From Pirellulales bacterium (GTDB taxonomy: Bacteria; Planctomycetota; Planctomycetia; Pirellulales; UBA1268): a stretch of 64,000 nt of DNA. Within the stretch, counting starts at the first letter, position 1. Each line of letters starts with the position of its first letter. Location of the stretch: the NCBI GenBank assembly GCA_018401745.1, contig JAGYJY010000022.1, positions 1-64,000 on the forward strand, in the 5' to 3' direction. The notes under the pieces were generated by a model. The model ran no database searches, was not told the origin of the DNA, and worked only from the letters and a program-made list of their open reading frames with translations. Below are positions 1 to 64,000 of the stretch, in pieces. A program made the translations under genes and the position numbers.

Positions 1-23
1 CGCCGCCCCTCACACCGCGCCCC

Positions 24-216
24 GGCCGCAGACCGCCGCGAAAGCGGCGGACAGGCCGTCCTTAAAACCCGTAAGCGAGGGGTGAGCCCGGGGCTGACCC
101 TCCGGCGTATAGGAGCGAGCGACGCCCGGAGGGCCAAAGCGAAGCGGATATCCGAGCGAGCGAGGGCCTGGAGGGCCCGCAGTGAGCGTCCGGAGGGGCA
201 GCCCCGGGCTCACCCC
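24..216. repeat. Mosaic intergenic repeat, copy R1 (modules A + B1)
   Basis: Module A (24-61) is a GC-rich hairpin with an arm, a short loop and the complementary arm. The B1 core follows at 79-216 and is exactly 138 bp. Its ends are inverted arms of about 28 bp that match at all but one position. Near-identical B1 cores occur at 36812-36949 and 57283-57420. The right end lies 9 bases from the stop codon of the minus-strand M16 gene. Short open frames inside it are judged to be by-products of composition. The left edge of the window may cut a longer element. Confidence 0.85.
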
Positions 217-225
217 GAGCGCCCC

Positions 226-1734
226 CTACTCAAGCGGCTCAAGCGTCAAAGGATCCCGCAGCGGCAGGTGCGTCACTGCACCCTCAAAGAAGTCGGCCAT
301 GCTCGCCCGCCCATCAAGATCCCCGGCCGCGATCTCGTCCCAGTTGCCAACCACCAGGATCGCCATCGTGGCAGGGTCGAGGTGCTCACGAGCCACCCGC
401 TGCACATCCTCCGCCGTCACCGCCTGCACGCGATCGCGATACGACTGCCAGTAGCCCTCAGGCCGGCCTGTCCATTCATCGCTGACAAACACCGAGAGCA
501 TCTGCGGCTTGCTCTCGAAGACGCGGGGGAAGGTTTCGATCAGGCTCTGCTTGGCGGTCTCCAGCTCCTCGTCGGTGACCAGCTCATTCCGCACGTCGTC
601 GATCTGCTGGAGGATGATCTTGATCGCCAAGGCGACGGTCGGATTCTTGCTTTCGAAGCCGGCCCGAAACTCGCCGGCGTAGTCGACCCGTGGCGAGAGC
701 CGCGACGACGCCGAGTAGGCCAGGCCCTCGTTGCTGCGGACGCTCCGCATGATGCGGCTGGTGAAGCCGCCGCCGCCGAGGATGTCGTTGAGCACATTGA
801 GCGGGATCGCATCGGGGTCGTCGCGGGTGATCGACCGCATGCCGATCGCCACCTTGCCCTGCGGGATCTCCTTGGGGATGTGATAGAGCCCGGGGGCGAG
901 GTCATGCTCCGGCACTGGCGGATCGGCCACAGGCTCACCTCGCTCCCAGTCGGCAAAGGCCTTCTCGAGCGCGGCGAGCATCTCAGCGGAGTCGAAGTCG
1001 CCCGAGACCGACACGATCATGTTGCCCGGGTGCACGATCCGCCTGTGCATCGCGGCGAGCCGTTCGGGCGTGATCGCCTCCACCGACGTGGCTGTCGGCA
1101 GTGAGCCTTCAAAGTGCTCAGCACCGAAGAGCAGCTGCCGCCACTCGCGACTGAGGATGCCGGAGGCGTCGTCGTTGCGCTGCTCGAGCTGGGCCATCAG
1201 CCGGGCCTTCGCGGTTGCCAGCCGTTCGGCGTTAAACGCGGGCTCTCGCAGCATCTCCAGAAACAGGGTGAGGCTCTCATCAAACGTCTTCTTCAGGCAG
1301 TTCATGCTGGCGGTGGTGAAGGTGCCGCCTGCCGACACCGAGGCCTGGGTGGCGAGAAAGTCGAGCTGCTCGTCGAAGGCCTCCGGGCTGAGGGTTGCTG
1401 TGCCGCCTTCCCGCAGCATGCTGGCCGTCATCGAAGCCAGCCCCGGGATCTCCACGGAATCGAGCGAAGCACCGCCCTTGAAGGTGATCGAGAGATCGAT
1501 CAGCGGAAACTCGTGCGACTCGGCGAGGTAGACGACCGTGCCATCAGGGAGCACATGCCGGAAGTCGGCAGCGGCCGGTGGGGCGAAGTCGAGCGGCTCA
1601 AAGGCAATCTGCTCGGGCCGTGCCGGCAGGGTTGCCGAGGACTCGGCCGCCGGGGTGGCAGCGATGCTGGCCGTGATCAGCGATGCTGCCGCAACGGCCG
1701 GTGCCAAAACGATCGCAAGGTGTCGGGCGTTCAT
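226..1734 (-). CDS. M16 family peptidase-like protein, non-catalytic partner
   Basis: A 502-residue secreted or envelope protein with an N-terminal hydrophobic signal sequence (about residues 7-25). It has two M16 (insulinase/processing peptidase) halves. The HxxEH zinc motif is absent: the equivalent segment near residue 84 reads ASMTASML. The C-terminal half keeps the Arg...Tyr pair (SRIMRSVRSNEGLAYS) typical of the non-catalytic subunit in bacterial M16B pairs. It lies 75 bp downstream of a catalytic M16 gene on the same strand, so the two products probably form a heterodimeric periplasmic peptidase. A mosaic repeat begins 9 bases after its stop. Confidence 0.88.
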   Translation of the reverse strand: MNARHLAIVLAPAVAAASLITASIAATPAAESSATLPARPEQIAFEPLDFAPPAAADFRHVLPDGTVVYLAESHEFPLIDLSITFKGGASLDSVEIPGLASMTASMLREGGTATLSPEAFDEQLDFLATQASVSAGGTFTTASMNCLKKTFDESLTLFLEMLREPAFNAERLATAKARLMAQLEQRNDDASGILSREWRQLLFGAEHFEGSLPTATSVEAITPERLAAMHRRIVHPGNMIVSVSGDFDSAEMLAALEKAFADWERGEPVADPPVPEHDLAPGLYHIPKEIPQGKVAIGMRSITRDDPDAIPLNVLNDILGGGGFTSRIMRSVRSNEGLAYSASSRLSPRVDYAGEFRAGFESKNPTVALAIKIILQQIDDVRNELVTDEELETAKQSLIETFPRVFESKPQMLSVFVSDEWTGRPEGYWQSYRDRVQAVTAEDVQRVAREHLDPATMAILVVGNWDEIAAGDLDGRASMADFFEGAVTHLPLRDPLTLEPLE

Positions 1735-1809
1735 GCGAACAAGTTCCTGCTTTGAGAAGGCCTGAAGACGAGAGGAAGACGACGAACAGCCCCGCGAGGG
1801 GCCGCGGAG

Positions 1810-3498
1810 CTACTCTTCGCGGCGATAGGTGGCCACGCTGCGGTTGTTTTCACCGAAATACTCGTTGGCCACGCGACGGATGTCGGCCGCGGTGACTGCG
1901 TCGTATTTCTTGGGCGTTTCGTTGATCTCCTGCCAGTCAACGAGGGTTTCATAGAAGGCCAGCTGGATCAGCAGCGACATGTTGCTCTCCAGGCTGCGGT
2001 AGCTGTCGGCAGCGACGCCGTTTTTGACCTTCTCCAGCTCCCGCTCGGGGATGTCTTCGGTCTGCAACCGAGCCAGCTCCTCATACCAGGCCTGCTCAAG
2101 GGCTTCCGGGCCAGCCTCGCCTCGCGCCTCCGCCGAGACAGCAAACAGACCGGCATAGTGCCGGGTGTCGGAAGACGCCCGTGCCGACGCCGCGATTCCA
2201 CGGCCTTCGACAAACCCGCGGTAGAGCCGGCCGGTGCGGCCATTGAGGATCTCGGCCAGCATGTCGAGGGCGTAGCTATCCGCATGGCCCGCCGGCACGG
2301 TGTGGTAGCGAATCTCCACCGACGGCGGCACATCGCCCGCGGCATTCATCCGCTGCTCGGCGAGCTGGTCGATCTCCAGCGTGACCACAGGAGCGGGCTT
2401 GGTGGTGCCTGGATCGAGCCGCGAGAAATACTGCTCGATCAGCGGCTTGGCCTCCTCGGGGTCGAAGTCGCCCACGAGCACGCCGAAGAGATTGCCGGGG
2501 CGGTAGTAGGTGTTCCAGTATTCGAGGGCCTGGTCGAAGGTGTAGCTGTTGAGATCGCTCGGCCAGCCGATCACCGGCCAGGAGTAGCCGCTCGACACCC
2601 AAAACATCGCGTTGAACTGCTCCTGAAAGCGGCCTGTGGGCGTGCTCTCGGTTCGCAACCGCCGCTCCTCGTGAACGACGTCGCGCTCGGAATAAAACTC
2701 ACGAAACACGCTGTCGTTGAGCCGATCGCTTTCCATCCAGGCCCACAGCTCGAGCTTGTTGGAGGGAACGGTGATGAAGTAGCAGGTCAGGTCGTAGCTG
2801 GTGAAGGCATTCATGCCGCTGCCACCGGCCATGGTGTAGACCTGATCAAACTCGTCTTTGACGATCGTGGCAGCTTCGGCCTGCTTCTGCTGCAAGGCTG
2901 CCAGCTGCTCGGCAAGCGCCGTCGCTTCTGCGGAGCCCGCTTCGGCCGCAGCAAGCTTCCGCTGCAGAGTCGCAATCGCCTCGGCGGCACCGCGGCCCTG
3001 CTGGGTGCGGATCAGCTCGGCCAGGCGGGTTCGCAGGCGGCGGAGGTCGGCGGTGTCGTTGGCTGGATCCCAGGGATCATCGATCTCGCCCCGGCGAAAC
3101 CGCTCATACTGCTCGGTCCAGGTCAGCTCGTTGATCGCGTCGCGGAGCCGCTTCTGCTCAGCCCGATACTCCGCATCCCGCTCGGGATTGCGGGTGCCGA
3201 TCGTGTCGGTGCCCTTAAACATCATGTGTTCGAAGAAGTGGCTGATGCCGGTGATGCCCGGCCGCTCGTTGACACTGCCCACACGGGCCACCCAGCCGGC
3301 GCTGACCACATTGGGCTGATCGCTGCGGGGCACGAGCAGAAACTGCATCCCGTTGTCGAGGGTGAACTCCTCGACCTCGACCTGCTGGGCAGTCGCTGGC
3401 ATCGCCGCAGCGATCGCCACCAGGCCCGCTGCCAGCAGCACCGACGCCGCTCGTCGCGGTGCTCGGGGAGCGTGCGTTGCATCATCATGTCTGCGCAT
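1810..3498 (-). CDS. M16 family zinc metallopeptidase (catalytic subunit)
   Basis: A 562-residue secreted zinc peptidase. The start at 3498 is preferred over the longer frame because it gives a clear signal peptide (basic n-region, then ASVLLAAGLVAIAAAMPATAQ) and has a GGGA-type site upstream. The zinc motif HFFEH lies near residues 87-91, and the third ligand is probably the Glu in VVHEERR. An alanine/glutamate/lysine-rich, coiled-coil-like insertion of about 100 residues separates the zinc site from the GSGMNAFTSYD segment. It is the first gene of a two-gene operon with the HxxEH-lacking partner downstream. The substrate cannot be read from the sequence. Confidence 0.9.
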   Translation of the reverse strand: MRRHDDATHAPRAPRRAASVLLAAGLVAIAAAMPATAQQVEVEEFTLDNGMQFLLVPRSDQPNVVSAGWVARVGSVNERPGITGISHFFEHMMFKGTDTIGTRNPERDAEYRAEQKRLRDAINELTWTEQYERFRRGEIDDPWDPANDTADLRRLRTRLAELIRTQQGRGAAEAIATLQRKLAAAEAGSAEATALAEQLAALQQKQAEAATIVKDEFDQVYTMAGGSGMNAFTSYDLTCYFITVPSNKLELWAWMESDRLNDSVFREFYSERDVVHEERRLRTESTPTGRFQEQFNAMFWVSSGYSWPVIGWPSDLNSYTFDQALEYWNTYYRPGNLFGVLVGDFDPEEAKPLIEQYFSRLDPGTTKPAPVVTLEIDQLAEQRMNAAGDVPPSVEIRYHTVPAGHADSYALDMLAEILNGRTGRLYRGFVEGRGIAASARASSDTRHYAGLFAVSAEARGEAGPEALEQAWYEELARLQTEDIPERELEKVKNGVAADSYRSLESNMSLLIQLAFYETLVDWQEINETPKKYDAVTAADIRRVANEYFGENNRSVATYRREE

Positions 3499-3883
3499 CA
3501 CGTTCAACGTCCCTTCAAGACAGTGAAAACTCGGACACGGCGACCGGCTGCGTCCGAATGGAAAGCTGGGCAATCTCGACCATCCCTGCGGCCGCCCGCC
3601 TGCGGCTCATCGATTCCGCACAGTCTACACACACGCCGCATCCGTTGGCGACGCACCCGGCGGGCTCCTGCCAACTGTCCGCCCGCCGCGAGCCGCGAGC
3701 CCCGCGACCGAGACCACGTTCTGCCGATTGCCGCCCAGCCGGCCACCTATCGTTTTTGAGGGAGCGAGTTGCTCTTGAGGCTGGGTGGTGACAAGCGAAG
3801 CCATACACGCTGCCTGCTTGCAAGCGAGCGGGGAACATCGCGACACGCGACCGAGCCAAATCCCGCACTGAGGAGCCTTTGCA
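3499..3883. other. Divergent intergenic region, no gene seen
   Basis: 385 bp between the divergently transcribed M16 operon and the hemerythrin-like gene. It should carry promoters for both, but no convincing -35/-10 pair was identified. A ribosome-binding site (GAGGAG) lies just before the hemerythrin gene. Open frames in this stretch are shadows. Confidence 0.5.
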
Positions 3884-4363
3884 ATGCCATCGCTCGACCG
3901 CGCTGATCCCGTGATTCTCGGCCACATTCTGCAGGAGCATCGTGAACTCCACGGGCTACTGCGGGCGACCCGCGAGGCCATCACGCCACCATCAGGAGGC
4001 GCTCCCGCTGCGAGCCGGCAGAACGGCTGCGAGCGAATCACCCAGGCGCTCTGCGAACTGCGCAACCACCTCGCTGAGCATTTCCAGCAGGAAGAGGACG
4101 GGGGCTTTCTTGAAGAATCGCTCGCTCGCCTGCCCCGGCTGGCTGCAGAGGCACAGCACGTGTTGGCCGAACACCCGGCCCTGCTCGACGAGGTCGACCG
4201 CTTGATCAAGCAGTCCTCGGGAGGTGATATTCCTGCTACAGGCTGGGCCACGCTCTGCCGCGACGTTGATCAGTTCGCCACGCGACTGCTCGACCACGAA
4301 CGGCGGGAGAACAGGGTGGTTCAGCAGGGCTACAACGAAGACCTCGGCCTCGCCGACGATTAA
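3884..4363 (+). CDS. Hemerythrin-like HHE domain protein
   Basis: A 159-residue cytoplasmic protein with the His/Glu/Asp pattern of a hemerythrin-type four-helix bundle: EHRELH near residue 17, HLAEHFQQEED near 65, an EH in helix 3, and DHERRE near 142. Such proteins bind a di-iron site and act in oxygen, NO or metal sensing or storage. The start at 3884 has a good ribosome-binding site (GAGGAG) about 8 bases upstream. No signal peptide or partner domain is seen. A one-haem cytochrome gene follows about 110 bp downstream on the same strand, hinting at a shared redox theme. Confidence 0.75.
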   Translation: MPSLDRADPVILGHILQEHRELHGLLRATREAITPPSGGAPAASRQNGCERITQALCELRNHLAEHFQQEEDGGFLEESLARLPRLAAEAQHVLAEHPALLDEVDRLIKQSSGGDIPATGWATLCRDVDQFATRLLDHERRENRVVQQGYNEDLGLADD

Positions 4364-4476
4364 TCCAGTGCCGGCCCGCGCCTCAGGGCGAGTTCGGGCC
4401 CAGGGGCGAAAGCACCGCCCGCAACACTGGGAGCGTCGACGTGGAGGGGTCGCACTCACACGGCTGGAGACCCCAC

Positions 4477-4956
4477 ATGACCTCGCTTCCTCCCGGCTCC
4501 CCCGACAGCGTTTCTTTCTGGCGTGGGCAGGGCCGCTTGTGGATGGCCGCAGCCATGCTCACCGCGGCCGTGATCGCTGTGCCGCTGGCAACCGCGCCGC
4601 TGGCAGCCGACAACGGAGCCGCCGAAGACAAAGCCGGCGACGCCACGCCCGACCAGGTGGCCGACTTCATGCGAGCCAAACTCGACCACTCGATCGCTGT
4701 GCTCGAAGGCCTCGCCATCGAAGACTACGACATGATGGCCAAGGCAGCTCAGGACCTCGCCCTAGCCAGCCAGGCCTCCAACTGGCAGGTTCTGCAGACT
4801 GAGGAATATGCCCGCCAAAGCGGCGAGTTCCGCCGTTCCTGCATCACCCTCCGCGACGCCGCCAAGGCAAAAAACCTCGACGCCTCCGCCCTCGCCTGGA
4901 TGGACGTCACCATGAAGTGTGTCCAGTGCCACCGCTACGTCCGCGACACCGAGTGA
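4477..4956 (+). CDS. Secreted one-haem cytochrome-like protein
   Basis: A 159-residue exported protein. ATG 4477 is chosen because GGAG precedes it; a GTG 36 bases upstream is the alternative. The N-terminus has a hydrophobic signal or anchor (LWMAAAMLTAAVIAVPLATA). One CxxCH haem-binding motif (CVQCH) sits only about ten residues from the C-terminus after a helical region, the layout of class II (c-prime-like) cytochromes. Its last 22 bp overlap the 3' end of the convergent ATPase gene. The electron-transfer partner is unknown. Confidence 0.7.
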   Translation: MTSLPPGSPDSVSFWRGQGRLWMAAAMLTAAVIAVPLATAPLAADNGAAEDKAGDATPDQVADFMRAKLDHSIAVLEGLAIEDYDMMAKAAQDLALASQASNWQVLQTEEYARQSGEFRRSCITLRDAAKAKNLDASALAWMDVTMKCVQCHRYVRDTE

Positions 4957-7430
4957 AGCCTCCACAGAATCGCGACCTCATCGACCACGACGTCGCTTCG
5001 CCGCGGCGCGAGCTCCACCGCCTCCAGCGCAACCTGCGACGGATCAAACGCCTGCCGAATCTGCTCAAGCTCTGCGGCGACCTCCTGCTCCAAGGCTGCC
5101 TGCTCCTCCTGCACCGCCTCCAGGCTCTCCTCGGCATGCGCGATGTCGGAGTGCTGCTTGGCGGCCCGACTGGCAGACTTCATCGATGTCGACACGCGGC
5201 CGAGGCTGCGGGAGCGGCCGAGAACGGCCTGCAGAAGGGCGGTGCCGATGGAGATCGTCGTCTGCCAGGAGTGGTCGCGGGCCTGGGCCTGCTCCCGCTC
5301 GAGCCGCTGCCGGGCCGTGAGGATCTTCTTCTCGAGCCGCTCTAACCTGGTGGTAAACGAGCCCCGGGCTTTCTCCAGGGCGGCATCGCGGGCCTCGCGG
5401 AGATCGTGAGCCACCCGCAGCCGGAAGTCGGCCTCGCTCTCATCGGGCTCCGACAGCACATCGGTGCCCTTTGGCTTCCAGAGGGTGAGCCGGGAGGTGC
5501 GGTAGAGATGGTCGGCGAGGCTCTTGGCGAGCGCCGCCTGCTGCTTTGCGTTGGCGATGCCGGGCGGCAGGCTGGCGAAGCGATCGCAGCGGGGCTCCGC
5601 ATCAAGGGCGGGAGGCGGCGAGTGCACCACGCTTTCGCTCCACACCGCTGTTGAATCCGCTGGAGCCTCGGCCACCACCGCGAGTTCGCGGGCCACGTTG
5701 ACGCCTTCCTTGGCTTTCACGAAGTGCACGCGGCCGCGGCCGTAGAGGGCCGGCTGATAGGCAGCCGAGTCCGCCACCTCTCCAGCAGGAGCCAGGAAGA
5801 CCTCCCGCACTCCGGGCGGCAGGATCGGCCGCGGGCCAGCGGCGAGCGGAGACGTGGCGGGCGCTGGTTCCGAAGCGTCGGCTGGCGAAGCGGGCTTCCC
5901 CGGCGGCGAGAGCCGGCCAACCTCCTCGCGAGAGAGGGGGCCGCGGAGGTAGGAGAGTGTCCAGCGGGTGCGAAAGACGGTTTCTTCGTCGTCGTAGACG
6001 CTGTGCAGCAGGAATGTGCGGCTGCCGAGGCCGGAGAGGAGCCGGTCGAGGCGGCCTCGGTCGAGGGAGCGGCCGGCTGAGGCGGCGGCCCCTTCGAGGC
6101 CCTCCAGCACGCGGGCCTTGTCGCGGGCGGTCTGCAGCCGGCCAAGAAACCAGGTGCCCGCGTTGGAGAGGCCCTTGTAGTCGAGATCGACCGGGTTTTG
6201 GCTCGCCAGCACAACGCCGAGCCCAAAGGCCCGGGCCTGCTTGAGCAGGGTCAGGATGGGTGTCTTGCTCGGTGGGTTTGCCGTGGGGGGCAGGTAGCCG
6301 AAGACCTCATCCATCATAAAGATCGCCCGCAGCGATGAGGTGCCCCGCTGCCGCCGCATCCAGGCGAGGGCTTCGCCGGCCAGGAGGGTGACAAAGGCCA
6401 TTCGTTCGGTGTCGCCCAGATGGGCCAGCGAAATGATGCTCACCCGCGGCTTGCCAGCCGGCGTCCAGAGCAGGCTGCCGATGTCGGCGGGCTCCCCCTC
6501 AAGCCAGGCCTCAAAACCGGGGGCAGCCATCACTAGGTTGAGCCGGGAGGCGAGTTCGAAGCGGTCGGCTGCCGGGTAGAAATGCTCGAGCTCAAAGAAG
6601 CCCACCTTGGCCACAGGCGGCTGGGGAATCGCACGAATGATGTCGCCGAGGCCGATCGGCTCGCCCGTTTTCCAGAGGGCATCGATGATCGTGGAGAGCA
6701 GGAGATGCTCGCGGCTGCGGCCCGGCTCTGCGTCGATGCCGGCCAGCGCCAGGATGCCTGAGGCGAGCGAGGCGATCCGCTCTCCGAGCCGTTCTGGATC
6801 TTCGCGGAGGCCTTCCGGTGGGGCCGCCAGGCCGCCGAGCACCGAGAGTGGCCGGCCGATGCGGCTGCCGGGGGTGTAGATCGCCATGTCGACGGCGTCC
6901 CGCAGCCGGCGGATCCGCTCGGGCGTCTGACCGCTGGCCGCCAGGCCTTCCCGCCAGCGGGCGGCCGTCTGCTCGGCCAGCTGCTCGACGCTCAGCCCAT
7001 CGCGACGGGCCGCCTCGGCATCGACCCAGGGCTCAAAGTCGCCCGCAGCAAGATCGGGAAAGTTGAGCAGCAGGCTGCCGAGGTCGCCCTTGGGGTCGAT
7101 CACCACCGCCGGAATGCCATCGATGGCCGCCTCTTCCAAGAGCCCCACGAGCAGGCCGGTCTTGCCGCTGCCGGTCATTCCCACACAGACCGCGTGGGTT
7201 GTCAGCTCCTTGGCGGACAGCAGCACTGGTGCGGCCAGATGGCCAGATGCCTCGCCTGCGGCCTCCGGCGGCAACGGATCAACCCGTGTGCCCAGATAAA
7301 AAACACCCAGGCCTTCAATCTGATCGGACGAGGCAACGGATGCGGCCCGTGGATCCTCGGGGGAGTGCTGCTCATATCGGACCCTCTCTGGGCTCGCAGA
7401 AAAACGTCGCCTCGCAGACCGAGAGTTCAA
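4935..7430 (-). CDS. HerA/FtsK-like ATP-binding protein (DUF87 type)
   Basis: An 831-residue P-loop ATPase. Walker A is GMTGSGKT near residues 84-91 and is followed by the VIDPKGD segment typical of HerA/VirB4-like helicases. A Walker B-like strand (RAIFMMDEV) with a downstream ASQNPVDLDYKG segment lies near residue 400. The C-terminal 180 residues are charged and heptad-like, suggesting a coiled coil. Homologues are annotated as helicase HerA-domain or DUF853/DUF87 proteins and are thought to move DNA, but the role here is not known. There is no nuclease partner (NurA) next to it. The gene is convergent with and overlaps the cytochrome gene. Confidence 0.78.
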   Translation of the reverse strand: MNSRSARRRFSASPERVRYEQHSPEDPRAASVASSDQIEGLGVFYLGTRVDPLPPEAAGEASGHLAAPVLLSAKELTTHAVCVGMTGSGKTGLLVGLLEEAAIDGIPAVVIDPKGDLGSLLLNFPDLAAGDFEPWVDAEAARRDGLSVEQLAEQTAARWREGLAASGQTPERIRRLRDAVDMAIYTPGSRIGRPLSVLGGLAAPPEGLREDPERLGERIASLASGILALAGIDAEPGRSREHLLLSTIIDALWKTGEPIGLGDIIRAIPQPPVAKVGFFELEHFYPAADRFELASRLNLVMAAPGFEAWLEGEPADIGSLLWTPAGKPRVSIISLAHLGDTERMAFVTLLAGEALAWMRRQRGTSSLRAIFMMDEVFGYLPPTANPPSKTPILTLLKQARAFGLGVVLASQNPVDLDYKGLSNAGTWFLGRLQTARDKARVLEGLEGAAASAGRSLDRGRLDRLLSGLGSRTFLLHSVYDDEETVFRTRWTLSYLRGPLSREEVGRLSPPGKPASPADASEPAPATSPLAAGPRPILPPGVREVFLAPAGEVADSAAYQPALYGRGRVHFVKAKEGVNVARELAVVAEAPADSTAVWSESVVHSPPPALDAEPRCDRFASLPPGIANAKQQAALAKSLADHLYRTSRLTLWKPKGTDVLSEPDESEADFRLRVAHDLREARDAALEKARGSFTTRLERLEKKILTARQRLEREQAQARDHSWQTTISIGTALLQAVLGRSRSLGRVSTSMKSASRAAKQHSDIAHAEESLEAVQEEQAALEQEVAAELEQIRQAFDPSQVALEAVELAPRRSDVVVDEVAILWRLHSVSRT

Positions 7431-7587
7431 CGCCCCTCTCCCTTCCTCGCAACCTCAAAGCCCAACAGCCGCACAGCATCACCCCTGCATTCCCCCGAGC
7501 GCGTGGCTTCAAGAGACCCACAGCCGGCGGGTAGGCTCATGGCCCCGCCGGGGATCGCCCCAGCACGCCTCCCAGACCATCGCCGGC

Positions 7588-8800
7588 ATGAACACACCCT
7601 CTCCTCACGCTGCAACCCCCGCCCCTCGGCCGTCGCTCGACGGAGCACGGGTGTTGCTTGTCGACGATCAGCCGATTATCGGCGAGGCCGTGCGACGGAT
7701 GCTCGCCGACGAAGCGGCGATTGAGTTTCACTACTGCCAGCATCCAGCGGAGGCGATCGAGACGGCGGCAGCCGTCGGCCCCACCGTGGTGCTGCTCGAC
7801 CTGGTGATGCCGGAGATCGACGGCCTGGAGCTGGTTCGCCGCTTCCGGGCCGACGAGCGGTTTCGCGAACTGCCGATCATTGTGCTCTCCACCAAGGAGG
7901 AGCCCGCGGTCAAGGCAGACGCGTTCACCGTGGGGGCCAACGACTACATCGTGAAGCTGCCCGATCGGCTGGAGCTGATCGCCCGCACCCGCTACCACTC
8001 CCGCGGCTATGTCGCCCTGCAGGAACGCAACGAGGCCTTCGCCGCCCTCGAGGCCAGCCGGCAGAAACTCGCCGACGACCTGGAAACGGCTGCGGTGTAT
8101 GTGCGGTCGCTGATTCCAGCCCCGCAGGACCTCGCCGGCATGCAGGCCGACTGGCGGTTTATCCCGTCGGCCGACCTCGGCGGCGACGCGTTTGGCTACC
8201 ACGCCCTCGACGACACCTGCACGGCCGTCTACCTGCTCGATGTCTGCGGCCACGGGGTGGGCGCAGCCCTGCTGAGCGTCTCAGCCCTCAACGCCCTGCG
8301 GAGCGGCTCCCTCGCCCAGACCGACTTCCACGATCCCGGCTCCGTTTTGGAGGCCCTCAACCGGGCCTTTCCGATGGAGCAGCAGAACGACATGTTCTTC
8401 ACGATCTGGTATGGCGTGTTTGACGCCGCGAGCCGTGAACTTCGCTGGGCGGGCGGCGGGCATCCGGCGGCCGTGCTGATCGGCGAAGGCCTTGAAAAGC
8501 CCCGCATGCTCGAATCGGATGGCCCGCTGATCGGCGTGGTGGAAGGGCTGACCTACGGCTCCGAGCGGCTGGTCGTGCCGCCGGCAGCAAGGCTCTTCGT
8601 CTACAGCGATGGGGCCTTTGAAATCGGCCGCCCCGACGGCAGCGATGTGGCGATTTGCGGAGTTTCTGGAGTCGCTCGTGACCCCGGCAGCAGGCCCCGA
8701 AAGCCGCCTGGACCGCCTGATTGGTGAGATCCGCACGATCTCCGGCAGCGAGGAGATGGCCGACGATTTTTCCATGATTGAACTCGCATTTCAGGACTGA
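7588..8800 (+). CDS. Response regulator with SpoIIE/PP2C phosphatase domain (frameshifted near 3' end)
   Basis: The protein has an N-terminal receiver domain with the acidic pair at residues 26-27, phosphoacceptor Asp about 71 (LLDLVMP), Thr/Ser in VLSTKE and Lys in IVKLPD. A short coiled linker follows, then an RsbU/SpoIIE-type Ser/Thr phosphatase domain (ADLGGDAFGY, DVCGHGVGAA, GGGHPAA, YSDGAFE). The intact frame stops at 8727 with an atypical basic Pro-rich tail. The expected end (MWRFAEFLESL...FSMIELAF) is present one frame over at 8645-8800, so one extra base near 8644 breaks the gene. The likely role is a two-component output in partner switching of an anti-sigma or anti-anti-sigma factor. 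No such partner is in the window. Confidence 0.85.
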
Positions 8801-8811
8801 ACGGGTCCGTC

Positions 8812-8839
8812 TTGCATGCGAATGGTGAATCCGTACACT
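8812..8839 (+). promoter_or_regulatory. Probable sigma70-type promoter of the tRNA/tuf cluster
   Basis: TTGCAT (8812-8817) and TACACT (8834-8839) are separated by 16 bases. They sit 25 bp upstream of the first tRNA in the otherwise gene-free gap after the phosphatase gene. Spacing and position fit a housekeeping promoter. This is a prediction from sequence only. Confidence 0.5.
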
Positions 8840-8864
8840 TGACCGATTCGCGGTCCAAATGGCC

Positions 8865-8937
8865 GCTAGCGTAGCTCAATTGGCAGAGCAGCTGATTTGT
8901 AATCAGCAGGTTGCGGGTTCAACTCCCGCCGCTAGCT
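8865..8937 (+). tRNA. tRNA-Thr (anticodon TGT)
   Basis: A 73-nt cloverleaf. The acceptor GCTAGCG pairs with CGCTAGC, the anticodon loop TTGTAAT gives TGT, and the T-arm contains GGTTCAACTC. CCA is not encoded. It is the first of four tRNAs leading into tuf. Confidence 0.96.
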
Positions 8938-9220
8938 CACTCGGGAACGGGCATTCAGCAGAAGAATGGCTGACATGCACCACCCGACTTGTGGGATGGC
9001 GTTTCCGCGGCAGACCTGTTTTGGTGGATGGCGTACGGCTGACAGGCCGCCGCCTTGCCCCCAAGGCGGGGTTTCGAGCCCACCTGACAGGCGGTCCAGC
9101 ACGCCAGCCACGCCCCGACTGGCTGGCGGAAGCGGGATGCACCTGGAGGATTCGACGGTCCCTAAGTCCCTAACGAAGTCTCTGAGAAGAGAACGAGTGT
9201 CTCAAAAAGACGTGAACACA
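8938..9220. other. tRNA spacer with two perfect stem-loops
   Basis: A gene-free spacer of 283 bp. It contains an 8-bp perfect stem at 9050-9057/9062-9069 (loop of 4) and an 8-bp stem at 9102-9109/9121-9128 with an 11-base loop. These are likely processing or stabilising structures in the polycistronic tRNA precursor. No open frame here looks real. Confidence 0.4.
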
Positions 9221-9302
9221 GGGGAGTTTCCCGAGCGGTCAAAGGGGTCAGACTGTAAATCTGATGGCATTGCCTTCGCAGGTTCGAATCCTGCACTCCC
9301 CA
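9221..9302 (+). tRNA. tRNA-Tyr (anticodon GTA)
   Basis: An 82-nt class II tRNA with a long variable arm. The acceptor GGGGAGT pairs with ACTCCCC, the anticodon loop is CTGTAAA, and the T-loop is TTCGAATC. The CCA end is not encoded. Confidence 0.96.
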
Positions 9303-9535
9303 CTCACCCACGACCCACACGCACGAGTCAACTGTCGATCGCCGACGTTTTCAGCCGAGCATGACGCCCATTTGGGAGCCATGATTGGAGCCAGCCGGAC
9401 GACGCGAACAAACACCCCGAAAGAGCACTCCGAAAGAGCAGCCCGAACAGGCAACGCAAGCAACCAAAACAAAGCAGACAGAGCAGAGCAGAAAACGCAA
9501 AGAAACAGGCGAGGAGCCTGACGAAAACCCTGCCT

Positions 9536-9606
9536 GCGGGTGTAGCTCAATGGTAGAGCAATAGCCTTCCAAGCTAAAGACGAGGGTTCGATTCCCTTCA
9601 CCCGCT
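9536..9606 (+). tRNA. tRNA-Gly (anticodon TCC)
   Basis: A 71-nt cloverleaf. The acceptor GCGGGTG pairs with CACCCGC, and the anticodon loop CTTCCAA gives TCC. It is separated by 233 bp of gene-free spacer from tRNA-Tyr. Confidence 0.96.
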
Positions 9607-9673
9607 GTCACGACCACCACGGGAACGCACGCACGCCACACCGACCACAGAATCACGAATCCGACGCAAGTTT

Positions 9674-9746
<73 letters not shown>

Positions 9747-9978
9747 CTCGTCAGGCCCGAGCATCCTTCGAGCAACGCTCAACTGGAAAAGCTCGGGGCC
9801 GAGAAAAAAAGCCGGGGACGCTCCGGCCCAGGAACGGTACAACATGGATCCGGAAGGAGCGTCTTCCGGTGAACGATCGACGAATCTGATTTTCTGACTT
9901 CAACCGCAGGCAAAAAACCTGCACATCGACACCGCGGGTTCGCCCCGCACAACAACGAAGAGACCCGAGGGAGAAAGC
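9747..9978 (+). promoter_or_regulatory. tuf leader region with stem-loop
   Basis: 232 bp between tRNA-Thr and tuf. A perfect 7-bp stem (9850-9856/9863-9869, loop of 6) lies in the middle. A good ribosome-binding site (GAGGGAGAAAGC) directly precedes ATG 9979. The region may carry a separate tuf promoter, but none was convincingly identified. Confidence 0.35.
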
Positions 9979-11181
<1,203 letters not shown>

Positions 11182-11213
11182 TCCGCTACTCACAGGCGAA
11201 TAGACGGCAACAG

Positions 11214-11246
11214 GCTGCCGGTGGCTCTGCACGAGCCACCGGCAGC
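11214..11246 (+). terminator. Perfect 14-bp stem-loop after tuf
   Basis: Arms 11214-11227 and 11233-11246 are fully complementary around a 5-base loop. There is no T-run after it, and tRNA-Trp starts 8 bases later. It may act as a terminator without a U-tract, or as an RNA-processing or mRNA-stabilising structure between tuf and the tRNA. Confidence 0.55.
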
Positions 11247-11253
11247 TGACCGA

Positions 11254-11326
11254 AGGGGCGTAGCTCAACTGGCAGAGCGCTGGTCTCCAAAACCAGAGGT
11301 TGCGAGTTCGATTCCCGCCGCCCCTG
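11254..11326 (+). tRNA. tRNA-Trp (anticodon CCA)
   Basis: A 73-nt cloverleaf. The acceptor AGGGGCG pairs with CGCCCCT, and the anticodon loop CTCCAAA gives CCA. Its place between tuf and secE is the conserved bacterial arrangement. Confidence 0.96.
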
Positions 11327-11339
11327 CTCTCTGAGCCTA

Positions 11340-11371
11340 CCGGCGAGATCGCGTATACGTGGTCTCGCCGG
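11340..11371 (+). terminator. Stem-loop between tRNA-Trp and secE
   Basis: A perfect 9-bp outer stem (11340-11348/11363-11371) with a further CGTA/TACG inner palindrome. It lacks a T-run. It is a candidate terminator, or an attenuator ahead of secE-nusG. Confidence 0.4.
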
Positions 11372-11491
11372 GAACGGCTCGTGAATCTGACACAACGAAG
11401 AGCGAACGACCGCTGGCCGATGGATCGGGCAGTACGATCGATGATCGCGAGGAGCGCCGCGCTGGAAACGGACGAAAGCGGCTGAACGACG

Positions 11492-11959
11492 GTGGCGAGC
11501 ACACACAACGAAGTAGCAAGTGGATCGTTTCTTGGCAATCTGCTGAGTTTCTCCATCTACAAGCGGAATCAAGGCCGCGTCACCCGCCAGCTGACGTTTG
11601 CTGCGCTAGCGATCGCAATCGCTGTGGGCGTCTGGCGACTGGCGGCCGTGCTGCCCCTGTTGCTCGCCTCGGACGTCAGCAGTTCGTCCGACCTGGGCGT
11701 GGTGCGGTTTCTCCTGCCGGGGCTGCTTCTGGCAGCGGGGCTGTGGGTGAGTTTTCGGATCGTCTGCACGCCGCGTTTTGCCGACTTTCTCATCGCCGTT
11801 GAGGCGGAAATGGCGAAGGTTTCATGGTCGAGCTGGCCGGAAGTGGTGCGAAGCTCGATCGTCGTGATCTTCATGATGTTTTTTCTGGCAGCCATCCTGG
11901 GGCTGTACGACCTGTTTTGGTGGTTCTTGCTGCGAGCGTTGCAGGGAAGCGGCGGCTGA
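11492..11959 (+). CDS. secE: Preprotein translocase subunit SecE
   Basis: A 155-residue inner-membrane protein that clamps SecY in the Sec translocon. The conserved SecE core is at the C-terminus: amphipathic FLIAVEAEMAKVSWSSWPEVVRSS followed by one membrane helix (IVVIFMMFFLAAILGLYDLFWW). Two extra hydrophobic segments (about residues 34-58 and 70-92) precede it, making a three-helix form longer than the minimal one-helix SecE. The start is a GTG with no strong ribosome-binding site, so the N-terminus is uncertain. No rpmG (L33) gene lies between tuf and secE, unlike in many bacteria. Confidence 0.93.
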   Translation: MASTHNEVASGSFLGNLLSFSIYKRNQGRVTRQLTFAALAIAIAVGVWRLAAVLPLLLASDVSSSSDLGVVRFLLPGLLLAAGLWVSFRIVCTPRFADFLIAVEAEMAKVSWSSWPEVVRSSIVVIFMMFFLAAILGLYDLFWWFLLRALQGSGG

Positions 11960-12115
11960 GCCGGTTTGGTGACAGCGGTTGAGCCTTTCGCGGCTCGGCG
12001 CTCAGAGAAGGCCGCTGCCGAGCGTGGATTCGCAAGGCGGCGGTGAAGACACGACGGTTTGAAGTTTTGGGCCTGAAGGCGAGCCTGCCCACACACACTC
12101 TGCAACGGGATCGAG

Positions 12116-12973
12116 ATGAGCGAAGACGAGAAAACGCCAGCCACCGACGATGCCCTTGCGGCTGACGCCAGCGGAGAACATGAGCCCGCTGCCGAAGAGG
12201 CCACCGATGCGGCCGCCGCAGAAGAGGTCACCACAGAGCTGGTCGCAGAAGAGCTGGTCGCAGAAGAGCCCGTCGCAGGCAGCGTTTCGGAGGCGACCGC
12301 TGCGGAGAGCGGTGAAAGCGACGAAGACGATGACGAAGACGACGGTCCGATTGAAGCGGAAGATCCATTTAGCGGCAGCGAAGACGCCAAGCCTGTCGAT
12401 CTCGGCGACGATGCCGAGGCGGAGGCTGCGGCGGCCCTGCCAGACATGCATTGGTACATTCTCAAGGTGCAGAGCAACCGCGAGGATTCAATCCGCGAGG
12501 GGCTGATCCGTCGCATCAAGCTGCAGGGGCTCGACCACCTCTTCGGGGAAGTGATCGTCCCCAAGGAGCAGGTCACCGAGTTTAAGAGCGGCAAGAAGCG
12601 GGTCGTGTCTCGCAAGCTCTACCCCGGCTACATCCTGGTGCACATGGTGCTCAACGATGAGAGCTGGTATCTCGTGCGGGAAACCTCCGGCATTGGAGAC
12701 TTCACTGGCTCCGCAGGCCGGCCGAGCCCGATGCTTGAGGCGGATGTCAACAAACTCCTCAACAAGGCCGAGGAAAAGACCGACGACGCCCCAAGGCTGA
12801 AGATCAGCTTCCGCAAGGGCGACCGCGTGAAGATCAACGAAGGCACCTTCGAAAACTTCGAGGGCGAGGTCGAGCAGATCGACGAGGCCAACGGCCGCGT
12901 GACGGTGATCCTCAGCATCTTCGGACGCTCGACGCCAGTCGATATCGAATACTGGCAGATCGAGACGGTCTAG
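12116..12973 (+). CDS. nusG: Transcription antitermination/termination factor NusG with acidic N-terminal extension
   Basis: A 285-residue protein. The NGN domain begins only at about residue 111 (MHWYILKVQSNRED) and continues through KRVVSRKLYPGYILV. The KOW domain is at the C-terminus (FRKGDRVKINEGTFENFEGEV). The first 110 residues are a low-complexity Ala/Glu/Asp region with repeated EELVAEE-type units and no similarity to canonical NusG, which starts at NGN. It binds RNA polymerase and Rho or S10 in known systems. The extension could be a regulatory or RNA-mimicking acidic tail; that is inference. It is followed by rplK. Confidence 0.95.
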   Translation: MSEDEKTPATDDALAADASGEHEPAAEEATDAAAAEEVTTELVAEELVAEEPVAGSVSEATAAESGESDEDDDEDDGPIEAEDPFSGSEDAKPVDLGDDAEAEAAAALPDMHWYILKVQSNREDSIREGLIRRIKLQGLDHLFGEVIVPKEQVTEFKSGKKRVVSRKLYPGYILVHMVLNDESWYLVRETSGIGDFTGSAGRPSPMLEADVNKLLNKAEEKTDDAPRLKISFRKGDRVKINEGTFENFEGEVEQIDEANGRVTVILSIFGRSTPVDIEYWQIETV

Positions 12974-12997
12974 TCGCGGCTGGGCTTTGTTGATTTG

Positions 12998-13019
12998 GGG
13001 CTGCAAAAAACTGCAGCCC
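12998..13019 (+). promoter_or_regulatory. Stem-loop in the nusG-rplK gap
   Basis: A perfect 8-bp stem (12998-13005/13012-13019) with an A-rich 6-base loop. A six-T run occurs 12 bases further on (13032-13037), separated by a GAGGAC stretch. It is either a weak terminator of nusG or part of a leader structure for rplK-rplA. Confidence 0.4.
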
Positions 13020-13141
13020 TTGCAAGAGGACTTTTTTCAAGGTAATCACGGTGTTTCACTCGGCCGCTCTCCGCGGCGGCCGGCCTCGGCTTTGCAGCTG
13101 AGTTTTCGACCCGGCGGCAGCGTGTCAGGAAGGCGAGTTCG

Positions 13142-13567
13142 ATGGCGAAGCAGATGGTTGGTCAGGCCAAGTTTCAGGTCCCCGGAGGGCAGGCAACCCC
13201 GGCTCCGCCAGTGGGCACCTCCCTCGGCCGCTTCGGCATCAATCTTGGGCAGTTTGTGCAACAGTTCAACGACCGCACGAAGGAAGCCGGCGGCATGCCG
13301 ATCCCCGTGGTGGTCACCGTCTACAACGACCGCTCGTTTGATTTTGTGACCAAGAGCCCGCCTGCGGCGGCCCTCTTGAAGAAGGCTGTCGGGCTGGCCA
13401 AGGGCTCCGGCGTGCCCAACAAGACGAAGGTCGGCAAGGTCACGACCGAGCAACTCAACGACATCGTGAAACTGAAGGCCGCCGACCTCAACGCTCGCGA
13501 CGAAGAGCATGCCCGCCGCATGATCGCTGGCACCGCTCGCAGCATGGGTATTGAACTGGCCGACTGA
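13142..13567 (+). CDS. rplK: 50S ribosomal protein L11
   Basis: A 141-residue protein of the GTPase-associated centre. The N-terminal domain has the proline-rich [19 protein letters not shown] segment, and the C-terminal rRNA-binding domain ends with [17 protein letters not shown]. Length and order (before rplA) are canonical. Upstream lies a 168-bp leader with a hairpin, where L1-type control might act. Confidence 0.97.
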
Positions 13568-13617
13568 GCGGCCACCATGAAGCGGCCCACCAAACAAACA
13601 CACCGAGGTCCGAAGCA

Positions 13618-14298
13618 ATGAAACTCACCAAGCGGATGAAAGCGGCCACCGCAAAGCGGCCCAAGAACGACACGGCCCTGCCCCTCGCTGAAGCGATTGG
13701 CGTGCTCAAGGGATTCCCTCCCACGAAGTTTGACCAGACCGTGGAAATCCACGTGCGGCTTGGCATCGATCCCAAGCAGGCCGACCAGATCGTGCGAGGC
13801 TCGATTGTGCTGCCACACGGGATCGGCAAGTCAAAGCGGGTCGTCGTGTTTGCCAGGGGCAACCTCGCTGAAGATGCGACTGCAGCGGGCGCTGAGGAGG
13901 TCGGTGGCGAAGAGTTGGCCAAGAAGATCAAGGACGGCTGGACCGACTTTGATGTCTGCATTGCCGCTCCCGACATGATGGGCCTGGTGGGCCCTCTCGG
14001 CAAAGTGCTCGGCCCCCGCGGCCTGATGCCCAGCCCGCGTGCCGGCACGGTGACGGCTGAGATTTCCAAGACGGTCAAGGAATACAAAGCCGGCAAGGTC
14101 GAGTTTCGCAACGATCCCACCGGGATTGTGCACTCGGTGGTTGGCAAGGTGAGTTTCGACTCCGCGCAGCTCGCCGACAACATCCGGGCCTTTGTGGACC
14201 ATATCAACGGCATGCAGCCGTCGAGCGTGAGGGGGCAGTACATCAAGAGCGTGGCGATCGCTGCGACGATGAGCCCCGGGGTGATGGTCGCGATCTGA
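13618..14298 (+). CDS. rplA: 50S ribosomal protein L1
   Basis: A 226-residue protein that forms the L1 stalk and in many bacteria represses its own operon. Characteristic segments include [41 protein letters not shown] and [15 protein letters not shown]. It starts 50 bp after rplK, consistent with one transcript. Confidence 0.97.
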
Positions 14299-14441
14299 CG
14301 CTGCTGCCGCAGCCTCGACGCCTCCCTCGAGACTTTGCTGGGGCCGCAGCGAAGTTTTTCTGCCCCCCCTTCCCGGCCGCGACAGTTCGTGCACAATGAG
14401 GGGTCCGCTGCCAAGCAGTCGGGCCGCCCGCGAGAGGATCC

Positions 14442-14975
14442 ATGAGCAAGCGCATCAAGAACATGCTGATCGAGGACATCCGTAGCCGCCTCGATGGGGT
14501 GAACGACGTGATTCTCGTTTCCCTCGGACAGCTCGACGCCATCAAGACCACCGAACTTCGGCGGACCCTCCGCCAGAAGAAAATCCATTTGCAGCTGATT
14601 AAAAACAGCCTCGCACGGCAGGCCACGCTCGATTCCCCTCTTGCTCCCGCTTTCACCGAAACCGCCGGCATGCTCGCCATGGCCTGGGGTGGTGAAGATG
14701 TGGTCGACCTCGCGAAAGAGCTCGACCGCATCGTCAAGCTGAAGGAGTATGAAGGCATCGAGTTTCGCGGCGGCGCGCTCGACGGTGGCCGGCTTGGGCC
14801 TGACGATGTCAAGGCCGTGGCCAAGTGGCCCTCGCGTGCCGAACAACTCTCCATTCTTTCCGGGCAGATTTCTTCCGTCGGCAGCATGCTCTCTGGGCAG
14901 CTGATCTCGGCAGGTGGCGCGATTGCCAGCCAGCTCAAGACGCGAATGGAAGAGCTCGAGAAAGCGGAGGCGTGA
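14442..14975 (+). CDS. rplJ: 50S ribosomal protein L10
   Basis: A 177-residue base of the L7/L12 stalk. The N-terminal rRNA-binding domain and the C-terminal helix ([16 protein letters not shown]) that binds L7/L12 dimers are both present. The 143-bp gap upstream contains GC-rich self-complementary segments (two GCTG..CCGCAGC units near 14300-14350) that could form the L10 leader. That is only suggestive. Confidence 0.94.
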
Positions 14976-15158
14976 CGAGGGCTCCCGGCAGCGACGTGGT
15001 GTGGCGAGCGATCGCCACGCAGCGTCAAACGGGAAGCGAAGAAACGCAGCGGACAAGACATGCCCTCCTGATGACGGCTTCGGAGGGCGGATTCAAACGA
15101 CGGCCATGGCACCACTGGGCTGATTGGCCGATTTTTCAAAGGGAAAGGACCTGACGTG

Positions 15159-15578
15159 ATGGCAACGGCTGAAGAAACCCGTGAGTTCTCGAGCGACACC
15201 AAGGAACTTGGCGACAAGATCGTCAGCCTGACGCTGAAGGCGGCCAAGGAACTCTCTGACTACCTCGACGAGGTTCACGGCATCAAGCCTGCGGCTGGCG
15301 GCGCGGTCGTGATGGCTGCCGGTGCTGGCGGTGGTGGTGAGGGCGGTGGCGAGGCTGCCGCTGAGCAGACCGAGTTTGACGTCGTGCTCGAGAGCTTTGG
15401 CGACAACAAGATCGGCGTGATCAAGGTTGTCCGCTCGGCCACTGGCCTTGGCCTCAAGGAAGCCAAGGACCTCGTCGAGAGCGCTCCTGCCAAGATCAAG
15501 GAAGGCATTTCCAAGGAAGATGCCGAGAAGCTCAAGGCAGAACTGGAAGAGGCCAAGGCGACGGTCGCTATCAAGTAG
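15159..15578 (+). CDS. rplL: 50S ribosomal protein L7/L12
   Basis: A 139-residue stalk protein that recruits translational GTPases. It has an N-terminal dimerisation helix pair, a very Gly/Ala-rich hinge (about residues 45-68), and the canonical C-terminal domain ([22 protein letters not shown]...[12 protein letters not shown]). A GTG at 15156 is directly followed by ATG 15159; the ATG is chosen because AAGGA lies 9 bases upstream. It is about 10-15 residues longer at the N-terminus than the E. coli protein. Confidence 0.95.
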
Positions 15579-15997
15579 CGAACCTGGGAAACATGGGCTC
15601 GACGCGGGGAACTTGGCGTCCCCGTCGTCGGGCGTTATAGTTCTAGGTTCGAGCCGTCACGCCTTCCGTTTCCCTGTCGGCATGATGGCCGTGAGGAGCG
15701 ACTTGCTTCCACGGCTATGGTGTCGCGACGCCAGCCGGTGCGTCTGTCCATGCCAATGCGTCCAGCGCTGCGGTCGTTTTCCGCTTGTTTTATTGGTGGT
15801 GGGCGAAGCGCACCTGCTGGGTCCTGTGCCGTCCCTCCATGCGGATTGTTCTCGAGGAGTCGCCTGGGCTCCTGTGGAGATCCGTCCTTCCAGCTGTCGC
15901 CTTCGGCCGGTCTCGCCTCAGACCGGCTTTCGCGGTCGTTAAATGGCCGCGGTTTGCAAACGATCCTCCGGTTCATCTCCACAGGAGTTCTTCCTCA
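15579..15997 (+). promoter_or_regulatory. Long rplL-rpoB leader with stem-loops
   Basis: 419 bp without a gene. A perfect 8-bp stem-loop lies at 15906-15913/15920-15927 with a TTT immediately after. A GGGGA...TCCCC hairpin near 15615 and a GCCGTG...CACGGC pairing near 15690-15718 are weaker. The rpoB frame is open upstream to 15785, but that extension has no RpoB character. This is the expected place for L12/rpoB attenuation. Confidence 0.4.
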
Positions 15998-18900
15998 ATG
16001 GCAACAAGCGCCGTCCGCCGCCTCCAGACCACCGACGTTCGCCACTTTGGAAGCCATCGCGCCAGCCATCAGATCCCAGACCTGACCGACATTCAGACGC
16101 GTTTCTTTGACGCGTTTCTGCAGCGTGATGTGCCGCACGCCAAGCGGAAAGACCACGGCATCGAGGGCGTGCTGCGGGAAATCTTCCCGATTGAGAGCTA
16201 CGACAAGACCGTCAAGCTCGAGTATCTGCGGTATGACCTGGGCAAGCCGCGGTATGAGCCCGATGAATGCCGCCAGCTGCGACTGACCTACGGCCGTCCG
16301 CTGCGGGTGTGGCTGCGACTGACGCGGGAAGAGCCGATCGAGGAAGAGGTCTATCTCGGCGATGTGCCGATCATGATGGGCGGCGGCGAGTTCATCATCA
16401 ATGGTGCCGAACGCGTTGTTGTCAGTCAGCTTCATCGTTCGCCCGGCATCGACTTCGTGGCCGACACCGAGTCGACCGACCGCAAGACCTACAGCTGCCG
16501 GATCATTCCGGAACGAGGCAGCTGGATCGAGATCAATGTCTCGAAGAAAGACACCCTGCAGGTTCGCATCGACCAGAGCGGCAAGTTTTCTGCACTGACG
16601 CTGCTGCGGGCGATGGATCCCAAGTATTCCAGCGATGCCGAGATTCTGAAGCTCTTCTCCCAGCCAACGCTGCTGAAGGTCTCTGGCGGCAAGAGCGTGG
16701 CCAAGCTGGAAGGCAAGATTTCCGCCACCGACGTCGTCTACCCCAAGACGAGCGAGCGAGCGGGCGAGATCATTGTCGACGCCGGCGTGAAGATCAATCG
16801 CGACATGGCCGAGCTGATCTGCACCTCGGGCATCAAGAGCGTCGAGCTCTATGACGACGACAAGACGCCGCTCGTGCTCAACAGCCTGCGGGAAGACGCC
16901 GACGAGTCGAAGCGGCGAACGGGCGTGGCTCCGAGCCATGAAGACGCCCTGGTGCGGATCTACCAGCGGCTTCGCCCTGGCAATCCTCCCGCCCTCGACA
17001 AGGCCCGCTCCCTGTTCGACGAGAAGTTTAACGATGCCAACCGCTATCGGCTTGGCCGCGTCGGTCGCTTCCGCATCAACCGCAAGCTCGGCCTGTCGGT
17101 TCCCGAGACGGAGATGACCCTGCGGGCCGACGACCTGATTGCGGCGATCACCTACATCCTCAAGCTCACTGACGGCGAACCGGATGTTGAAATCGACGAC
17201 ATCGACCATCTTGGCAATCGCCGCCTGCGCACCATCGACGAGCTCGCCAGCGACGAGCTTCGCAAGGGCTTCCTCAAGCTCCGCCGCACGGTCCAGGAGC
17301 GGATGAGCCTCAAAGATGTCTCGGAGATGTCGCCGCGGTCGCTGATCAACCCCAAGAGCATCTCGGCAGCCATCGAATACTTCTTTGGCCGCGGTGAGCT
17401 CTCCCAGGTGGTCGACCAGACCAACCCGCTTTCAATGCTGACCCACGAGCGGCGGCTCTCAGCCCTCGGCCCTGGCGGCCTCAACCGCAAGCGTGCGGGC
17501 TTTGAAGTTCGTGACGTGCATATCTCCCACTACGGCCGGATCTGCCCGATCGAGACACCGGAAGGCACCAACATCGGCCTGATCTCGAGCCTCGCGATCT
17601 ACTCTGGCGTCGACTCCTATGGCTTCCTTGTCACGCCCTACCGAAAAGTCTCCAAGTGCAAGCTGACCGACGACGTCGTCTGGCTGCGGGCTGACGAGGA
17701 GCAAAACGCCTACCTCGCTCCCGCCGACGCCCCCGTTGTGGACGGCAAGATCGAAGGCGAGTCGATCGTTGCTCGCTACCGCGGCGACTTCATGCTCGTG
17801 CCTGCCGACAAGATCGAATACATCGACGTGGCCCCGAGCCAGATGGTGGGCGTGTCTGCAGGGCTGATCCCCTTCCTTGAGCATGACGACGCCAACCGCG
17901 CGTTGATGGGCTCAAACATGCAGCGGCAGGCGGTGCCGCTGCTCGTTGCCGAGCCGCCCATTGTGGCGACCGGCATGGAGCGGAATGTGGCGGAAAACTC
18001 CGGCCTGCTTGTGCGGGCGGGCCGCAAGGGCACCGTTTCCTATGTCGACGCCAACTCGATCGAGGTGGCCGGTCCTGGTGGAGCGACGGAAACCCACAAG
18101 CTCCGCAAGTATGTCGGCCTCAATGAGCGGACCTGCCAAAACCAGAAGCCGATCGTGTCGCTCGGGCAGAAGGTAGAGAAAGGCGAGGTGCTCGCCGACG
18201 GTGCCGCCACGTTCAAGGGCGAACTCGCCCTCGGCCGCAACGTGCTCGTGGGCTTCATGGCCTGGGACGGCTTCAACTACGAAGACGCCATCATCATCAG
18301 CGAAGAGCTGGTGCAAAACGACGTCTACACCTCGATCCACATCGAGGAATACGACATCGAGATTCGCGACACGAAGCTTGGCCGGGAAGAGTTCACCCGC
18401 GACATCCCCAACGTTGGCGAACGGGCCCTGCACAACCTCGACGACAACGGCATTGTGCGGATCGGCACCTATGTGCGGCCCGGCGACATCCTCGTCGGTA
18501 AGGTTTCGCCGAAGAGCAAGACAGAGCTCACGCCGGAAGAGAAGCTGCTGCATGCCATCTTCGGCCGTGCGGGCGAAGACGTGAAGAACGATTCGCTCGA
18601 GGTGCCCTCCGGTGTGGAAGGCATTGTGATCGCCACCGAGCGGTTCTCGCGGCGAATGAGCCTCTCCGAAGAAGAGCAGCGGGAGTTTGAGAAGCAGCTC
18701 AAGGAGGCCGAGACCGAGGGCAACCTGCAGATTGCAGAAGCCTTCGCCCAGATGGTCACTGAGATGGAGAAGGTGCTGCAGAAGACGCTCACCGCTCCCG
18801 ACGGCTCGCCGCTGGTGCGCGACCAGAGCCACAAGCAGGTCGCCGAGCGGGCTGCGGCCTTCAAGATCGACGACTTCGACCTTCGTTCGCCACAGCGGAA

Positions 18901-19750
18901 GGCCGACATCGACAAGATCTACAAGACGATGTGGCCTTCGGTCGAGGCGTCTATCGACTCCAAAGACCGCCGGCTCAACAGCATGCGGCGAGGCGATGAG
19001 CTGCGGCCGGGTGTGCTGCAGATGGTGAAGGTCTACGTCGCCGCCAAGCGGGTGATCTCCGTCGGCGACAAGATGGCCGGCCGTCACGGCAACAAGGGTG
19101 TGATCGCCAAGATTCTTCCCCAGGAAGACATGCCGTTTCTCAAGGATGGCACGCCGATCCAGATCATGCTCAATCCGCTGGGCGTTCCCAGCCGTATGAA
19201 CGTGGGCCAGATTCTCGAAACCCACCTCGGCTGGGCCGGGCAGGTGCTCGGCTTCCAGGCGATCACGCCGGTGTTTGATGGAGCCAGCGAGCAGGACATC
19301 AACGACGCACTGGAGGAGGCTGACCTGCCGAAGCACGGCAAGGCTCAGCTCTTCGACGGCCGCACCGGCGAGGCGCTCGAGCAGGAAACCACCGTGGGCT
19401 ACATCTACATGCTCAAGCTGCATCATCTTGTCGACGACAAGGTGCATGCTCGCTCGACTGGCCCTTACTCGCTGATCACGCAGCAGCCGCTGGGCGGAAA
19501 GGCCCGCTTCGGCGGCCAGCGTTTTGGCGAAATGGAGGTGTGGGCACTCGAGGCCTACGGTGCCGCCTACATCCTGCAGGAACTGTTGACGGTCAAGAGC
19601 GACGACGTGGAAGGTCGCACCAAGATCTACGAGAGCATGGTCAAGGGTGAAAACACCCTCGAAGCGGGCACGCCAGCCAGCTTCGACGTGCTGACCAATG
19701 AGATCCGCGGCCTTGCCTTGAACATGCAGCTGGAGAAGCGGCGGGTGTAG
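15998..19750 (+). CDS. rpoB: DNA-directed RNA polymerase subunit beta
   Basis: A 1250-residue catalytic-core subunit. ATG 15998 is chosen over the longer open frame because AGGAG lies 10 bases upstream and the protein then begins [10 protein letters not shown] before conserved [14 protein letters not shown]. Hallmarks in order: [23 protein letters not shown], the rifampicin region ([26 protein letters not shown]), [10 protein letters not shown]-like [27 protein letters not shown], and the C-terminal anchor ending [12 protein letters not shown] charged insert (about residues 885-960) replaces the usual flexible region. It is co-transcribed with rpoC, 68 bp downstream. Confidence 0.98.
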
Positions 19751-19818
19751 GGCAACTGCCCCCACCGCCGTGATTCTTCCCCCACACCAACACACCCTCG
19801 CCCCTAGGAGAGACCATC

Positions 19819-22800
19819 GTGAGCATCGGTGAAGCCACGTACGATCGCGTCAACGACTATTCAGCCGTGAAGATCAGCCTCGCCCGGCCGCACGATATCC
19901 GCAGCTGGTCGTTTGGCGAGGTGAAGAAGCCCGAAACGATCAACTATCGCACCTACCGTCCTGAAAAAGACGGCCTGATGTGCGAGCGGATCTTCGGACC
20001 GGAAAAGGACTGGGAGTGCGCCTGCGGTAAGTATCGCGGGATGAAATACAAGGGGATGATCTGCGACCGCTGCGGCGTGAAGGTCACCCACAGCCGGGTC
20101 CGCCGGAAGCGGATGGGCCACATTGAGCTCGCCGCGCCCGTGGTGCACATCTGGTTCTTCAAGGCGATGCCCAGCCGCTTGGGCGCGCTGCTCGACATGA
20201 AGACCTCGAGCCTGGAGAAGGTGATCTACTTCCAGGATTACGTCGTGCTCGATGCCGGCGATACGCCGCTGAAGGTGCAGCAGCTGCTCACCGAAGAGGA
20301 GTATCGGCAGGCGAAGGCCGACTACGGCGAGGGCGGCTTCGAGGCAGCAATGGGGGCGGAGGCCGTCCGCAAGCTGCTTCTCTCGCTCGACCTGGTGACG
20401 CTCTCCAAGGAGCTGCGGGAAGAGCTGGTGACCACCGGTTCGAAGCAGAAGAAGAAGGACCTCGTCAATCGACTGAAGATTGTGGAGGCGATTCGCGACA
20501 GCGAAAACAAGCCGGAATGGATGGTGCTCGACGTGATCCCCGTGATCCCGCCAGACCTCCGTCCGCTGGTGATGCTCGATAGCGGCAACTTTGCCACCAG
20601 CGATCTCAACGATCTCTATCGCCGCATCATCAACCGCAACAACCGGCTCAAGAAGCTCGTCGACCTCAACGCCCCTGAGGTGATCATCCGCAACGAGAAG
20701 CGGATGCTGCAGCAGTCGGTCGATGCCCTCTTCGACAACAACCGCTGCAAGCGGCCTGTGCTCGCCAGCAGCAACCGCCCGCTGAAGAGCCTGACGGACA
20801 TGATCAAGGGCAAGCAGGGCCGCTTCCGCGAAAACCTGCTTGGCAAGCGTGTCGACTACTCCGCGCGAAGTGTGATCGTGGTCGGCCCGAGCCTGCGGCT
20901 GCACCAGTGCGGCCTGCCCAAGAAGATCGCCCTGGAGCTCTATCAGCCGTTCATCATTCGCAGGCTCAAGGAGCTCGGCCACGCCGACACGATCAAGAGC
21001 GCGAAGAAGATGCTCGAGCGGAAAGACGCCGAGGTGTGGGACATCCTCGAAGAGGTGATCCGCAACCATCCGGTGCTGCTCAATCGTGCCCCCACGCTGC
21101 ACCGCATGGGCATCCAGGCTTTCGAGCCAACGCTCGTGGAAGGCAACGCCATCAAGCTGCATCCGCTCGTCTGCAAAGGCTTCAATGCCGACTTTGACGG
21201 CGACCAGATGGCCGTCCACCTGCCGCTCTCGATCGAGGCCCAGGTGGAAGCCCACACGCTGATGCTCTCCACCAACAACATCTTCAGCCCAGCCAACGGT
21301 GCGCCGATCATCTCGCCTTCGCAGGACGTGGTGATGGGCTGCTACTACCTGACGATGTCGATGGCGGGGCGTCGCGGCGAAGGCATGGTGTTTCACGACT
21401 TCGATGAGGTGGAGCTCGCCCACTCAATGGGCAAGGTCGACACCCACGCGAGGATTCGGGTCAAGCTGCCGCCCAAGCAGCGTCTCAAGACCGACGTCGA
21501 AGCCGACAGCCACCCCGGCGCCCTGATTGAGACGACGGCGGGCCGCGTGCTGTTTAACTCGGTGTTGCCTGAAGGGATGCTCTTCTACAACCACCCGATG
21601 AAGTCGGGCGAGCTGGCGAAGGTGATCTCCGACTGCTACCAGACCCTCAACCGTCGCAAGACAATCGACCTGCTTGATGACATGAATCAGGTCGGCTTCC
21701 GTTGGGCCACCAAGAGCGGCCTGTCGTTTGCCACCGACGACCTGATCACGCCTGATTCGAAGACCAAGATCATCGGCGACGCTGAGAAGAGCGTGCTGAA
21801 GATCATGAAGCTCTATCAGCGTGGCGTGATCACCGACGGCGAGCGATACAACCAGGTGCTCGATGCCTGGACCCACGCCCGCGAACTGATCACCGTCGAG
21901 ATGATGGCAGAACTGGAGCAAGACACCGACGCCAAAGCCAACCGTCGCAGCGGCTACGTCAACCCGATCCATCTGATGGCCAACTCGGGTGCCCGAGGCG
22001 GTGTGGAGCAGATTCGGCAGCTGGCCGGCATGCGAGGCTTGATGGCCAAGCCGTCGGGCAAGATTATTGAAACGCCGATTAAGGCCAACTTCCGTGAGGG
22101 CCTGACGGTGCTGGAATACTTCAGCTCCACGCACGGTGCTCGGAAGGGTCTGGCCGACACCGCGCTGAAGACGGCCGACTCGGGCTACCTGACGCGAAAG
22201 CTTGCTGACGTCGCCCAGAACGTGGTCGTCACCATGCACGACTGCGGAACGACGCAGGGCATCACCAAGGGCGTCATCTACCGCGGCGAGAAGGTGGAAG
22301 TCGGCCTGGCCGACTCGATCCGTGGCCGTGTGAGCCTGGTCGAGATTCGCAACCCGAAGACCGATGAGGTGGTGGTTGCCGAGAATGACATGATCACGCC
22401 TTCCATGGCTCGTCAGATCGAAGCCTTGGGGGTCGAGAAGATCGAGGTTCGCAGTGCTCTCACCTGCGAGGCTCCGCTGGGTGTCTGCCGTCTCTGCTAC
22501 GGCATGGACCTCTCCACGGGGTCGCTCGTGGAAGAAGGCATGGCCGTGGGCATCATCGCAGCCCAGAGCATCGGCGAGCCGGGAACGCAGCTGACGATGC
22601 GGACGTTTCACATCGGCGGCGTCGGTCAGCGTGCCATCGAAGAGAACGAGAGCCGAGCCAAGAAGGCTGGTATCGTCCGGTTCACGCGGCTTCGCACCGT
22701 GACCAACGAGCTGGGCGAAGAAGTCGTGCTGGCTCGCAATGGTGAGATCGCGATTCTCGAAGACTCTGGTCGCGAGCTTGAGAAGTTTGACGTGCCCGCC

Positions 22801-24165
22801 GGTGCGATCCTGAAGGTCAAGGAAAACGACACGGTGGCGCAGGGCTCCGTGCTCGTCACCTGGGACCCCCACTCGATCCCGATTCTCTCCGAAGTTGCCG
22901 GCAAGGTTCGCTTCGAGGACGTGATCGAGGGCGAGACCCTCCGCGTGGAAAAAGACCCCAGCGGCCACTTGCGTCAGATGATCATGGAGCACAAGGGTGC
23001 CTACCACCCCCAGATTGTGCTCGAAGACGCCAACGGCCAGATCCTCGACTTCTACTACCTGCCCGAAAAGGCCTACATCGAGGTTGAGGCGGGTGAGCAG
23101 GTGGCGGCCGGGCACGTGCTCGCCAAGACGCCTCGTGAGGCGGGCGGCACGCAAGACATCACCGGCGGTCTGCCGCGAGTGACGGAGATCTTTGAGGCCC
23201 GCAAGCCGAAGGATCCCGCGATCATGGCTGAGATCGACGGCGTGGTCGAACTGCTCGGCGAGAAGCGCCGCGGCAAGCGGACGATCCGTATTAAGAACGA
23301 GGCGGGCATCGAGCGCGAGCACCTCGTGACCCAGGGCAAGCACCTGCGGGTGCATGCCGGCGACATCGTGAAATCAGGCGAGGCCCTCGTTGACGGTCCG
23401 CTGGTGCCCCACGACATCCTGCGAATCTCCGGTGAGCAGGAGGTGCAGCGGTATCTCGTCCGTGAGATTCAAAACGTCTACCGCAGCCAGCGGGTGGAAA
23501 TCGACGACAAGCACATCGAGATCATCGTTTCGCAGATGCTGCGGAAGGTGAAGATCGAGACTGTCGGCGACACGACCCTGCTGCCTGGCAGCGTGATGGA
23601 CAAGTTTGAGTTCCGTCAGGCCAACGACCAGATCGCCAACGGCCTGAAGATCTCCGAGCAGGGCGACAGCGAGTTTTCCGAAGGCACCGTGGTGCCCAAG
23701 GATGTGCTCGAGCAGACCAACGCCCAGATCGAGGCTCTCGGCGGCACGCCTGCCAGGGGCACCAAGCCGAAGCCCGCCACGGCCAGCACCCAGCTGCTGG
23801 GCATCACCAAGGCGAGCGTGCAGAGTTCGAGCTTCATCTCGGCGGCGAGCTTCCAGGAGACAACGAAGGTGCTCACGGAGGCAGCGCTCGCCGGCAAGAT
23901 CGACAACCTCGTCGGCCTCAAGGAGAACGTGATCCTCGGCCACTTGATCCCTGCCGGAACAGGCTTCAACACGTTCCAGGGCAGCGAGGTGCGGGTGCGT
24001 CCTGAGGCCCTCGAAGCCCTGCGGATGGACAAGGACGACCTGCTCGCCCGCCAGTTCCCGCTGCTCGACGCGACCACTGAAGCGGGTGCGGCCGGCGGCC
24101 CCCAGGCCGAAGGCAGCAGCGACGTGGCCACACTCGAAGAAGGCTCCGCCGACAGCCAAGGCTGA
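19819..24165 (+). CDS. rpoC: DNA-directed RNA polymerase subunit beta-prime
   Basis: A 1448-residue subunit with a GTG start preceded by AGGAGAG. The N-terminal zinc site is CACG...CDRCG. The catalytic loop [12 protein letters not shown] lies near residue 455. The bridge helix/trigger-loop region includes [17 protein letters not shown], and the second zinc cluster is [13 protein letters not shown]. The C-terminus ends in a low-complexity Ala/Gly/Glu tail. The plus-strand operon ends here: the convergent caspase-like gene follows 13 bp on, and the usual str operon (rpsL, rpsG, fusA) is absent. Confidence 0.98.
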
Positions 24166-24178
24166 GCGGGGCAACCGT

Positions 24179-25243
24179 CTACCCGATATCGAGCACCGCC
24201 CGCAGCTTGGCCGGATCCTCAATCCCGAGGATCTTGGCCAAGGCTTCGCGGTCTTCGGCCGTCAGCGGCACAAAGATCACCGGATCTTGCACCATCTCCG
24301 GGTCGATCAGCTGGTAGCCGCTGATCATGCCCGAACGGAAGACCGGGCGGCGACCGTAGCCATACATCGCGTTGTCGACCCGCCCGAGAAAATCGCCCAG
24401 CGTGATGACCTTCGGCCGCGGCGTGCGGATGTAGAGCAGCTCGATCACTTCAGCCCAGAAGTGCGGCACAAACTTCGCACCCACATTGGCGTGGCCAACC
24501 CGGCAGCGGCTGGTGCCGGCGATCATCGCCGGGGCCGAGACCAGCGGCTTGGCCGCGGTGGCCCGTTTCTCAAGTTCGCCCGTCAAGGCGAGGCAGAAGT
24601 CGGCGCTGTAGCAGTCGTCGAAGATCAGCGTCAGATGCGAGAGGTCGTGGCTTGCAGCGTCTGCTGGCATCAGGGCGTCTGCGAGCCGTGCGACCGGAAT
24701 GCCGTAGCTCTGGATCTCAAGCGGCAGGCCGTGGCCAAGGACGATCATCGTGGCAGGCGACTCCGCCAGCGCGCGCTGGCGCACCGCTGACAGAAAGTCG
24801 TCGCCCACGGCTTCGAGGGTCTGTGAGCCCTCCTGCTTGGCGACGGCGGCTACGGTTCCGTAGGCCTCGGCCAGTGTGGTGATCTGCTTTGGATCGAGGC
24901 CCCGGGCAGGGTCGAGGAGCGCCACCACGTCGACACCTGGCCCCAGCACAATCCTGCCCTTCGCGCGGTCGCGAAGGCCGACCACAAACTGGGCAAGATC
25001 TCCAACGGGGGCATCGGCTTGGTCGTGCAGCAGCCAGAAGACGCTCGGGGCGATCTGCCGCCAGAGTTTCTGATCCGACGAGAGCGGAGGCGGAAGCGCT
25101 GCACGGGCCTGCTCGGCAAACTGCTCGATCGTCTCCACGGGAACCGACTCAGCAGCGCCTGGCGGATCGGCAGCCTGCCCGTGCAGGCTCGACGCGAGCA
25201 GAAAGGCGACGAGCATTGGCCACACGTTTCGTCTCACAGGCAT
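24179..25243 (-). CDS. Secreted caspase-like (clan CD) protein, putative
   Basis: A 354-residue exported protein. The start at 25243 is preferred: AAAGGAGAG lies upstream and it yields a clean signal peptide (MPVRRNVWPMLVAFLLASSLHGQA). Two segments match the His-Cys dyad layout of caspase/gingipain-like peptidases: VLGHGLP (His about 171) and, after a strand, LIFDDCYSADF (Cys about 211). The rest, including the tail ending LRAVLDIG, is not recognised. Activity is inferred from motif spacing only. Its first 95 bp overlap the 3' end of polX on the same strand, and it converges on rpoC. Confidence 0.6.
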   Translation of the reverse strand: MPVRRNVWPMLVAFLLASSLHGQAADPPGAAESVPVETIEQFAEQARAALPPPLSSDQKLWRQIAPSVFWLLHDQADAPVGDLAQFVVGLRDRAKGRIVLGPGVDVVALLDPARGLDPKQITTLAEAYGTVAAVAKQEGSQTLEAVGDDFLSAVRQRALAESPATMIVLGHGLPLEIQSYGIPVARLADALMPADAASHDLSHLTLIFDDCYSADFCLALTGELEKRATAAKPLVSAPAMIAGTSRCRVGHANVGAKFVPHFWAEVIELLYIRTPRPKVITLGDFLGRVDNAMYGYGRRPVFRSGMISGYQLIDPEMVQDPVIFVPLTAEDREALAKILGIEDPAKLRAVLDIG

Positions 25244-27122
25244 CGGGATCGCTCTCCTTTGTGAAGGGCTGAAGGCTGAAGGACGTGTCACAAGACAGGG
25301 ATCCGGCAGGAGGCCTCAACGCCGCTGCAGCGTGCATGAGTTTCCGCAGACCTGCCAGGGTGTGGGTGTTGGCCACATCGGCAGCCTCGAGGCCTGCCCG
25401 GCGAGCCTGCATCACGCCGCACCGCATCAGGTCGAGGCCCCGCGTGGAGTGGGCGTCGGTGGAGATCACGATCTTCACCCCGGCCCTGCGGGCTGCCGCC
25501 GCGTGGACATCGTCGAGATCGAGCCGCATCGGGTTGGCGTTGATCTCGAGGAACGTGCCGGTGCGGGCCGCGGCCTCGATCACGGCCTCCATGTCGACGT
25601 CGTAGGGAGGCCGCCGATTGATCAGGCGACCGGTGGGATGGCCGATCACCTGCACGTGCGGGTTTTCAATCGCCTCGATGATCCTGGCGGTGATCTTCTC
25701 ACGCGGCTGGCTCTGGCCGTAGTGCAGGCTGGCCACCACCCAGTCGCCCTGTTCCAGCACCTCGTCTGGCAGGTCGAGGCCTCCCTTTTCCAGCATGTCG
25801 ACCTCGATGCCCTTGAGCACGGTGAGCCGAGGCGAGCGGCGGCCCTCGCTGCGAGCCTGCTCGCGGAGCGACTCGTTGAAGCGGTCGATCTCTTCCCACT
25901 GCTTGAGCAGGCGGGTGCGATTGAGGCCGTTGGCCATGCTGACTCGCTGGCCATGATCGGTGATCGCGATGTAGTCGAGCCCTCGGGCGATCGCCGCAGC
26001 CACCATGCCGGAGAGCGTGTCTTCGCCGTCAGTGGCATCGGTGTGCATGTGCAGATCGCCGCGGATGTCGTCGACCGTGATCAGCGTCGGCAGCCGGCCT
26101 TCCTCTGCCCAGGCGATCTCCTCGCGGCCCTCCCGCAGCTCCGGCGGAATCCAGGGCAGGCCTACGGCCGCGTAGACCTCCTCTTCAGTGCCACCGTGCT
26201 CAGGGGTTCGGTCGCGTGCTGCGGCTGCTTTCTCGCCTTCTGCGATCGGAAACACGCCGTATTCATTGACCGACAGGCCGCGGTCTCGCGCCCGCCCCCG
26301 GATCAGCACGTTGTGTTCTTTGGAGCCGGTGAAATACTGCAGCGCCGCCCCAAACGAGGCCGCTCGCACCACCCGCAGATCGACCTGCACATCACCGGTG
26401 ATCCGCACGCTCATCTTCGTGTCGCCACGCAGCATCACGCTCTGCACATCCGCAAACGAGGCGAAGTGGTCCATCACGGCGGCCACGTTGTCGCTGTCGA
26501 CCACGATGTCGAGGTCGCCGACGGTCTGCCTTCCCCGCCGCCAGCTGCCGGCACCCTCAACCCGCGTGACAGCCGAACAGCCGCGCAGATGGTCGAGCAG
26601 CCGCTGCACGAGCAGGTCGGCGTCGTACCAGAGGAGCCGCTGATTTTCCGGGTTTTTGGCGAAGCCAACGTTCTCCAGGATGGCAGCTTCCGTCTTGGCA
26701 CCGAAGCCCTTCAGCCCCCGCACCCGGCCCTCCTGGCAGGCGGCCTCCAACGCGTCGAGCGAATCGATGCCGAGCTGCTCCACCAGCATCCGAGCCTTCT
26801 TGGGCCCCAGCCCAGGAACCCGCATCACATCAAACGCTGAAGCCGGCACCGCCTTGCGAAGATCCTCGAGCATCTTCAGCGGCGCTCCGTCGAGCAGCGT
26901 CTCGATCTTGGTCGCCAGATCGCTGCCAATCCCATCAAAGTCGGTCAGCTTCCGCGCCGCATCCGCCCGCACCCCTGCCAGCGACTCCACCAGGCCCTCC
27001 ACCGTCCGGGCGGCATTGCGGTAGGCCCGAATACGAAAGGCATTTTCCCCTTTAAACTCGAGAAGATCCGCGATCTCCTCAAACACAGCAGCAATCTCAG
27101 CATTCGTCACAGGCGAACTCAC
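25149..27122 (-). CDS. polX: DNA polymerase/3'-5' exonuclease PolX
   Basis: A 657-residue family X polymerase with a PHP domain. Order: helix-hairpin-helix 8-kDa domain (NAFRIRAYRNAARTVE; VPGLGPKKA), palm with catalytic Asps (GDLDIVVDS, VQVDLRVV) to about residue 320, then the PHP phosphoesterase (DLHMHTDATDG, ITDHGQR, GIEVDML, ASLHYG, IGHPTGR, STDAHS). It functions in gap-filling repair. The last 50 or so residues after LRPPAG are atypical and lie where the gene overlaps the start of the caspase-like gene, so the true C-terminus may be shorter or altered by an indel. Confidence 0.95.
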   Translation of the reverse strand: MSSPVTNAEIAAVFEEIADLLEFKGENAFRIRAYRNAARTVEGLVESLAGVRADAARKLTDFDGIGSDLATKIETLLDGAPLKMLEDLRKAVPASAFDVMRVPGLGPKKARMLVEQLGIDSLDALEAACQEGRVRGLKGFGAKTEAAILENVGFAKNPENQRLLWYDADLLVQRLLDHLRGCSAVTRVEGAGSWRRGRQTVGDLDIVVDSDNVAAVMDHFASFADVQSVMLRGDTKMSVRITGDVQVDLRVVRAASFGAALQYFTGSKEHNVLIRGRARDRGLSVNEYGVFPIAEGEKAAAARDRTPEHGGTEEEVYAAVGLPWIPPELREGREEIAWAEEGRLPTLITVDDIRGDLHMHTDATDGEDTLSGMVAAAIARGLDYIAITDHGQRVSMANGLNRTRLLKQWEEIDRFNESLREQARSEGRRSPRLTVLKGIEVDMLEKGGLDLPDEVLEQGDWVVASLHYGQSQPREKITARIIEAIENPHVQVIGHPTGRLINRRPPYDVDMEAVIEAAARTGTFLEINANPMRLDLDDVHAAAARRAGVKIVISTDAHSTRGLDLMRCGVMQARRAGLEAADVANTHTLAGLRKLMHAAAALRPPAGSLSCDTSFSLQPFTKESDPDACETKRVANARRLSARVEPARAGCRSARRC

Positions 27123-27254
27123 AACCCAGGCAACACAAAAGCCCGCCCATCATATCAGTCAGCATCTCCCACCGAACGCCCGGCTGGAGAGGAGACCGCC
27201 CGCGGATGGTCCGGCTCGTCAGGCGGCCAAAGTCGCGTCGCTGGGCCAGGGAAC

Positions 27255-27702
27255 GGGACGGGTCCTCGGGCCGCAAAGCGGAAACGGCACAGCCGAGGTG
27301 CCTCCGGCACCCGAAGACCCGTCCCGCTTGCACGCCCGCACCGCACGCATCCCGGCCGCGAGCGGACCGGACGTCCCGCTGCACGCCCGCTTGCACGCCG
27401 CGCTTGCACGCCCGCTTGCACGCCCGCTTGCACGCCGCGCGCCCCACCGCACGCATCCCGCCCCTCCGCCGCCCCCCGGCCGCAGATCGCCGCAAAGCGG
27501 CGAACAGGCCGTCCCTAAAACCGCAAGCGAGGGGTGAGCCCGGGCCGAATGAGCCGGCCTTGCAGTCGAGCGCAGCCCGGAGGGCGAAAGCGAGAATGCA
27601 CGAGTGAGCGAAGCCAGGATGGCGAAGCGAACGCTCGGCGAATCGGCTTGGGCTCACCCCGAGCGACCCCGAACGCTCGGCGAATCGGCCCGGGCTCACC
27701 CC
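27255..27702. repeat. Mosaic intergenic repeat, copy R2 (C + tandem array + A + B2 + extra end)
   Basis: Module C (27255-27325) is an inverted repeat with perfect outer arms GGGACGGGTC/GACCCGTCCC. About 60 bp of 12-13 bp tandem units (core GCTTGCACGCCC) follows at 27375-27437, then module A (27478-27515). The B2 core follows (27531-27660, exactly 130 bp), then a 42-bp duplicate of its right end (to 27702). It fills almost the whole 589-bp gap between polX and the Pro-rich gene. The stop codon of the Pro-rich gene starts 9 bases from the end. Small frames across it (for example Ala-Cys-Lys-Arg repeats) are judged non-genic. Confidence 0.88.
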
Positions 27703-27711
27703 GAGCGACCC

Positions 27712-28866
27712 TCAATAAGGAGCCGGCGTCGGAATCAGCGCCGTGGGATACGTCCGGCTCACGGGAAACTGCGTCTGCTGCTGAACCGCGGGAGTCGACC
27801 ACCGCGAGGTGGTGTGCTGGCTCGGAGCGAGCAGCTTGGGGAAGGCTCCGGTGGACGAGCTGGGGCCACTGCCAGGGATCACTGGCATCCCGACGCCGTA
27901 GGAGGCACCGCTGGCTGGCTGGCTGCCCGAATCCGCGGCGGGCTCACGCTGAGCTGGGCTGCCCACTGAGCCCTGCCCTGCAGCAGGCGAGCCGTCAGCT
28001 GCCGGGGCAGCCGCGTCGGCCTGCGGTGGCTGAATCGGCGAGAGCGTTCGCGAGGTTTCGGGAATCGGCCGCAGCGAAGGGGCGGGCGTTTGTGAGAGGG
28101 GCGCGGCTGCCGGCTGTTCCGTGGGGGTTGGCGAGAGCGCGGGGGGAGCAGTTGCCTGCAGAGGCTGGCTGGGGACGAGGTAGGAGGTGCCGCTCTGGGG
28201 CACGATCTGCTGCTGGTAGCTCTGCTGCGGCGCGAGCTGCGGCTGAGGGGTGGCTTGAGGCACAAGGGTTGGGGGCACGTCGGCACCAGCGGCGCCCCAG
28301 GCCTGCGGTGTGGTGGGGGCGGCAAAAGGGCTTGCCGCGGCTCCAGCGGCAGCGGCCGGTGCCTGGGCAGGAGCTGCGGGATAGCCGGGGCTGCCGGGCT
28401 GCACGGTGACATACTTGGTTGTGTAGACCGCGCGATACTGCGTGTAGGGAACGTTGACCGCCCGCTGGGCGTAGGTCGTGATCGGCTGCACGACCTGTTC
28501 GGGGCATCCGGTGGCTGGATCGATGTCGCAGATCTGGCGGTAGCAGATCTGGGGGACGCACTGATACTCGGTGCGATAGCAGGTTTCGGGCACGTAGCTG
28601 ACCTGCTGGACGGGCACGGTCACCGGCTGAGGAGGAGGCGGCGGCGCGGCAGGCACCGGTGCCATCACCGGAGCTGCAAATGGCGCGACGATCGGAGCGG
28701 CCACGGGGGCCACTGCATACGCCGGGGCAGCGACAGGCGGCTTCACGCAGCAGCTTTTGAAACATCCAAAGAAACCATCGAGGCAACACTGAGCCCTGCT
28801 CTGCTGGGCCGCAAGAGCCAGCACTGCCGCCAAGCCACACACGAGTCGCACGCGTTGCGTCGTCAT
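27712..28866 (-). CDS. Secreted Pro/Ala/Gln-rich protein of unknown function
   Basis: A 384-residue exported protein. The start at 28866 is chosen because it gives the signal peptide TTQRVRLVCGLAAVLALAAQQSRAQ; a longer frame to 29007 lacks a signal. After a cysteine-rich patch (CCLDGFFGCFKSCC) comes a Pro/Ala low-complexity stretch. A conserved-looking block with repeated Cys-Tyr motifs follows (ETCYRTEYQC, QICYRQIC) and a YTQYRAVYTTKYV segment, then about 200 residues of disordered Pro/Gln/Ser/Ala. Similar layouts are known as planctomycete-specific envelope proteins. Function is unknown. Confidence 0.75.
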   Translation of the reverse strand: MTTQRVRLVCGLAAVLALAAQQSRAQCCLDGFFGCFKSCCVKPPVAAPAYAVAPVAAPIVAPFAAPVMAPVPAAPPPPPQPVTVPVQQVSYVPETCYRTEYQCVPQICYRQICDIDPATGCPEQVVQPITTYAQRAVNVPYTQYRAVYTTKYVTVQPGSPGYPAAPAQAPAAAAGAAASPFAAPTTPQAWGAAGADVPPTLVPQATPQPQLAPQQSYQQQIVPQSGTSYLVPSQPLQATAPPALSPTPTEQPAAAPLSQTPAPSLRPIPETSRTLSPIQPPQADAAAPAADGSPAAGQGSVGSPAQREPAADSGSQPASGASYGVGMPVIPGSGPSSSTGAFPKLLAPSQHTTSRWSTPAVQQQTQFPVSRTYPTALIPTPAPY

Positions 28867-29129
28867 CGTCGTTTGTCGGTGCCACCCGCAGGCGGCATCC
28901 GGTCCATGAGAAGAGGAGGTGCCTTGCCCTCCTGGCCGCTGCCGGCCCTGAGAAGCAAGTCGTGCGGGAGAAAGGCAGGTTTTCTGCCAGACGTCTCCCG
29001 CATGCACTCCAAAGGTAGGACAGCGGATGCGGAAAAACTCAGGAATAAAAAAGTTTCCGCCACCGTTCAGGCTTCGTCAGTCGGCATGACCGGCACAACC
29101 ATTGCCAGCGGTCAGCTCACCGGTGATCG

Positions 29130-29733
29130 CTACGACCGCCGACCGCTCCGCCGCGCTTCCGCCCGGTCGTAGAGGGCAAAAAGGGCCTCGCGGAGATTGC
29201 CGCCAGCAGCGGTGAAGGCCTCCTCGATCTCGCCCTGCGCGATGCTGCCGCCGCGGGCTGGCAGCTGCTCGACAATCCGCTCCAGCAAGGCGGGGGATGT
29301 GCGGCAGCAGACGAGCACCGGGAGGCCTGCCGGCACGTGGCTGGTGGCCAGCAGCTGCACCCGCCGCAGCCGAGCCAACCTCCGCAGGCATCCTGCACCG
29401 AAGCGGCCTGCGACCTCAAGGCTGTCGACACAGACGAGGCTGCCTGCGGGGAGCAGAGCGATCGCCCTGGCGACCCCCAGCGTCTCCCGCCAGCGACGCA
29501 GCCGGATCGTCTGCACCTGCCGGCCCTGATCCGCAGCGGCCTTCGCGCAGGCTGCCAGCCGTGTGCTCTTGCCACTGCCGTGCGGGCCGACGAAGGCTCC
29601 GCAGCCACCTGCTTCAGCGAGCTGGGCAAGCGTGGCCGACTGCGTCGAACGGGCGGCCCTCCTCGGTGAGTGGATCGATCGCCCCCAGCCGGGTGTAGCG
29701 AGTGGCGAAGGGATTCACGTCCGCGGCAGTCAT
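29130..29733 (-). CDS. P-loop ATPase of a planctomycete three-gene operon (frameshifted)
   Basis: Two frames together make one protein. The start at 29733 (MTAADVNPFATRYTRLGAID) overlaps the previous stop as ATGA. After about residue 25, one base must be skipped near 29665 to continue with RSTQSATLAQLAEAGG. Then come the Walker A motif GPHGSGKST, a Walker B-like SLVCVDSLE, and a C-terminal tail ending ALYDRAEARRSGRRS at 29130. In the single intact frame only the part from 29516 would start with Met and would lack Walker A. It is small (about 200 residues), with DnaA/ATPase-like topology, and the substrate is unknown. Confidence 0.65.
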
Positions 29734-30170
29734 CGCCCGACAGCGCGTGGCTGAAGGGGCAGCTGCACGGGGGGCAGCTCACCCACGTCAAACACATGCT
29801 CCGACACGAAGTCGCGGCGGCCGACAAAGAACAGCCGGATGCGGACACACCAGCGGATCTTCACGATCGTGCCTTCGTAGGTCATGGGGCTCGCCGGGAG
29901 CCGAAAGGCAAACTCGCCCCGACGCGTGTGCGGAGGCAGGCCTTGCGGGTCGGTGAGCCGCTCAAAGAAGCAGACACCAAGGTCTTCTTCACCTTTGCCC
30001 TCGCTATACCAGAGGGCAGACCGCTCGATCACCCGCACCACCGCGTCGCCGGTGCCCGTGACGTGATAGCGAAGCCGCACAGTCTCTTCGGGATCGTAGC
30101 GGCGGCTCGGCCGATCAAACTCGGTGATCACCCGCGGCTCCAGCCGCTCCTGCAGGCTGCCCGACATCAT
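29730..30170 (-). CDS. Conserved hypothetical protein, possible arrestin/Spo0M-like beta-sandwich
   Basis: A 146-residue soluble protein. The start at 30170 sits in ATGATG overlapping the TGA of the preceding gene, with GGGGAGCGGG upstream; a longer frame to 30278 is less likely. The sequence is rich in beta-prone stretches (ETVRLRYHVTG, AVVRVIERSALWY, IRWCVRIRLFFV) ending DVGELPPVQLPL. This resembles ligand-free beta-sandwich (arrestin-like) proteins, but the match is by eye. It is translationally coupled on both sides in a three-gene operon. Confidence 0.6.
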   Translation of the reverse strand: MMSGSLQERLEPRVITEFDRPSRRYDPEETVRLRYHVTGTGDAVVRVIERSALWYSEGKGEEDLGVCFFERLTDPQGLPPHTRRGEFAFRLPASPMTYEGTIVKIRWCVRIRLFFVGRRDFVSEHVFDVGELPPVQLPLQPRAVGR

Positions 30171-31252
30171 CGCCCGCTCCCCACAACCGCCAGCCTCGAC
30201 GGCGGCACATTGAGGAGGGCCGGGCCGGTCCGCTGCGGGAGCACAATGATGGGGAAGTGCCGCGTGAAGCGAGGCCACTTGGCTGGCTCGACGTGCACGG
30301 CGATCCGCCAGGTGACTGCGTTGTGCAGCGAGGCAAAGGAGTGCATCGCTTCGGCAGGCACCTCAAACGACGCCCGCTCTTCAAACCGCCGCCCCGGAGC
30401 AATGGAAATCGCCCGCCACTCCGCGAAGGGGATCTCATGAACCACCCGCCGCTCGGTGCGGGTGTCGGTGCCCTGGCGGAAGGTGGCCAGCTCCTCAAGC
30501 TCAAGCGAGAGGGCGATGCGGCGAAACATCCCACGCCCGCCCTGCCCGAGATACACGTCGCAGCGGTCGCCGGGCCGCAGCGGATGGTCCGCAATCTCGA
30601 TCTGCGTCGGCCCCACCGCTGTCTGCAGCACCAGGGCCCGCACAAAGATCACCACGCCCGCCACGCCGATGGCCACAAACGGCACCAGGATCGAGAGCAG
30701 CAGCCAGTCGGTCTGGCCACCAACAAAACCGACCCCTGCCGTGACCGCCAGCAGCACGACCACGGCATTCCAGAGCACGGCGAACAGGCCGAAGCCAAAC
30801 ACCGACCAGCTCTCCGGGCTCTCCAGCGGAAGTCGGTAGCGGAGGATCGTGCCGGGCGAGTTGTTGAGATTCTCCCACGGCGGCACCGAGGGAAATGGCT
30901 CCGCCTCGCTTGCCCTGCCCGACGGCTGAAACATCTCAGGGAACCGCCGCAGGGCAGCCATGCCTTCTTCGGAACGGCCCCAGCCATGAATCAGCCGGGC
31001 GAGGCCGCTGCCTCCGATCGAGAGCAGGGCGCCAGGCAGCAGGAGCGTGAGCAGCCACATCCAGAGGCCGATGCTCGCCAGCCCGCCGGGAGCCTCGACG
31101 ATACGGCGGCCAAGCATCGCCGTGAAAACCATCCCAGCGGCCAGCAACGCAGCATAGAAACAGGCCTCGCCAGCCCGCCCCCAGGCCTGCGAGCCCGTGC
31201 GACGACTGCCCCGTTTCTTCTCGAACAACCGTGGAAGTCGAATGCTGACCAT
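30167..31252 (-). CDS. Membrane protein of unknown function
   Basis: A 361-residue protein with four predicted membrane helices in two pairs: about residues 31-50 and 61-82 (FYAALLAAGMVFTAML, IGLWMWLLTLLLPGALLSIG), then 153-177 and 184-209 (SVFGFGLFAVLWNAVVVLLAV, WLLLSILVPFVAIGVAGVVIFV). The roughly 150-residue C-terminal part looks like a beta-rich soluble domain, similar in style to the next gene product. It is the first gene of an operon whose next two starts overlap the preceding stops by ATGA, implying a complex. No enzymatic motif was found. Confidence 0.65.
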   Translation of the reverse strand: MVSIRLPRLFEKKRGSRRTGSQAWGRAGEACFYAALLAAGMVFTAMLGRRIVEAPGGLASIGLWMWLLTLLLPGALLSIGGSGLARLIHGWGRSEEGMAALRRFPEMFQPSGRASEAEPFPSVPPWENLNNSPGTILRYRLPLESPESWSVFGFGLFAVLWNAVVVLLAVTAGVGFVGGQTDWLLLSILVPFVAIGVAGVVIFVRALVLQTAVGPTQIEIADHPLRPGDRCDVYLGQGGRGMFRRIALSLELEELATFRQGTDTRTERRVVHEIPFAEWRAISIAPGRRFEERASFEVPAEAMHSFASLHNAVTWRIAVHVEPAKWPRFTRHFPIIVLPQRTGPALLNVPPSRLAVVGSGR

Positions 31253-31326
31253 GCCGTGCTCTCATGCGGGAGGCACTATCCTCGCATTCCACGCCGCGAA
31301 CGCCAAGTGCCCGACGGGCGGCCTCG

Positions 31327-33750
31327 TCAGCCCACCGGCTCCAGGGTGGCGTGCGAGAGGATGAAGGTCCGCCGCCCGGCAGAGCCGTCGAAGATGACCG
31401 TGCCCACCATCCGCGGCCCAGCCCCGCCGACCTTCTCAAGGAGACCGTCGCCGTATTCGGCATGCCGCACCCGCTGACCGGGCTTGAGCTCAACCACAGG
31501 CTTGGCCAGGGCCGCGAGCTTCTCAGACATCGCCGCCAAGCCGGCCGACCGCCGCGGAGGACGCGCTGCGGCCGCCTGCAGAGGCCGTGCCTCGCTGACA
31601 TCGTCGTCGTCTGCGGCCGCAGACACCTGGGACGCATCGTCGTCGTCGGGCACGAGCTGGCAGGCATCGTCGTCGGCAAAGGGATCGCCAAGGCCGCCGC
31701 TTCTCATCCCAGAGCCAACCGCGCCGCCCAGCGCGCGGCCCATGGTGCCGCTGGAGGGCGCCTCGCTGCCGGTGAGCTGCGTTTCCTCTCCCGACATCTC
31801 GGCGAGAAACACGCTCGGCGGCGAGATGCGACGGCTCCCACGGTAGTCGCGGATGCGGGCGCAGCTGGCATGAAGATGCTCGCGGGCCCGGGTGATCCCC
31901 ACAAACACCAGCCGCCGCTCTTCCTCAAGCTGCTCCGGATGGTCGAGGCTCCGCTCATGCGGCACGATGCCATCCTCGAGCGCGACGAGGTAGACGACCG
32001 GAAACTCCAGCCCCTTGGCCGCATGCAGGGTCATCAGGGAAACCCGCGGGCTGGCCGGATCCCAGATGTCGGTGTCGGCAACGAGGGCCACGCTTTCGAG
32101 AAAGCTGCCCAGCGGATCATCGTCGAGCGATGACATACCGGCGGAGAGGCCGGCCTCGCTCTCGATCTCTCGCTGCCGCTCCTCATCGATCCCAGCAGCA
32201 ACGGTCACGAGCTCCTCGACGTTGGCCAGGCGGTCGTCTCCGTCGTCTTCGTCGGCATCGGCAGCCAGCATCGCCCGGTAGCCGCTGCGGTCGAGCACGG
32301 CGTTCACCAGCGCCGCCACCGGCCCTGCTGGCCAGCTCCGCGAGCTCCGCATGCAGCCGCAGCGAAGGTCGCCAGCGACGACTGCGGCTCGCTTCGACAC
32401 ACCGTTGACCTCCGCTGCCGCGGCGGCGGCTTCCAGCAGCGAAAGCCCGTGGTCGGCGGCCCACGAGCCGAGCCGATCCAGCGACGTCTTGCCGATGCCC
32501 CGCGGCGGCACGTTGACCACCCGCAGAAAGGCCTCGTCGTCGCGAGGGTTTTTCAACAGCCGCAGCCAGGCCACGATGTCGCGAATCTCCCGCCGCTTGA
32601 AAAACTCCAGCCCTCGGACGAGCTGGTAGGGCACGCCGCAGCTGCGGAGGGCGACTTCCAGCGACCGCGAGAGGGCATTGGTGCGAAACAGAATGCCGAA
32701 GTCGCCGGCGGTGCGACGGCCCGCCATGATCTCGTCGGCAATCTCAGCGGCAATGCGGTCGGCCTCCTCGCGGCTGTCGCCATCGAGCACGATCCGCACC
32801 GGGCTGCCCGGCTCGGCATCGGTCACCAGCTGCTTCGGCTTGCGGCGGGTGTTGCGGGCGATCAGGCGGTCGGCCGTGCCGAGGATGTTGGCCGTGCTGC
32901 GGTAGTTGCGCTCCAGCTTGACCACGGTGGCAGCGGGGTAGTCGCGTTCAAACTCGAGGATGTTGCGGATGCTCGCACCGCGCCAGCCGTAGATCGCCTG
33001 GTCGGGGTCGCCGGTGACGGCCAGGTTGGGATGGTCGATGGAGAGGCCGCGGAGGATGCAGTATTGGGCGGCGTTGGTGTCTTGATACTCGTCGACCAGG
33101 ATGTAGCGGTGGTGGATGTCGAGCGTGCTTCGCAGCTCGGGATGCTCAAGCAGGAGTCGCGCCACATGCACGAGCAGATCGTCGAAGTCGACCGCATTGG
33201 CCTCCAGCATCATCGCGGCGTAGACCGGCCAGATGCGAGCGGCCACCTCATCGACCGGCCGGCCCCAGCGGGGCTCAAACGTTTCGGGGGTGACCAGGTC
33301 GTTCTTCGCCCGGCTGATGATCCCCGCCACCCGATCAATCGGCGTCCGCGCGAGGGCCACGCCGGCCCGCTTGGCAGCCCGCTTGAGCGTGGCGGCCGCA
33401 TCATCGGTGTCGAAGATCGAATAGTCGCTCGTCAGACCGATCATGCGGGCATGCCGCCGCAGCAGCCTGGCGGAAAACCGATGGAAGGTGCCCATCTCCA
33501 CCGGCTGCGGGCCGACGAGCTGCGTGACACGCTGCCGCATCTCGTCAGCGGCTTTGTTGGTGAAGGTCAGGGCCACGATCGACTCAGGCCTCACCCCGCT
33601 GGCAATCATGTGGGCGATGCGGTGGGTGACCACACGCGTCTTTCCACTGCCAGGGCCAGCCACCACCAGCAGCGGCCCATCGACATGCGCGGCCGCCTGC
33701 TGCTGGGCTTGATTGAGTCCGCGCAGGAAATCCAGAGGCTCTTTTGTCAT
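31327..33750 (-). CDS. ATP-dependent DNA helicase, UvrD/PcrA family (compensated frameshift inside)
   Basis: An 807-residue superfamily 1A helicase. Motifs: GPGSGKTRV (I), LTFTNKAADEM (Ia), DEYQDTN (II), GDPDQAIYGWRGA (III), ERNYRSTANI (IV), MTLHAAKGLEFPVVYL (V) and FVGITRAREHL (VI). A Tudor-like C-terminal module (GQRVRHAEYGDGLLE) closes it after an acidic linker. Between about 32340 and 32400 the frame reads an out-of-character RCGCMRSSRSWPA, while the other frame reads the helix-like LRLHAELAELAS. A deletion and an insertion about 50 bases apart would explain this. Role: repair and removal of protein from DNA. Confidence 0.92.
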   Translation of the reverse strand: MTKEPLDFLRGLNQAQQQAAAHVDGPLLVVAGPGSGKTRVVTHRIAHMIASGVRPESIVALTFTNKAADEMRQRVTQLVGPQPVEMGTFHRFSARLLRRHARMIGLTSDYSIFDTDDAAATLKRAAKRAGVALARTPIDRVAGIISRAKNDLVTPETFEPRWGRPVDEVAARIWPVYAAMMLEANAVDFDDLLVHVARLLLEHPELRSTLDIHHRYILVDEYQDTNAAQYCILRGLSIDHPNLAVTGDPDQAIYGWRGASIRNILEFERDYPAATVVKLERNYRSTANILGTADRLIARNTRRKPKQLVTDAEPGSPVRIVLDGDSREEADRIAAEIADEIMAGRRTAGDFGILFRTNALSRSLEVALRSCGVPYQLVRGLEFFKRREIRDIVAWLRLLKNPRDDEAFLRVVNVPPRGIGKTSLDRLGSWAADHGLSLLEAAAAAAEVNGVSKRAAVVAGDLRCGCMRSSRSWPAGPVAALVNAVLDRSGYRAMLAADADEDDGDDRLANVEELVTVAAGIDEERQREIESEAGLSAGMSSLDDDPLGSFLESVALVADTDIWDPASPRVSLMTLHAAKGLEFPVVYLVALEDGIVPHERSLDHPEQLEEERRLVFVGITRAREHLHASCARIRDYRGSRRISPPSVFLAEMSGEETQLTGSEAPSSGTMGRALGGAVGSGMRSGGLGDPFADDDACQLVPDDDDASQVSAAADDDDVSEARPLQAAAARPPRRSAGLAAMSEKLAALAKPVVELKPGQRVRHAEYGDGLLEKVGGAGPRMVGTVIFDGSAGRRTFILSHATLEPVG

Positions 33751-33961
33751 CGTCTCCGCGTCTGCTCAGCAGTGACAGCATGGCAGTGATAGCACGGCAC
33801 GTTTCCCCAGCAGCCACGTCGAATATGAACGGCTGCCGCCAAACTGTAGCCGGACAACTGATTTTTTCAGTATATTCCTTCGCCATGCCGACGTCCGTTC
33901 GCTGGCGACGCATCGCACGATGCTTCGTTGAACGGTCACACTCACGCACGGGAGGGACCCC

Positions 33962-34261
33962 ATGCCCAGGATTCCATACAAGAACTTGACGATCTCCGAC
34001 GAACTCGCCGAGAAGCTCGACATGAGCACGGCCGAAATCGGGCTCTCGGTCAGGACGACCAACTGCCTCGAAGAGCGAGGCATCTTCACGGTGCACGACC
34101 TGCTCAACTGCACGAGAGCCGACCTACTCTCGATCTCCAACTTCGGCGAAAAGACCCTTGAAGAGGTCTACCGCGCCCTCGAGAAGATCGGCTTCTACCG
34201 CCGCAAAGACCGCGTGGCCTCAGCAGCCAAGACCCCAGCCACCGAAGCCGCCCTGGCCTAG
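33962..34261 (+). CDS. Stand-alone RNA polymerase alpha-CTD-like protein
   Basis: A 99-residue protein that is almost entirely an RpoA C-terminal domain. LSVRTTNCLEERGIFTVHDLLNCTRADLLSISNFGEKTLEEVYRALEKIGF matches the two helix-hairpin-helix elements that contact UP-element DNA and activators in RpoA. A short N-terminal IPYKNLTISDELAEKLDMS segment replaces the alpha assembly domain, so it cannot build the alpha dimer. A TATATT element lies about 86 bp upstream but has no good -35. A plausible role, by inference, is DNA or activator binding beside RNA polymerase. It is followed by a repeat (R3). Confidence 0.88.
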   Translation: MPRIPYKNLTISDELAEKLDMSTAEIGLSVRTTNCLEERGIFTVHDLLNCTRADLLSISNFGEKTLEEVYRALEKIGFYRRKDRVASAAKTPATEAALA

Positions 34262-34283
34262 GAGCCCAGGCCCAACGAAGCGA

Positions 34284-34413
34284 GGGGTGAGCCCGGGCCG
34301 AATGAGCCGGCCTTGCAGTCGAGCGCAGCCCGGAGGGCGAAAGCGAGAATGCACGAGTGAGCGAAGCCAGGATGGCGAAGCGAACGCTCGGCGAATCGGC
34401 TTGGGCTCACCCC
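34284..34413. repeat. Mosaic intergenic repeat, copy R3 (B2 core only)
   Basis: An isolated B2 core of exactly 130 bp with no A or C module, the minimal form of the family. It differs little from the cores at 27531-27660 and 45985-46114. It starts 22 bases after the alpha-CTD stop and ends 44 bases from the stop of the convergent GDP-fucose synthase gene. Confidence 0.88.
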
Positions 34414-34457
34414 GAGCGCCCCCCCACACGCTCGCCTTAGCGAGTGCGTACGGGTCG

Positions 34458-35420
34458 TCACGCAGAAACGGAGGCGGCCTCAGCGTGCTGCCGCCACCAG
34501 TCGACGGTGGCGGCCAGGCCACGGTCGAAGTCCATCTTTGGCTCCCAGCCGAGCAGGCTGCGGGCTCGCGAGATGTCGAGGCCGCGACGCGGCTGGCCGT
34601 CTGGCTTGGTGTCGTCCCAGCGGATGCCGCCGGTGAAGTCGCAGGCGGCGGCGATCTTCTGCACAAGGTCGCGGATGGCGATTTCTTGTCCGCCGCCGAG
34701 GTTGATCGGCACGGGCTCGCTCATCACTTCGGTGGCCCGCACGATCCCCTCTGCCGCATCATCGACATAGAGAAACTCACGGGTGGCGCTGCCGGTGCCC
34801 CAGCAGACAATCTCGCGGTCACCGGCGAGCCGGGCCTCTTCACACTTGCGGATCAGAGCCGGAATCACGTGGCTTGAGAGCGGATCAAAGTTGTCGCGTG
34901 GGCCGTAGAGGTTGACCGGCACGACGACCGAACTGGCGAGCCCATACTGCCGGAGGTAGCCATCGAGCATCACGAAGATCGCTTTCTTGGCCACGCCGTA
35001 GGGGGCGTTGGTCTCTTCGGGATAGCCGCTCCAGAGGTCGTCTTCGCGGAAGGGGACGGTGGCAAACTTTGGGTAGGCACAGACGGTGCCCGTGTGCACA
35101 AACTTTTCCAGGCCTCTCCGCCGGGCGTGCTCAACGAGGTGCATGCCCATCGCCATGTTGGCGTAGAAGAAGCGGCCTGGCTGGAGCATGTTGGCACCGA
35201 TGCCGCCGACTTCCGCCGCCAGGTGGATCACGATGTCGGGCTTCGCCTGCTCGTAGAGCCGCTCGACATCGGCTTCGCAGGTGAGGTCGAAGTCTTTGCG
35301 GCGAGGCACGACGATGGCTTCGGCAGCCACGCCCCGCTCGCGAAGCACGCGGCAGACCGCCTGCCCAAGAAAGCCGGCGCCGCCGGTGACAACGATTGTT
35401 TTGCCGGTGAGTTCCGTCAT
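34458..35420 (-). CDS. fcl: GDP-L-fucose synthase (NAD-dependent epimerase/dehydratase)
   Basis: A 320-residue short-chain dehydrogenase. The NAD(P) motif is GGAGFLG near residue 14. The catalytic YxxxK is in PYGVAKK, and the conserved TVCAYPKF and SRD-like NFDPLSSHVIPALIRKC segments fit epimerase-reductases that turn GDP-4-keto-6-deoxymannose into GDP-L-fucose. It lies 27 bp after gmd, supplying the second half of the pathway. The product would feed the polysaccharide made by the neighbouring locus. The gene ends 44 bases before a repeat core. Confidence 0.92.
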   Translation of the reverse strand: MTELTGKTIVVTGGAGFLGQAVCRVLRERGVAAEAIVVPRRKDFDLTCEADVERLYEQAKPDIVIHLAAEVGGIGANMLQPGRFFYANMAMGMHLVEHARRRGLEKFVHTGTVCAYPKFATVPFREDDLWSGYPEETNAPYGVAKKAIFVMLDGYLRQYGLASSVVVPVNLYGPRDNFDPLSSHVIPALIRKCEEARLAGDREIVCWGTGSATREFLYVDDAAEGIVRATEVMSEPVPINLGGGQEIAIRDLVQKIAAACDFTGGIRWDDTKPDGQPRRGLDISRARSLLGWEPKMDFDRGLAATVDWWRQHAEAASVSA

Positions 35421-35447
35421 GAGATCGCGAGCGAGTGTGATGATGGG

Positions 35448-36539
<1,092 letters not shown>

Positions 36540-36670
36540 TCAGGCATTCCTTGCCACACCACCCGCAGCCGCTCACTTTACCCCGCCCCCCATCCCGCGG
36601 GAAACACGAATCTTCGCTAAGAAGCGAACGCCCAAGGCGACTGTCGCCGCTGCAGGGCGGCGGATGAAAC

Positions 36671-36949
36671 GGGACGGGTCCTCGGGCCGCGAAGCGGCCT
36701 CGGCGGAGCCGAGGTGCCTGCGGCACCCGAAGACCCGTCCCGCTTGCGCATCCCCGGCCGCAGATCGCCGCGAAGCGGCGAACAGGCCGTCCTCTTTTAA
36801 ACCCTCAGCGAGGGGTGAGCCCGGGGCTGACCCTCCGGCGTACAGGAGCAAGCGACGCCCGGAGGGCCAAAGCGCAGCGCATGTCCGAGCGAGCGAGGGC
36901 CTGGATGGCCCGCAGCGAGCGTCCGGGGGGGCAGCCCCGGGCTCACCCC
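36671..36949. repeat. Mosaic intergenic repeat, copy R4 (C + A + B1)
   Basis: The cleanest complete example. Module C (36671-36741) has fully paired outer arms around CTCGG/CCGAG inner arms. Module A (36756-36792) and the B1 core (36812-36949, 138 bp) follow. It lies between gmd and the EpsI-like gene and ends 22 bases from the latter's stop. About 170 bp between the gmd start and module C holds no recognisable feature. Confidence 0.9.
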
Positions 36950-36971
36950 GAGCGACCCACCATTGCGAACG

Positions 36972-37727
36972 TCAGCCCGCCGCAGCGGCCGTCTCCGCAA
37001 CCGCAGCCGACTCAGCATCATCAGCCTGCGAGTCTGCCTCGGGCTCCTCAAGAGGTGCCGTGGCCGCTGCCGCCACCACCGCTTCATCAAACACCGGCAG
37101 CAGCTGAGCGAGGAAATCGACACACGCCCCCATCGCACTGCCATCGCTGTCGCCGGTTTCGTCAACGATCGCATAGAGCTTGTTGATGGCGGGCTTCCCG
37201 GCGAGCTCGATCCGGGCGATCTGCGGAGCGACCCAGGTGCCTTCGACGCCATAGGTCCAGAAGATCCGCAGGGTCTGGCCCTGCTTGCGGAAGGTGCCTG
37301 TGAAGGTCTCCGCCGTGCGGCCGTCGGCGAGCGGCACCGACTGGCGATGCTCCTGCTCAGCGATCTCGAAGCCGGCGCCTGGGTAGCAGCGGTCGGGCGT
37401 GTGGCCTGAGGCGTCGCTGGGCGTGGCGCAGACCACAAAGGTGGAGACCTGAGCGCCGGTGATCTTGTTGCGGTAGAGGCGGGAGATGTGGCCGACCGCT
37501 CCGGCAACTTCCATCTGACGCGGATCGGTCTCCAGCTCCTTCTCGGCCTCCCAGTCGCCGAAGGACTGCGGGAAGTTTTGCTCAAGCGAGGCCGCCGTCT
37601 TCCGCAGCTCTTCGGCCACGTCGCCGCTCTTCCAGCGGTCGGTCAGCACACCCTGCACCACCGTCACGCCCGCGAGCAGCAGCACCGCAAGCACGACTGG
37701 CAGCATTCCCATTCCGGAGGACTTCAT
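36972..37727 (-). CDS. Exosortase-associated EpsI-like protein
   Basis: A 251-residue exported or anchored protein with an N-terminal hydrophobic segment (MLPVVLAVLLLAGVTVVQG). The body has the features of the EpsI/DUF3485 family found beside exosortases: FPQSFGDWEAEKE, HISRLYRNK, a TPDRCYPGAGFEI segment with a conserved Cys, and WTYGVEGTW. The last 40 residues are an Ala/Glu-rich tail. It follows the BY-kinase gene (72 bp gap) in the exosortase locus. Its biochemical role is not established. Confidence 0.82.
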   Translation of the reverse strand: MKSSGMGMLPVVLAVLLLAGVTVVQGVLTDRWKSGDVAEELRKTAASLEQNFPQSFGDWEAEKELETDPRQMEVAGAVGHISRLYRNKITGAQVSTFVVCATPSDASGHTPDRCYPGAGFEIAEQEHRQSVPLADGRTAETFTGTFRKQGQTLRIFWTYGVEGTWVAPQIARIELAGKPAINKLYAIVDETGDSDGSAMGACVDFLAQLLPVFDEAVVAAAATAPLEEPEADSQADDAESAAVAETAAAAG

Positions 37728-37799
37728 CGGCAGACTCCCGACAGCATCAACTCAGCGAGGCGAGCAGGCCCACGATTGACCGAGCGGCACCAGCATTGA

Positions 37800-39933
37800 T
37801 CAGGATGGCAGCGGCGACATGTAGAGCCGCTTCGGACGGGCATCGGCCACGCCGTTGACCACGGTGCCCTGCACCCGCACGCCCACCGAACGCAGACGCT
37901 CGATTGCAGCAGCCACCTTGGGCACCCGGCTGACATCCTTGAGCGTGGCCACAAGGGCCACGTCGCTGTTTTGGCCGAGCAGCAGCGAGTCGGCGAAGGC
38001 CAGCACCGGGCCGGCGTCGATCACCACATGGTCAAACGAGTCGCGGAAGCCCTGCAGAAGCTTCGGCAGGTCGGGCCGCGAGAGGGCGGAGATGGCCGCA
38101 TAGTCGCACTGGCCGGCGGTGACGGCAAAGAGCCCTTCGATTGTTGTCGGCTGCACCGCCTCGTCGGCGCTGATCTCGCCACGCAGAAGTTCCGCGAAAC
38201 CGACTCCCAGGTCGATGTCGAGGGCGAGGTGCACATTGGGATGGCGGAGGTCGCCATCGAGCAGCAGCGTTCGCTTGTCGGAGCGGGCGAAGCTCGCCGC
38301 GAGCTGCGAGGCCACGGTGGTCTTGCCCTCGTGCTCCACCGCACTGGTGACCAGAATCACCCGCGGTGCCTCGCGGCCGCCCTGTGTGACCAGCGTGCGA
38401 AGGCTGTCGACACATTCGGTGACCTGGCCCTCGTGCCGCCGCCCACGGGCAATCCGCGGCAGCGTGCCGAGCACCCGCACGCCAATCCGCTTTGGCACGG
38501 CATCCGATGAGTCGACCCGATCGCGGAGATACTCCATCGCCACAATCGAGCCGCCGCCCACCACAAGCCCCGCAACGGCAGCCAAGCCTGTCAGCATGAA
38601 GCGGAAGATCTGATCGCTGGCGTTCAGGAATCGTCGCTGCCTCGAGCAGCGTCACGCGGTTTGGCATCGCAAGATCGATCGCTGAGCTTTCCAACTGCTT
38701 GCCGATGTCGTCAGTGACCGTCTGCAGGTGCGAGATCTCACTCCGCCGGGCCTCCATATCCGCATTCGCCTGGCCGAGCAGCGTGGCTTCATCGGCTGCC
38801 TTCTTAAACTCGTCCGCAGCCCGCTGGAGGTCTTCCGCGAGCATCTTGCGACGCATCGTGAGCATGGCCGGACTGTTGGGCAGCACGTCGGTGGACCCAG
38901 AGACGCCCAGCGAGATCTGAGCAATGATCTGAGGCCGCAGCTCCGTTCGCCGCATGTCTATCCGCTCGAGCAGCTGATCCCGCTGACGCCGCAGACGCTT
39001 CACCGCCGGCTCGCTGGCACCACGGGCGCTCCGCTGCTCCTGAAAGCTGATCTCTTCCTCGAGAGTGAGCATCTGCGACTGCATGCTCGCCAGCTGAGGA
39101 TCGCCGGTGATCATCTGCTGGATCACGAGTTCCGGCACGTTGAGCTCTTCAGCCGTCACATCGAAGTCGCCACGTGCCTGGGCGGTCATCACCGCCAGCT
39201 CAGCATCGATCGTGCTGATATCCCGCTCCAGCGAGTTGATCTGCGACCGCAGCGAACTCACGTGGTCGAGCAAGAGCATTCGCTGCGTCGACACCTCGGA
39301 GCTGTCTTTGGTTCCCAGCTGACGGGCGAGATTGTTGAACGTTTCGCGGCGAGAACGAATCTCCGCCATGTTTTCCTTGTACTTCCGCTCCAGCACGTCG
39401 CGGCGGGCGAGCCGCTCCGACCGCTCTTTGTCGACGATGTCGTCGAGGTAGGCGGTCGTCACGTTGTTGACGATCTTGGCCGCATCTTCCGGGTTTTGGG
39501 CCCGCAGCCGGATCTGGAGCACTTCCGACTCCGCCGGCGTGGCCACCTGGAGGTTGTCGGCAAGCCAGTCGACGGGATCCTCGATGTCGGCAAAGGTCGA
39601 GAGCGTCGCCATCTCGGCCTTCCGCATCGCGGAGGCAAGCACGAACGGGCTGGAGATCAGCTGGGCCTGTGTCTTGCGGTACGACTCGTATTCACCGCCG
39701 CTGCCAGACGTGTTGGAGAGCATGTCGCCCGTGCCCCGCACGCGGAGCCAGGCCACCGCCTCGTAGCCCTTGGGCAGCAGAAACCAGGCGAGGGGCGCGA
39801 GGATGCCAGCCAACACGAGGCCGAGAAACACCGCAGGAATCCACTGTCGCCGAAACGCATGCCAGACGCGGGTGTAGTCGATGCCACCAGCCAGCGGATC
39901 CTCAGAAGCCTGGTAGGTCGGAAACGACGGCAT
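37800..39933 (-). CDS. Wzz/GumC-type chain-length protein fused to BY-kinase (frameshifted)
   Basis: The N-terminal part (39933 to about 38610) has a membrane helix (about residues 34-53), a Wzz domain, and a long coiled coil ending RVTLLEAATIP. The C-terminal part (reading from about 38608 to 37800) starts ASDQIFRFMLTGLAAVAGL (second membrane helix). It continues with the bacterial tyrosine kinase: Walker A SAVEHEGKTT, A-prime LLLDGDLRHP, and DHVVIDAGPV. One extra base near 38610 separates the frames. The usual C-terminal Tyr cluster is nearly absent (one Tyr in the last dozen residues). The protein controls polysaccharide polymer length and export; here it is part of the exosortase locus. 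Confidence 0.88.
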
Positions 39934-40284
39934 CTGCTGGGTGCTCAGCGCCGTGCCTGGGCCGGTGTTGCGAAGCGCAAGTTCTCCAACGGAAGGCCCC
40001 GCTTCGAGCTGCGGAAGCCTTGCATCCGTGGGGAAACCGATTCATCGCTCATCGATGGTGTACCTCATGTTTGCAGGCCGCCTTGCCATCGGCCTGCACT
40101 GCCTGATCCCGTTCTCAACACGTTGCGGTCAAAATGTTGCGGTCAAAACGTTGCGTCGTGCACATGGAGCCGACAGAGCTTCGCCCGAATGCTCTGCCAC
40201 CTCTTGTCTCCTTACCAATCTTGCACGTTTTTCGTGTGCGAACCACCCTCCGGCGGTATTTCGAGGGTTCTGCACCCTCATCTT
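39934..40284. promoter_or_regulatory. Gap before the kinase gene with a 14-bp tandem repeat
   Basis: 351 bp without a gene. At 40121-40148 a 14-bp unit (core GTTGCGGTCAAAA) occurs twice in tandem, followed by a partial third unit (CGTTGCG, 40149-40155). On the minus strand each unit reads TTTTGACC, a -35-like or operator-like half. The remainder shows nothing recognisable. It could control the BY-kinase and EpsI genes separately from the exosortase gene. Confidence 0.45.
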
Positions 40285-41442
40285 CTATCGCAGGCCACCA
40301 ACCCCGCCGCCCGACATCGGCACCCGCGAGACCGCCTGCTCTTCGAGAAACAGGCTCGCGAGCATCTTCTGCTCCACAAACAGCAGCACGAGGGCCATCG
40401 GCATCATGATCCAGCCGGCGAGATCGTGAAAAACCATCTCCGCTGTTTCCGAACTGGCCACCTGGTAGAGCAGGCCCGTGACGGTGATGCGGATTGAGTT
40501 GACCAGCAGGGCGATCGGGATGGAGCTCGCCATGATCACCGCGTTTTCCCACCACTCGCGATCGCCGAGCATCACAATCGCCACCGAGAGCGCGATGAAA
40601 ATCGTCAGCATCCGCAGCCCGCTGCAGGCGTCGACCACACCGAGCTGCATCTCACCCACAACGATGCGGTTGCCGTCGCGAAACGCATCCAACCCCAGCG
40701 TCTGCAGGGCAAAGGTGCTCACGATCGTGGCCAGCGTCTGCAGCGGCCCCAGCAGATACCGCGTGGCCTCGTCTGGCAGGGGATACATGAAACTCAGAAA
40801 CGCCACCGGAGCCCACGCCCAGCGAAACAGGCTCCAGCCGCCCACCATCAGCATCACGCCCGCCAGGGCGGGCACGAACGTGTACATGTCGATCGTGACA
40901 ATCCGGAAGCGGGCCATCAGCAGCCGCAACCCGAAGCTGGCCACCAGCAGCCCCAGCCCCGCCATCCGCTCCCAGGTGGGCACCGGCTGGGCGATCGGCT
41001 GCCGCCACCAGAAGAGCATCACCGCTCCAAACAGCGGCACCAGCCAGCCGTGCGAATACTGGGCGTCGTCCCAGCTGCTGGCAGCGTTCATCAGCCCGGG
41101 CCAGTAGCTGTAGATCAACAGCCCAGTGAAGGCCGCGATCAGCATCCAGCTCATCCGCTCTGCCGGCTCGCGAAGGTCTTCCAGAAAGGCACGGCCCCGC
41201 GCTTTTGCGGCCGCCAGCAGGCCGACGTCGTCGACGCTGGGAAACGCATGCGTTCGCGCAACGGCCGCTGCCGAGGAGCGAGACTGACGCCGCCCTGCGG
41301 GGCCGATCGGCAGGGTGCCAGGAGACTTGGCCACAGGCGATCGACGGCCTTGCTGACCGACTGCTTTTGCAGGCTGATCAACACCAGCCGGTCCGCCCGT
41401 CTCGAGGGCTGTCATGTCGCTATCAGGTGGGGTCTGTTCCAT
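40285..41442 (-). CDS. Exosortase (XrtA/EpsH-type transpeptidase)
   Basis: A 385-residue integral membrane protein with about eight hydrophobic helices after an 85-residue polar N-terminal tail. The catalytic triad is visible: Cys in VVDACSGLRML, Arg in LLVNSIRITVTGL, and His in MVFHDLAGW. Exosortases cleave PEP-CTERM-type tails and act with EPS loci. It starts 6 bases after the prepilin peptidase stop. No PEP-CTERM substrate gene is in the window. The long N-terminal extension has no assigned function. Confidence 0.92.
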   Translation of the reverse strand: MEQTPPDSDMTALETGGPAGVDQPAKAVGQQGRRSPVAKSPGTLPIGPAGRRQSRSSAAAVARTHAFPSVDDVGLLAAAKARGRAFLEDLREPAERMSWMLIAAFTGLLIYSYWPGLMNAASSWDDAQYSHGWLVPLFGAVMLFWWRQPIAQPVPTWERMAGLGLLVASFGLRLLMARFRIVTIDMYTFVPALAGVMLMVGGWSLFRWAWAPVAFLSFMYPLPDEATRYLLGPLQTLATIVSTFALQTLGLDAFRDGNRIVVGEMQLGVVDACSGLRMLTIFIALSVAIVMLGDREWWENAVIMASSIPIALLVNSIRITVTGLLYQVASSETAEMVFHDLAGWIMMPMALVLLFVEQKMLASLFLEEQAVSRVPMSGGGVGGLR

Positions 41443-41448
41443 ATGCCG

Positions 41449-42503
41449 CTACAGGGGTTCGTGCCTGAAGACTAGCGTACCCGCTGACGCAACCAAAATC
41501 GAATGAGCAAACCATGAAGCGGCTGCCCAGAGCAGCTGCCGCCACCATCCGATCGCTATCACTGCGGCGATCGGCAGAGCCAGCGAAGCGGCCCTGAACC
41601 AGCCAGCCCGACCTTCCCGCCACCCCCCAGCCACCAGACACAGCCCACACCAGGCGATCGCCAGACACAGGCCGATCAGCACGGCGGCCACCGCGGCTTG
41701 CCAGCCGAGCACCAGCCCGAGCAGCCCACCGCCCCCCACCACATCCAGGCCGCATCGCGTGGCGCGGCGAGAAACGCCGGAATCGCACCGGCGAGGCCAC
41801 CGAGCGCACCGCCCACCGCTGCGACCATCGCCGCCTCACCCACGGCAGCGAGCACCGCCAGACCCTCTTCCCAGCCGCCCGTGCCGGCCACGTTGACTGG
41901 GATCAACCCGGGAAGGACGAGGCCAACCAGGCCCAGACAGCCCCCAACTGCCAGGAATCCTCGGACCCTCGGCCGGTGGCCATCGATCGCAAACAGGCTC
42001 CAGACAACGAGTGTCGCCAGCAGCAGCACATGCCAGGCAAAACCCGCCATGACCCGCCACGACGCATGCACAAACACCAGATCTGGGCCGTCGGGCCAGC
42101 CGGGCGGCCGCCCGGGCAGATTTGCCCCGTTGGTGGCGAGCTCGCGGGTGGCCAGGAGCATCACGCCCACCGCCATGATCGCCTCCACGATCGGATAGCG
42201 GGCGGAGATCCATCCCCGGCAGGCGTAGCAGCGGCCCCCGAGCAGCAGCCAGCCGAGCACCGGCACGTTGTCGCGGCCGCGAATCATCGTTCCGCAGGCC
42301 GGGCAGTGCGACCGCCGCCCGCTGACCGAGCTTCCCCGCGGCACCCGGTAGGCGACGACATTGAGAAAGCTGCCGAGCAGCCCGCCCAGGACCAGGAAAA
42401 ACAGGCCCGGCAGCATCCGCTCGGCCCAGAACAGCGGGTCGGTGAGGCTCTGCTCCACCACGTCCCAGGCTCCCTCGAGCATCTGTCGCCCGTTGCCCTT
42501 CAT
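41449..42503 (-). CDS. Type IV prepilin peptidase (A24 family), frameshifted
   Basis: The N-terminal part (42503 to about 41752) has the GSFLNVVAYRVP segment and two CxxC pairs (CPAC, CYAC) of the methyltransferase domain, followed by several membrane helices. The frame then degenerates to WMWWGAVGCSGWC. One frame over (to 41449), LDVVGGGGLLGLVLGWQAAV and further membrane helices continue the expected A24 domain. One missing base near 41752 explains this. A24 enzymes cleave prepilins at the inner membrane. It is the first gene of the minus-strand exosortase operon and diverges from the flippase-like gene by 50 bp. Confidence 0.85.
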
Positions 42504-42553
42504 CGCGGTGGAATCCTCTGTGCCTTGCCCCTCGGAGTCTGTAGGGTGATCTC

Positions 42554-43597
42554 ATGAAACCGGCCGCACAAGTCGCCCCCTCGCCGCAGCCCTCCCGGCC
42601 GCAGTTGCTCGGCGACACGTCTGCCCATGCCGCTGAGCCGGCAGGCGGCGGGGAGGATCGAGCGGCCCAACGCATCCCGGCCTGGGGATCGCTCGCCCTG
42701 CGGCTGGCAGCCACCTCGGGCCTGATCTGGCTGGTAGTCCGCAACATCGACTGGCAAGAGCTCGGCAGCGTGTTTCGCACCCTCGACTGGCGGTGGTGGG
42801 CCGCTGGCATGGCGATGGCCATCGCAGCCCACACCCTCGCCGGCATCCGCTGGGCGGGCCTGGCGCGGCCCATCGGCTTTCAGCTGTCGCACCTGAGCTT
42901 CGTGCGGCGGTTTTTCGAAGGCGTGTTTTTCAGCCTCTGCCTGCCCACCTCGATCGGCGGCGACGTGGTGAAGGCCTTCCGTCTGGCCGACACCTCCAGC
43001 GGCCGCCTGCTCGCGGCCTGCACGGTGCTCGCCGACCGCCTCACCGGCCTCTCGGCGCTGATGGTGCTCGCGGCAACCACCCTGATCGCCAACCGCATCG
43101 GCCTCAGCCTGGCGGCCTCCATTGGGCTGGCGGTGGTGCTGGTGGGATGTGTGACCGCGAGCCTGGTGCTGAGCGTGGGATCGCTCGACTGGCTGCTCTC
43201 CCGGCTGCCGATGCTGCACGCAGCGAGAAGTTTCGTGGCCAAACTCCTGCCCTATCAGCAGCGACCGCGGCTGCTGGCACGCGCCGTCGCCTGGAGCATG
43301 CTGATCCAGCTGGGCTTCATCTGCTGTGTGATGCTGATGGCCCGCGGCATGGGGCTGCCGGTGCCCACGCGGGCCTGGTTCTACGCAGTGCCGCTGGTGT
43401 CGCTGGCGACCGTGCTGCCGATCAGCATCAGCGGGGTGGGCATCCGAGAGGTCGGCTTTGTGCACCTGCTGGCCGAATACGGCGTGACCGAGGAGCAGGC
43501 CGTGGCCCTGGGCATGCTCTGGTTTCTCACGCAGGTCGGCAACGGCATGCTTGGCGGCGTGTCGTTTCTCCTCGACCGCAGCCAGACAGCTCAGTAG
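42554..43597 (+). CDS. Flippase-like membrane protein (LPG synthase TM / UPF0104 family)
   Basis: A 347-residue inner-membrane protein with 7-8 hydrophobic helices after a 40-residue polar tail. The family signature is visible: FVRRFFEGVFFSLCLPTSIGGDVVKAFRLAD, LADRLTGLSALM, and LPISISGVGIREVGFVHLL. Members are the transmembrane half of lysylphosphatidylglycerol synthase or AglD-type proteins, proposed to act on lipid-linked sugars or lipids. It is divergently transcribed from the exosortase operon, which fits an envelope role. Confidence 0.85.
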   Translation: MKPAAQVAPSPQPSRPQLLGDTSAHAAEPAGGGEDRAAQRIPAWGSLALRLAATSGLIWLVVRNIDWQELGSVFRTLDWRWWAAGMAMAIAAHTLAGIRWAGLARPIGFQLSHLSFVRRFFEGVFFSLCLPTSIGGDVVKAFRLADTSSGRLLAACTVLADRLTGLSALMVLAATTLIANRIGLSLAASIGLAVVLVGCVTASLVLSVGSLDWLLSRLPMLHAARSFVAKLLPYQQRPRLLARAVAWSMLIQLGFICCVMLMARGMGLPVPTRAWFYAVPLVSLATVLPISISGVGIREVGFVHLLAEYGVTEEQAVALGMLWFLTQVGNGMLGGVSFLLDRSQTAQ

Positions 43598-43735
43598 CCG
43601 CTTCAGCTGCCAAAGAACAGCTTGGCGGCGACGGCGATGGCGTGGAGCCCCGCGCCCCCGACTGGCAGGGCCCCACAGCCACGTCCGCCGGCTCACGCAG
43701 GCCGCGCAGGGGAGGTGCGGCCGCGAGCTCGGAGA

Positions 43736-44356
43736 TCAGCCGGGGAGGGATCGCCGGAGGGTTTCCTCCGACACCGGGCATGCCGCAGCGCGGCCGAGTT
43801 CGTCGAGGGTCCGCCGCTGGCCCACGGTGTGCCAGGGAGTGACGTCCCGCAGCTCGGGCATGATCTCCAGGATCTGATCGATGAGCATCTCCACGAGCCT
43901 GCCCACCGGGGTGCCGCCGGTCCGTTCGCGGATTGCGGCGGCCGTCTTCATCAGCTTGACCATCCGCGACCGCTCGAGGACCGGCCCAGAAAGCTGGCCT
44001 TCGCCTTCCACGAGCAGTTCGGCCACCGGCACCTCTAGCACCTGCTGCCAGAGGAGCAGATCCGACACCCGCACATCGCAGTCGGCCTGTTCCTGCCGAC
44101 GCACCACGGCCAGCTCGATGCCCAGCCGGCGGGCGACGTTTCGCAGCGTCACCCCCTGCTGACGACGCACTTCAGCAATGCGATGCAGGTTTTTGGTTTC
44201 ACGGCGGGGATGCGGCCGCTCACCGTTGCGGGGCTGCGGCTCAGCGACGGCGTCGGCATCCTCCAGGGAATCGCCGTCTGCCGTGTTTCCCAGACGGGGA
44301 TCGTAGTCGTCGTCGAATGGATTGCGGCATCCATTTGTGAAGTGCACCGTAGCCAT
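43736..44356 (-). CDS. XRE-family helix-turn-helix protein
   Basis: A 206-residue regulator. The start at 44356 is chosen because GGAGG lies 9 bases upstream; the longer frame starts without support. An acidic, Asn/Asp-rich N-terminal region is followed by a Cro/C1-type HTH (LHRIAEVRRQQGVTLRNVARRLGIELAVVRRQE) and a helical C-terminal domain. No ligand-binding motif is seen. It is divergent from ygfZ, with 350 bp between them. Confidence 0.75.
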   Translation of the reverse strand: MATVHFTNGCRNPFDDDYDPRLGNTADGDSLEDADAVAEPQPRNGERPHPRRETKNLHRIAEVRRQQGVTLRNVARRLGIELAVVRRQEQADCDVRVSDLLLWQQVLEVPVAELLVEGEGQLSGPVLERSRMVKLMKTAAAIRERTGGTPVGRLVEMLIDQILEIMPELRDVTPWHTVGQRRTLDELGRAAACPVSEETLRRSLPG

Positions 44357-44706
44357 GGTCACCAACCTCCGTGCGCACCGCGATCGCCATGCGTCAAAGG
44401 GACATGCGGGCAAAAAGAAGAAAATCCGACACCAGTCGTTGGCCCGCCGAGACGAACGCTGCCTTGCCCGCGCGTTCGACCAGTCGAGCCGATTGTAACC
44501 GTCCACGTTGCCTGAGACGCTGTTGGAGGGTTTCCGGTTCCAACCGCATTCAGGCGACTGTTGCAATACGGGGCCACCCGTGGGATCGTTCGCGCGGCGT
44601 CTCGTATTTTTGCGGATCGCGTGCGACAGATGGGAGCGACGATCGCCGAAGCCACCGAAGCTTGTGTCGACGCAGCAGTTTTCCAGGGCAAGGAGCGAGT
44701 AGCAGC
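44357..44706. other. Divergent intergenic region, no gene seen
   Basis: 350 bp between the HTH gene and ygfZ. The ygfZ frame is open through it, but the sequence before ATG 44707 has no YgfZ character. AAGGAG lies about 11 bases before that ATG. Promoters for both genes should be here; none is convincing. Confidence 0.45.
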
Positions 44707-45714
44707 ATGCAGGGCAACGAACTGAACTCAGGCGAGGCAGGCCAGGGCGGCAGCTGGTGCGATCCCGGACGGCTGTCGTGGGTGCGGGTGTCGGGAGCGG
44801 ATGCGGCGCGGTTTCTCGACAACTTCACCACCGCGGCTGTTGGCAGCGTGGCCGAAGGCCATGGCTGCGAAGGCTTCTTCACGGATGTCCGAGGACAGGT
44901 GATCTGCCTGGCGGGGCTGCTGCGATGCGGGCCTGAGGCAGGCGAGGAGCCGGCCGTGGAGATCGTGGCCGACGGCGACGTGGGCGGCGCACTCGCCGAG
45001 CACCTGGAGCGGTATCACATTCGTGAGCCGATTGAGATTGAGGACATTTCCGCATCACGACTGACCATCGCGTTGCTTGGAGACGGCATCGCGAGCGGGC
45101 TGGCGGCGCGTGCGGCAGGCTCGCGGAAGCCGGGCGACCTCACGGCGGCCTTCGACCATGCGCTGGTGACCCTCGCCAGCACGGAAGGCACGGCCGCAGT
45201 CGCAAGGCTCGTGCGATGCGACTGGGGAGGGCCGCATGGCTGGCTGCTGGCGTGCGGCGGCGACGATGCCGACGCCGCCCACGCCGCGCTCACGGCTGCT
45301 GGCTTCACCCACCAGGGCAGCTCTGCCTGGGAGCAGGCCCGCATCGAAGCGGGCACACCGCGGCAGTGCGACCTGCTCCCCAAAACCCTGCCGCAAGAGC
45401 TCGGCCGCGACGCCCGCGCGATCTCATTCACAAAGGGCTGCTACCTCGGCCAAGAAACCGTTGCCCGGCTCGACGCCCTTGGCCACGTCAACCGCCGGCT
45501 CGTGACCCTCACAGTCGCCGGCGACGCGGTGCCTCCTGCCGGAGCGGCAATCACCAGCGGCAGCAAGACGATCGGGGAAGTCACCAGCAGCTGCCTCTCA
45601 CCATCCCTCGGAAAGCCGCTCGCCCTGGCGATCCTCCCTGTGAAGGCCATCACCGCCGAAGCCGAACTCACCATCGCCGGCCACCCCGCCCAGCCCCACC
45701 TTCCCCAGCCGTAG
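44707..45714 (+). CDS. ygfZ: Folate-binding Fe-S cluster maintenance protein YgfZ
   Basis: A 335-residue GcvT-like protein. The hallmark K-G-C-Y-x-G-Q-E motif is intact (FTKGCYLGQETVAR) near residue 248. The N-terminal fold begins with SWVRVSGADAARFLDNFTT, typical of tetrahydrofolate-binding GcvT relatives. Family members help assemble or repair iron-sulfur enzymes. ATG 44707 has AAGGAG upstream. The gene ends just before a large repeat (R5). Confidence 0.9.
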   Translation: MQGNELNSGEAGQGGSWCDPGRLSWVRVSGADAARFLDNFTTAAVGSVAEGHGCEGFFTDVRGQVICLAGLLRCGPEAGEEPAVEIVADGDVGGALAEHLERYHIREPIEIEDISASRLTIALLGDGIASGLAARAAGSRKPGDLTAAFDHALVTLASTEGTAAVARLVRCDWGGPHGWLLACGGDDADAAHAALTAAGFTHQGSSAWEQARIEAGTPRQCDLLPKTLPQELGRDARAISFTKGCYLGQETVARLDALGHVNRRLVTLTVAGDAVPPAGAAITSGSKTIGEVTSSCLSPSLGKPLALAILPVKAITAEAELTIAGHPAQPHLPQP

Positions 45715-45717
45715 ACC

Positions 45718-46156
45718 GACGCGCAGCGTCGGACAGGCCTTCTCGCTTTACGCCTGCGAAGCCATCCTGGCCTTCGCAGGCTAAGGCGACCAGGACAGAA
45801 GGTCCACGGGCCGCGACGCGGCCTCGGCGAAGCCGCAGCTGCCTGCGGCACCGAAGACTCGTCCACGCCTGCGAAGCCATCCACGGCCTTCGCAGGCTCA
45901 GGCGACCAGTCAGAGCCCAGGTTTCCGACCGGCCGCAGACCGCCGCTCCTGCGGCGGACAGGCCGTCCCTAAAACCGTAAGCGAGGGGTGAGCCCGGGCC
46001 GAATGAGCCGGCCTTGCAGTCGAGCGCAGCCCGGAGGGCGAAAGCGAGAATGCACGAGTGAGCGAAGCCAGGATGGCGAAGCGAACGCTCGGCGAATCGG
46101 CTTGGGCTCACCCCGAGCGACCCCGAACGCTCGGCGAATCGGCTTGGGCTCACCCC
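45718..46156. repeat. Mosaic intergenic repeat, copy R5 (variant with module D, A, B2, extra end)
   Basis: Two copies of a 10-bp-stem hairpin (module D, 45751-45792 and 45866-45909) bracket a diverged C-like inverted repeat (45802-45866). Module A (45931-45969), the B2 core (45985-46114, 130 bp) and a 42-bp extra right end (to 46156) follow. It fills the gap between convergent ygfZ and the small membrane protein, ending 9 bases from the latter's stop. Open frames within are not considered genes. Confidence 0.88.
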
Positions 46157-46165
46157 GAGCGACCC

Positions 46166-46531
46166 TCACGAGCGGCCCGCCCAAGCCCCACGAGCCAGCA
46201 CCCCGGTCACGAGAAACACCACGCTCCCAAACAGAATCCACGCGGCAATCGCCAGAACGAAGTAGTCGCGAAGCCAGACCTTCAGTGGAGGCTCCGCGCT
46301 CTTGGGAACTTTCCGTTTCACCGGCCCGGCCCCTGTCGACTCCTCCCGCATCGCCGCGCGAAAGCGATCCCACTCCTGCTGGGCTGTTGGCGAACTCTGC
46401 CACAGCAGCAGCTGTTGCCGCAGCATGGAGAGGCCGATCGGGGGCAGGCTGATGAACGCCAGCCAGGCGACGACGAGCAGCAGGAGGCCTCGGCGGCGGG
46501 GCGAGGAGGCGGCGGGCTGATCGGCGGCCAT
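46166..46531 (-). CDS. Small two-helix membrane protein of unknown function
   Basis: A 121-residue protein. The start at 46531 has AGGGA 8 bases upstream and is preferred over the longer open frame. Two hydrophobic helices (GLLLLVVAWLAFISLPPIG and YFVLAIAAWILFGSVVFLVTGV) flank a basic cytoplasmic or periplasmic loop. There is no family match by eye. It is divergent from the secreted protein gene at 46766. Confidence 0.6.
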   Translation of the reverse strand: MAADQPAASSPRRRGLLLLVVAWLAFISLPPIGLSMLRQQLLLWQSSPTAQQEWDRFRAAMREESTGAGPVKRKVPKSAEPPLKVWLRDYFVLAIAAWILFGSVVFLVTGVLARGAWAGRS

Positions 46532-46765
46532 GACGGCATCCCTGTGAACGATGGGTGGAGGTGGGGCTCCCTGCTCGTAGTATCCAAGCCCAGAGCCGGC
46601 GGGGGAGAATGAAAACCGCAAAACTTGAGAAAATCCTGGCGATTTCGCCCGCATGAACGATCTTTCTCCATTTCGGCAGATTCGCTACGGTTCCGCTCAC
46701 GTTCGCGCGGCCGAAGGTGCCTTCGCGACCTGGTGGTGATGCCCCCGACACATGAGGACCGACCG

Positions 46766-47890
46766 GTGACAGCTCCCATCCGACTGTGGAAACCGTCCTC
46801 CATGCCTGCGTGCCGCCCCCGCTTTGGTGTGGCCGTGGTGCTGCTCGGCTTGCTGGCGGCCGTGGCGATGCCTGCCAACACAGCCCTGGCCCAGAGTGGT
46901 TGGCTGCCGACATCCTGGTTTTCCAGCGGCGAAATCGACGCGACGGCGATGTTTCCGTTGGCGGAAAACGATGGTCCGTGGCTGGTGCTCGCGTCGACGT
47001 TTCGCGGCGAGAGTGCTCGCGAAGATGCCCGTTCGCTCGTGCACGAGCTGCGAGGTCGCTACAAGCTGCAGGCCTACACCTTGGAGAAGTCGTTTGACTA
47101 CACCGGTGAGCAGGCAGGCTTGGGCCTGAATCCCGATGGAACACCCAAGCGGATGCGGTATGCCAACGCGGCGGAAGTGACCGAGGTGGCTGTGCTCGTG
47201 GGTGATTTTTCGTCGTACGACGATCCGCGGGGCCAGAAGATGCTCACCAAGATCAAGTCGCTGCGGCCGGAGACGCTCACCAGCGGTAAGGCCAAGAGCC
47301 AGGCCTTTTCCGACTTTCGCCGCATGCTCAAGCTGGATGCCAATGCTGCAAAGGGCCCCATGCACCTGGCCTTTGTGATCCCCAATCCGCTGCTGCCGGA
47401 AGAGTTTTTCTCCCGGCCCGAGGTGGACGATTTCGTGCTGGAGATGAACTCGGGGGTGGCCAACAGCCTGCTCGACTGCCCCGGCCGCTACAGCGTGCGG
47501 GTGGCCCTCTTCACCGGCGCTGGCACGTTTGATCAGAAGGCGATCGAGCAGGGGGCGAACGTCGAACTGGAAAGTCGGCTGGTCGAGGCTGCCGAGACCG
47601 CCCACCAGCTGACGGAGTCGCTCCGCCGCCGAGGCTTCGAGGCCTGGGAGTTTCATGATCGCGAGTCGAGCATGGTCTGCGTGGGGAGTTTTCAGCAGCT
47701 GACGGTGCCTGCGGCTGATGGCCGGCAGGTGATCCATCCCGGGATCGCTAAGGTGGTGGAGAAGCTGGGCGCTGATCCGGAGAAGCTGGCCCAGGGCGAG
47801 ATCATGCCGCGGTCGATCGACGGCGTGCTGCTTGAGATTCAGCCGAAGCCAGTTGATGTGCCGCGGATACCCGCCAATAGGCGACGGTGA
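46766..47890 (+). CDS. Secreted protein of unknown function
   Basis: About 374 residues, exported. Start choice is uncertain: GTG 46766 has GAGGA about 8 bases upstream; ATG 46739 and ATG 46802 are alternatives. The signal sequence is FGVAVVLLGLLAAVAMPANTALAQ. The body contains LVHELRGRYKLQAYTLEK and a final SFQQLTVPAADGRQVIHPGI segment. It has no recognisable catalytic motif and may be planctomycete-specific. Its TGA overlaps the start of rdgB, implying a two-gene operon. Confidence 0.65.
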   Translation: MTAPIRLWKPSSMPACRPRFGVAVVLLGLLAAVAMPANTALAQSGWLPTSWFSSGEIDATAMFPLAENDGPWLVLASTFRGESAREDARSLVHELRGRYKLQAYTLEKSFDYTGEQAGLGLNPDGTPKRMRYANAAEVTEVAVLVGDFSSYDDPRGQKMLTKIKSLRPETLTSGKAKSQAFSDFRRMLKLDANAAKGPMHLAFVIPNPLLPEEFFSRPEVDDFVLEMNSGVANSLLDCPGRYSVRVALFTGAGTFDQKAIEQGANVELESRLVEAAETAHQLTESLRRRGFEAWEFHDRESSMVCVGSFQQLTVPAADGRQVIHPGIAKVVEKLGADPEKLAQGEIMPRSIDGVLLEIQPKPVDVPRIPANRRR

Positions 47891-48516
47891 TGATGACGGT
47901 GCCCGCGTCGATCGATCTTTCCAAGGGGCTCGTGCTGGGAACCCGCAATGCAGGAAAGCTGCGGGAGCTCGTAGCACTGCTCGGCCCGCTGGGGATTGAG
48001 TGCCACTCGCTTGATGGCTTAGAGGCGGCCGTCGAGGTTGAGGAAACCGGCAGCACGTTTGCGGAAAACGCTGCCCTCAAAGCCACGCTCCAGGCGCAGG
48101 CTCTTGGGATGCCCGTGCTGGCCGAAGACAGCGGCCTGGTGGTCGATGCGCTCGATGGCAGGCCGGGCGTCTACTCGGCCCGATTCGCTGGCCCGTCTGC
48201 TGACGATGCGGCCAACAACGCCCTCTTGCTCAACGAGCTTGCTGATGTTCCAGACGCTCGACGCACGGCCCACTATGCCTGCCACATGACCCTCGCCGCG
48301 GCGGACGGCAGCGTGGTCGCGACCTCGTCTGGCCAGTGCCATGGACGGATCGATCGCAAGGCTCACGGCGGCGGCGGGTTTGGCTACGACCCGCTGTTTC
48401 TCGTGCCGGAGTATCACCGCAGCTTCGGTGAGATCGCCGCCGAAGTGAAGGCGATGATCAGCCACCGCGGCCGGGCCCTGCGGGCGATGGTGGACTGCCT
48501 CAGGCGGCATCACTAA
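47890..48516 (+). CDS. rdgB: XTP/dITP diphosphatase (RdgB/HAM1)
   Basis: A 208-residue house-cleaning nucleotide pyrophosphatase that removes ITP/XTP from the pool. Conserved segments: LGTRNAGKLREL (N-terminal phosphate-binding), TFAENAALKA, LAEDSGLVVDALDGRPGVYSAR, GGGGFGYDPLF, and SHRGRALRAM. The start (ATG 47890) overlaps the previous stop by one base (TGATG); GTG 47887 and ATG 47893 are also possible. It overlaps the convergent glycosyltransferase gene by 17 bp. Confidence 0.95.
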   Translation: MMTVPASIDLSKGLVLGTRNAGKLRELVALLGPLGIECHSLDGLEAAVEVEETGSTFAENAALKATLQAQALGMPVLAEDSGLVVDALDGRPGVYSARFAGPSADDAANNALLLNELADVPDARRTAHYACHMTLAAADGSVVATSSGQCHGRIDRKAHGGGGFGYDPLFLVPEYHRSFGEIAAEVKAMISHRGRALRAMVDCLRRHH

Positions 48517-49591
48517 CCCGCCGCACCAGCCGGTGCTCGACCACCTCAACCACGCGATCGGTGCCATCCAGCCGGCCGCGAACCCGATCGAGCGGTGCTG
48601 CAAAGCGGTCGAGCCCTCCGAGGAAGTCGTGGATCACCCGCGGCCCCACCGCCTCGAGCAGCGAGAAGTTGCCGCAGCCCATGTTCTCGAGAAAGTGGCT
48701 GTTCATCAGCTGCTCGGCGTGTGCCCGCTCCGGTAGCACCAGCATCGGCTTGCCCAACTGCAGCGCCTCGCCGATCAGCTGGTTGCCCGCCGCGGAGATG
48801 ACGGCATGACAGCTTGCCAGGTCTTCGACAAAACGTGTCTCGTCGATCGCATGAAACGAAACGCCCCCGACACGCTCGCGATGGCCGAGCCCATAGACCT
48901 TCACGGGCATGCCGCAGTCGGCCAGGGCAGCGATGGTTTCAAAAGGCGTGTGCCGCCTGAGGTAGCTGAGGATGAAGCCCTGGTCTGACGGCTGCTGGGC
49001 GAGGATCTCACGGCGGACCAGCGGCCCGACCTGCACCGCATGCTCCCAGCCTCGCCGCAACGGGGGCTGAAAAAACGCGGAGATCACCGTGTCGGTGGGC
49101 TCAGAGACATACATCCACACGGCGTTGCTCATCAGCCAGGCCTGCATCCGCAGCGACCACGGGAGGCAGGCGAGATCGTAGGCGAGCAGGAAGTGCTGGT
49201 GATCGACGCTCACCAGCGGAACCCCCAGCCGCTTGGCCGCCCTGGGGAGGGCCGGCTCGAAGTCGGTGATCGCCAGGTCGGCGGCGAACGATTCAAGCTC
49301 CCCCATCAGCCGATCCACCAGCGGCCCCAGCGTGCGGGCCTGGTAGTCGAGCCCGGTCCTGATCGATCTCAACACATCCAGCCGTCCGCCGGTGTACTGA
49401 AAAACGATGCCTGGAATCTCGTTGACCGCAACCCGGCTCTCGTTGGAAAACCGCCGACGCACCAGGCCGAGCGCGTCGTCGGACGTGAAAATCGCCAGCT
49501 CATGGCGGGCCACCAGCCGCTCCACGAGCGTGCAGATCCGCGTCGCATGGCCCCGGCCTTCGCCACAGAGACTGATTGCGATTCTGGCCAT
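48500..49591 (-). CDS. Glycosyltransferase (GT28/MGT-like)
   Basis: A 363-residue protein. The start at 49591 is chosen because it begins MARIAISLCGEGRGHATR, the N-terminal GT-B motif with the G-x-G-H-x-T/R acceptor loop; a longer frame is open upstream. The C-terminal nucleotide-sugar half includes ISAAGNQLIGEALQLGKPMLVLPERAHAEQLMNSHFLEN, typical of MurG/GT28 and related bacterial glycosyltransferases. Donor and acceptor are unknown. It overlaps rdgB tail to tail. Confidence 0.82.
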   Translation of the reverse strand: MARIAISLCGEGRGHATRICTLVERLVARHELAIFTSDDALGLVRRRFSNESRVAVNEIPGIVFQYTGGRLDVLRSIRTGLDYQARTLGPLVDRLMGELESFAADLAITDFEPALPRAAKRLGVPLVSVDHQHFLLAYDLACLPWSLRMQAWLMSNAVWMYVSEPTDTVISAFFQPPLRRGWEHAVQVGPLVRREILAQQPSDQGFILSYLRRHTPFETIAALADCGMPVKVYGLGHRERVGGVSFHAIDETRFVEDLASCHAVISAAGNQLIGEALQLGKPMLVLPERAHAEQLMNSHFLENMGCGNFSLLEAVGPRVIHDFLGGLDRFAAPLDRVRGRLDGTDRVVEVVEHRLVRRVSDAA

Positions 49592-49760
49592 CTCGACGAG
49601 GCTTCTCCTGCCCTGGTGGGGTAGTCGCTGCATACCCGGCAGCCGGTTCCTCGCCACCGAGCGGGCCCCCGTAGGACCCTGCGAGAGCGATTGTGCCATC
49701 GACACCCGAGAGCGACCAGCAAAACGCGATTCTCACGAGCGACCGCATACACTCACGGGC

Positions 49761-51092
49761 ATGACGCACCCTCGTGCAGGCTCCCTCCTGACCCTCTCCG
49801 CGATGCTGTTCTTCGCAGCCCCTGCTGCCTGCGAAGAACACTCCTCGAGCGCGACGATGGCGACGCAGGTCCGTCGGCTGGTGGTGCAGCTTGGCGACCC
49901 GCACCGCAGCCGGCGTGACCACGCATCGGAGCAGCTTGAGGCGCTCGGAGTCGACGTGTTGCCACTGCTGGAGACGCCCCTCGCTGTGGCCCGAGGCGAG
50001 GCTGCCTGGCGGCTGCAGACGCTTCGCAGTCGCCTGGCGGAGCGGGCGGTGGCCGAGGCGATTGAGCCGACCCGCGTGGTGGCCGCGTCGCTCGGCATGA
50101 CGCTGCCTGAAGCGTTTGAGGCCGTTTTCATCAGCCACGGGGGCAGGCTGCCTGTCGACGAGGCAGCAGCCGCCGGTGCAGTCGTCGGTGCGCCAACGCC
50201 TGCCAGCAAGACAAGCACCTACTGGGAGGAAGTGGGCCGTCTGCTTGTCGCTGGCGACTGCCAGATCGAGGAAACGGAGGCCTCGCCGGGCGGCGTGAGG
50301 ATTCGTTCTCGGCTTGCCGGAGAGCCGGCGGCTCTGGCGACGGCGGCGGGCCCCCTGCGGGTGGAGCTGGTGCGCGCCGTTGCTGTGCCGCCGGAGCAGC
50401 CCAGGGCGGTGCGGATGACGCTGCGGGTGCTCTGGGAGCCTCGCATGAGGCCGATCATGCTGCAGCTGCCGATGGCGTCGTTGATCGCGGAAGGTGAGGC
50501 CGGGGAGGTGATCCCGCCTCGGCAGCGGGCGGCGGTGGTGGAAGCGAGCCCCCGCGGGGATGCCGGAGCGGTGACCATCTCGGTGTTGCTGGCAGCGCCT
50601 ACGCCCGCCTTGGAAACGATCGCGTCGCTGCGGGGCACCTTTGCCGTGTGGGTGCCAGCAGGCGATGGTGAGCTGCGGCTGCCGCTGCGCGAACAGCTGC
50701 CAGAGGCCCCGCAGCAGCAGGTTGGCGACGCCCTGGTGCGGCTGGAGTCGAGCAGCCTCAGCGGCAAGGCCCTCACCGTGCGGGCGCGAGCCGACTATCC
50801 GGCAAGCGAGGCCCTCGCCTCCCACCGCACCTGGATCACCGGGCGAGAACTGGCCTGCTGGCTCGACCGGCAGCTGTTGACGCCACTCTCCGACCGCGTG
50901 GTCCGCCGCGACGAACGGGGCCTCTCTCGCGAGGCCGTGTTTGCCCTGCCAGAGGGAATCGACCCGACAGCGGTCGACGGGCAGGTGCGGTGGCGGCTCC
51001 CGCTCGCCATCCGCGAATTCCCCGTGGATTTTCGGCTTCAAGGCATTCCCCTCCCCTATTCGAGCGATGCGAAAAACGACGATTCCCGCTAG
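49761..51092 (+). CDS. Secreted protein of unknown function
   Basis: A 443-residue exported protein with a signal sequence (AGSLLTLSAMLFFAAPAACEE). ATG 49761 is chosen for that; the frame is open 354 bp further upstream without a signal. The first 100 residues look like a helical repeat segment (LVVQLGDPHRSRRDHASEQLEALG...WRLQTLRSRLAERAVAEAIE), followed by beta-rich regions. No catalytic motif was found. It is followed closely by the PpiC-type isomerase gene, so they may share a transcript. Confidence 0.65.
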   Translation: MTHPRAGSLLTLSAMLFFAAPAACEEHSSSATMATQVRRLVVQLGDPHRSRRDHASEQLEALGVDVLPLLETPLAVARGEAAWRLQTLRSRLAERAVAEAIEPTRVVAASLGMTLPEAFEAVFISHGGRLPVDEAAAAGAVVGAPTPASKTSTYWEEVGRLLVAGDCQIEETEASPGGVRIRSRLAGEPAALATAAGPLRVELVRAVAVPPEQPRAVRMTLRVLWEPRMRPIMLQLPMASLIAEGEAGEVIPPRQRAAVVEASPRGDAGAVTISVLLAAPTPALETIASLRGTFAVWVPAGDGELRLPLREQLPEAPQQQVGDALVRLESSSLSGKALTVRARADYPASEALASHRTWITGRELACWLDRQLLTPLSDRVVRRDERGLSREAVFALPEGIDPTAVDGQVRWRLPLAIREFPVDFRLQGIPLPYSSDAKNDDSR

Positions 51093-51188
51093 GGTGTGAG
51101 AGCGGAATACGAAGTCGCTGCCAGGCATCGGAAGCCCGCGCCGGCGAGGGCGATGGGCGGTCATGGTGCCGTGAAAACACAGTCCGGA

Positions 51189-52283
51189 ATGCGCATGGTG
51201 GTCGGAGGCTTTCAGCGAACGGTGGGTCTGCGGTCGGCACGGCCGCTTCGGCGGTCGATGGGTCGGCCTCTGCGTGCCGCCGGCTTTTGCCTGCTGATCC
51301 TGATGGCGACCTCGGCAGACGCGGTGCAGGGAGACGATCCCGCGGAGCCGTCGGCGATCGTTGTGGCCCGCATTGACGGGCAGCCGATCTACCGGGCCAC
51401 CTACACCGAGGTGCTGCGCCGCGCCGGTTACGAGGCGGCAGCGACGCAGCAAGAGCGGCAGCAGATCGCGGCAAAGGTGGTCGAAGAGCTGATCAACGAG
51501 CAGCTGATTGGGCAGCTGCTCAAGGAGAACGGCGTCGACGTTGCCACGTCTGAGGTCGACGCCATGATCGCCAGCCTGCGGTCGCAGCTCTCAGCCAGGC
51601 AGCAGACGCTGGAGGCGTTTCTGCAGGAATCGGGACGCGACGAGTCGATGCTGCGGAAACAGCTCGCCACGGAGCTCGGCCTCAACAAGCTGCTGGTGCC
51701 TCGGCTGACGCCGGAGCGGCTGGAGGACTGCTTTGAGCAGCGGAAGCAGGAGTTTGACGGCTCTCGGCTCCGGGTCAGCCACGTTGTTTTGCGGCCCGAC
51801 TCGGCAGCAGGCAATGGTGCAGAAGCAGGGTTGCTCGAGAAGGCGGCTGGCATCCGCCGTGACATCGAGGACGGCCAGCTGAGTTTTGTCGAGGCCGTTC
51901 GCCGCTTCTCGGCTGGCCAGAGCCGGCTGCGGGATGGCGACCTGGGCTTTATTCCCCGCCATGGGCTGATGCACGAGGCCTTCGCCGCTGCAGCCTTTCG
52001 TCTCGCCAGCGGAGAGGTTTCCCAGCCATTCTTGACGCCTTTCGGTGTGCACCTGGTGACCGTCACTGAGGTCGCTCCTGGCCGCGGGAGCCTTTCCACC
52101 GCCCGCAGCGAGGTGCAGAAGCTGCTCGCTGCCGAGCTGCTGCGGGAGATGCTCGAGGCCAAGCAACAGTCGGTGGAGATCGTCTACTCCGCCGGAATCC
52201 CGCACTTTGCCAAGGCCGTGGGAACCGATCCGCTGAGAACGGTGGTCATCGAGCAGGCGGACGAGGGCAGCGGAGGCGAGTGA
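51189..52283 (+). CDS. Periplasmic SurA/PpiC-type peptidyl-prolyl isomerase
   Basis: About 364 residues, exported. The start is uncertain: ATG 51189 is used; ATG 51258 would give a shorter signal-peptide n-region and GTG 51096 or ATG 51153 a longer one. The signal is AAGFCLLILMATSADA. A SurA_N-like helical region (VVEELINEQLIGQLLKENGVDV) is followed by a parvulin-type rotamase domain with RVSHVVLRPDS, FVEAVRRFSAGQSRLRDGDLGFI and VSQPFLTPFGVHLVTVTE. It likely assists folding of envelope proteins. Confidence 0.85.
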   Translation: MRMVVGGFQRTVGLRSARPLRRSMGRPLRAAGFCLLILMATSADAVQGDDPAEPSAIVVARIDGQPIYRATYTEVLRRAGYEAAATQQERQQIAAKVVEELINEQLIGQLLKENGVDVATSEVDAMIASLRSQLSARQQTLEAFLQESGRDESMLRKQLATELGLNKLLVPRLTPERLEDCFEQRKQEFDGSRLRVSHVVLRPDSAAGNGAEAGLLEKAAGIRRDIEDGQLSFVEAVRRFSAGQSRLRDGDLGFIPRHGLMHEAFAAAAFRLASGEVSQPFLTPFGVHLVTVTEVAPGRGSLSTARSEVQKLLAAELLREMLEAKQQSVEIVYSAGIPHFAKAVGTDPLRTVVIEQADEGSGGE

Positions 52284-52388
52284 GCGAGTCTGGGAAGGCC
52301 CAGCGGACGTGCTGCCGGCGGGTGTTGCTCCGCCGCGGCCGAACGCCTACCCTCCTCCCCGCTTCCTCCCAGCCCGAGACCAACCGCC

Positions 52389-53369
52389 ATGAAAATTCGG
52401 ACCTGCCTGCTGGCCGCCTTCGGTCTGGTTGTGCCGCTGCTCGCCATGTTTTCCCATCTGATTCCGGCGGGTGTTTCCCACTCGTTGTGGAATCTGGCAT
52501 GGCAGCCCGCGGCAGCCTTCTTTGAAGACAGGGGCGGAGCCACGACGACCCCTGACGATGTTGACGTCGCCGACAGCCCGGCTGCTGAGGTGCACGCAGA
52601 CCTGCCTGACGGCACGGCCGCATTCTTGCCAGCCGACACGGCCGTCGCCGTGATGCCCGTGCCGGAAACGACTGCAGGCAGCGGCAGTGTCGAACTCAGC
52701 GAATGGCCTGCCGATGCCGGCAGCCCAGCAGCGGCGGTGCCGGCAGCGATGACCAGCCCCATCGCTGCGGCGGCCCCGACCGATCCAGCGACCACGGCTG
52801 CCCTCGAGCAGCTCGGTGCGTTTGACATCACATGCCAGCCGACGGCCGGCGGACGATTTTTTCATTGCTCGTGCCGAGTCGCGGCAGACCCGACTGGGCA
52901 GCTGGTGCGGATGTTTCACACCACGGAAACCGACCCGCAGCGGGCCATGCTGCGGCTTGTGGATGACGTGCGACGGTGGAAGGACCAGATCGCCGCCGGC
53001 CCCGAGGGCAGTCGTCGGTGCCGGCGGCACGCTGCTGCCCTTCACGCGAGGCCCGCTGAGCTCTCACTGCAGAGATCCACCGATGCGACGTGGCCCAACC
53101 ACCCTTGCCGCGTGCTTCGACAGGGCTGCTCAGGCGGCCCTGCCCGCTGCGAGCCTGCCTCCTGCGTGGCCGCCAGCCTGGCGGAGGCAGCCTGGCCGCA
53201 CCCCGCCAGCCCGCCCAGCTGGCCCTTCGCAGGCTGCCGAGCACCACGCAGGAGCCTGAGGAACCCTCCCCGCTTCGCCGCAGCGAGGAGCAGGCCCGCC
53301 TCGAGGCCGCGCTGTTTCTCGCCCGCGAGCCGCTGCCGACCCGTAAGCTCGCCAAACTCGCCCGGCTGA
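52389..53369 (+). CDS. Secreted/anchored hypothetical protein, C-terminus doubtful
   Basis: The N-terminal 210 residues look real: a hydrophobic leader (TCLLAAFGLVVPLLAMFSHL), a Pro/Ala/Asp-rich middle, and a compact block FDITCQPTAGGRFFHCSCRVAADPTGQLVRMFHTTETDPQRAMLRLVDDVRRWKDQIAAGP. After about 53010 the frame is Arg/Pro/Cys-rich and overlaps scpB by 280 bp. The protein probably ends near 53030 or is frameshifted there. No function is recognised. Confidence 0.5.
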   Translation: MKIRTCLLAAFGLVVPLLAMFSHLIPAGVSHSLWNLAWQPAAAFFEDRGGATTTPDDVDVADSPAAEVHADLPDGTAAFLPADTAVAVMPVPETTAGSGSVELSEWPADAGSPAAAVPAAMTSPIAAAAPTDPATTAALEQLGAFDITCQPTAGGRFFHCSCRVAADPTGQLVRMFHTTETDPQRAMLRLVDDVRRWKDQIAAGPEGSRRCRRHAAALHARPAELSLQRSTDATWPNHPCRVLRQGCSGGPARCEPASCVAASLAEAAWPHPASPPSWPFAGCRAPRRSLRNPPRFAAARSRPASRPRCFSPASRCRPVSSPNSPG

Positions 53370-53902
53370 GCGACGGCACGCGAGCCAGGGCCCTGATCCG
53401 AGAGCTCAACGCCGCCTTCGACGCCGACGGCTCGGCCTATCGGGTGGAGTGGATTGCCGGGGGCTTCCAGCTCCTCTCCAGAGCAGCCTTCGGCCCGTGG
53501 CTGCGACGCGTGATGGAGTCGGCCCCTGAAACCCGGCTCTCCAATGCCGCCATGGAGACGCTGGCGATCGTTGCCTACCGCCAGCCAGCCACCCGCGCCG
53601 ACATCGAAGCGATTCGTGGCGTGGGCTGCGACGAGATGCTCCGCCACTTGCTCGATCGCGATCTGATCGCGATCGGCGGCCGCTCCGACGAACTCGGTCG
53701 ACCCAACGTCTACATCACCACAAAGCAGTTTCTGCAGGTTTTTGGCCTCGGGCATATCGATGAGCTGCCACCGATCGAACTGCCGCCTGCCGCAGAGGCA
53801 GAGGAGGCCGGCGACGACGATGCGGAGAGCGCCGCAGACAGCAACGAGGCGGCCCACGAGGACGACGATTCAGCAGACGAAGCCCCTGCCGACGGAGCCT
53901 AA
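53090..53902 (+). CDS. scpB: Segregation and condensation protein B
   Basis: A 270-residue partner of SMC-ScpA in chromosome condensation. The conserved tandem winged-helix region begins at EEQARLEAALFLAREPLPTRKLAKLA (about residue 67) and includes LSNAAMETLAIVAYRQPATRADIEAIRGV and GRPNVYITTKQFLQVFGL. The GTG at 53090 gives an Arg/Pro-rich N-terminal stretch unlike ScpB, so a later start or an indel is possible. The tail is acidic and disordered. No scpA gene is adjacent. Confidence 0.85.
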   Translation: MAQPPLPRASTGLLRRPCPLRACLLRGRQPGGGSLAAPRQPAQLALRRLPSTTQEPEEPSPLRRSEEQARLEAALFLAREPLPTRKLAKLARLSDGTRARALIRELNAAFDADGSAYRVEWIAGGFQLLSRAAFGPWLRRVMESAPETRLSNAAMETLAIVAYRQPATRADIEAIRGVGCDEMLRHLLDRDLIAIGGRSDELGRPNVYITTKQFLQVFGLGHIDELPPIELPPAAEAEEAGDDDAESAADSNEAAHEDDDSADEAPADGA

Positions 53903-54357
53903 CCACAAGGCCCTCGCTGATCACGCAAGCCGCGTGCCAAAACCACCAAACTGCTGGCGATTCTCGCAGCGTTTTGGCTTCCACGGTTTTTTCAATCCAG
54001 AGGGTTGCAAGCAGGCCGGCCGAGGGCCACACTCTTGCCCACTCTGGAGGGCGTTTTCTCAGAGCAGGCTCTGGTCCCACGAGCCCTTTTCGGTGGTCTG
54101 GTCGCTGAGGTGCGAACCAGTGCCGGAAGCATGCGGGACCTCAGCCGCAAAAAAACAGGTGCCTCATTGGATGAATCGCATTCAATGGAGTACAGATTTG
54201 TTCCAAGAAACTCATGCGGTGTGCCGATGCACGGTACGCTTCGATGTGTTTCTCGATGTGCTTCGTTGTGAATCGTGTTTCGTCGTTGCGTGGTGATCAC
54301 CACTCCGGTGCAGCAGACAGCTGGCCGGCCCATGAACCGACCCGAGGAGATTTTGCC
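53903..54357. other. Gene-free region before the acidic protein gene
   Basis: 455 bp, less GC-rich than its surroundings, with A-runs (CAAAAAAACAG near 54150). GAGGAG lies 11 bases before the GTG at 54358. No open frame here looks genuine and no clear hairpin was identified. Confidence 0.45.
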
Positions 54358-54842
54358 GTGACGATTGTTGCAAGTCCCAGGCTGCAGCAGGACGTTTTCT
54401 CATGGGAGGAGCTCTCCGAACTTGAGGCCGCAGAGCCGCTGTTCGATTGCGTCGAGTCCTCGATGCTGCTGAAGGGTTCGGCCCTCGTTGAAGCCCCTGT
54501 CGCCATGGAAGAAGACGAGGAAGAAGAGGGCTACGAGGACGAGGACGAGGAAGACGGCGACGAAGAGGAAGAGTACGAAGACGAGGAGTACGAGGACGAG
54601 GAAGACGACGAGGAAGACGACGACGACGAAGAGGGGGATGAGGACGAGGAAGAGGGCGACGACCTCGACGAGGATGAGTGGGAAGAGGTTGAGGACGAGG
54701 ACGAAGAAGACGACGACGAAGAGGAAGACGACGAAGAAGACGACGAAGAGGAAGAGAAGACGAAGACGAAGAGTTCGACGAGGACGAAGACGAAGAGTGG
54801 GAAGATGACGATGAGGAGTGGGACGAGGAAGACGACGACTGA
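54358..54842 (+). CDS. Hyper-acidic Asp/Glu-rich protein (frameshifted)
   Basis: A GTG start preceded by GAGGAG. The first 50 residues are mixed (TIVASPRLQQDVFSWEELSELE). From about residue 51 nearly every residue is Glu or Asp, with occasional Tyr and Trp. Near 54757 the frame turns abruptly into Lys/Thr/Arg (KTKTKSS). Restoring one G there continues the acidic run (EDEDEEFDEDEDEEWEDDDEEW) to the TGA at 54840-54842. The length of 485 bp is two over a multiple of three, consistent with one lost base. Function is unknown; such tails can bind cations or basic proteins (inference). Confidence 0.7.
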
Positions 54843-54997
54843 TCGTCACCTCACGCGATTCTCGTCACACCTGCCGCCGCCTCCGGCGGCCCTGCAGGCC
54901 CGGGAAGCCACTTTTTTGGCTTTCACTGACCTTCCCAGGAAACCTGCCTCAGTGTGCTGGCGGCGGGGCCTCTGCCTCAAGCTGCTGCCGAATTGTT

Positions 54998-55210
54998 TCA
55001 CGCTCGCTGCGGGAGGAGCGTGCAGGCCTCCGCCACCTCGAGCAGCCCAGCAACGCCGGAAGCATGGTCGTCGGCCCCATTGTGGATGTGGCCGGTGGGG
55101 CCATAGCTGTTGGCAGATGTGCCGTAGCCCACGTGATCGTAGTGGGCCCCGACAACGACCACCTCCCACTCCCGGTTTCGTCGCTGCCAGCGGCGGCTCC
55201 AGTGCCCCAT
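54998..55210 (-). pseudogene. Relic of an M28-family metallopeptidase
   Basis: A 71-codon open stretch reads VVVVGAHYDHVGYGTSANSYGPTGHIHNGADDHASGVAGLLEVAEA. That is the zinc-binding block of M28 aminopeptidases: the HYDH ligand His/Asp, and NGADD with the bridging Asp. Nothing recognisable of the rest of the domain is present upstream, and downstream only a short fragment (SERETIRQQLEAEA) continues in another frame. The gene is truncated on both sides between the acidic protein gene and tRNA-Ser. The rest of this 510-bp gap (54843-55352) holds no gene. Confidence 0.65.
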
Positions 55211-55352
55211 GATGCTTCGCTCTCAGACGGTGATCCGAACCCTCCGGCCCCTCACTTGCGGCCAAACCCCGCGGAAAGTCCGCAGAATCTTGCGGCCAGG
55301 CTCCTTAGGCTTCAGAATACTTCCGCCGCAGGTCGATGCAGACCTGCCCACC

Positions 55353-55442
55353 GGAGAGGTGGCAGAGTGGTCGAATGCGCGTCTTTGCTAAAGACGTGAC
55401 CGGTCAAAAGCTGGTCCACGGGTTCGAATCCCGTCCTCTCCG
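55353..55442 (+). tRNA. tRNA-Ser (anticodon GCT)
   Basis: A 90-nt class II tRNA with a long variable arm. The acceptor GGAGAGG pairs with CCTCTCC, the anticodon loop TTTGCTAAA gives GCT, and the T-loop is TTCGAATC. CCA is not encoded. A T-run (55444-55450) follows immediately and may serve in termination. Confidence 0.95.
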
Positions 55443-55495
55443 CTTTTTTTCACGCAACTCTCGCGGCACTGCTTCCTGCAGTGCTCTGTTGCGGC

Positions 55496-56836
55496 TTACG
55501 GCGTGTCGGGCTGTTCGACGTCGTTGATCAACGACGTCGAGCCATCGGCAGCTCGCTCGAGCCGGAAGGCGTCGTGGACGTCGCCGATGGCGTTGAGGGC
55601 GCGGTAGCTGAGCCGATCGGGCTCGACGGAGATCACCTGATAGAGCTGCGTGCGGGTGGCCCAGGTGGCCATCACGGGCTGCGGCTCAAGGTCGTACATT
55701 TTCGGGCCGCTCACCGACACGACGTAGACGGTGCCGGTGTCGCTCTGCTGCCGCTGGCGGCCCACCGCCACGTTGACTTCTTCTAAGGAGCCGGGCTGGA
55801 AGGTGAGCCGGGGGGAGCGGGCGTAGGTGTGGTCGTGGCCCTGGAGGACGAGGTCAACGCCCAGGCGGTCGAAGAGAGGCTGCCAGGCCTCGCGAAGCTG
55901 CTGATTATCCCGACCCTTGGCAGATGAGAAAATCGGATGGTGGAAGGTCACGATCTTCCAGGTGGGGCTATCGTCGCTGAGCACGTCGGCCAGCCATTGG
56001 GTCTGCTCGGCAACCTGCTCATTGCTGTTGAGGGAGATGAAGCGGGCCCCCTGGTAGTCGATCGCGTAGCAGGTCTCGGCGAGCCCCTCGGGGCCTTGCT
56101 CCGGAAAAGCAAAGGTCGGTCGCCAGTGGTGGCTGAGCCGTCGGCCGCCGTCGTCGCCGCGTGCCATCTCGTGGTTGCCTGGGGTGGCCAGGGCGGGGAT
56201 GGTGCGGTGGATGAAGCCGGATGCCTCAAACCACTCGCCCCACTCGCGGTCGCTCTCGGCGCGGTTGATCAGGTCGCCGGCATGCAGGAAGAAGGCGGCC
56301 CGCGGAGCGTCTCGGAAGGCATTGCGAACGACGCGGGACCAGTGGCTGCGGACGTCGTTTTGAGCGTCGCCAAAATAGACAAACACAAACGGCTTGGCTT
56401 CCGCAGCAGACGTCTCAGTCTGGCACCACTCGCTCCAGTGCTCGCCGTCGCCTACCCGGTAGAGATACCGGGTCGCCGGCTCCAGGCCGCTGGCACGGGC
56501 CTCGTGGTAGCGGGCCACTCCGAGGTCGGTGGTCAGCAGCGTCGAGGTCCCCTCACGCCGCACCGCCTTGCCAACAAAGTCAGGCCCACCTTCCGCGACG
56601 GCAATCTCCAAGCGGCTTGCCTCGGTCGCAGGCTCGGTTCGCCAGGTCACCGCGATCTCGTGGGCGGCATCGGCAGTGATCGAGAGGCAGATCCGGTCGG
56701 GAAACGGCGTGGGCAGGTAGAGCGCATCCGGCCAGCCAACCGCCGGCGTGTGGTCGTGGTCGTGATCCTCATGGGCCAGCACGCCCCTGCCGCCCACCAC
56801 CGCCACAGCGACCGCCACCAGCACCCGTGCAAACAT
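55496..56836 (-). CDS. Purple acid phosphatase-type metallophosphoesterase, secreted
   Basis: A 446-residue exported protein. The start at 56836 gives the signal MFARVLVAVAVAVVGGRGVLA and has GGAGGAGG upstream; the longer frame runs into a repeat. The first domain is a fibronectin III-like module (HEIAVTWRTEP to TRYLYRVGDGE). The metal-binding motifs of the catalytic domain follow in order: YFGDAQND, HAGDLINR, TPGNHEM, TFHHPIF and GHDHTYAR. It is a dinuclear-metal phosphatase probably scavenging phosphate outside the cytoplasm. A His/Asp patch (HEDHDHDHT) sits just after the signal. Confidence 0.92.
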   Translation of the reverse strand: MFARVLVAVAVAVVGGRGVLAHEDHDHDHTPAVGWPDALYLPTPFPDRICLSITADAAHEIAVTWRTEPATEASRLEIAVAEGGPDFVGKAVRREGTSTLLTTDLGVARYHEARASGLEPATRYLYRVGDGEHWSEWCQTETSAAEAKPFVFVYFGDAQNDVRSHWSRVVRNAFRDAPRAAFFLHAGDLINRAESDREWGEWFEASGFIHRTIPALATPGNHEMARGDDGGRRLSHHWRPTFAFPEQGPEGLAETCYAIDYQGARFISLNSNEQVAEQTQWLADVLSDDSPTWKIVTFHHPIFSSAKGRDNQQLREAWQPLFDRLGVDLVLQGHDHTYARSPRLTFQPGSLEEVNVAVGRQRQQSDTGTVYVVSVSGPKMYDLEPQPVMATWATRTQLYQVISVEPDRLSYRALNAIGDVHDAFRLERAADGSTSLINDVEQPDTP

Positions 56837-57001
56837 GCTCACGACACACCTCCTCCGCGTTCTCGACGCCCCAAGGCCACCCAGCCCCAGCTGCGTCCCC
56901 ACGCTACCAGAAGCAGAAACCGTCGTGCAGCAAGCCAGCGATGAGCATTCCATGAGGCCGCCAGGCCCGCCGAGCCTCCACATCTTTGTCAGAGAAGAGA
57001 A

Positions 57002-57420
57002 CGGGACGGGTCCTCGGGCCGCAAAGCGAATAAACACGCAAGCGGGACGGGTCCTCGGGCCGCGAAGCGGATAAACACGCAAGCGGGACGGGTCCTCGGG
57101 CCGCGAAGCGGCCTCGGCTCTGCCGAGGTGCCTGCGGCACCCGAAGACCCGTCCCGTTCAATCCGCCTGCGGCACCCGAAGACCCGTCCCGTTCGCCGCC
57201 ACCCCACTCGGCCCTCGTCCCCGAGCCCCGGCCGCAGATCGCCGCGAAGCGGCGAACAGGCCGTCCTTAAAACCGTAAGCGAGGGGTGAGCCCGGGGCTG
57301 ACCCTCCGGCGTATGGGAGCAAGCGACGCCCGGAGGGCCAAAGCGCAGCGGACATCCGAGCGAGCGAGGGCCTGGATGGCCCGCAGTGAGCGTCCGGAGG
57401 GGCAGCCCCGGGCTCACCCC
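57002..57420. repeat. Mosaic intergenic repeat, copy R6 (multiplied C arms + A + B1)
   Basis: The left arm of module C (CGGGACGGGTCCTCGGGCCGC...) occurs three times about 40 bp apart (57003, 57045, 57084), and the right arm (CACCCGAAGACCCGTCCCGTTC) twice (57138 and 57173). Module A (57230-57266) and a B1 core (57283-57420, 138 bp) follow. The gap between the phosphatase and the coiled-coil gene (592 bp) is mostly this element, with about 165 bp of unassigned sequence at its left. The stop of the coiled-coil gene starts 8 bases after it. Confidence 0.9.
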
Positions 57421-57428
57421 GAGCGACC

Positions 57429-58256
57429 CTACAGGCCCGCGACCGACGGCATCGGAGCCAGCGGGATCGGCTCGGGCGCAATCGGCAGGTGAATCCGGGT
57501 GGCCTCAGCCTCATCAGAATCGGCGTCGCTTTGCCCAGGCGATCCCTGCTCCCGGCCCTGGTCTGCCTCGGGGCTCTCTCGCCGCTGGGCCTCTGCCCGG
57601 GCAAGTTCGCGGTCAATCCGCTGCTCGAGCCGGCGGGTGGCTGCCTCAAGTTCCTCGTTGATCGTGCGGTCCACACGCTTCACGATCAGGGTTCGTGTGC
57701 GATCAAGAGCCCGCTCGATCCGCGTCTCGTGAGCAGCTGCCATGCGAGCGATGTCTTTGGATGCCTGGCGGTCTAGGCGGTCTGCAGCCTCGTCGGCCTG
57801 GCTGTCGATCCGTGCGCGAAGCTGCTTTTCGAGCCGGGCTGCTTGCTTGGCGGCTTCGTCGGCGAGCCGCTGCTCGGCCGCGGAAAGCTGCCCGTCGATC
57901 TTTTGCTGAAGCGCGGTTGCCTCTGCCGCAGAGGCTTCGCGGATCTCCGTGAGTTCCTCGGCGTGCTGCTGCTGAAGCTGGCTGGCAACCTCGCCGACAG
58001 CTTCGTCGAGCTTGGCTTCGAGCCGCGTGGCCTCGTCTTCAAACTGCAGCCCGAGCATGCCAGCGAGATCGTCTCGAACAGCTGCCATCCGCGTGGAGAG
58101 CTCGTGGCGGACACGATGGGCGACTGTGCTTTGCAGTTCGGCCTCACGCTGCTCGCGAAGGCGTGTGAAGAGGCCGGCGTCGGCCGGCGAGGCCACGAGC
58201 ACAAGACCCATGACGACCACCATTCCTGCTCCAGCCCGCTCAAGCCAGAATCCCAT
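57429..58256 (-). CDS. Secreted coiled-coil protein of unknown function
   Basis: A 275-residue exported protein. The start at 58256 has a strong GGGAGGAG site and gives the signal FWLERAGAGMVVVMGLVLVASPADA. Residues about 30-240 are an Ala/Glu/Arg/Gln-rich continuous helix with heptad repeats (VASQLQQQHAEELTEIREA, QAARLEKQLRARIDSQADEAADRLDRQ). A disordered Pro-rich tail follows (PIAPEPIPLAPMP). No enzymatic motif is seen; it may be a periplasmic structural rod. Confidence 0.72.
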   Translation of the reverse strand: MGFWLERAGAGMVVVMGLVLVASPADAGLFTRLREQREAELQSTVAHRVRHELSTRMAAVRDDLAGMLGLQFEDEATRLEAKLDEAVGEVASQLQQQHAEELTEIREASAAEATALQQKIDGQLSAAEQRLADEAAKQAARLEKQLRARIDSQADEAADRLDRQASKDIARMAAAHETRIERALDRTRTLIVKRVDRTINEELEAATRRLEQRIDRELARAEAQRRESPEADQGREQGSPGQSDADSDEAEATRIHLPIAPEPIPLAPMPSVAGL

Positions 58257-58528
58257 CGCATCTCCTCCCTGATCGTTTCGGTTTCCCCCACCCCGACATC
58301 TTTCTCCATCGGACAAGCCCTGCCGCGATGGCCAGCGGCCTCGCCTGCCGACGTGGCTGTTTTTCGGTGGCAGAGGCCTAGACTCCACACAACCGTCACC
58401 ATCCAACCCGATGTGTCGGCGGCGGCTCCATCGCCGCTGGTGTGCGCGGTACCATAAGAAGACAAGGGGGCGGTGTTGCGAAGCCTAGCGGCGGCATCAA
58501 CGGCATGACGGATTCCAGAGGGTGACGT

Positions 58529-61017
58529 ATGCAGCAATCCAGACGCACACGTGTCGTGGCGGCATGCCTGGCCGTATGCGGGATGGCTGCTGGCATGGCC
58601 TGCCTGCGGGCTGCCGATGCCACCACGCCAGACGCCGACGCCCTGCGGACTTTCGAAGAACAGGTGCGGCCTGTGCTTTCGAGGCGGTGCGTCAGCTGCC
58701 ATGGTGGCGAAAAACAGGAGGGGGCCTGCGGCTCGACACGCAGGCGGGCCTGGCGGCTGGAGGCGACAGCGGGCCGGTGGTGGAGGCGGGCGATCCTGAG
58801 GCGAGCCTGCTGATTGCGGCGGTTCGTCGGGATGGCCTCGAGATGCCACCAGACGCTCCGCTGCCCGCTGATGAAGTGGCTGCCCTGACGGCCTGGGTGC
58901 AACGCGGTGCGGTCTGGCCGGAGGCGGCCGCCCCGCTGCGTGCTCCTGGCCTGACGATCAGCGATGAGGATCGCAGCTGGTGGGCCTTTCGACCACTCGA
59001 GCCAGTTGCCCCACCCCAGCTGCCCGACGACCACTGGTCGGCCGGCGAGATCGATCGGTTTGTGCTGGCCAGGCTTCGTGAGGCGGGCATCGAGCCGGCG
59101 GCCGAGGCGACGCCCGAGACGCTGATCCGCCGGCTCTCCTTCGACATGCTCGGCCTGCCGCCGACGCCCGCAGAGGTCGATGCCTTCCTGGCCGACGTGG
59201 CCACAGCCGACGCGTTTGAGGCCGCCTGGGAACGGCTTGTCGACCGCTGCATGGAGGATCCTCGCTACGGCGAGCATCAGGCCCGCTTCTGGCTCGACCT
59301 CGTGCGGTATGCCGAGTCGGATGGCTGGAATCAGGATGCCTATCGGCCGCACATCTGGCGGTATCGCGATTACGTGGTCACCGCCTTCAACAACGACATT
59401 CCTTATCCCCAGTTTGTTGCCGAGCAGCTTGCAGGCGATGAGCTGGCGAGCGACAGCCCGTCGGCGGTGGTGGCCTCAGGCTTCTTGCGGCTGGGGATCT
59501 ACGAATACAACCAGCGGGACGCCGCCGGCCACTGGAACGACATCATCAATGAGATGACTGATGTTGTGGGGGATGTGTTTCTGGGCACGAGCATGGCCTG
59601 CGCACGCTGCCACGACCACAAGTTTGATCCGGTGTCGCGTCGCGACTACCACGCCCTGCGGGCCTTTTTTGAGCCAGTGATCTGGCGAGACGACCAGACC
59701 GCGGCCACCCGAGACGAGCGGCTGGCCCACGCCCAGCAGCTGGCTGCCTGGGAAGCAGCCACGGCCGAGATCCGCGAGCAGATTCGCCACCTCGTGACGC
59801 CCTACCACATCCGCAAGTGGCAATCGACGGTGGAAAAGTTTCCCCTCGACATCCAGGCCTGCTACTACAAGCCGGCAGCCGAGCGGACCAGCTGGGAACA
59901 CCAGATGGCCTACCTGGTGGCCCGGCAGTTTCAGGAGGAGGCCGGTGGCCCGCTGTCGGGCATCTCCAAGGAGGACAAGCAGACCCTTGAGGAGCTGGAG
60001 AAGCAGCTCGCTGCCTTCGACGAGCTCAAGCCGAAGCCACTGCCGGCAGTGATGGCCGTGTCGGCCTTTGAGGGCACGCCCTCGCCCACGCAGATTCCCG
60101 GCGGCCCCGAAGCGATCGCCCCGGCGGCGCCGGAGGTGCTCCGTCGCGGCCATGCCACTGAGCCGAGCATTGCCCTCGCTGCGGCGGTCGCCGACGGACC
60201 GGGGCGGCGGCAGGCCCTGGCGGCCTGGCTGGGAGATGCCGCGAATCCGTTGCCGCTGCGGGTGATCGTCAACCGCGTCTGGCAGTGGCGATTTGGCCAG
60301 GGCCTCGTGCCCACGCCCAACGATTTTGGCCGGCTGGGCCAGCCGCCGAGTCATCCGGCATTGCTGGAATGGCTCACGGCCCGCTTCATCGAGGAAGGCT
60401 TCAGCCTCAAGCGGCTGCACAAGCAGCTGGTGATGTCGGCCACCTGGCGACAGTCGGCCCGTCATGCCAACGCAGAGCTCGCTCAGCAAAAGGATCCGGC
60501 GGACGAGCTCCTCTGGCGGTCTCGGGTGCACCGCCTTCGGGCCGAGGAGATCCGCGACGCAATGCTCGCCGCCTGCGGCCGGCTTGATGAAACGATCGGC
60601 GGGCCGAGCGTCGATGCCAAAGAACCGAGGCGAGGGCTCTACGTGAAGAGCTATCGCAACCGCAACGACACCCTCCTGCATCAGTTTGACATGGCCAACG
60701 GCCTGGAGCGGGTGTCGGTTCGCAACACGACCACCACGCCGACACAGGCCCTGGCAATGTTCAACGGCGACGAGGTGCTCAACCGGGCCCGCGAGCTTGC
60801 CCAACGGGTGCAGGCTGATGGAACGACGCCGGAGGCTGCGGTCCGGCAGGCGATCCGCCTGGCCTGGGGCCGTGAGCCCACCGACGACGAGCTCTCCCGC
60901 AGCATCGACTTTGTCGTGACTGACGACGCGGCCGGCGATCCGCGGCTCGACAGCGAGCGGATGGCCACTTTCTGCCATGTGCTCTTCAACTCCGGTGAGT
61001 TTCTCTACGTCGACTGA
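58529..61017 (+). CDS. PSCyt1-DUF1549-DUF1553 (PSD1) protein, frameshifted near N-terminus
   Basis: A planctomycete-specific secreted protein of about 830 residues. The N-terminal frame (from 58529) has a signal sequence and the PSCyt1 haem motif RCVSCHGGEKQEG. It breaks at a GGGGG run near 58718, where one missing G would restore GGLRLDTQAGLAAGGDSG in the frame that runs to 61017. The PSCyt2/DUF1549 block follows (EIDRFVLARLREAGI, RRLSFDMLGLPPTPAEVDAFL, RYGEHQARFWLDLVRYAES, CARCHDHKFDPVSRRDYHAL). The PSD1/DUF1553 block is next (RVIVNRVWQWRFGQGLVPTPNDFGRLG). It pairs with the DUF1501 gene, 39 bp downstream. The role is proposed in polysaccharide handling; not proven. Confidence 0.92.
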
Positions 61018-61056
61018 TCGCCGCAGCCCACCGCTTCTTCGCCCCGAGGACATTCC

Positions 61057-62493
61057 ATGCGACATCAGGCCAGCAGAGCTCAGAACAGCCCCCTCGGCAT
61101 GCCTGCATCTGCGATCTCGCGTCGCGGCCTGCTGCAGGCAGGCGGCAGTGGACTGGGCAGCCTGGCCCTCTCCTGGCTGATCTCGCGTGACCTGCAGGCT
61201 GGCCTCGCGGTGCCCCATCACGCACCGAAGGCCCGCAGCGTGATCTGGCTCTTCATGGAGGGAGGCCCAAGCCACCTCGACCTGCTCGATCCCAAGCCGC
61301 TGCTCAACGAGCTCTCAGGCAAGCCGCTGCCGGAGAGCTTCAGCGAGCCGATCACCGCCATGGGAGAGAAGGGAGCGCCGCTCTTGGCCTCACCCCGCAG
61401 CTGGAAGCAGCACGGGCAGAGCGGCCTCTGGGCGTCGGATTGGATCCCGCACATCGCCACGCAGCTCGATGACATCGCCGTGATCCGCTCGTGCACCACC
61501 GACGGCATCAACCATGCCGGCGGCGTCTGCCAGATGAACACCTGCCTCAACACCGCCGGGCGGCCGTCGCTTGGCGCGTGGGTGCACTACGGCCTGGGCA
61601 CCGCCAACGAAGACCTGCCCGCATTTGTGGTGATGTGCGACAGCAGCGGGCAGCCGGTCAACGGGCCTCGCAACTGGGGCAGCGGGTTTATGCCGGCAGC
61701 CCACCAGGGCGTGCGGATCGACGGGGCTGCGGACGAGCCGATTCGCCACCTGCAGCCCCCCAAGGGGTTTGACGCGGAGCGGCAGCGGGAGTCGCTCGCG
61801 TTGCTGGCCAACTTCAACCGGGCCCACGCCGCGGCCCGGCCCCAACAGAGCGAGCTGGAAGCCCGCATCCGCAGCTATGAGCTCGCCTTCCGCATGCAGC
61901 AGGCAGCTCCCGAGGCCGTTGATCTCGCCCAGGAGTCGGAAGCCACCCGCCGGCTCTACGGTCTTGATGAAAAAGAGACCGAGACCTTTGGCCGCAACTG
62001 CCTCCTGGCCCGCCGGCTGGTCGAGCGGGGCGTGCGGTTCATTCAGCTCTTTAGCGGCGCCGGCAGCAAGTGGGATTCGCACTCGGGCATCGAAAAAAAC
62101 CATGCCCGGCTCTGCCGCTCGATGGACAAACCGGTCGCGGGCCTGCTCGCCGACCTCAAGCAGCGAGGCCTGCTCGACGAAACGCTCGTTGTCTGGGGCG
62201 GAGAGTTTGGCCGCACGCCGATGAGCGAGAAGGGCGACGGTCGCGACCACAACCCGACAGGCTTTTCCATCTGGATGGCGGGAGGCGGCGTGCAGGGCGG
62301 GCAGGTGATCGGCGCCACCGATGAGCTCGGCCTGCATGCCGTGGAAGACCGGATGCACGTCCGCGACATCCATGCGTCGATCCTGTGGCTGCTCGGGCTC
62401 GACAACATGACGCTCACCTACGACCACAAAGGCCGCCCGGAGCGGCCCACGATCAACGAAGGCCGCTTCAACCGGCGGCTGATCACCGGCTGA
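61057..62493 (+). CDS. DUF1501 family protein, Tat-exported
   Basis: A 478-residue protein with a twin-arginine signal (SRRGLLQAGGSGLGSLALSWLI) near residue 21. The alkaline phosphatase/sulfatase-like DUF1501 core shows WLFMEGGPSHLDLLDPKP near the N-terminus and WGGEFGRTPMSEKGDGRDHNP near residue 385, with HVRDIHASILWLLGLD near the end. DUF1501 genes typically follow PSD1 genes in planctomycetes, as here. The catalytic role is not established. Confidence 0.93.
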   Translation: MRHQASRAQNSPLGMPASAISRRGLLQAGGSGLGSLALSWLISRDLQAGLAVPHHAPKARSVIWLFMEGGPSHLDLLDPKPLLNELSGKPLPESFSEPITAMGEKGAPLLASPRSWKQHGQSGLWASDWIPHIATQLDDIAVIRSCTTDGINHAGGVCQMNTCLNTAGRPSLGAWVHYGLGTANEDLPAFVVMCDSSGQPVNGPRNWGSGFMPAAHQGVRIDGAADEPIRHLQPPKGFDAERQRESLALLANFNRAHAAARPQQSELEARIRSYELAFRMQQAAPEAVDLAQESEATRRLYGLDEKETETFGRNCLLARRLVERGVRFIQLFSGAGSKWDSHSGIEKNHARLCRSMDKPVAGLLADLKQRGLLDETLVVWGGEFGRTPMSEKGDGRDHNPTGFSIWMAGGGVQGGQVIGATDELGLHAVEDRMHVRDIHASILWLLGLDNMTLTYDHKGRPERPTINEGRFNRRLITG

Positions 62494-62604
62494 TCGCCAT
62501 GCGATGGCACGGCTGGCTTGCGTGCGGCGTGGTGACGCCGTGCCACCGCTGCCACGAATCTGCCGCTCTCGTCCGCAGGCCAAGCCGCCCCCTGGAGACC
62601 ACCG

Positions 62605-64000
62605 ATGCGACCCCGCTTTGCCCTCGTGTTGACAGCCTGCCTGATCCCCTGCTGCTTGAGTCCCTTCGCAGCCCACGCCGACAGTGCAGCTGACGCCGAC
62701 ACCACAGCTGACGCCGACCAGGCAGCTGGGTCGCTCGGCCTTGATCGGCATGTGCTCACAAGGATCCGGCCGCTGGTCGAGGAGGCGATCGCCTCCGGCG
62801 AAACATCGGGCTGCGTGGTCTGCATCGGCCGCCGCGACGGCATCGCCTGGCTGGAGTGTTTTGGCGACCGACAGGTGGAGCCCGTTCGCGAGCCGATGAC
62901 TCGCGACACGGTCTTTGATCTGGCGTCGCTGACCAAGCCGGTGGCCACGGCCACCTCCGTCATGCAGCTGGTCGACGACAGCCTGCTGCGGCTCGACGAC
63001 ACGGTCGCCCAGCACCTGCCTGCCTTTGCAGCCCGCGGCAAGGAGGCGATCACCGTTCGCGACCTGCTCACCCACACCAGCGGCCTGATCGCCGACAATC
63101 CCCTTGCCGACTACGAACACGGCCCAGCCGAAGCCTGGGACCGCATCTGCCGCCTCGCGCCGCTGGCCGATCGAGGCGAGCGGTTCATCTATTCCGACGT
63201 GAACTTCATCGTGCTCGGCCGGCTGGTGGAAGCCCTCCGCGACGGCTCGCTCGCTGACGTCGCTGCCGAGCGGATCTTCACGCCGCTGGGCATGACCGAC
63301 GCCGGCTTCGCGCCCGATGCTGCCCGGCGAGCCCGGGCGGCCGCCACCGAGCAGCGCGACGGCCAGTGGCTGCGGGGCGAGGTGCATGACCCGCGGGCCT
63401 GGAAGCTCGGAGGGGTGGCCGGCCATGCGGGGCTCTTCGCGACTGCCGACGACCTGGCGAGGTATGCCCGGGCGATGCTCGGCGGCGGTGAGCTTGCGGG
63501 AGCGTCGGTGCTCGCCGCGCCAGTGCTCGCGATGATGACGTCGGCCACGGACGTTCCCGGAGGCGGACTCCGCGGCCTCGGCTGGGACAAGCAGAGCGGC
63601 TTCTCGTCAAGCCGTGGCAAGCGGCTCTCGCCGGCCGCCTTTGGCCACGGCGGCTTCACCGGAACATCGCTCTGGATCGACCCCCAGCTCGATCTCTTCG
63701 TGGTCTTTCTCGGCAGCCGGCTGCATCCCGACGGCAAGGGTCGGGTCAAGCCGCTGGCCGCCGAGATCGCCGACGTCGCCGTGGAAGCGATTGAGCCCGC
63801 CCCGGCGGCAGCGGCAGCAGCGGCAAAGCCGCCCAACGTGATCGTGGTCCTCGCCGACGACGCCGGCTGGGGCGACTTCTCCGTGACCGGCAACCGCACG
63901 CTTGCCACGCCCGCAGTCGATTCGCTGGCTGCCGATGGCTGCCTGCTGGAGACCTTCTTTGTGCAGCCGGTCTGCGCCCCGACCAGAGCCGAGCTGCTGA
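62605..64000 (+). CDS. Serine beta-lactamase-like domain fused to a sulfatase (partial, runs off the right edge)
   Basis: Open from ATG 62605 to the window end (465 codons). ATG has CTGGAGA upstream and a signal peptide ([25 protein letters not shown]). Residues about 50-395 are a class C beta-lactamase/esterase-type domain with Ser108-Leu-Thr-Lys111, Tyr196-Ser-Asp, and HGGFTG. After an Ala-rich linker, from about residue 409, comes a sulfatase start: [16 protein letters not shown] (metal-binding Asp-Asp) and CAPTRAELL with the formylglycine Cys at about 457. The rest of the sulfatase is outside the window. It may hydrolyse an ester and a sulfate on one substrate (inference). Confidence 0.85.

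Follow-up and report, generated by a model that had tools for sequence, protein, structure and literature searches.

What kind of element is repeated six times, always in one orientation, between the genes of the window? By the window we mean the whole stretch of DNA that was analysed, 64,000 nucleotides in length (C21:1-64000), which belongs to a 2.88-Mb planctomycete MAG of 28 contigs, about 74% complete. An earlier note described the copies as mosaics of hairpin modules (A, B1 or B2, C and D) in fixed order, with a core of invariant length always at the right. The six copies were confirmed where it had placed them, all on the + strand, and the fixed order with the core rightmost was borne out in all of them. 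So were the core lengths, which by exact motif are 138, 130, 130, 138, 130 and 138 bp in window order. We refer to B1 as the 138-bp core (138-core), to B2 as the 130-bp core (130-core) and to the + strand of the window as the written strand, on which cores start with GGGGTGAGCCC and end with GGGCTCACCCC. The following features were identified.

24..60, + strand: D module (GGCCGCAG..ACAGGCCGTC hairpin) of copy 1 (motif coordinates, sequence)
79..216, + strand: 138-bp core (B1) of copy 1 (exact motif; 71.8 bits with covariance model R1)
27209..27254, + strand: partial E module (GTCCGGCTCG..GGCGGC.AAAGTCGCGTCGCTGGGCCAGG) (sequence)
27254..27326, + strand: A module (branched hairpin) of copy 2 (motif coordinates)
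27478..27513, + strand: D module of copy 2 (motif coordinates)
27531..27660, + strand: 130-bp core (B2) of copy 2, three-way-junction fold (exact motif; 105 bits)
27661..27711, + strand: tandem partial copy of the core right end (42-bp unit GAACGCTCGGCGAATCGG..CTCACCCCGAGCGACCCC), copy 2
34284..34413, + strand: 130-bp core only, the minimal copy 3 without A, C or D (exact motif, covariance model)
36670..36742, + strand: A module of copy 4 (motif coordinates)
36756..36791, + strand: D module of copy 4 (motif coordinates)
36812..36949, + strand: 138-bp core of copy 4 (exact motif; 74.1 bits)
45718..45930, + strand: C-type hairpin modules and a variant A-like hairpin of copy 5 (sequence)
45931..45967, + strand: D module of copy 5, with loop CTCCTG instead of GAA (motif coordinates, sequence)
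45985..46114, + strand: 130-bp core of copy 5 (exact motif; 105 bits)
46115..46156, + strand: tandem partial copy of the core right end, copy 5 (sequence)
57002..57083, + strand: tandem pair of truncated left arms of the A module, copy 6 (family D8)
57084..57156, + strand: complete A module of copy 6, followed by a partial right arm at 57165-57196 (motif coordinates)
57230..57265, + strand: D module of copy 6 (motif coordinates)
57283..57420, + strand: 138-bp core of copy 6 (exact motif; 73.1 bits)

The E module is an additional 5' module, absent from the earlier list. In the sampled DNA of the own genome, modules left of cores constitute a repeat repertoire themselves (D 91, A 80, C 20 and E 28 occurrences). 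All 91 D and all 20 C modules are oriented as the core, and D, A, C and E nearly always lie 5' of it, while partial tandem copies of the core right end stand to its right. Examples of E modules (GGCTCGGCAGGCGGCAAAAGTCGCGTCGCTGGGCCAGGATAGGCC...CGAGCGTTCGCCGACCCGCCGAGCC) located 5' of cores in the own genome are L065:7700-7900 and L096:15500-15700, and E-like sequence precedes cores in other genera too (e.g. L115, L117, L125); three of six E copies found far from any core are in opposite orientation. The A module is a branched GC-rich hairpin. On the minus strand of the window (27248-27332) it gave a match to C4 antisense RNA of 24.9 bits, below the cut-off of 45, which is probably due to chance.

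Two copies end close to genes on the opposite strand: the 138-core of copy 1 ends just ahead of the stop codon of minus-strand gene 226-1734 (peptidase M16), and the stop codon of minus-strand gene 57429-58223 adjoins the 138-core of copy 6. Copy 2 is adjoined by a minus-strand PolX-type gene (25149-27110; DNA polymerase beta thumb and palm, PHP domain), with no sign of a link to the element. The window further contains five tRNA genes within 2.5 kb (8865-11326, +), on the same strand as the elements, and a low-complexity GAG/GAC codon run (54469-54857, +) encoding a very acidic Glu/Asp-rich protein tail, which is the source of the largest direct-repeat families in the window.

The check proposed for the repeat, tens to hundreds of copies with conserved lengths, was met in the parent genome, where about 70 copies were found. 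These include 40 near-full 130-cores of 97-100% identity and about two dozen 138-cores, a few more having been found later. For detailed analysis 67 cores (42 130-cores and 25 138-cores) were placed in 924 kb of stretches around copies; copy lists are genome-wide, and detailed reading is confined to these approximately 0.92 Mb rather than the whole genome. The 130-cores share 98.7% mean identity (n=42) and measure exactly 130 bp in 39 of 42 cases, 138-cores exactly 138 bp in 19 of 24. Copies are scattered in intergenic DNA with a spacing of roughly one element per 40 kb.

The wider search among planctomycetes also yielded relatives. BLAST with the 130-core matched 56 of 72 family genomes, representing 10 of 12 genera, typically with 75-80% identity between genera, and gave no match in the other 16 genomes. 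By covariance model, 62, 66 and 80 copies were counted in genomes G018, G037 and G057, respectively. Beside Planctomycetia MAGs, the element family occurs in MAGs titled "Candidatus Kuenenia stuttgartiensis" (L135, L137, L142, L153 and others), names that may be mislabels. A phylum-wide scan with R1 matched only the own genome; since this first look scored just 11 candidates per genome, absence elsewhere in the phylum is only weakly supported. Outside planctomycetes, the model recognised three copies: two in a Halanaerobiales MAG (G072), with 47 and 34 bits, and a single one in a further Bacillota genome (G405), with 51 bits. These copies keep the inner boxes, and their outer stems have no obvious sequence in common with planctomycete ones. 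A pattern scan centred on the Halanaerobiales copies matched only these two genomes, with one exact-pattern match in G405. For the Bacillota copies, present data do not separate common descent from horizontal transfer or from convergence.

The earlier note knew of no named family with this structure, and our searches agree. Rfam 15 detected only tRNAs in the window and nothing meaningful over the core at E up to 10. Viral contigs gave no match with the strict pattern, plasmids none to the element and phages none to the Halanaerobiales core, the only one searched there; phage or plasmid origin was rejected on these grounds. The feature is thus real, family-wide and undescribed in the libraries searched. 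Four points go beyond the earlier note: replication polarity, common origin of the cores, positions that are kept while sequence is replaced, and relatives outside planctomycetes.

The core structure comprises 45 pairs, forming outer stem P1 (17 bp), P2 and hairpins P3 and P4, a three-way junction closed by P1. In a first alignment of 35 cores, taken mostly from other genera of the family, 97.6% of cells are paired and 25 pairs are changed on both sides. Double changes number 162, whereas shuffled alignments give 40 and slid controls 11-26. In a second set, which consists of 72 copies found by the model in two other genera, the figures are 361 versus 87; this set was aligned to the model and leans towards it, nevertheless the slid controls collapse. 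The compensatory substitutions that had been proposed as a check are therefore present far above controls. Together with some 70 copies and family-wide relatives, they support the earlier judgement that the repeats are too regular for drift and too modular for a simple REP.

Both hairpins carry GGA loops, one of them often AUGGAU, and tandem G-A pairs are possible in their internal loops (GA/GA; GAA/GNA, with G and A positions invariant). Since the search pattern set the P4 boxes in the first set, their invariance there is partly by construction. The second set contains 100 G-T pairs and 13 A-C mismatches. A G-T pair corresponds to an A-C mismatch on the complementary strand, and this excess therefore indicates that the fold is selected on the written strand.

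A single covariance model, built mainly from other genera, scores the 130-core at about 105 bits and the 138-core at about 50-76 bits. Since the same model detects both, the two cores belong to one family: B1 and B2 are both present, as had been described, but they are not unrelated modules.

We then consider orientation. All 67 mapped copies, distributed on 16 contigs, follow one orientation per contig, which has a probability of about 2^-51 under independent random orientation. Contigs with + copies display negative GC skew and those with - copies positive skew, C21 being near zero. Third-codon GC skew, used to correct for gene direction, has lower values for genes on the element strand than for those on the opposite one in 15 of 16 contigs, the exception being C14. 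Elements of the own genome thus reside on the G-poor, putatively lagging strand. The ribosomal L2 gene on C4 runs against the direction of the elements on that contig, which fits a leading G-rich strand. This leading/lagging assignment is inferred from skew and one operon, with no origin mapped. Composition cannot explain the pattern, because the core, whose written strand is rich in G (+0.18 and +0.12) as well as in A, still sits on the G-poor strand; a composition artefact was accordingly rejected. Using tRNA strand as a replication proxy was uninformative (7 versus 10, six from one region).

All four possible arrangements of flanking genes are found (18/16/15/10 in the own genome). Since orientation is fixed all the same, the rule does not concern transcription, and a transcription-linked role such as terminator or 3' UTR was discarded. 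In the sister genome G018, 20 of 20 stretches follow the polarity rule, one small contig having an extra opposite copy. In two other genera the bias is weaker than in these two genomes (36 of 46 together): 21 of 27 in G037, with exceptions mostly in stretches of near-zero skew, and 15 of 19 single copies in G057. Polarity per se is not new, because bacterial transposable elements have already been described as biased in orientation with respect to replication (Gomez 2014, cited in PMC6006769). What is unusual is its strictness for a small structured intergenic repeat.

Comparison of the own genome with G018 reveals how the copies persist. Their flanks align at 71-86% identity (mean about 77%). 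Of 18 syntenic sites, ten are shared in both position and orientation, five are occupied only in the own genome and three only in G018. By our estimate chance would produce less than one shared site, given about 75 copies in some thousands of gaps. At the ten shared sites, ortholog cores are only 55-85% alike, and each core has a paralog of 85-100% identity in the genome it belongs to; the true ortholog ranks only 4th to 23rd of 27 by core similarity. Seven of the ten own copies there are 130-cores, and G018 has 138-like or more divergent cores at these places. Since cores at shared sites match paralogs better than orthologs, addresses and orientation persist while sequences are replaced. Repeated insertion into the same gaps, i.e. 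a hot-spot model, is not fully excluded.

As the five own-only sites demonstrate, whole composites can be missing. One clean pair (L199 versus L342 of G057) displays an insertion where a stop and a start codon overlap, flanked by ATGA on either side; apart from this case no consistent target-site duplication was seen in planctomycetes. The closest relative, G019, offered no clean empty sites: its contigs break at repeats and a flank query found nothing.

Copies in some genomes are arranged differently. G057 contains at least 11 head-to-head inverted pairs (11 were tabulated; loci L332, L333, L334, L336, L337, L343, L344, L345, L346 and L349) with 5' ends together and a spacer mostly of 37 nt; the reverse pair arrangement was not seen. 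Paired units have inner GCCT..AGGC arms and outer CCGG-type arms and are two-headed, REPIN-like. No inverted pair exists among the 67 copies of the own genome. The two Halanaerobiales copies lie in AT-rich DNA within 12-bp terminal inverted repeats (GATTATAAAGTT..AACTTTATAATC) with candidate 9-bp target duplications. These units of about 180 bp (L253:1501-1631, L257:1501-1626) look like a MITE carrying the same fold. The G405 copy (L352:1429-1551) is situated within the ribosomal str operon, in sense, with rpoC on one side and an L7Ae-like gene on the other, and a weaker similar stretch lies directly upstream of it (1305-1384).

The best explanation, to which we give about an even chance, is that of a non-autonomous mobile element, similar to a REPIN or MITE, which an unidentified enzyme copies at replication forks in a single polarity; mechanism, transcription and enzyme were not demonstrated. 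Such mobility would explain the number of copies, their residence between genes, their gain and loss, the inverted doublets and the terminal inverted repeats, and once it is granted, polarity needs insertion or copying at forks. Observations in its favour are some 70 near-identical intergenic copies, strict polarity (67 of 67 on 16 contigs, with agreement in G018 and bias in G037 and G057), covariation together with G-T/A-C asymmetry, eight sites gained or lost (five own-only, three G018-only) plus the clean insertion, replacement at the ten shared sites, and the REPIN-like pairs of G057 and the terminal repeats with candidate duplications of Halanaerobiales.

Against it, no mobilising enzyme was identified, and the persistence of ten of 18 sites across flanks of about 77% nucleotide identity is unusually stable for a mobile element. 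Consistent target-site duplications are missing in planctomycetes, wrong-way partners in the inverted pairs of G057 score no worse, and gene conversion alone could homogenise the copies without any mobility. Fold, its strand, polarity, intergenic residence independent of transcription, gain and loss between species and replacement at kept positions are observed; mobility by fork copying is inferred, the intermediate being folded ssDNA or RNA that is joined to a nascent strand or annealed beside it, and so is the route of overwriting.

In such a mechanism the core would fold as a three-way junction on one defined strand, and copies would be laid down at forks in a single polarity, the folded strand always becoming the lagging-sense strand (leading-strand template). 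A folded written-strand molecule might be joined to, or annealed as, nascent lagging DNA; alternatively, written-strand RNA might be copied from the leading 3' end. New subtypes would overwrite old copies at existing addresses, possibly through gene conversion or annealing. The enzyme would act in trans and would probably not be a Y1/RAYT transposase. A more far-reaching version can be put forward only tentatively, as it is rather more probably wrong than right: the strand-specific three-way-junction element would copy and overwrite itself at forks in one polarity via an uncharacterised non-Y1 enzyme, possibly RNA- or cDNA-based, would persist by repeated replacement at fixed addresses and would double as a genome-wide polarity mark, with relatives in at least two phyla.

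Mobility could be dispensed with if the copies were a selected signal of chromosome polarity, i.e. fixed addresses recognised by a nucleoid or fork protein or by a DNA translocase, similar to KOPS/AIMS but long and structured, and kept alike by gene conversion within the genome. Strict polarity in the own genome and G018, the spacing of about one per 40 kb, ten positions kept with orientation and purifying selection on the fold all speak for such a signal. We nevertheless consider it unlikely, although not negligible, since 16 of 72 family genomes lack a match, eight of 18 sites are not shared, G057 and G037 display inverted pairs and weaker polarity, and G072 and G405 have just two copies and one exact-pattern match, respectively.

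Alternatively, copies might be inserted both ways and wrong-way ones lost, if the strand with the stabler hairpin were tolerated only as leading-strand template and otherwise caused fork stalling or deletion. The written strand indeed folds more stably than its complement (-36.5 versus -30.8 and -55.2 versus -50.3 kcal/mol), and the complement is the strand on the lagging template. The energy difference is small, however, 67 of 67 is stricter than purging predicts, and G057 keeps at least 11 head-to-head pairs with a wrong-way copy, forming a palindrome of about 300 bp. We regard purging as improbable, slightly more so than the selected signal; both remain live rivals of the mobile element.

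It is doubtful that the copies act as RNA, as a structured RNA gene or mRNA element transcribed from the written strand. Typical of RNA are the G-T/A-C asymmetry, the internal loops with tandem G-A and the GGA loops, which resemble CsrA-type or TwoAYGGAY loops; in addition, the G405 element is placed in sense between two genes. On the other hand, orientation is independent of neighbouring genes and would set all copies head-on to replication, the 3' end has no T-tract terminator, Rfam gave no match at E up to 10, and about 70 near-identical copies are not what this role would suggest.

Finally, we examined Y1 transposases. The own genome has two Y1 genes (G000:C17:16380-18482; L232, L233), and Y1_Tnp is present in 26 of 72 family genomes. 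The resident genes lie amid a separate palindromic repeat (AAAAAGGTGTCAGGAACC..CCTTTTT), found elsewhere, among fetched loci, only at the Y1 locus of another genus (L236); they are a typical RAYT with its own REP. Y1 transposases have a known lagging-template preference (PMC6006769), and in the IS200/IS605 model the recognised strand lies on the lagging template (PMC6006769), opposite to the strand of the selected fold. That the elements are REPs or BIMEs of the resident Y1 (RAYT or IS200/IS605) transposase, polarised via lagging-template ssDNA transposition, is very improbable and was rejected in spite of the two genes, their template preference and the REPIN-like pairs of G057, for Y1 is absent from element-rich G017, G018, G043 and G044, its cognate repeat is a different one, the GTAG/CGTC tag is missing and the folded strand is the wrong one for the model.

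Interspersed repeats in bacteria are commonly regarded as debris of REPs or MITEs. The present family unites a covariation-supported fold with known selected strand, polarity without exception in the 67 mapped copies of the own genome, and fixed addresses with repeated replacement. This poses a testable question, namely whether polarity is set at insertion, by overwriting or by selection, and the answer would reveal either an enzyme for replication-coupled mobility or a signal of chromosome polarity, new in both cases.

How does the element compare with known systems? The TwoAYGGAY motif, listed for human gut, gamma-Proteobacteria and Clostridiales (Weinberg 2010, PMC2864571), contains two AYGGAY by name, reminiscent of the GGA loops in both hairpins, one of them often AUGGAU; Rfam gave no match at E up to 10, and this similarity is a lead only. 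The beta-proteobacterial repeat element BRE is likewise a GC-rich intergenic repeat (75-91 bp) with partial and tandem copies, but it is reported as not co-oriented with the replication fork (PMC3110155), whereas here orientation is locked; sequences were not compared. Orientation following replication direction, as in polarised signals, is met in the own genome and G018 and more weakly in G037 and G057. KOPS, AIMS and Chi-type motifs share this tie across the whole chromosome, but these are motifs of about 8 bp present in hundreds to thousands of copies, also in genes, while ours are structured elements of at least 130 bp found only between genes.

MITEs and bcr1, BOX, NEMIS and ERIC repeats (PMC2229807) are similarly non-autonomous, vary in presence between species and have terminal inverted repeats, a feature met here by the 17-bp covarying outer stem P1 and the 12-bp repeats in Halanaerobiales. 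Unlike MITEs, our elements have no parental transposase found (none is flanked by element ends in fetched loci, although no systematic search was made) and no uniform target-site duplication; their internal core is conserved by covariation and they are polarised. REP, BIME and REPIN elements (Di Nocera 2013, PMC3733652; Bertels and Rainey 2011, PMC3116915) are likewise intergenic, palindromic, non-coding and present in tens of copies and mosaic clusters, and REPINs form inverted doublets as seen in G057. Here, in contrast, the core is a branched structure of 130-138 nt with a three-way junction and G-A loops instead of a 20-40 bp hairpin, no 5' GTAG/GTGG or CGTC tag precedes it (AGCGA in own copies, varied in other genera), RAYT linkage is lacking, and replication polarity is strict with replacement at kept addresses. 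Since it failed the tests for tag, size and RAYT association, we do not count the element among the REP superfamilies and class it as a variant of the REP/REPIN/MITE kind.
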